Position numbers and translations under genes: made by a program. Below, one piece after another: positions 1 to 20,724 of a stretch of DNA of 20,724 bases. Location of the stretch: positions 1 through 20,724 of IMG/VR virus record IMGVR_UViG_3300042450_000312; one strand, given 5' to 3'. Within the stretch, counting starts at the first letter, position 1. The number at the start of each line of letters is the position of its first letter. The DNA is from a virus. The notes beneath the pieces were generated by a model. The model saw only the letters and a program-made list of their open reading frames with translations, ran no database searches and was not told the DNA's origin.

Positions 1-17
1 ATATTTAATAATGACAT
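1..17 (-). CDS. possible start of the next gene, cut by the window edge
   Basis: An ATG on the minus strand at 17-15 opens a frame reading M-S-L-L-N before the window ends. It lies 28 bases after the stop of the preceding gene, in the A-rich context typical of starts here. Five codons are too few to judge, so this is only a marker that the gene array probably continues beyond the window. Confidence 0.25.
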
Positions 18-45
18 AATTTTGTTTTGGTTTTTAAAGATACAA

Positions 46-282
46 TTATTTGATTAAATTGAGATAATTATTTTTAATTATTTGCTTTGCCAAGTGGTGT
101 TCGTAATCACTTGTAATCTTTTGTATTTCAGCCTCTTTAAGACGATTGATAAGGTACATAGCTTGAACTGATTTGCAATAATTACCATCTTCTAAAGTCT
201 GTCTGTAAAGTCTGACTAATTTATCCAGCTTACTTTCCTTCGGCGGATTATTTATGAACTTATGGACCGTTATAATGCTCAT
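46..282 (-). CDS. hypothetical small phage protein (78 aa)
   Basis: I do not recognise this protein. It is a charged, mostly helical-looking protein of 78 residues with a Lys-rich C-terminus, no membrane segment and no signal peptide. A longer frame starting at a TTG at position 297 exists. I chose the ATG at 282-280 because it forms a TAATG overlap with the stop codon of the upstream gene, the coupling arrangement used repeatedly in this window. It is the last complete gene of a three-gene run (820 down to 46) that follows the spanin candidate. The function is unknown, and a small regulatory or host-interaction protein is possible but unsupported. Confidence 0.6.
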   Translation of the reverse strand: MSIITVHKFINNPPKESKLDKLVRLYRQTLEDGNYCKSVQAMYLINRLKEAEIQKITSDYEHHLAKQIIKNNYLNLIK

Positions 283-638
283 TATCTTGGGCGACAAATG
301 TTATAAAGTGCAGTACCTAAATAAGATTGACAAGCTAAAGTTGGCTGAGTAAGCATCTCTAAGACAATCTCCTCGTAGTTTTCTCTAATAAACTCGTCAA
401 TTTCTTGTGTAAAGTAGATCGGATTTTCTGCCGTTTCCATACTTGTAGGTTGCATTTCGATTTTAACTTGACCTCTTGAAGTATCGTAGTTATCAATAAT
501 CCAAGCTCTTAATTCTAAGAATTGAAAAGTGTGGTGATAAACAATAAACTTGTCAGTGTACTCGACATAATAATTCTCAAAGTTAGTAGTTTCAACAACT
601 TCGATTTCTGTGATGATTGGGTTTTGTAACTTTTTCAT
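282..638 (-). CDS. hypothetical phage protein (118 aa)
   Basis: No family is recognised. The 118-residue product is acidic overall and rich in aromatic residues (several Tyr, Phe and Trp), with alternating hydrophobic stretches in the first half that look beta-rich. The second half is a helical acidic segment with two cysteines near the end. It has no signal peptide or membrane helix. Its ATG overlaps the TGA of the upstream 61-residue gene as ATGA, and its stop overlaps the next start as TAATG, so the three genes form one translationally coupled unit. It is clearly a real gene by context, and its role is unknown. Confidence 0.65.
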   Translation of the reverse strand: MKKLQNPIITEIEVVETTNFENYYVEYTDKFIVYHHTFQFLELRAWIIDNYDTSRGQVKIEMQPTSMETAENPIYFTQEIDEFIRENYEEIVLEMLTQPTLACQSYLGTALYNICRPR

Positions 639-820
639 TTTGTTCTAGTGATTGTTAAAGTGTTTTCGATTTGACCTTTGCAAGAATAAGTCTTGCCGTT
701 GAATTTTTTGTAGTATGCCAGTAAGGCTCGGATTCGATTACCTTCTCGCTCATCTACATTTAGAGTATCCCCGACTTCTAAAGCCTTGATCTCTGCTGCT
801 TGTTGTTTTTTGTAAATCAT
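635..820 (-). CDS. hypothetical small basic phage protein (61 aa)
   Basis: A small basic protein of 61 residues with no confidently recognised family. The middle part (roughly residues 14 to 45) has a helical Arg/Lys-rich stretch, E-R-E-G-N-R-I-R-A. It is followed by an aromatic Lys-rich segment and a beta-like C-terminus ending in T-L-T-I-T-R. That composition would suit nucleic-acid binding, but this is inference only. It is the first gene after a 109-base non-coding gap and is coupled by ATGA to the following gene, so it probably opens a small operon. Confidence 0.6.
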   Translation of the reverse strand: MIYKKQQAAEIKALEVGDTLNVDEREGNRIRALLAYYKKFNGKTYSCKGQIENTLTITRTK

Positions 821-929
821 TTCTTATTGTTTGGTCCACAAATGTCTTAATTAAAATTATATCTGCAAACATTATTTTACTAAAGTGCTAAAGTAAATCT
901 TAACTAACTGATAATCAAAGAAATTATTT
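821..929 (-). promoter_or_regulatory. 109-base intergenic gap, possible promoter region
   Basis: This is one of the few non-coding gaps longer than 100 bases. It lies between the spanin candidate and the last three small genes. Read on the minus strand it contains an inverted pair TTTACT ... AGTAAA spanning about 876-897, with the half-repeat CTTTAG repeated inside, and then a box ending in GTTTG about 50 bases before the next start. No Bacteroidota-type -33/-7 pair matches cleanly, so promoter activity is a guess from position. Confidence 0.25.
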
Positions 930-1364
930 TTATAGTTTTTTTAGGATTAGGTAAACTGCGATAGCAATTCCTAATATTAAGAATAAAGTAGTGTTATTTT
1001 TTGGCTTCTCTTCCTGGATGACAGTCTTATCCACCTTTATAGCCTTGTTTTCTTTCTTATCGATTTTAAGGCTTTGTAAGCGCTTTCTTTCTTTGATATG
1101 TCTCTTTATATGGATTGCCTTTAGTTTGTGCTTGTAATCGCCTCTAATAGCTTCTAAAGGTGTAACTTGATGGTTTACTAATGTATCAAAAATATAAGCT
1201 ATTTCTTCGGTTGTTTCTATATCGCTTGAATCAGTAGCCAATTCGACCTTTTGGACCAAAGTAATAACAGAATCTACTTTAGTAGTTTCTACCAACTTTT
1301 TAGACTTGCAAGAAGAAGATAGTATTATTACTACCAATAGAATTATTATGCTTTTGGACTCCAT
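930..1364 (-). CDS. probable unimolecular spanin (u-spanin), 144 aa
   Basis: Spanins destroy or fuse the outer membrane in the last step of lysis of Gram-negative hosts. This product has the two-ended layout of a u-spanin, like T1 gp11. The N-terminus is a lipoprotein signal: a hydrophobic stretch at residues 6-15, then L-S-S-S-C with Cys19. The central periplasmic part (about 20-124) is charged, and a C-terminal transmembrane helix (about 126-141) ends in K-K-L. The Cys would anchor in the outer membrane and the C-terminal helix in the inner membrane. The residues after Cys19 (K-S-K-K) are basic, unlike the acidic surface-export signals of Bacteroidota lipoproteins, which agrees with a periplasm-facing protein. 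The serine at -3 of the lipobox is not ideal. Its start overlaps the end of the upstream zinc-ribbon gene by 19 bases. It lies about 2 kb from the lysozyme, so the role rests on topology. Confidence 0.6.
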   Translation of the reverse strand: MESKSIIILLVVIILSSSCKSKKLVETTKVDSVITLVQKVELATDSSDIETTEEIAYIFDTLVNHQVTPLEAIRGDYKHKLKAIHIKRHIKERKRLQSLKIDKKENKAIKVDKTVIQEEKPKNNTTLFLILGIAIAVYLILKKL

Positions 1365-1540
1365 AATTTAATTAGTTTCTTTTGTCTTTCTAAACGGCAG
1401 TCTGCCTTGCATTTTGAGCAATATACTTTAGTACCTGAAGATATGTATTCAGCCTTGCAGCACTCGGATATAGTTAAGGGATTAACCTCAATTACTTCTT
1501 CCTTTAAGTCTTCGCTTATTTCTTTTGATTTCTTTGCCAT
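1346..1540 (-). CDS. small zinc-ribbon-like Cys-rich protein (64 aa)
   Basis: The N-terminal 20 residues are Lys/Glu-rich and look disordered or helical. The core has C27-C28, then a 12-residue spacer, then C-x2-C-x3-C at 41, 44 and 48 (C-S-K-C-K-A-D-C). This resembles a small zinc ribbon of a kind often seen in accessory genes of Bacteroidota phages. The C-terminal 16 residues are basic. A metal-binding or nucleic-acid-binding role is inferred from the Cys pattern only. It is the first gene after a 56-base gap and overlaps the start of the spanin candidate by 19 bases. Confidence 0.6.
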   Translation of the reverse strand: MAKKSKEISEDLKEEVIEVNPLTISECCKAEYISSGTKVYCSKCKADCRLERQKKLIKLWSPKA

Positions 1541-1566
1541 AATTTAAAGATATATTATTATCCTTT

Positions 1567-1574
1567 CGCAAATT
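1567..1574 (-). promoter_or_regulatory. possible -7 promoter box TAAATTTG
   Basis: On the minus strand TAAATTTG matches the Bacteroidota -7 consensus TAnnTTTG. It lies 26 bases upstream of the zinc-ribbon gene in a 56-base gap. I find no convincing TTTG or TTG at the usual -33 distance. In DNA this AT-rich such boxes arise by chance, so support is weak. Confidence 0.25.
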
Positions 1575-1596
1575 TAACCAAAATAAAGTAATTATC

Positions 1597-1926
1597 CTAC
1601 TTACCGGCTTCATAATCAATCTCCCTATTTAAACACTCAATAGCTTTTTTTAAGTCTTGTACCAATAAATCTTTTTTCCCTGCTCTTAAAATATACTTAA
1701 TAGCATTACCTTTCATAAATGATAAATTATAAGCATTTGCTATATCAATTACATCAATAGGCACTCCTTTAATCTCTACTTTGTAGTATTTTGGCTTTGT
1801 AACTATATCAGCTATTTTACTACCAGTTAATTCGATAGGTTTAAATTGATACTTAACGCTGCAATTAGTACAGACTTCAGAGCATTCGCAATTTTCAAGA
1901 TGGTTAATTTCTTCGATAGTTTTCAT
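1597..1926 (-). CDS. DUF3310 family protein (109 aa)
   Basis: The C-terminal two thirds match the DUF3310 signature. There is K-P-K-Y-Y near residue 45, then I-D-V-I-D-I at about 57-62, G-N-A-I-K-Y-I-L-R-A-G-K-K-D at 73-86, and D-L-K-K-A-I-E-C-L at 91-99. The family is common in phages (it is often labelled nucleotide-kinase related or SaV-like), but its biochemical role is not settled. A distinct feature is an N-terminal cluster of four cysteines (13, 15, 19 and 22) in place of the histidine-led start, which could bind a metal. The start overlaps the end of a 40-residue gene by 23 bases. It belongs with the accessory genes, not the virion genes. Confidence 0.75.
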   Translation of the reverse strand: MKTIEEINHLENCECSEVCTNCSVKYQFKPIELTGSKIADIVTKPKYYKVEIKGVPIDVIDIANAYNLSFMKGNAIKYILRAGKKDLLVQDLKKAIECLNREIDYEAGK

Positions 1927-2026
1927 TTTGTTTCTCTTTTAGTTTTTCTTTATTTGTTTCGGTTATTAATTCTCTGCGTACTATTTCAATTTGGTTGTAT
2001 AATTCTTTTAATTTCTCAACTAACAT
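1904..2026 (-). CDS. small coiled-coil-like ORF (40 aa), easily missed
   Basis: A 40-residue frame begins at ATG 2026-2024 and ends at TAA 1906-1904. It starts M-L-V-E-K-L-K-E-L-Y and is a highly charged amphipathic helix with heptad-like spacing of Leu/Ile in the first half. It bridges an apparent gap of 89 bases. It overlaps the end of the upstream gene by 11 bases and the start of the DUF3310 gene by 23 bases, the same close packing as its neighbours. Without it this would be an unusual hole in a tightly packed array. A chance frame in AT-rich DNA is the alternative. The function is unknown. Confidence 0.5.
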   Translation of the reverse strand: MLVEKLKELYNQIEIVRRELITETNKEKLKEKQNENYRRN

Positions 2027-2231
2027 CTCCCTCTTTGTCTTCATCATAATCTAAAAAGTCTAATCGTGTTTCAATCATTTTAATTAACCTTGCTTGTGTT
2101 AAGGTTTTATAACTTGGGAATAAAAGTAGTGATTTCTCTTCTAATTCAAAAAGAAAATAAACAAAGAATTTAAGTTCTTCTAAAATCTCGCCATCTGTTA
2201 CATCAAATATTTCCTCTTCTTTATTCTCCAT
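2016..2231 (-). CDS. hypothetical acidic phage protein (71 aa)
   Basis: An acidic protein of 71 residues. It has a helical hydrophobic middle (F-F-V-Y-F-L-F-E-L-E at about 22-31) that is too charged to be a membrane helix, and an Asp/Glu-rich tail (D-Y-D-E-D-K-E-G-D). The family is not recognised. A frame 11 codons longer exists, starting at 2264. I prefer the ATG at 2231-2229 because the longer start would put 44 bases of overlap inside the metallophosphoesterase gene, against 11 bases for this one. The overlap indicates translation coupled to the phosphoesterase gene. Confidence 0.55.
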   Translation of the reverse strand: MENKEEEIFDVTDGEILEELKFFVYFLFELEEKSLLLFPSYKTLTQARLIKMIETRLDFLDYDEDKEGDVS

Positions 2232-3066
2232 ATAAAACACCGTTATAAACACATTTATAATCAATTATAGCGTGAGGTTGCGCAAAGAATAAAACCTTAT
2301 CGCCATCTATTTTAAAAGTAACCTCTAAAAACCCTTGACACCAATCAGCTATTCTTCCTGTTGGTAGATACTCTACTGCTTCCATTAACCTTGTACATCC
2401 CACTTCAAACCAAGCGTTAATATTATGCCTATTACGAATGTATCGCATTCCTAATCTGTGTGAATGACCTGTACATCCCGAACCCCAGTATTCAATTATA
2501 TTCTTTTCACTTGCATTCTTTGTTAAACTTAAACCGTGAGTAACATCAAAAATATCAAAGTAATTAAACACATCCGTAGGGTCATAAACCATATCGTTCT
2601 CCGCCAGGTGTAGCATCTCTTCAAACTTGGTACTTTCAAAGTGTTTATAAAGAATGGCTAATCTTGCTAATTGACCTTTAGATAATAAAAAAGGTTTTGT
2701 AACTCGCTCGTCGTGGTTACCGGTACGAATGGTAATCTTTGCATCTGTACTTAATCTTAAAGGCTTAAGGATTTGTTCTTCTGTGTATTTAAACTCCTCT
2801 ACTTCACTGTAACCATTAAGAATACCATCTAAATAAAGTTTATTAGTATGTTTAGAAACAAAAGGCAAATCTACTATATCTCCGTTGATACAAACTTCAT
2901 CAAACTTATTATGTTGGAGAATATTATTAATAACTCGTAAACATTTAAGGTCAGCTAACCAACCGTGAGGGTCAGAGAATACAAATAATTTATAAGTTCT
3001 TTTATCCGTTAGCTTTTTTAACTGATATTGGTTATACTCAGTTTCTGATAGTCTTGGTCTGTACAT
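2221..3066 (-). CDS. calcineurin-like metallophosphoesterase (281 aa)
   Basis: The protein shows the ordered metal-ligand motifs of the metallophosphoesterase superfamily: D32-x-H34 (S-D-P-H-G), G62-D63 followed by a second Asp, G-N-H-D-E at 116-120, H177 in V-T-H-G, and G-H-S-H at 200-203. All the expected ligands for a two-metal centre are present, so it should be an active phosphodiesterase, phosphatase or nuclease. The substrate cannot be read from the sequence. Phage relatives are usually placed among DNA-metabolism enzymes. The last 70 residues (after about 210) form a beta-rich cap without recognised motifs. There is no signal peptide, so it should be cytoplasmic. It follows the holin candidate after 29 bases and starts the accessory gene run. 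Confidence 0.85.
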   Translation of the reverse strand: MYRPRLSETEYNQYQLKKLTDKRTYKLFVFSDPHGWLADLKCLRVINNILQHNKFDEVCINGDIVDLPFVSKHTNKLYLDGILNGYSEVEEFKYTEEQILKPLRLSTDAKITIRTGNHDERVTKPFLLSKGQLARLAILYKHFESTKFEEMLHLAENDMVYDPTDVFNYFDIFDVTHGLSLTKNASEKNIIEYWGSGCTGHSHRLGMRYIRNRHNINAWFEVGCTRLMEAVEYLPTGRIADWCQGFLEVTFKIDGDKVLFFAQPHAIIDYKCVYNGVLYGE

Positions 3067-3095
3067 AAAGTTTTTTTCTCGAAAGTAGTTATTAT

Positions 3096-3287
3096 TTATC
3101 TATTATTCAAAGGCTTATGATTTATAGTAGTCATATAACCTCCAATAGCAATTAAAGCTGATAAAAATAATTTAAAGCCTGTGTTAAAACACCACACAAA
3201 GTTATCCCAATCAATAGTTACCCAAGCATTTGCAATAGCTACAATCGCTCCAAATATAGTAGAAAGTATGTTATTTAATTTTCGCAT
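3096..3287 (-). CDS. putative holin (63 aa, two membrane helices)
   Basis: A 63-residue protein with two predicted membrane helices, about residues 7-23 and 38-53. They are separated by an aromatic, acidic loop (D-W-D-N-F-V-W) and followed by a short polar basic tail. This is class II holin topology. The start overlaps the end of the lysozyme gene by 17 bases, and the lysozyme has no secretion signal, so a membrane-lesion protein is needed close by. The function is therefore inferred from topology and context rather than a family match. The 89-residue membrane protein on the other side of the lysozyme is a rival candidate or a partner. Confidence 0.6.
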   Translation of the reverse strand: MRKLNNILSTIFGAIVAIANAWVTIDWDNFVWCFNTGFKLFLSALIAIGGYMTTINHKPLNNR

Positions 3288-3723
3288 ATAAGTTAAACTC
3301 TCGTAATCTTCTTCTCATTAATCCTTTACTCACTACACCACCTGCTTTAATCCACATCATAAAGCCTACTTTTATTTTCTCAATAGTTTGACCACCGTTA
3401 ATAAACTTAACCAAAGAAGACTTTGCAAACGCTCCACATCCAATATTATAACATAAGCAAAATAAAGCATCAAATTCGTTCTGTTTAAGCGGTCTAATAA
3501 CATATCTCTTAATACAAGCACTGTAAGTGTCAGAAGTGTCAAGGAATAGCTTATAGGCTTCCTCTTTTGTTATTTTGTCGCCTTTCTTTACAGGGTTTCC
3601 GTTAGCGTATTTAGTCGAACCAATTCCAATAGTCCAAACCAAAGCTGAACACTGATAAGCATCTAACTTTAAGCCTTCAAACTCTACTAATAGTTTTAAA
3701 CCATCTTCGCTTATTTGTGCCAT
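3271..3723 (-). CDS. endolysin, GH24 (T4-type) lysozyme, 150 aa
   Basis: This is the muramidase that cleaves peptidoglycan glycan strands to release progeny. The N-terminal active-site segment reads F-E-G-L-K-L-D-A-Y-Q-C and then W-T-I-G-I-G. That gives the GH24 triad spacing E16-x8-C25-x5-T31, the D/C variant in which Cys replaces the Asp20 of T4 lysozyme. Further family features are the K-x-G-D-K-I-T-x-E-E-A segment near 47-55 and C-Y-N-I-G-C-G-A-F at about 91-99. The length is close to that of T4 and P22 lysozymes. The N-terminus is hydrophilic, so it is neither a signal-anchor-release endolysin nor Sec-exported, and it depends on a holin. The gene overlaps the upstream membrane-anchor gene by 13 bases and the holin candidate by 17. 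Confidence 0.93.
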   Translation of the reverse strand: MAQISEDGLKLLVEFEGLKLDAYQCSALVWTIGIGSTKYANGNPVKKGDKITKEEAYKLFLDTSDTYSACIKRYVIRPLKQNEFDALFCLCYNIGCGAFAKSSLVKFINGGQTIEKIKVGFMMWIKAGGVVSKGLMRRRLREFNLYAKIK

Positions 3724-3980
3724 AAGTAATCTTTAATAAAAGTTATACCTGTTATCGTTAATATAAAAGCACCAATTCTAACTGCCCAATTAATCCCAGT
3801 GTTATAATCTCGGACTTCTTGAACTTTAGTTTCCGTTTCTTCTAAAGTTTCTTCGATTAATTCTAATCTTTGAAGAATTCCATTTCTATTTAATTTTGAT
3901 CCTGTGATAGCCTGGCTAATCATTTCCACATTAATAGATAATGCTTTTAACTGATCGTTTATTTCTTTAAGTTCACTCAT
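3711..3980 (-). CDS. coiled-coil plus C-terminal membrane anchor protein (89 aa), lysis-associated
   Basis: Residues 1-57 form a long charged helix with heptad-like hydrophobics, a probable coiled coil. They are followed by a single transmembrane helix at about 64-82 and a short tail ending in W-H-K. This layout resembles XhlA/hemolysin-type and related small membrane proteins that sit next to phage lysis genes, often as a holin partner. The family match is not certain. The start is fixed by a TAATG overlap with the stop of the tail-tip gene, and the end overlaps the lysozyme start by 13 bases. Tail-tip and lysis expression are therefore coupled. It could be an alternative holin or an antiholin. 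Confidence 0.6.
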   Translation of the reverse strand: MSELKEINDQLKALSINVEMISQAITGSKLNRNGILQRLELIEETLEETETKVQEVRDYNTGINWAVRIGAFILTITGITFIKDYLWHK

Positions 3981-6700
3981 TATGAAGGGGGTATTACTTC
4001 TGTTTGCGAATTACTTGTACTACTTCCAGGTTGACCAAATAAAGTTGATTGACTAAATTGATAAGGTGCAAGCCCAAGTGTAAAGTATTCAATATTGTTA
4101 GTTAAATCTTCTTCAAGTTTAGCGTTGGTTTTATTGTTAAAATAGTCAAAAGTAGCTTCACTCATAAAGAAATTACTACTAATATTTATAATTTGATTTA
4201 AGTTACCTAATAAACAATTAAATGATTCAAATGTTCCGCCATCAGCTATAACATCAGCACCAAATTGATTAGCTATATTATTAGTTATTGTTCTATTAAA
4301 TACACCGTTAATTTCAGTATAAACAGGAAATGCAAAAGGAGTATATCCTTGTACAGGTGTTTGTTCCGCATAAACATTACCGTTATAAGTTCTTCCAGGT
4401 GATCTATAAAAAGAAAGCACAGAAGATGCAGTTAAACTATTTAAGTAGTTATAATTAGGAGTTTCTCCTTCAATAACTTGCATAAAAGGCTTTCTCCATT
4501 TATTAGAAGTTTGAATATAATTTACAAAATCGTAAGTTTCTTTAGTAAAAATAACATCCTCGTAATAAACTGCCGACAATCCATTTGAATCACCGGTATG
4601 AAACATCGATTCTACTACCTTTATATTTTTTTGATAACCTGGCTTTGGTGAATTTAAATCTGTATTCTGTATTGCTTTATAACCTAATTTCTCTAAAGCT
4701 AAATTTCTTGTTGGAATAATATTAAGCTGAATGTTATCTACATTTAAATGGCTTGGACTTAATAAAGACTTTAACCTCATCGGTCTAATTCTTAATTGTA
4801 ATTCGTCTAATTCCCAAAACCAATTTGTAGAAGAATGCGTATTACCTCCACTTGACTGAGTGTATTTAGATAATACTTGGAATCTCTTCCACATATTATT
4901 ATCAGCGTAAACTTCTATTCTTGTTGGATTAGATCCTAATGTATCGGCAGCAGTTTGTGCAGCCCATAATCCACTTGAATCAAAAGAAGCATAATCAGCA
5001 ATTGGGTAAATAGCAGAAGATTCTAATCTTTTAGATAAAAAAGTTACATTAAATCCATCACCTGGTTCAGGAGCGGTAATTCTAAATTCAAAGTTTAAAT
5101 TAAAAGCGTAACTATCTCCTAAGTGAGTATAAGTATTTAAGACTGGATCAAAACATCCTAAAAATCTTTTCATATCAATACTTAATCCTAAATAATTACT
5201 TCCATCAATAGGATCTAATTTATCTTCCTTTTCAACGGTTTCCATCCAATATGGATCATAAGGATGTGATGTGCCTTTTTCGCCATTATAAGTACCTACA
5301 TTCTCAGTCCAAAATAAAGGTTTATTAGGAAATACACTTGTATCTTCTTGAAAGAATCCATAATTTATAGTTAAATTTTTAACTTTATTAGGATACATTA
5401 ATTGAACCTCGTCTAATCTTGGTCTTAATGTTACTATTTGATTTGCATCACTAAATATTGTTTGAGTATTTTGCTTTATAATAGTTTTGATATTATAATT
5501 ACCATCTGTTATTTCAGATCCATCAATATAACTATACTTTCTATAAGGTACTAAGTTATTTTGAGTAGTTGCTAATTCATTAATTGCTAAAATAGTCCAA
5601 GTATTATCTCTATTATCTAAATAAAGAATACATCCTAAAGAAGTTAATAAATTACCTATTATTTTTTGTAGGTCATAAGGGCTATTATTTTTCCAATCAA
5701 TAGCAGCATATTCATTAATAAACATACTAACCTCATTCTTTGCAAGGTTATTTTCAGTAAAGTTAAAAGCAAATTTATAATCAATCTCTAAACCTACTAA
5801 GTTTAAACATCTTATAATAAAATCTTTAATTGAAATGCCTTCATAAAAATCTTGGCTTTGGAACATCGAGAACTCTTCGTACTCAGAATATTTATATTCT
5901 TTTAAAACACCTAAGAAATCAGTAGCAGTTAATCTAAGAAAATATTGATCTTGCCAATCATATTGAATATCTGAATTTAAAACATACCCACTCCAAAGTT
6001 CAGCAGAACCTTGTAAAATTGTTTCATATAAATTAGGATAATAAACTAAAGCATCACCTGTTACTTCAATACCACAATTATAAACTGCTTCAGCTTTTGT
6101 TACTGAAAAATCATATTGTGTCCAAGTATTAGTTACATTTATAACATATTCACTATCACCTATAAAGATTGTAGCAACAGGACTTCCTTCGTTAGCTTTT
6201 AACCAAACAGAATAAGTATAAGAAGTATTTTCAGATAAAGATATAGCTTGGTAAGCAGTTGCATCTTTAATTCTTGTAGAAGGCTCATTTAAAGGACCTG
6301 TTGTATAGTCGGGGGTAATAACTCCACCTGAAAGAAAAGTTTCAGTCCATCCTGAAGTAAAATCAGGATTTGTAAATAATTCAACTGGCTTAATTAATTC
6401 TAAAACAACTTTCCAAGTAGTATTATCTGTGTTATCAAAAAATACTTCAGGTTGTATTACAGAATTTTCATCAAAGAATATATTTATTTCCGCAGAAGAT
6501 GTTCTAAATGGCTCAAATACATAATCAGACTTTGATTTATAGCTTAAAGAAAAAGGTTGATTAGAAGGTGTAAGTGTTATTATTTCGTATTCTTTTTCAA
6601 TACTTTCCTTTTTGTAAAATTTTAAACGATAATAAAAATCACTTTCATCAGCGTTCTTTAATCCTACCCACTCTAATTTGTATTTATAATTATAAACCAT
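3980..6700 (-). CDS. tail-tip / baseplate protein with inserted carbohydrate-binding-like domain (906 aa)
   Basis: This is the only large gene between the tape measure and the lysis genes, so it should form the distal tail tip (tail-associated or receptor-binding component). The N-terminal part (1-102) and a following part (about 229-270, with A-E-L-W-S-G-Y-V-L and L-T-A-T-D-F-L-G-V-L-K) look like halves of one domain. Between them, at about 103-228, sits a jelly-roll-like binding domain: T-N-P-D-F at 110, Y-S-V-W-L-K near 163-168, and G-D-A-L-V-Y-Y-P-N-L at 215-224. The rest is beta-rich, with many aromatics and no enzyme motif. The C-terminus is low-complexity Ser/Gln/Pro. The start is TAATG-coupled to the tape measure stop. 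No separate distal tail protein is visible. Confidence 0.75.
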   Translation of the reverse strand: MVYNYKYKLEWVGLKNADESDFYYRLKFYKKESIEKEYEIITLTPSNQPFSLSYKSKSDYVFEPFRTSSAEINIFFDENSVIQPEVFFDNTDNTTWKVVLELIKPVELFTNPDFTSGWTETFLSGGVITPDYTTGPLNEPSTRIKDATAYQAISLSENTSYTYSVWLKANEGSPVATIFIGDSEYVINVTNTWTQYDFSVTKAEAVYNCGIEVTGDALVYYPNLYETILQGSAELWSGYVLNSDIQYDWQDQYFLRLTATDFLGVLKEYKYSEYEEFSMFQSQDFYEGISIKDFIIRCLNLVGLEIDYKFAFNFTENNLAKNEVSMFINEYAAIDWKNNSPYDLQKIIGNLLTSLGCILYLDNRDNTWTILAINELATTQNNLVPYRKYSYIDGSEITDGNYNIKTIIKQNTQTIFSDANQIVTLRPRLDEVQLMYPNKVKNLTINYGFFQEDTSVFPNKPLFWTENVGTYNGEKGTSHPYDPYWMETVEKEDKLDPIDGSNYLGLSIDMKRFLGCFDPVLNTYTHLGDSYAFNLNFEFRITAPEPGDGFNVTFLSKRLESSAIYPIADYASFDSSGLWAAQTAADTLGSNPTRIEVYADNNMWKRFQVLSKYTQSSGGNTHSSTNWFWELDELQLRIRPMRLKSLLSPSHLNVDNIQLNIIPTRNLALEKLGYKAIQNTDLNSPKPGYQKNIKVVESMFHTGDSNGLSAVYYEDVIFTKETYDFVNYIQTSNKWRKPFMQVIEGETPNYNYLNSLTASSVLSFYRSPGRTYNGNVYAEQTPVQGYTPFAFPVYTEINGVFNRTITNNIANQFGADVIADGGTFESFNCLLGNLNQIINISSNFFMSEATFDYFNNKTNAKLEEDLTNNIEYFTLGLAPYQFSQSTLFGQPGSSTSNSQTEVIPPS

Positions 6701-8556
6701 TATACAAGCCTATTTAATCTTCCGTTATAATTTTGTAAAACTCCATATAATTTATCTCCTTGTATTTCAAAAGAAACATTTCCTTGCCCTTGTCCTGAAA
6801 TATTTGCAACTCTTTCAACTGGTTTGACAGTAGGATTTAGACCATCTAAATTAAATCCTGTTAATTTCTTTAAAATAGGAACAAATCCTGTAACAGAAGA
6901 AGGTCCCCCAAGTGAACTTAATATTATACTTAATAAAGCAGCAGCAGCAACTGCTACTAATAACTTATTAACCATATTAAGTAAACCTTTCATAAATACT
7001 TTAAAAAAGTTTTGTCCATTAATTAAAGCAGCATCAAATGCACTTGTTAATGTATTAGAAAGTAAATTTGTTATATTTTCTAAATTAGCAATATATTGAA
7101 CCATTTCAGGATCAGTCCAAGTTGGTGATTGACCAAGTTTATCTATATCTTCTCTTAACTTTAGAGTTTTACCACTTAATTCGTCATCAACTAAAGATTT
7201 AAAAAATGGATTATTAACATAAGCCTCTCCTAAAATATTTAAACTTTCAGGACCTTGTTGTTTATAAAAATCAAATAGTTTTTTAGCTTCAGCCATCTGA
7301 TCAGAAGCGCCTGCCATTTGATCCATTTGAGGAATACCTCTATCAGTTGCAGCAGGTTGTTCAGGTGTTGTAATTATTAATCCTGATTTATCGTAATACT
7401 TTTTAGTTAAATTTTCTAAATCATTAAGTTGTTTTTGATAAGCAGCTAATTCTTCTTGTTGTGCTTTATGTGTTTCTGCTTTTTTGGAAGCCATCCTTCC
7501 TTTTATATAATCTGCTTCAGATATTAATGCACTTCTAGTATTTCTATCTCTATCAAGTTGTAATAATTTATACTCCGCAGCAAATTTTTCTTCCCCATCA
7601 ATTTGATCAATAGCATTTTGTTTAGCGTGTTCTACACGCAAATCTTCCATTTTTGTCGTTATATCGGCTGCTTTTCCTGCTAATTTTGTTGCAGTTGCCC
7701 TTGCAATCATAGCATTAACATAAGCCTCTGTACCATCAACAATACCTTGCTCTGCTTCTTTAAATGTTTTTACACTACCAGTAACAGTTCCAATTGTTTT
7801 GTTGTATTGATCTACAAATTGTTTTTGACCTTGTATAGTTCGACCAGCAGATTCTAAAGATGATTGTAGTAATATTACATCAGCAATTGCTCCTTGTAAA
7901 GACTTATCTGCATAAGTTTCATTTAAAGCATCTAATTCTAATTTAGCACTTGTTATTTCTTCTTTACCTTTAACTAAATTACTTATCAATTCAACTATTT
8001 TACCACCGTAAATTGTAAGTAAAGTAACACCAAGACTTAAAGCAGTTTGCCAAGAAAATAAAGCACCACTTAGTTGTTTAAATACAGAAGTTGTATCTTT
8101 ACCACTTGCAGCTAAATCTTTATTTATATCTCTTACTTTTTTTATCTCATCAAATAAAATAGGTAAGTTATTGGAAATAGCTAAGAAACCAATATTGGCA
8201 CTTAATCCAAAGGCAGGAAGTTCTCTTGAAATTTGATTGATTGAATTATTTAAACCGTTAAACCCAGTTCTTGATCTATTTGCGTTTGCATTAATAGAAA
8301 CTAAAGCACCATTTATTTGGTTTTCTACTAAAGCAATTTCTGCTCCAATATTTTTAAAAGCAGTAGAGCCAATACTTGTAGCACCTAATTGTGTTTGAAG
8401 TTGTTTAAGTTGAAGATTTAACCTATCTAAGGTAATATCGTTAATATCAGTTTGGACACCTAAACCGAATCTTTTTAATTCGTTTTGAGCAGTTCCTAAT
8501 TGAGTCTTTAAATCAGCAATATCTGCCTCAAGTTTAACTATTATTTTTTCTTCCAT
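6700..8556 (-). CDS. tail tape measure protein (618 aa)
   Basis: The tape measure sets tail length and is extruded during DNA injection. Evidence is its place directly after the tail assembly chaperone pair, its size, long Gln/Leu/Lys-rich coiled-coil stretches (about 1-90 and 200-380), and two hydrophobic segments at about 163-192 and 524-551. Such segments are typical of tape measures that cross the inner membrane. The C-terminal region (after about 580) is Gly/Asn-rich and polar. No lysozyme or peptidase domain is seen. At roughly 0.15 nm per residue, 618 residues would correspond to a tail of about 90 nm, short to medium for a siphovirus. The start overlaps the end of the chaperone T frame by 23 bases, and its stop overlaps the tail-tip start as TAATG. 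Confidence 0.88.
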   Translation of the reverse strand: MEEKIIVKLEADIADLKTQLGTAQNELKRFGLGVQTDINDITLDRLNLQLKQLQTQLGATSIGSTAFKNIGAEIALVENQINGALVSINANANRSRTGFNGLNNSINQISRELPAFGLSANIGFLAISNNLPILFDEIKKVRDINKDLAASGKDTTSVFKQLSGALFSWQTALSLGVTLLTIYGGKIVELISNLVKGKEEITSAKLELDALNETYADKSLQGAIADVILLQSSLESAGRTIQGQKQFVDQYNKTIGTVTGSVKTFKEAEQGIVDGTEAYVNAMIARATATKLAGKAADITTKMEDLRVEHAKQNAIDQIDGEEKFAAEYKLLQLDRDRNTRSALISEADYIKGRMASKKAETHKAQQEELAAYQKQLNDLENLTKKYYDKSGLIITTPEQPAATDRGIPQMDQMAGASDQMAEAKKLFDFYKQQGPESLNILGEAYVNNPFFKSLVDDELSGKTLKLREDIDKLGQSPTWTDPEMVQYIANLENITNLLSNTLTSAFDAALINGQNFFKVFMKGLLNMVNKLLVAVAAAALLSIILSSLGGPSSVTGFVPILKKLTGFNLDGLNPTVKPVERVANISGQGQGNVSFEIQGDKLYGVLQNYNGRLNRLV

Positions 8557-8866
8557 TATTACCCATCTTGTTTAGCAATTCTTCTTTTTCTTCTTTAGTT
8601 GGTAGCTTAACCGGTTTCTTTTGAAGTATCCTATACTTATCAGTCCATAATGGAATAATATCTTTTGGCTTTTTTTGGTTTTTCTTTTCTACTTGTGTAT
8701 TAAGTATGTAACTCATTACCACCCTTGTTCTATCCCACTGATCAGCCTCTTTTTTAGCAAAGTGAATTACATACCTAATATAATCTATAAAAGTCATCTC
8801 CCAAAAATCATTTGGATTTAATCCCAAATTAATAATTGCGTTGTCTAATATATCATTCCAAGTTAT
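8534..8866 (-). CDS. tail assembly chaperone, T part, made by -1 frameshift (about 110 aa extension)
   Basis: This frame has no ATG start near its beginning; its first possible starts are a TTG at 8827 and an internal ATG at 8795. Read in the -1 frame, however, it is open all the way back to the run of 11 A at the end of the upstream gene. The sequence after the run begins I-T-W-N-D-I-L and continues into N-P-N-D-F-W-E-M-T-F-I-D-Y and W-D-R-T-R. That D-F-W-x-(M/L)-T pattern recalls T-type tail assembly chaperone domains. Frameshifting would append about 110 residues to the 122-residue G protein, giving a G-T product of about 232 residues that loads on the tape measure. The C-terminus is Lys/Asn-rich. 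It overlaps the tape measure start by 23 bases. Confidence 0.8.
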   Translation of the reverse strand: MTWNDILDNAIINLGLNPNDFWEMTFIDYIRYVIHFAKKEADQWDRTRVVMSYILNTQVEKKNQKKPKDIIPLWTDKYRILQKKPVKLPTKEEKEELLNKMGNNGRKNNS

Positions 8867-9231
8867 TTTTTTTTTTCGTTGTCGCCTTCACTCATAGCTT
8901 TAAAAGCATTTACCATCTGCTCAGTCATTAAAACTACGCAAGACATAAATTCTTTAATCACCACAAGCTGATCCCCATAACTCATCGAGTCTACCCAACT
9001 TTGGACATCTTGTACTGTGAAATCAACAACTTTTTTATTTGATCGGTAAGCACCAAACAACCCACAATAAATTATATCGGCAGTCATATCTAACTGAGTA
9101 TAATCATCACTAAGTTGTTTGATACTTCCTATATCAACACCAGTCAATTTTGTGTATTGCTCTAAAGCGTAATTACCAAATTTTAACTGCTTTACTTCTC
9201 CGTTGAGAGTAACTTCTATTATTCCGGTCAT
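8863..9231 (-). CDS. tail assembly chaperone, G part (122 aa)
   Basis: The gene lies between the tail tube and the tape measure, the fixed position of tail assembly chaperones. Its product begins with a beta-rich segment (I-I-E-V-T-L-N-G-E-V at 4-13) and then a helical domain with L-E-Q-Y-T-K-L-T-G near 23-31. This is the usual G-protein layout. It ends in E-G-D-N-E-K-K-K, coded by the 11-A run just before the stop. As in lambda gpG/gpGT, some ribosomes should slip into the next frame and make the fused G-T protein. The chaperone is needed for assembly but is not expected in the virion. Confidence 0.85.
   Translation of the reverse strand: MTGIIEVTLNGEVKQLKFGNYALEQYTKLTGVDIGSIKQLSDDYTQLDMTADIIYCGLFGAYRSNKKVVDFTVQDVQSWVDSMSYGDQLVVIKEFMSCVVLMTEQMVNAFKAMSEGDNEKKK
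8866..8876 (-). promoter_or_regulatory. slippery run of 11 A, frameshift site of the tail assembly chaperone
   Basis: On the minus strand the bases are AACG, then 11 consecutive A, then TAACTTGG. The TAA right after the run ends the G frame. A -1 shift on any AAAAAAA heptamer inside the run continues into the T frame without a stop. A run this long can also make RNA polymerase slip, so transcriptional slippage could give the same fusion. Confidence 0.8.
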
Positions 9232-9247
9232 AGTTTTGTTTGTTTTA

Positions 9248-9652
9248 TTAGATAGTTGCGATTACTGGAGTACCTGTTCCTGTGAACTCTACTGAATAAG
9301 TAGTAACATCTTCCATCGGCGCTGATACTTCCATAGAAGAAATATAAGCCGTTTGAGTTACTTTCTTATCACCTGTAATAGTGTTAGTCCATACAATAGA
9401 AACTGAAGTTCTTGCATCATATAACGCAAATAATTCTGTTAAATTATATTTTGAAGCCTCTGTAAAGTCTGCAAGACCTTCTGCTGAGTAAGTAATATCT
9501 CTTAAACCAGGCATAACTGATTTCCATCCACCACTTTCTTTTGAAGTAGTTTCGAATAAGTCTTGGTTCATAGACATAGTGACATTTGTCAATTGTGCTA
9601 AATTTTCTCCGCCGATTGATAAAACCTGAAGAGTTCCGTTGTAAACTGCCAT
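9248..9652 (-). CDS. major tail tube protein, copy 2 (134 aa)
   Basis: This is a tail tube protein of the TP901-1/phage_tail_2 type. Its marks are the N-terminal strand region, then P-G-L-R-D at about 48-52, A-x-x-L-x-D-F-x-E near 57-65, L-F-x-x-Y-D-A-R-T near 74-82, and the C-terminal motif E-V-S-A-P-M-E-D-V-T with a final F-T-G-T. It shares all these blocks, in the same order and with the same total length, with the gene immediately upstream, so the pair is a tandem duplication. It is the copy nearer the chaperone and tape measure genes. Either it or its twin is the main tube subunit, and the other may be a variant subunit or tail completion component. Confidence 0.85.
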   Translation of the reverse strand: MAVYNGTLQVLSIGGENLAQLTNVTMSMNQDLFETTSKESGGWKSVMPGLRDITYSAEGLADFTEASKYNLTELFALYDARTSVSIVWTNTITGDKKVTQTAYISSMEVSAPMEDVTTYSVEFTGTGTPVIATI

Positions 9653-9669
9653 ATTATTATTTTTTAAAG

Positions 9670-10074
9670 TTAATTTGTTAATTCTAATGTTCCTGTAAAT
9701 GATACCGTATAAGAAGTAACATCTTCCATCGGAGCATTTACTTCTATACTTTCTACATAAGCCAAACCTATATAATAACCTGTTTCGGTTATAGAGTTTG
9801 AAATAGCTATATTAATTGGTGTTTTTGCATCATAAGCATTAAACAAAGTAGTAATACCTATATCTGTTGCACCTTCATCAAAATCAACCAAAGCATCAGC
9901 CGTAAAAGCAAAATCTCTTAATCCTGGTAAACTTACTGAAAAACCTTCTGATTGTTTGCAAGTAGCATCAATCATATTATCATTCAAAGTAACTGTTACA
10001 CTTTTTTGACACATTAAAGGAAACCCTGTATCTGCATCATAAAGTAATATATCCGATCCGTTTAATACGCTCAT
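9670..10074 (-). CDS. major tail tube protein, copy 1 (134 aa)
   Basis: A paralogue of the gene just downstream, also 134 residues. Shared blocks are P-G-L-R-D, A-D-A-L-V-D-F-D-E, L-F-N-A-Y-D-A-K-T, and I-E-V-N-A-P-M-E-D-V-T-S-Y with a final F-T-G-T. The N-terminal 45 residues and the central loops differ strongly from copy 2, so the duplication is old and the copies have diverged in surface regions. The start is coupled by ATGA to the tail terminator gene, and 17 bases separate it from copy 2. It forms the tube, or part of it, through which DNA passes. Confidence 0.85.
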   Translation of the reverse strand: MSVLNGSDILLYDADTGFPLMCQKSVTVTLNDNMIDATCKQSEGFSVSLPGLRDFAFTADALVDFDEGATDIGITTLFNAYDAKTPINIAISNSITETGYYIGLAYVESIEVNAPMEDVTSYTVSFTGTLELTN

Positions 10075-10514
10075 CCTTGTTGTATTTTAAAAGTAAATCT
10101 AATCATTCGTCTTACTAAAACTCCAGTTGTTACCTGTTGCTCCAGTGTATTTGTACTTTCCATTAAAGTTCGTATAATATACCAATCAGGACTTAAATCT
10201 AAGTATCCTGCTTGTCTTGTTCTTATTAGTTCAGTAATTTGATTTGAGATATTATCACAAATTATTTTACCACCGTAACTATTGTCAAACTTCATACAAA
10301 CCTCTATTAAAAGGCTTATTTCTTGTCCGTAGGCTTCTTTAGTACCTTCTCCTAATTCCGTAGAAGTAAAAGTTGATAATAAAACATAAGGGTGTGTTGC
10401 GTTAGCAGGAACTCCTGCTGAATCATACACTGGTATTGCTTGTTCATTATATTCTAAAACTCCGAATAAACGATCATATACCTTTGTCCTTATTAATTGA
10501 CCTACATCCTTCAT
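10071..10514 (-). CDS. tail terminator / tail completion protein, DUF3168-like (147 aa)
   Basis: The position between an HK97 gp10-like protein and the tail tube gene is that of the tail terminator, which caps the tube and joins it to the head. The sequence fits the DUF3168-like fold: an N-terminal helix (V-G-Q-L-I-R-T-K-V-Y), then P-V-Y-D-x-A-G-V-P with T-H-P-Y-V-L-L-S-T (about 28-48), and a strand-helix-strand core with I-S-L-L-I-E-V near 67-73. The C-terminus ends in I-R-F-T-F-K-I-Q. The assignment is by position and pattern, not by a firm family match. It overlaps the tube gene as ATGA. A TAATTTTG box lies 4 bases before its ATG, but a -33 element is missing. Confidence 0.72.
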   Translation of the reverse strand: MKDVGQLIRTKVYDRLFGVLEYNEQAIPVYDSAGVPANATHPYVLLSTFTSTELGEGTKEAYGQEISLLIEVCMKFDNSYGGKIICDNISNQITELIRTRQAGYLDLSPDWYIIRTLMESTNTLEQQVTTGVLVRRMIRFTFKIQQG

Positions 10515-10530
10515 TTAACAAAATTACGAA

Positions 10531-10959
10531 TTATTTGCTAATAATCTTAGCAATATCTTTCATATCTTTAAAAAATTGTTTTCTGTATTTTAAATAAGCA
10601 GGTATAAGAAAAGGTTGTGCCTCCATTCTACCTTGCCCATTAACAAAAAAGGTCATAGCATAAGTTTTTATTTCTTTATTCATTCCTGCTAAATAAGACT
10701 TAGCAAAAGGACCTGTTCCAAATTCAACATAAGGGGCATAATCTACACCTCCACCACCATAACTTACTGTTCCCGTAAGATCAGTAACATTTTTTTGACC
10801 ACTTCCTGCTAATTTATTAAGATTTTTAGGTACTTGGGACATCGATTCGGCATAAATCTGATCAGTATTTCTACTTACCGCAGCTTTAGTTAAAGTAACT
10901 ACCCTATCAGGTAATTTACCAAACTTTTTAAGAACATTATCTAATCCTATTAAACTCAT
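10531..10959 (-). CDS. HK97 gp10-like head-tail / tail completion protein (142 aa)
   Basis: The protein has the features of the HK97 gp10 family, which acts at the head-tail junction or in tail completion. The N-terminal half is helical (G-L-D-N-V-L-K-K-F-G and a helix with N-T-D-Q-I-Y-A-E-S). The diagnostic Y-A-P-Y-V-E-F-G-T-G lies at about residues 74-83, and a C-terminal Q-P-F-L-I-P-A-Y is followed by a long basic helix. The 142-residue length is normal for the family. Its start overlaps the end of the head-closure gene by 4 bases (ATGA), and 16 bases separate its stop from the tail terminator gene. Confidence 0.85.
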   Translation of the reverse strand: MSLIGLDNVLKKFGKLPDRVVTLTKAAVSRNTDQIYAESMSQVPKNLNKLAGSGQKNVTDLTGTVSYGGGGVDYAPYVEFGTGPFAKSYLAGMNKEIKTYAMTFFVNGQGRMEAQPFLIPAYLKYRKQFFKDMKDIAKIISK

Positions 10960-11339
10960 TCTGTAATCATATAAGTTACACCATTTTCTAACATTATAAA
11001 ATCATTACCAGTTACTCTACGGTCTAAAGTACAGTAAATAATAATAGTCTTTTTTCGCTCTTCAACAGTATAAAAACTTTGCACTACATACAAACCTTCG
11101 TTAAAAACAATCTTATCTAATTGGCTAAACTCCGGATAATCATCATATCTAATAGTCATCTCATAAGTTTCATCTAAAGATATTCTTGAATCCTCAAAAT
11201 CTCTTTTGCCTGTCTTAGCCTTAATTTTAGCCCATAAAGTTTGCGCTAAAGTGTAAGTAGGTGTAGTACCTCCTGCACCATCGGGACTTACCGTTAGGTT
11301 AAAGATTTGAATTTGATTTCTTAAGTCTCCTGCTCTCAT
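10956..11339 (-). CDS. head-tail joining / head closure protein, SPP1 gp16-like (127 aa)
   Basis: This head-closure protein plugs the connector after packaging. The sequence starts M-R-A-G-D-L-R-N-Q-I-Q-I-F, the typical opening of the phage head-tail joining family. It continues with W-A-K-I-K-A-K-T-G near 46-54, a Y-E-M-T-I-R-Y strand, and the closing I-I-I-Y-C-T-L-D-R-R motif. A frame nine codons longer exists (start at 11366), but I chose the ATG at 11339-11337. It gives the family's normal N-terminus and forms a TAATG overlap with the stop of the connector gene. Its own stop overlaps the next gene as ATGA. Confidence 0.87.
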   Translation of the reverse strand: MRAGDLRNQIQIFNLTVSPDGAGGTTPTYTLAQTLWAKIKAKTGKRDFEDSRISLDETYEMTIRYDDYPEFSQLDKIVFNEGLYVVQSFYTVEERKKTIIIYCTLDRRVTGNDFIMLENGVTYMITE

Positions 11340-11869
11340 TATATACCAAATATAGTATTCCTGCAATATGGTTGCGCTTGTCTTTTAGCATCCGAACTTA
11401 ACTCGTAAGCCTGGTCATAAATAGAGTAATTTTCCCTATTCTCGTAATCAGTAGACACCTGTTTTAATATGGCTAATTTTAAGCCTTTAGGAGCGACTGC
11501 AAAACCTGCCTCGTACTCTATTGTCAAACCTTGTGTAGAATACGCTTCAAGGACTTTATATTGCAATCCACGAGCAGTATATTCCACTTCCACATCATCA
11601 TCATTTACAACCGACTCAATTAAGGTAACTGGGCCATAAGGAATCTCCTGTGGAATGTGAAAATAGAACCAATACGCCCTTAAAGTTTTTTCCCCTAAAG
11701 ATAGTCCTGTAAACTTCTCTATTCGTTCCCTTGCAGAAGTAATAAGTTCTTCTATTAGGTCGTTCTCCGAATCCGAAGAAATACGCATATAGTCTTTAGC
11801 CTCCTGTAATGTAACAGGCTCTACTGAAAGGTCTGTAATAATTTCAATTTGAAATTCTGAGTTAATCAT
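11339..11869 (-). CDS. head-tail connector protein, HK97 gp6-like (176 aa)
   Basis: The protein matches the gp6-like head-tail connector (adaptor) family that forms a ring under the portal. The N-terminal signature is P-V-T-L-Q-E-A-K-D-Y-M-R-I at about 17-29, then I-E-E-L-I-T-S-A-R-E-R-I-E-K-F-T-G at about 39-55. A beta-rich middle contains Y-G-P-V-T-L-I-E-S-V, followed by a helix (L-K-L-A-I-L-K-Q-V-S) and a C-terminal tail. The 176-residue length is usual for this type. The start is TAATG-coupled to the upstream 82-residue gene, and the stop is TAATG-coupled to the head-closure gene. Confidence 0.88.
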   Translation of the reverse strand: MINSEFQIEIITDLSVEPVTLQEAKDYMRISSDSENDLIEELITSARERIEKFTGLSLGEKTLRAYWFYFHIPQEIPYGPVTLIESVVNDDDVEVEYTARGLQYKVLEAYSTQGLTIEYEAGFAVAPKGLKLAILKQVSTDYENRENYSIYDQAYELSSDAKRQAQPYCRNTIFGI

Positions 11870-12117
11870 TATTCTGCTTTTTCTAAACCTAATTCGTTAA
11901 TCACAATATCCGAAACATAACTATTGTCAGTTCCCCAATTTGCAAATTGTTCTTCTGTTAAACTTAAATTACCTTCAGCTAATAGCTTTCTTTCAGCATC
12001 GCATAACTTGTAGTAAGTTGAGCAAGTAACCGCTTGTACATCAAAAGGTAATACTAATACATCAATTTGAGTAATAGTGCCTAAGACACCTACACTACTC
12101 GGCTTTAATTGAATCAT
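11869..12117 (-). CDS. hypothetical small virion-region protein (82 aa)
   Basis: I cannot assign a named family. The N-terminal half is beta-like and hydrophobic (I-D-V-L-V-L-P-F-D-V-Q-A). The second half reads L-L-A-E-G-N-L-S-L-T-E-E-Q-F-A-N-W-G-T-D-N-S-Y-V in pieces and ends in a helix with I-N-E-L-G-L. The E-Q-F-x-x-W-G-T-D segment recalls small proteins found beside fibre genes in Bacteroidota phages. It overlaps the previous gene by 23 bases and couples by TAATG to the connector. A fibre accessory or assembly role is possible, but this is a guess from location. Confidence 0.65.
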   Translation of the reverse strand: MIQLKPSSVGVLGTITQIDVLVLPFDVQAVTCSTYYKLCDAERKLLAEGNLSLTEEQFANWGTDNSYVSDIVINELGLEKAE

Positions 12118-12262
12118 CTTTTTTGTCTGTTAAATTTAATACTTCTTTTAATTGAAATAATGCTTGTGCAATCGTTGCCGATTCATCTAAATTAAAGCAT
12201 CCTTTTGTGTTTGCTATATTAAGTCCTTGACCTAAGATAGAATATATTTGTTCGTTGTTCAT
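12095..12262 (-). CDS. hypothetical small helical protein (55 aa)
   Basis: A 55-residue helical protein, M-N-N-E-Q-I-Y-S-I-L-G-Q at the start and then G-C-F-N-L-D-E-S-A-T-I-A-Q-A-L near the middle. It has a Lys/Asp-rich end and no recognised family. A longer frame begins at an upstream ATG at 12307 inside the fibre gene. I chose ATG 12262-12260 because it lies 11 bases after the fibre stop and gives a helix-starting N-terminus, whereas the longer version adds a Trp/Arg-rich stretch encoded within the fibre gene. Its position directly after the fibre suggests a role in fibre assembly or attachment, which is inference. Confidence 0.6.
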   Translation of the reverse strand: MNNEQIYSILGQGLNIANTKGCFNLDESATIAQALFQLKEVLNLTDKKDDSIKAE

Positions 12263-12273
12263 TTTCAAATCTA

Positions 12274-13860
12274 CTAAACTATTTTTAAAGTTCCGCCATC
12301 TGACCAAATATCTCCTGCACTTAATCCAGTTGCTGAAGTTGGTATATTAGAAATATTTATTACACCACTTGATTTAATACGCATATATTCGGTAGTACCA
12401 TAAAATATAAACCCTTTTGATGCGGATGTAGCTAAATTTAATGCTTGAAAATAAACATTATTTGTATCTAATTCGCCAAAGTTTAATAAAGTGTTACTAC
12501 CTTTTATTTGTTGTAAACCTGCAACTTGTAACTTATATCCTGCGTCTGTGGTTGTGCCGATTAAAAGATTTCCAGTAGTAGTTAAATCCATCCTCGATGA
12601 ACCATTTGTAATGAAAGATAAAACTTGATTGGTTGCAGTACCTAAAAATAATCCTAAACCAGTAATAGCAACCATCTCTCCTACAACTGCACCAGATGTA
12701 ACATTTATAGCCGCTCTTGAATTTGCATTTGTTGTATCGGGATTATTTACTAATAACCTTGTGATTCCGTTTTGTGATTTATAAACCTCTAATTCTTCAG
12801 TTGGTGCATAAGTTCCAATCCCCACATTCCCACCGCTTGGATTGATAGAAATTTGTCTTGCAGTTCCATTTGATAAAGTACCTTGTATTGATGGCTCTCC
12901 TGAAACATCTAATCCAATAGCAACTCTCCTATTTCCTACATCAGAACCTGCGATAAAAGAATAATCTGCGCCATCTACTTGTAATTTAGTTGCAGGAGCA
13001 GTAGTTCCTATTCCTACATTACCCGAACCTGTGATAGCCATTAAAGCATTACCAGTTAATGCATCTCCATTTACCGCACTTGAAGCAGATAATATAAATT
13101 TTCCTATTAAATCAACTTGATTTCCACCTGCTCCATTTGACCAAGCAAAATTTCTTGAGCCACCCGAATTACTATCGTAAAATTGTATTGCTGAAACTGC
13201 TGATAAAGAACCACCTGCACCTGCAATAGATAATTTAGAAAAAGCAGTAGCCGTTCCAATACCTATATAACCTGCAGAATTTATATTAATTCTTTCAAGA
13301 TTATTAGTATAGAAACGCATAACATTTGTTGCATTTGAAGCATCAATAGAATTTGCACCACCACCCCATTCAATTTGAGCAGTATTTGTAAGTCTAATAT
13401 TACCACTTCCAAGTTCTAATTTAGCACTTGGAGTTGCAGTTCCTATACCTATATTAGTTCCATTATCAAATATTAAAGAATCTCCTAAAGCACTTGACCC
13501 TGTAAACTTTGGTAAGTAATTAGTTGTTCCTGTGCCTGTGATAGGATTTGTTAATACTGTTTGAAATGCAGCAGAAGATAAACCATCTAATAAATCAGCG
13601 TTTAAGTTAGTTACTTTTGTAGTCGAAGCAACACTAAAAGGAGCAGTACCAGTAGCAATTGTAGATACTAATTGTGAACTAAATGTTTTTACACCTGCGA
13701 TTGTTTGATTGCCGGTTAAAGCAACAAATGCCGATCCAATATAAGTAGAAAATACCGCACCGGTAGCTTTCTTATTTATTCCACCTTGTACTATTGGGAT
13801 TATATCCGTTCCACCAACCGTAGCTGCTGAAGGAAATTCCGAAAATTTAACATTTGCCAT
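12274..13860 (-). CDS. fibre protein with GIGT repeats (528 aa), possibly on the head
   Basis: This is a beta-structured fibre. The N-terminal anchor (1-45) reads K-F-S-E-F-P and D-I-I-P-I-V-Q-G-G, as in many Bacteroidota phage fibres. A segment with N-L-N-A-D-L-L-D-G-L near 85-94 follows. Five spaced repeats of the form (N/Y)-(V/I)-G-I-G-T...K-L-(Q/E)-V lie at about 136-150, 198-212, 281-295, 345-359 and 431-446 (the last degenerate, L-L-I-G-T). The C-terminus has L-S-A-G-D-I-W-S-D-G-G and ends in L-K-I-V. Such repeats often precede an S74 self-cleaving chaperone, but none is present here. The gene lies within the head module, 4 bases after the LamG-like adhesin, so a capsid fibre is as likely as a tail fibre. 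Confidence 0.8.
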   Translation of the reverse strand: MANVKFSEFPSAATVGGTDIIPIVQGGINKKATGAVFSTYIGSAFVALTGNQTIAGVKTFSSQLVSTIATGTAPFSVASTTKVTNLNADLLDGLSSAAFQTVLTNPITGTGTTNYLPKFTGSSALGDSLIFDNGTNIGIGTATPSAKLELGSGNIRLTNTAQIEWGGGANSIDASNATNVMRFYTNNLERININSAGYIGIGTATAFSKLSIAGAGGSLSAVSAIQFYDSNSGGSRNFAWSNGAGGNQVDLIGKFILSASSAVNGDALTGNALMAITGSGNVGIGTTAPATKLQVDGADYSFIAGSDVGNRRVAIGLDVSGEPSIQGTLSNGTARQISINPSGGNVGIGTYAPTEELEVYKSQNGITRLLVNNPDTTNANSRAAINVTSGAVVGEMVAITGLGLFLGTATNQVLSFITNGSSRMDLTTTGNLLIGTTTDAGYKLQVAGLQQIKGSNTLLNFGELDTNNVYFQALNLATSASKGFIFYGTTEYMRIKSSGVINISNIPTSATGLSAGDIWSDGGTLKIV

Positions 13861-13864
13861 ATTC

Positions 13865-15091
13865 TTATTGTTCTAAAATTATATAATCTCCGCTTTCTGA
13901 TACTATAAAATTACCGCCTTGTGTAATCATATATTCAGCAGCATCTGTAATTGTTGTTAATTGTAATATTTCTTCATCAGTTGGTAAAGTTCCTGCAACA
14001 CCACCCATAAAAATTGAACCTCTTATTCTATCTTTAATAGGATTTAATGCACCTGCTATTGTGCCTAAGTCTAATCTATTTAATGAATTTGGACTTACTC
14101 CAACAGAATTACCTGTTTCAAGAACATTTACACCATCAATCCAAACCTTTACAACACTATCAGTAAATTTAACTGCAACCTTATGAATACCATCAGGATA
14201 AGCATCAAATACTTCTAATTGATTATCAGGATTATTATACAAATTTACGATAAATTCGTTAGTATTAGAAACACCTATTGCACAATAATAATCAAAACTA
14301 CCATCATTCACCGATCCTATTATTTCGTAGAAATCATCAATATTTGAACCTGATCGTAAACGAACATCAAAATATATTAAAAACTCTTCTGTGCCAGTTA
14401 TATCTTTATAGATAATATCCTTTGGTCTTGTATTTTCAGTAGCGCCATTAGGTATAGGAGAAGTAGCAAAATCACCTTCTTCAAATTGTGGTATCCAAAT
14501 TAAAGCATCACCTACAACCTCAAATCCTATATCAGCAGGACCGGAAGGAATAGAAGTATAAGTATATCTTTCCCATCTATCACTTAAAGTATAAGTTACC
14601 TCAGCAGTATCTTGGTAAAGTCTAATAGTAGAAGCCGTATTTCTTTTTGCATAAACAGAAAGAGTTAAATAAGGACCTCCAAAATCAGTTATTTGATAAG
14701 CATTAGCGTTTTGAAATCTTGCAGCACTAAATGGCATAAGATCTGGTCCTTGTCCATAAGCATCTGTAATTGTTCCGTTAGTATTCCAATTAACTGCGCT
14801 AAAATCAGCAGTATTTAAAAAATAATTAAAAGACTCCTTTTGGATAAATAACTCAGGACAAGTTGAATATTCGTAATCACATAAAGGCACATCAGCCCCC
14901 ATAAACGAAAGAAACTTTAAATCCGGTATTGTTGTGCTTTGAACAGTTCTATAAGCAGTTAGATCTCTACTTGCATTAAAGAAACCAAATCTTGGAAATA
15001 CTGTGTATAATTTTTCTGCTTTGAATCCATTAGGAAACATCACAATAGAATCAATAGCAGGATTATTTAGGTATGGATATAAGTTTATCAC
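13865..15091 (-). CDS. adhesin with carbohydrate-binding-like and LamG-like domains (408 aa)
   Basis: Residues 1-85 form an N-terminal, probably virion-anchoring part. Residues about 88-215 are a jelly-roll-like binding domain, with L-T-L-S-V-Y-A-K at 142-149, D-R-W-E-R-Y at 171-176 and G-D-A-L-I-W-I-P-Q-F at 194-203. This resembles the head-spike/CBM-type domains of phage structural proteins. About 225-385 is a LamG/concanavalin-like sandwich, with I-Y-F-D-V-R-L, H-K-V-A-V-K-F, V-K-V-W-I-D-G and R-I-R-G-S-I. The end carries two short G-x-F/Y-I-x-x-E-type strands. The start is GTG at 15091-15089, supported by a GTGA overlap with the upstream small gene. The next in-frame ATG is 17 codons later. 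Between capsid and connector genes, it may decorate the capsid. Confidence 0.78.
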   Translation of the reverse strand: MINLYPYLNNPAIDSIVMFPNGFKAEKLYTVFPRFGFFNASRDLTAYRTVQSTTIPDLKFLSFMGADVPLCDYEYSTCPELFIQKESFNYFLNTADFSAVNWNTNGTITDAYGQGPDLMPFSAARFQNANAYQITDFGGPYLTLSVYAKRNTASTIRLYQDTAEVTYTLSDRWERYTYTSIPSGPADIGFEVVGDALIWIPQFEEGDFATSPIPNGATENTRPKDIIYKDITGTEEFLIYFDVRLRSGSNIDDFYEIIGSVNDGSFDYYCAIGVSNTNEFIVNLYNNPDNQLEVFDAYPDGIHKVAVKFTDSVVKVWIDGVNVLETGNSVGVSPNSLNRLDLGTIAGALNPIKDRIRGSIFMGGVAGTLPTDEEILQLTTITDAAEYMITQGGNFIVSESGDYIILEQ

Positions 15092-15261
15092 TTTTTCTTT
15101 ATTTTGCCTTTAAACTCTTTTGTAACACCTTTATCAACTATTTGAGTAAAGTACCCAACTTTAATAAATTCTTTCATCTTATCGCTTAATACAAGGTCGT
15201 AGTAGTTACCTCTATAATACTTCCTACCGTTATGCGATATATCTACTGAACATTTGTACAT
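15088..15261 (-). CDS. small SH3-like phage protein (57 aa), overlooked gene
   Basis: A 57-residue frame from ATG 15261-15259 to TGA 15090-15088. It begins M-Y-K-C-S-V-D-I-S-H-N-G-R-K-Y-Y, has L-S-D-K-M-K-E-F-I-K-V-G-Y-F in the middle, and ends in K-K-K. The arrangement of an N-terminal strand, Y-x-x-G turn, L-S-D helix and G-Y-F strand resembles small SH3/Ig-like proteins encoded after phage capsid genes (DUF7210-like in style, not verified). Support that it is real comes from its GTGA overlap with the adhesin gene and a promoter-like element 3 bases before its ATG. It may be a minor head or decoration component. The basic tail could bind DNA or a partner. Confidence 0.7.
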   Translation of the reverse strand: MYKCSVDISHNGRKYYRGNYYDLVLSDKMKEFIKVGYFTQIVDKGVTKEFKGKIKKK

Positions 15262-15263
15262 TC

Positions 15264-15290
15264 ACAAAGATACTAAGATTTTTAGCAATA
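15264..15290 (-). promoter_or_regulatory. promoter-like element, copy 2 of a 27-base repeat
   Basis: The minus strand reads TTGCTAAAAA, two variable bases, then TTAGTATCTTTGT. TATCTTTG at 15272-15265 matches the Bacteroidota -7 consensus TAnnTTTG. The 27-base block is identical to the one at 17902-17928 at 24 of 27 positions. The upstream TTG is only 13 bases from the -7 box, shorter than the usual spacing. The box ends 3 bases before the ATG of the 57-residue gene, so a transcript from it would be leaderless or nearly so. Confidence 0.45.
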
Positions 15291-15295
15291 ATAAA

Positions 15296-15916
15296 CTATT
15301 TGGCGAAACGCTTTTTTTGGGATTCACACATCTTTAACCTTGTTTCTTCGGTATGTGGTTTTCTTGGTATGCCTTTTTGAGCTTTAGATATTTTTTGTTT
15401 AGTTTCTTCTGAATGTGGTTTCTTCTTAAATCCTTTTTGATTTTGTAGTAGTTTAGCAATATGTTCAGCAGTTTTCTTTTTGCCTTTATTTGCCTGGCTT
15501 ATTTTTTGTTTTTCTTCTTCAGTATGTTTTCTATTAGTTCCTGCAATAGATAAATTCTTTCTCCATTCTTCAGTTATTATTTTACCCTTACCTGAATCAG
15601 ACATTCTCTTTTTACTTTCTTCGCTCATAAAACCACTCTTATCAGTAGTAGCCGTATAACGCAAATTAAGACCATTTAAGACACTTTCGTAATACTCTTG
15701 GTAATATCGTTCATAATAGTTTAAATCTTCAACCTGGCACTCCTTAACGATTTCTATTGTATGATTAATAAAACCATATTTTTCAATAGAAGCAAATAGT
15801 TTAGGTTGTCCTTTACATTTGTGATTTTTGTAGGCATTATGCCTTTTAGAATAATTAGTCGTTTGACCAATATAAATCTTCCCACTTGGAGAAGTGATTT
15901 TGTAGATTCCAATCAT
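15296..15916 (-). CDS. GIY-YIG homing endonuclease with NUMOD3 repeats (206 aa)
   Basis: A free-standing homing endonuclease. The N-terminal nuclease domain (1-90) has G-I-Y at 3-5, Y-I-G at 15-17, the catalytic-type Arg25 in S-K-R-H, and a conserved Glu69 in Y-Y-E-R-Y-Y. The C-terminal half carries four to five NUMOD3 DNA-binding repeats of the form (H)-(S/T)-E-E-x-K-x-K-(I/M)-S-x-(A/S)-x-K-G, starting near 98, 131, 149, 168 and 188. The protein is highly basic. All expected nuclease motifs are present, so it is probably active. It sits between the capsid terminator and the promoter-like element of the next gene, separated from the flanking operon genes, as expected for a selfish insert. Its target is probably the intron-less form of this locus in related phages. 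Confidence 0.92.
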   Translation of the reverse strand: MIGIYKITSPSGKIYIGQTTNYSKRHNAYKNHKCKGQPKLFASIEKYGFINHTIEIVKECQVEDLNYYERYYQEYYESVLNGLNLRYTATTDKSGFMSEESKKRMSDSGKGKIITEEWRKNLSIAGTNRKHTEEEKQKISQANKGKKKTAEHIAKLLQNQKGFKKKPHSEETKQKISKAQKGIPRKPHTEETRLKMCESQKKRFAK

Positions 15917-15920
15917 AAAA

Positions 15921-15928
15921 CAAATATA
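15921..15928 (-). promoter_or_regulatory. possible promoter of the homing endonuclease gene
   Basis: TATATTTG on the minus strand matches TAnnTTTG, with a TTG 17 bases upstream (in the loop and 3' arm of the capsid terminator), within the Flavobacterium -33/-7 spacing range. The box ends 4 bases before the ATG. In AT-rich DNA the match could be chance. Confidence 0.35.
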
Positions 15929-15930
15929 AC

Positions 15931-15963
15931 AAAAAAAGGCTGATACAATTAAGTACCAGCCTT
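15931..15963 (-). terminator. intrinsic terminator after the major capsid gene
   Basis: On the minus strand an 11-bp stem (AAGGCTGGTAC pairing with GTATCAGCCTT, one G-U pair, arms 15963-15953 and 15946-15936) has a 6-base loop TTAATT. It runs into a tract of seven T. It lies 31 bases after the capsid stop codon. Capsid mRNA should end here, so the endonuclease and downstream genes need read-through or their own promoter. Confidence 0.88.
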
Positions 15964-15993
15964 CTTTTATTTTAATTCGTAACTATCTGATTA

Positions 15994-17124
15994 CTAGCTA
16001 TTTCCTAAATCTGCATAAATTGCAGCTGTAGGCAGCATTAGGTTCACCGCTTCGTAGCACTCAATCCTAGCCGTAACAAGGTTTTGCGTAAAATTTGTGC
16101 CATTCTCATAAGAGAAAGTTACATTCATACCTTCAACTTCAACTCTTTCTAAGTAATCTCTATCAAAGATTAACACTTTGTCATCAGTTACCCAAGAAGC
16201 CTCGAATACTGGTGTACCAAAGATAGTCAAACCACCTGCACCGTTAAGAATAACCGCACCTGCACCTGCATAGTAACCTTTGTTGTAAGTAGAGATAATT
16301 AAACGAGCCATTTGATGAGGAGAAACTAACGCATAAGAAGCATTAAAGTTAGCAGTCTTTTGGTTAGCGATTAATTCAATAATTTCTTCAACATCATCAG
16401 TAGCACTGTGGGTTGTTGAACCTGTTGCAGCAGCACTAACAGTACCGAAGAAAGAAGCATTTTCTGCTTTGTAAAAATCTCTAATCAACATACGAGTTAA
16501 AGTTTGCTCGATAAATGGTAAAGATTTCATCATTTGCTTTGAGAAAGTTGCAAAACCAGCGATATAAGCGTTTACAGTCTTAACTTCAGTCAAATCGTAA
16601 TCAATTTGACCTTTAGCTGCACCTTCAGTTTGCGCTGCGATAGCACCTTCTGAACCACTTTCTTTGTAAGTAACAAAAGTACCTGTTGCTGATTGTACAG
16701 TAGGGATTAAATCTCTAAAGTTCAATTTTTGCGAAGGCAAGATTGCTTGTTGTTGGTTGTAAGTAGCTACTGAATCTCCTGTTAAGTTAGATGACAATAA
16801 CATATTACCAACCGCTTTTAAGTTCATAGTGAATGAACCACCTGCTGATTTTAATTCTTTTTCAGCGATAGACATATTTGAATCTAAGTTTTCAGCGATT
16901 TGCTCACCGATAGATTTAGTAGCCAAAGTCTTAGCTGCACTCTTACGAGATACTTCTTCTGCTTGTCTATCCATTTCATCTTTTACTGCTTTGATTTCAG
17001 CTTTAACTGAATCAATACTTTTTTCTACCATCGTAGACACTTCATTTTTTACGCTTAATAAAGCGTTAGCGTTAGCATCAAACTTTGCGTTGATGTCATT
17101 TGCTAGATTTTTAATTTCTTCCAT
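15994..17124 (-). CDS. major capsid protein, HK97 fold (376 aa)
   Basis: This is the shell subunit. Residues 1 to about 100 are a Lys/Glu/Asp/Ala-rich helical region, equivalent to the HK97 delta (scaffolding) domain removed by the prohead protease. The mature part follows, with F-R-D-L-I-P-T-V at 136-143 and F-V-T-Y-K-E-S-G at 150-157 forming the N-arm/E-loop region. Later come V-N-A-Y-I-A-G-F-A-T-F-S-K-Q (about 184-197), A-L-V-S-P and G-L-T-I-F-G-T-P-V-F in the P/A-domain region, and L-I-F-D-R-D-Y near 319. The exact cleavage site cannot be read. The gene starts 2 bases after the protease stop, and a strong terminator follows. Confidence 0.93.
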   Translation of the reverse strand: MEEIKNLANDINAKFDANANALLSVKNEVSTMVEKSIDSVKAEIKAVKDEMDRQAEEVSRKSAAKTLATKSIGEQIAENLDSNMSIAEKELKSAGGSFTMNLKAVGNMLLSSNLTGDSVATYNQQQAILPSQKLNFRDLIPTVQSATGTFVTYKESGSEGAIAAQTEGAAKGQIDYDLTEVKTVNAYIAGFATFSKQMMKSLPFIEQTLTRMLIRDFYKAENASFFGTVSAAATGSTTHSATDDVEEIIELIANQKTANFNASYALVSPHQMARLIISTYNKGYYAGAGAVILNGAGGLTIFGTPVFEASWVTDDKVLIFDRDYLERVEVEGMNVTFSYENGTNFTQNLVTARIECYEAVNLMLPTAAIYADLGNS

Positions 17125-17126
17125 TT

Positions 17127-17831
17127 TTAAAGGTTTAAGAGATTTCTAAATTGTTTTATTTCTTGTATCTTATTGTCCTCTTTCGGCTCGTTGTCCACAG
17201 GAGTAACCACAGTTGGCTCATCAGATTTAACAAGTGAAATAAGTTTTAATAATTCAAATTCAATAAGACCAAATGTTTCATCAGTATAAGTACCATTTTT
17301 AATAGCCTTAACTAAAGTTTTAATTCGGTCTTCTCTTTCTTTTACAGACTTGAAGCCAGTAAAAGGTGTATTAGGATTTGCTCCAAAAGTTACTGCTGAA
17401 CCTTCCCAAAGTTTTACCTCGTAGATTTGCTCAACTTCTTCTTCCATTTCCATAGTGGTTTCTACCGACTTTATTACTTGATAACCAATAGAATGTTGGG
17501 TTATTACACCATCTCTATAAAGTTTCAAAGCATCCTGTCCGTAAGTTGTATCGCTCATTTTAGCTTCAAAGTACAAACCAAAGTTGTCTTCTCTTAAAAC
17601 CATTAGCTTTCCTAAAGGCTTGTAAGTATCGTGTTGCCATAAATAAGCAATTTCAGGCTTTGATGAATCTGGTCCTCTTTCAGCGATAGTCTTTGTAAAT
17701 GCACCTGGCATTATAACATCTCCGTCTAAATCAATAGAATTAAATTGAGAGAAGTAACCTGTTACTATTCCTGTTGCTACATCCAAGTCTTTTATACTTG
17801 CGTCGTAATTCTTGAAACTTATATTTTTCAT
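17127..17831 (-). CDS. prohead maturation protease, HK97 type (234 aa)
   Basis: A serine protease of the HK97 prohead family (peptidase U35/S78). It cleaves the capsid delta domain and itself during maturation. The catalytic residues line up with the family: His67 in L-W-Q-H-D, Ser114 in H-S-I-G-Y, and Glu143 in L-W-E-G-S-A. The N-terminal F-D-x-D-G-D-type segment (I-D-L-D-G-D-V-I-M-P-G-A-F at 33-45) is also typical. The last 70 residues are Lys/Glu-rich and probably form the self-cleaved targeting tail. It lies immediately before the capsid gene. A 105-base leader with a promoter-like element and a terminator-like hairpin precedes its ATG, so protease and capsid may be controlled together. 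Confidence 0.93.
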   Translation of the reverse strand: MKNISFKNYDASIKDLDVATGIVTGYFSQFNSIDLDGDVIMPGAFTKTIAERGPDSSKPEIAYLWQHDTYKPLGKLMVLREDNFGLYFEAKMSDTTYGQDALKLYRDGVITQHSIGYQVIKSVETTMEMEEEVEQIYEVKLWEGSAVTFGANPNTPFTGFKSVKEREDRIKTLVKAIKNGTYTDETFGLIEFELLKLISLVKSDEPTVVTPVDNEPKEDNKIQEIKQFRNLLNL

Positions 17832-17854
17832 AAGCGATTATTTTTATAGTGTTT

Positions 17855-17885
17855 AAAAAAGAGTGAGTAGTTACCTACCCACCCT
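17855..17885 (-). terminator. terminator-like hairpin in the protease/capsid leader
   Basis: On the minus strand, AGGGTGGGTAG pairs with CTACTCACTCT (11 bp, two G-U pairs) around the GNRA-type loop GTAA. Six T follow directly. It lies about 25 bases before the protease ATG and downstream of the promoter-like element, so it would act inside the leader. Intrinsic attenuation, or a structure protecting the mRNA 5' end, are both possible. Confidence 0.65.
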
Positions 17886-17901
17886 AAAACCAAAACACCA
17901 A

Positions 17902-17928
17902 ACTATGATATACAAAGATACTAACTTT
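17902..17928 (-). promoter_or_regulatory. promoter-like element, copy 1 of a 27-base repeat
   Basis: The minus strand reads TTGCTAAAAA, two variable bases, then TTAGTATCTTTGT, with the TATCTTTG -7-type box at 17910-17903. It begins 8 bases after the stop of the minor head gene and lies about 70 bases upstream of the protease ATG. The conservation with 15264-15290 (24 of 27 bases) in otherwise unrelated gaps argues for a functional element. A start site near 17898 would give a leader of about 65 bases containing the hairpin. Confidence 0.5.
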
Positions 17929-17936
17929 TTTAGCAA

Positions 17937-18704
17937 TTATGAATAAATTAAATTACCGTCTTCATCTTTTCTCGGTACAATTAACATACTACATTTGCAT
18001 CCTATATTATTCTCAGGTCCGCCAATTGGATCTCCAGGATATTGCATCGGAATCCCTAAAACATCAAAAGGAACTAATAAAGGTTTCTTTGTATTATTCA
18101 AAGCTAAGTGCCAATTTCTTGGTACATTAGGGTGATCGTGAATCCAAATCTTATTAACTTCAAAAGGTAATAATTGAGCATTTTCAATCATAACTTTATT
18201 TAAAAGCATTACGCTTTCAGTTCTTGAAATTATTCTTGCTCTTGACTTGTTCATTTGAACTTCTTGAACTAATCTTTTTTCAAAATCAGTTACGCTTTCG
18301 TTATTAGCAAAAGCAGCTTGAAATGCTTCGTTTATTCTTCTTCTTGAAGTATCGTTGATTATTTGACTGTGTTGAATGCCTATTGTGCTATAATAAGAAC
18401 TTAGCATTCTATTCATATAAGGATCATTCTTCTCTAAGCCGGCATCATAAGTAGTATTTGCCCAATTGACAAAAGAATCACTTTGTTTATACCAAGCGAA
18501 CTCATAAAACTCCCTTATAGATTCGTCTACGGGTTGAGCATTATAAAGTAAAGCCTGTAAAGCATAAGTAAAGCCAATTGAATTACTTTCCTTTAAAGAA
18601 TTTAATAAAGGTTGAATACTTTGATCCAAAGCCTTTCTAAATTTTCTATATCCCCATAATTCAATATACGCTCTTAGTTCTTCGTTTTTTTCTTGTTCTG
18701 TCAT
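17937..18704 (-). CDS. minor head protein, SPP1 gp7 / Mu gpF-like (255 aa)
   Basis: This minor head protein is packaged in small copy number and linked to the portal. The N-terminal 100 residues are helical, and the family core lies in the C-terminal half. It has R-I-I-S-R-T-E-S at 157-164, W-I-H-D-H-P-N-V-P-R-N-W-H near 187-199 with conserved Trp and His, and I-G-C-K-C-S-M with Cys236 and Cys238. The His/Cys residues probably bind zinc, as expected for this family. The length is on the short side of the family. It overlaps the portal stop by 4 bases (ATGA), so portal and minor head protein are translationally coupled. The gene ends 8 bases before the promoter-like element. Confidence 0.87.
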   Translation of the reverse strand: MTEQEKNEELRAYIELWGYRKFRKALDQSIQPLLNSLKESNSIGFTYALQALLYNAQPVDESIREFYEFAWYKQSDSFVNWANTTYDAGLEKNDPYMNRMLSSYYSTIGIQHSQIINDTSRRRINEAFQAAFANNESVTDFEKRLVQEVQMNKSRARIISRTESVMLLNKVMIENAQLLPFEVNKIWIHDHPNVPRNWHLALNNTKKPLLVPFDVLGIPMQYPGDPIGGPENNIGCKCSMLIVPRKDEDGNLIYS

Positions 18705-20020
18705 ACTCCTGGAGTCATTCCTATTTCGTCCATATAAGTTAAATTAGTAGGGACTAATATTCTATCCATATCCGCCTCGTTTAATCTATCGTAGTTCATA
18801 GCGTCCCTTTTCTCGTTAGGAGTAATCCACCAACTTTCTTTCATTTGGGTAACTATTTTTTCCATATCCTTTTGCATTTCAGGGAATGCTTGTGCGTCGT
18901 AATCAATATAATACTCTACTCCATCTCTAAGTGAGTAATATAGTGCAACTTCGTTAAACATAGCCCTAACTAAGTTTAGAATAGGAATAACTGTGTTAGT
19001 TACTAATCCTTTGTAGGCTAATTCCTTATTATTGTACGAAGAAGAGTCAGTAGCAAATAAAATAGGATCTACTCCAAACACTCTACATAAAGTGTCCCTA
19101 TCCGCTCCAATTGATTTAATTATTTCTAAATCCGCCGGACTCATTCCAATTTGCTTATAGTCAATAATTCCGTTAGTAGCTACTATTCTCTTGTAATTGT
19201 CTGCTCCTGTTAATTTAGTGTCAATTTGTTGGTTAATCTTACTAATCTGTTCGCCGTCAAGCATAGCGTCCTTATCTCCTGAGAAAAGTAGACCTGCTGC
19301 ACCACCGTTAATAAATGCCTTAGCTTTTGCCCTTGTGCCTTCGTTTGAACTTGAAACAGTTTCCCAAGCAGCCATAAGCGGACTCATTCCATAAAGTTGA
19401 TTACCACTCACATTATAATCAGGATTAAAGAATTTAATATGATTAACTTCGTCCCTGTTAAAAGTTATTTCTTGGTTTCCTATTTGTAATTTATAGCCAC
19501 TAATTGGCTCAAATGTGCCACTACCTATAATTTGAGTAAATTGTGATGGTAAAGGATATAATTTAGTAGGTACTCCTTTGTTTCTACCTACTTCAGGCAT
19601 AAACTTATAAGCATAAGCATTACCGGTAATTTCAAGAAATGAAACCATAGCTTCGATAAACTCCTGTTGAGATTGCATCTCATTCGGTCTTGCGATTAAT
19701 CTATTTAATTCTGTTCCCTCAACTTCGTCTAATCCTTTTTTTAATAGGTTAAATTTGTTATTCTTTGTTCTATTAAAACTCTTTTTATTACTTACTACAT
19801 AAACATAAAAAGGAACACTTGCTGCCTTCTTAGCGATCATATTTATAATAGAATATACATCCGGATTTCCTTGATAGCCATTTGCTACATAAGCGCGCGG
19901 ATTATTAGGTATATTAAAAAAGATTCCGTTAAAATAAGAAAATAGAGATTGATTGTATTTATTTCCAGGATCGGATTGAGTAGGCATAATAACAGCCTTA
20001 ATTCTTTGGATTAGATTCAT
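18701..20020 (-). CDS. portal protein, HK97 type (439 aa)
   Basis: The portal forms the dodecameric ring at one capsid vertex through which DNA is packaged. The sequence fits the HK97-type portal family: N-P-D-V-Y-S-I-I-N-M-I-A-K-K-A-A near 52-67, N-E-M-Q-S-Q-Q-E-F near 112-120, G-N-A-Y-A-Y-K near 133-139, and Y-G-M-S-P-L-M-A-A-W near 211-220. The C-terminal half has F-G-V-D-P-I-L-F followed by a helix-rich crown or wing. The 439-residue length is normal. It starts 26 bases after the terminase stop and ends overlapping the minor head gene. A TAAATTTG box lies about 15 bases before its ATG, but this is too common a pattern here to call a promoter. Confidence 0.92.
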   Translation of the reverse strand: MNLIQRIKAVIMPTQSDPGNKYNQSLFSYFNGIFFNIPNNPRAYVANGYQGNPDVYSIINMIAKKAASVPFYVYVVSNKKSFNRTKNNKFNLLKKGLDEVEGTELNRLIARPNEMQSQQEFIEAMVSFLEITGNAYAYKFMPEVGRNKGVPTKLYPLPSQFTQIIGSGTFEPISGYKLQIGNQEITFNRDEVNHIKFFNPDYNVSGNQLYGMSPLMAAWETVSSSNEGTRAKAKAFINGGAAGLLFSGDKDAMLDGEQISKINQQIDTKLTGADNYKRIVATNGIIDYKQIGMSPADLEIIKSIGADRDTLCRVFGVDPILFATDSSSYNNKELAYKGLVTNTVIPILNLVRAMFNEVALYYSLRDGVEYYIDYDAQAFPEMQKDMEKIVTQMKESWWITPNEKRDAMNYDRLNEADMDRILVPTNLTYMDEIGMTPGV

Positions 20021-20046
20021 ATACTTATATTTTTACAAATTTACTA

Positions 20047-20724
20047 TTATTCCACTACAAAATCAAAAGGCTTTAATTCAAAATAGATTCTCATCATTAA
20101 AGCGTCTGATATATCGGGCGATCGTCCTAATTTCTCTTTTACTTTTTCCTTTGGTAATATTGCAAGTTTCCCGTCCTTATCCGCGTTGTGTCTGTGTACC
20201 CACTCCAACTCCTCAGTTAATTGCTTTCTAATATCAACATCTTCTGTTCTGACTGCAATTTGATTTTTATTGATTAATTCAGCTAAACGATAGTAGCATT
20301 CAGACTTTAGATTAATATAATTTCCTTTTATAGCTTTGCTTCCATTAAGAAACCCTTTGCATCCTTTCACTTGGTCGCAGGTGCCTCCGCCAATACCATC
20401 CTCGTCGATCACAATATTATTGTGATGAATACCCTTTGCAGCCGCTAACGACTTTATAAATTCCGCCACCTCAGTTGTAGACTTTTTTGATAGCTTATGG
20501 ATCTCAGTAACTGTCAGACCGGACCAAAGCATAACAATTGTTTTATCTTTGCCATATCTTGCAATATCCGCGCTAATATATTGCTTACCCTCCGGTAATT
20601 CATTTGAGTATATCTCTACGATCTTATTATAATCTATTAAATTGTTTTTGCTATCGTCGTACTCCCAATTGCCGTATAATAATCTTTCTTTACTAAAATT
20701 GTCAAGTGTTTTAAGACTTTCAAT
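20047..20724 (-). CDS. terL: terminase large subunit, C-terminal part (5' end cut by window)
   Basis: The frame is open to the window edge, so the visible 225 residues are the C-terminal nuclease half of the large terminase. The ATPase half lies beyond the window. The visible part begins just before L-Y-G-N-W-E, a usual linker motif. Next comes Y-I-S-A-D-I-A-R-Y-G-K-D-K-T, with the first catalytic-type Asp at visible residue 53. Then I-V-I-D-E-D-G-I-G-G-G follows with an Asp at about 107, and finally S-P-D-I-S-D-A-L with Asps at about 204 and 207. These are the three acidic positions of the RNase H-like terminase nuclease. The ATG at 20532 is internal, not the start. It cuts concatemeric DNA at packaging, and the portal gene follows after 26 bases. 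Confidence 0.93.
   Translation of the reverse strand: MESLKTLDNFSKERLLYGNWEYDDSKNNLIDYNKIVEIYSNELPEGKQYISADIARYGKDKTIVMLWSGLTVTEIHKLSKKSTTEVAEFIKSLAAAKGIHHNNIVIDEDGIGGGTCDQVKGCKGFLNGSKAIKGNYINLKSECYYRLAELINKNQIAVRTEDVDIRKQLTEELEWVHRHNADKDGKLAILPKEKVKEKLGRSPDISDALMMRIYFELKPFDFVVE

Follow-up and report, generated by a model that had tools for sequence, protein, structure and literature searches.

What controls the supply of head proteins in phages of the Bacteroidetes, where transcription control appears to be little studied? The question is raised by a viral DNA window of 20,724 nucleotides in which a terminator-shaped hairpin stands between a promoter-like box and the genes for the prohead protease and the major capsid protein. 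An earlier note on the same DNA had described the order as a promoter-like box, an 11-bp hairpin with a GTAA loop, six T and the protease ATG, and the analysis confirmed this arrangement, with the ATG located 23 nt past the T-run (Table 1). Read on the minus strand from the end of the Mu-F-like gene to the protease, the complete order is TATCTTTG-TATAT-CATAGTTTGGTGTTTTGGTTTT-AGGGTGGGTAGGTAACTACTCACTCT-TTTTT-AAACAC-TATAAAAATAATCGCTT-ATG. The preservation of this hairpin leader, nearly unchanged among relatives, suggests that capsid production has an inbuilt device for its control or protection. Because the leader is a compact and strongly conserved RNA element with a defined candidate promoter, termination, read-through and protection can all be tested in one reporter.

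Putative promoter, start site and conserved unit

The box TATCTTTG matches TAnnTTTG, the -7 element of flavobacterial sigma-A promoters, found at positions -12 to -5 (PMC9723704). This spacing would place +1 near 17908 and give a 5′ UTR of about 77 nt, whose median length in F. psychrophilum is 24 nt. We infer the use of this promoter, and the start near 17908, from the conserved sequence combined with the published geometry of flavobacterial promoters. The motif TAnnTTTG by itself is not enriched in the window (39 observed vs 33.5 expected); what supports the TATCTTTG copy as a candidate promoter is its conservation, the box being unchanged across 30 distinct leaders with a pairwise difference of 0%. 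An E. coli sigma-70 promoter was considered and rejected, as none was found here among the matches listed by the scan and the box is of the Bacteroidetes type. The type of promoter, together with the presence of distant relatives in Flavobacterium, Lacinutrix and Aequorivita MAGs, indicates that the host of the phage group is probably flavobacterial.

Table 1. Features of the protease-capsid region, with positions numbered along the window
Feature	Position	Strand	Remarks
Intergenic leader region	between the Mu-F-like head gene (end 17937) and the prohead protease ATG 17831	minus	
Putative late promoter, 26-mer TTGCTAAAAAAGTTAGTATCTTTGTA	17911..17936	minus	-7 box TATCTTTG at 17920-17913; recurs elsewhere
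Nearly invariant G/U-rich leader segment CATAGTTTGGTGTTTTGGTTTT	17886..17907	minus	0.8% pairwise difference; invariant alignment columns
Terminator-shaped hairpin AGGGTGGGTAG-GTAA-CTACTCACTCT	17860..17885	minus	11 bp, 5 G-C
Invariant T6 (U-run)	17855..17860	minus	17860 doubles as last stem base
AAACAC	17849..17854	minus	outer helix with the GTGTTT part of GGTGTTT, which lies upstream at about 17898-17892
Prohead protease gene (Peptidase_S78)	17127..17831	minus	Pfam PF04586, E 3e-30; PHROG head maturation protease
Major capsid gene (Phage_capsid, HK97 type)	15994..17124	minus	Pfam PF05065, E 4e-13
Terminator hairpin with T7, closing the protease-capsid unit	15928..15971	minus	terminator scan; position and form kept in relatives
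Second copy of the putative late promoter	15263..15288	minus	3 mismatches vs TTGCTAAAAAAGTTAGTATCTTTGTA; ATG of a 57-aa gene at 15261

The complete 26-mer is also found 3′ of the capsid gene in relatives, with 1-4 mismatches, and copies exist in all full-length relatives. A phage-specific promoter consensus can be written as TTGCTAAAAAnnTTAGTAnCTTTGTA. In the window, the second putative late promoter would give a practically leaderless mRNA, with the ATG at the inferred start site. Since the late promoter occurs elsewhere without a leader, the 77-nt leader is an added part that is particular to the protease-capsid pair.

The conservation of the element was examined among 68 IMG/VR loci that encode relatives of the protease. 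All 61 close loci whose contig spans the leader contain it; one of them, L010, is cut within the element. This collection comprises 30 distinct leader sequences, the window included. Pairwise differences were averaged over 41 rows, taking as baseline the fourfold sites of the protease gene, which differ on average by 21.7%. Over the same rows, the mean difference was 0% in the promoter box and in the T5 after the stem, and 0.8% both in the segment CATAG...TTTT and in AAACAC, while it reached 14% in the stem-loop and 16.7% in the 17 nt immediately preceding the ATG. As the difference is low in the box, the leader and AAACAC, the constrained unit consists of the promoter box plus 17907-17849, ending after AAACAC.

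Pairing within the more variable stem is nevertheless kept. Three alleles of the stem tip exist, namely GGGTAG-GTAA-CTACTC, GGGTG-GTAAAA-CATCC and GGATG-GTAAAA-CATCC, and each of them keeps 10 or 11 pairs. On the protease tree, tetraloop and hexaloop alleles are interspersed, which amounts to about 10 changes, and well supported branches force 5-6 of these. The earlier note had named conservation of pairing in relatives as a test of its proposal, and the pairing was preserved: over the 30 distinct leaders 97.2% of the stem cells pair, and this value falls to 35-68% when the 3′ partners are slid by 1-3 columns. Cells with a two-sided change numbered 16, against a shuffle mean of 6.4, and the stem pairs with a two-sided change were two, which is not above the shuffles. 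Most likely, hairpin tips have been swapped as blocks between co-circulating phages by recombination. Because alleles move as blocks, independent compensatory events are few; the evidence for selection on pairing is good, but it comes from few mutational events.

Possible termination, protection or protein binding by the leader hairpin

The leader is strongly structured. Its 108 nt fold at -26.4 kcal/mol, a value equalled by one of 200 dinucleotide shuffles (z -3.9), and the whole leader is predicted to fold at about -26 to -27 kcal/mol with each of the three stem alleles. An RNA G-quadruplex in the G/U segment was not favoured over the hairpin. None of 300 dinucleotide shuffles of the window produced a T6 preceded by an uninterrupted stem of 10 or more pairs, 5 or more of them G-C, and a loose terminator scan of the window found 10 candidates vs 7.5 expected, which is not above chance; since the loose scan is not enriched, it is the strength of the leader hairpin that stands out. 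In form, it corresponds to an intrinsic terminator, with a G+C-containing stem directly before U6, and it is laid out as in an attenuator, between the inferred promoter box and the ATG of the first gene. Intrinsic terminators and structured 5′ transcribed regions exist in flavobacteria (PMC9723704), and intrinsic terminators are also known in Bacteroides (PMC7366714).

These features lead us to favour, tentatively, attenuation or partial termination close to the promoter, with a protected 5′ end on the RNA that reads through. According to this proposal, a host-type sigma-A promoter would start the RNA near 17908; the polymerase would first transcribe the nearly invariant G/U-rich sequence, about 24 nt long, and then make the terminator-shaped hairpin and U6. 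A fraction of the transcripts would end there, giving a leader RNA some 54 nt in length, and the remaining transcripts would read through into protease and capsid. In the read-through RNA, AAACAC would pair back with GGUGUUU, generating one long 5′ hairpin. The level of read-through would probably be set at the G/U segment, by a factor of the phage or host or by the polymerase itself. What the sequences show is the anatomy of the leader, its conservation, its paired variation and its specificity to this phage group; termination, its regulation and the factor are inferred. If the attenuator is real, capsid output would be set at the stage of RNA elongation in a phage group that occurs in many metagenomes.

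Several observations argue for the attenuator. The U6 directly abuts the hairpin and is invariant (0% vs 21.7% at fourfold sites); all three stem-tip alleles keep 10-11 pairs; the same genomes end the capsid unit with a similar hairpin and T7, an ordinary terminator; full-length relatives carry a leader with promoter, hairpin, U-run and ATG before the replication initiator; and the leader is an added part, absent at the other copy of the same promoter. Several points stand against it. On an E. coli-type terminator score, which was our own implementation and serves for relative use only, the leader reaches 12-16, the replication leader 21 and the post-capsid terminator 34. The leader hairpin is thus the weakest of the terminator-like hairpins of the phage group on this scale, and termination may be weak. 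No competing antiterminator fold was found in the leader, where the alternatives have -3.6 to -8 kcal/mol vs -16 kcal/mol for the hairpin, so regulated read-through would need a trans factor. A scan against PHROGs of ten non-structural proteins of a full-length relative detected no antiterminator (Q, AlpA or other), and several small genes had no match. The small number of independent compensatory events in the stem also counts against the attenuator, and a terminator alone leaves the conserved AAACAC unexplained. Of the attenuator or antitermination switch suggested in the earlier note, the conserved, RNA-structured order thus held up, and the attenuator stays the best single mechanism; it is weakened by the lowest E. 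coli-type score and by the lack of an antiterminator gene or a competing fold in the searches described.

The second suggestion of that note, a 5′ end that protects the mRNA, is a possibility almost equally likely as the attenuator, and AAACAC past the U-run fits a closed structure at least as well. In this case, a closed hairpin from about +10 to +60 would shield the abundant capsid mRNA from 5′-dependent decay with no termination, and an open A-rich spacer of 17 nt would be left for the ribosome. The predicted fold has the corresponding form: the outer helix GGTGTTT/AAACAC starts at about +10 from the inferred 5′ end and encloses the hairpin and the U-run in one long closed hairpin of the read-through RNA. 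This helix is kept beyond the U-run and is nearly invariant, its sole internal change, A to G, retaining the pair (U-A to U-G). The stability of the fold is similar in the three alleles, and the structure lies near the inferred 5′ end, ahead of a gene pair needed in large amount. Stabilising 5′ stem-loops are established in E. coli mRNAs (ompA, papA; cited in PMC3997798). They resemble the phage leader in that the mRNA of an abundant protein carries a stable stem-loop close to its 5′ end, followed by an open ribosome site; they differ from it in that the phage core has the canonical terminator form with an invariant U6, and the host RNA decay enzymes are different. For protection alone, neither the invariance of U6 directly after the stem nor that of the mostly unpaired CATAGTTTGG is needed. 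The attenuator and the protective structure are compatible and do not exclude each other.

The conservation of about 22 nt of mostly unpaired leader would also be expected of a recognition site. A phage or host protein could bind the G/U segment and the hairpin and regulate how the protease-capsid mRNA is translated or degraded, for instance through feedback, and each of the loops GTAA, GCAA and GTAAAA has G as its first and A as its last nucleotide. Such an operator is quite unlikely: loop size varies from four to six nt, and 23 nt of variable spacer separate the hairpin from the ATG, so that a bound protein could not directly cover the start codon. Rather unlikely, too, is an extension of the attenuator in which the G/U segment acts as the loading site of a novel phage or host factor that makes RNA polymerase pass the terminator late in infection. 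This would be a first antitermination switch for capsid genes among phages of the Bacteroidetes, and the same phages would govern their replication initiator through a second leader of the terminator type.

A plain terminator that insulates the pair against read-through from the terminase-portal genes, leaving capsid expression dependent only on the inefficiency of the terminator, appears most improbable. It agrees with the location of a terminator-like hairpin between two gene groups, and the corresponding gap of the distant relative L185 contains a terminator and then a promoter. In the phage leader, however, the terminator is 3′ of the promoter, and no TAnnTTTG box was found between the hairpin and the protease ATG, so that the insulator would damp its own promoter. 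The conserved flanking segment would also be left unexplained.

Comparison with known leaders and search for further copies

In the lambda pR′-tR′ leader with Q, the promoter is followed by a nearby intrinsic terminator that transcripts must pass. Similarly, AlpA, bound to an element in the promoter, allows RNA polymerase to pass an intrinsic terminator located further downstream (PMC9371919). The locus studied here shares with lambda Q and AlpA an intrinsic-type terminator shortly 3′ of the promoter that has to be passed to reach the next genes. In contrast to both, the phage leader is 77 nt long, has a Bacteroidetes-type sigma-A promoter and precedes one gene pair rather than a whole late operon, and no homologue of Q, AlpA or another antiterminator was present among the ten proteins scanned. 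Flavobacterial structured leaders, including Flavo-1, are likewise structured 5′ UTRs located 3′ of TAnnTTTG promoters (PMC9723704), whereas the phage element was found only in one phage group and reached no Rfam threshold. Flavo-1 itself was absent from the window even at E 10, and an Rfam search of the window gave no family at the gathering threshold. The best match was L20_leader (22.4 bits vs a gathering score of 58.7; E 0.019), which also ends in a G+C hairpin and a U-run; in addition to its score far below threshold, it has no other helices in common with the phage leader and belongs to an unrelated gene.

A covariance model of the element gave one strong match per phage, including four near-full-length records of 30-31 kb. 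No second copy was detected in the same phages, the next best match having E 0.06 or worse. Two degenerate DNA scans of IMG/VR recovered this phage group only, plus chance matches in coding sequence (L219, L222), and in four host-like MAGs with distant protease relatives there was no element match below E 0.3. Among distant protease relatives (33-49% identity) whose gap was readable, no such hairpin leader was found; in some, a TAnnTTTG box precedes the ATG by 12-39 nt, and in others the genes directly abut. Annotated phage records contained no close DNA match, and a search of the available literature gave no report of a similar leader for capsid genes in phages of the Bacteroidetes. An antisense RNA acting in trans on the leader was considered and rejected, because only A-rich 10-11-mers were complementary and these were not present in all relatives.

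A leader ahead of the replication initiator in relatives

Full-length relatives carry another structured leader, ahead of the replication initiator (phrog_2562), which is not contained in the window fragment (for example L236:1996-2147, minus; also L258, L266 and L314). Promoter TATATTTG is followed by one hairpin, a short second one, a terminator hairpin with as many as nine T, and the ATG. A terminator was detected in 36 of these leaders, and in every one of the 36 its loop shows complementarity of 7-9 nt to leader sequence lying upstream; with few exceptions, this complementary stretch is the loop region of the first hairpin. The pairs of loop sequences covary: TCTCGAC/GTCGAGA, CTCACAAC/GTTGTGAG, ACTCCTAC/GTAGGAGT, ACTCCGAC/GTCGGAGT and CTCTCAC/GTGAGAG. 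Five leaders (L292, L293, L295, L303 and L309) also gave a chance match of the same or greater length at a more upstream place, and the ACTCCTAC/GTAGGAGT pair is still visible in them. As a control, loops were compared with the leaders of other phages, and a match of 7 nt was reached in only 20%. The best Rfam match of this leader was far below threshold. From these complementarities, it looks like a kissing-loop leader RNA.

With regard to genome content, the window is a 20.7-kb fragment, while the relatives of 30-31 kb are close to full length, with nearly all genes on one strand and a circularly permuted order. They contain genes for an Erf-like annealing protein, an exonuclease, a ParB-like protein and replication, all of them missing from the window. 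Between the capsid terminator and the second putative late promoter, the window has a gene for a GIY-YIG homing endonuclease (15296-15916, minus), which is also present in G004, G005, G007 and G008 and absent in G001, G002, G003 and G006.
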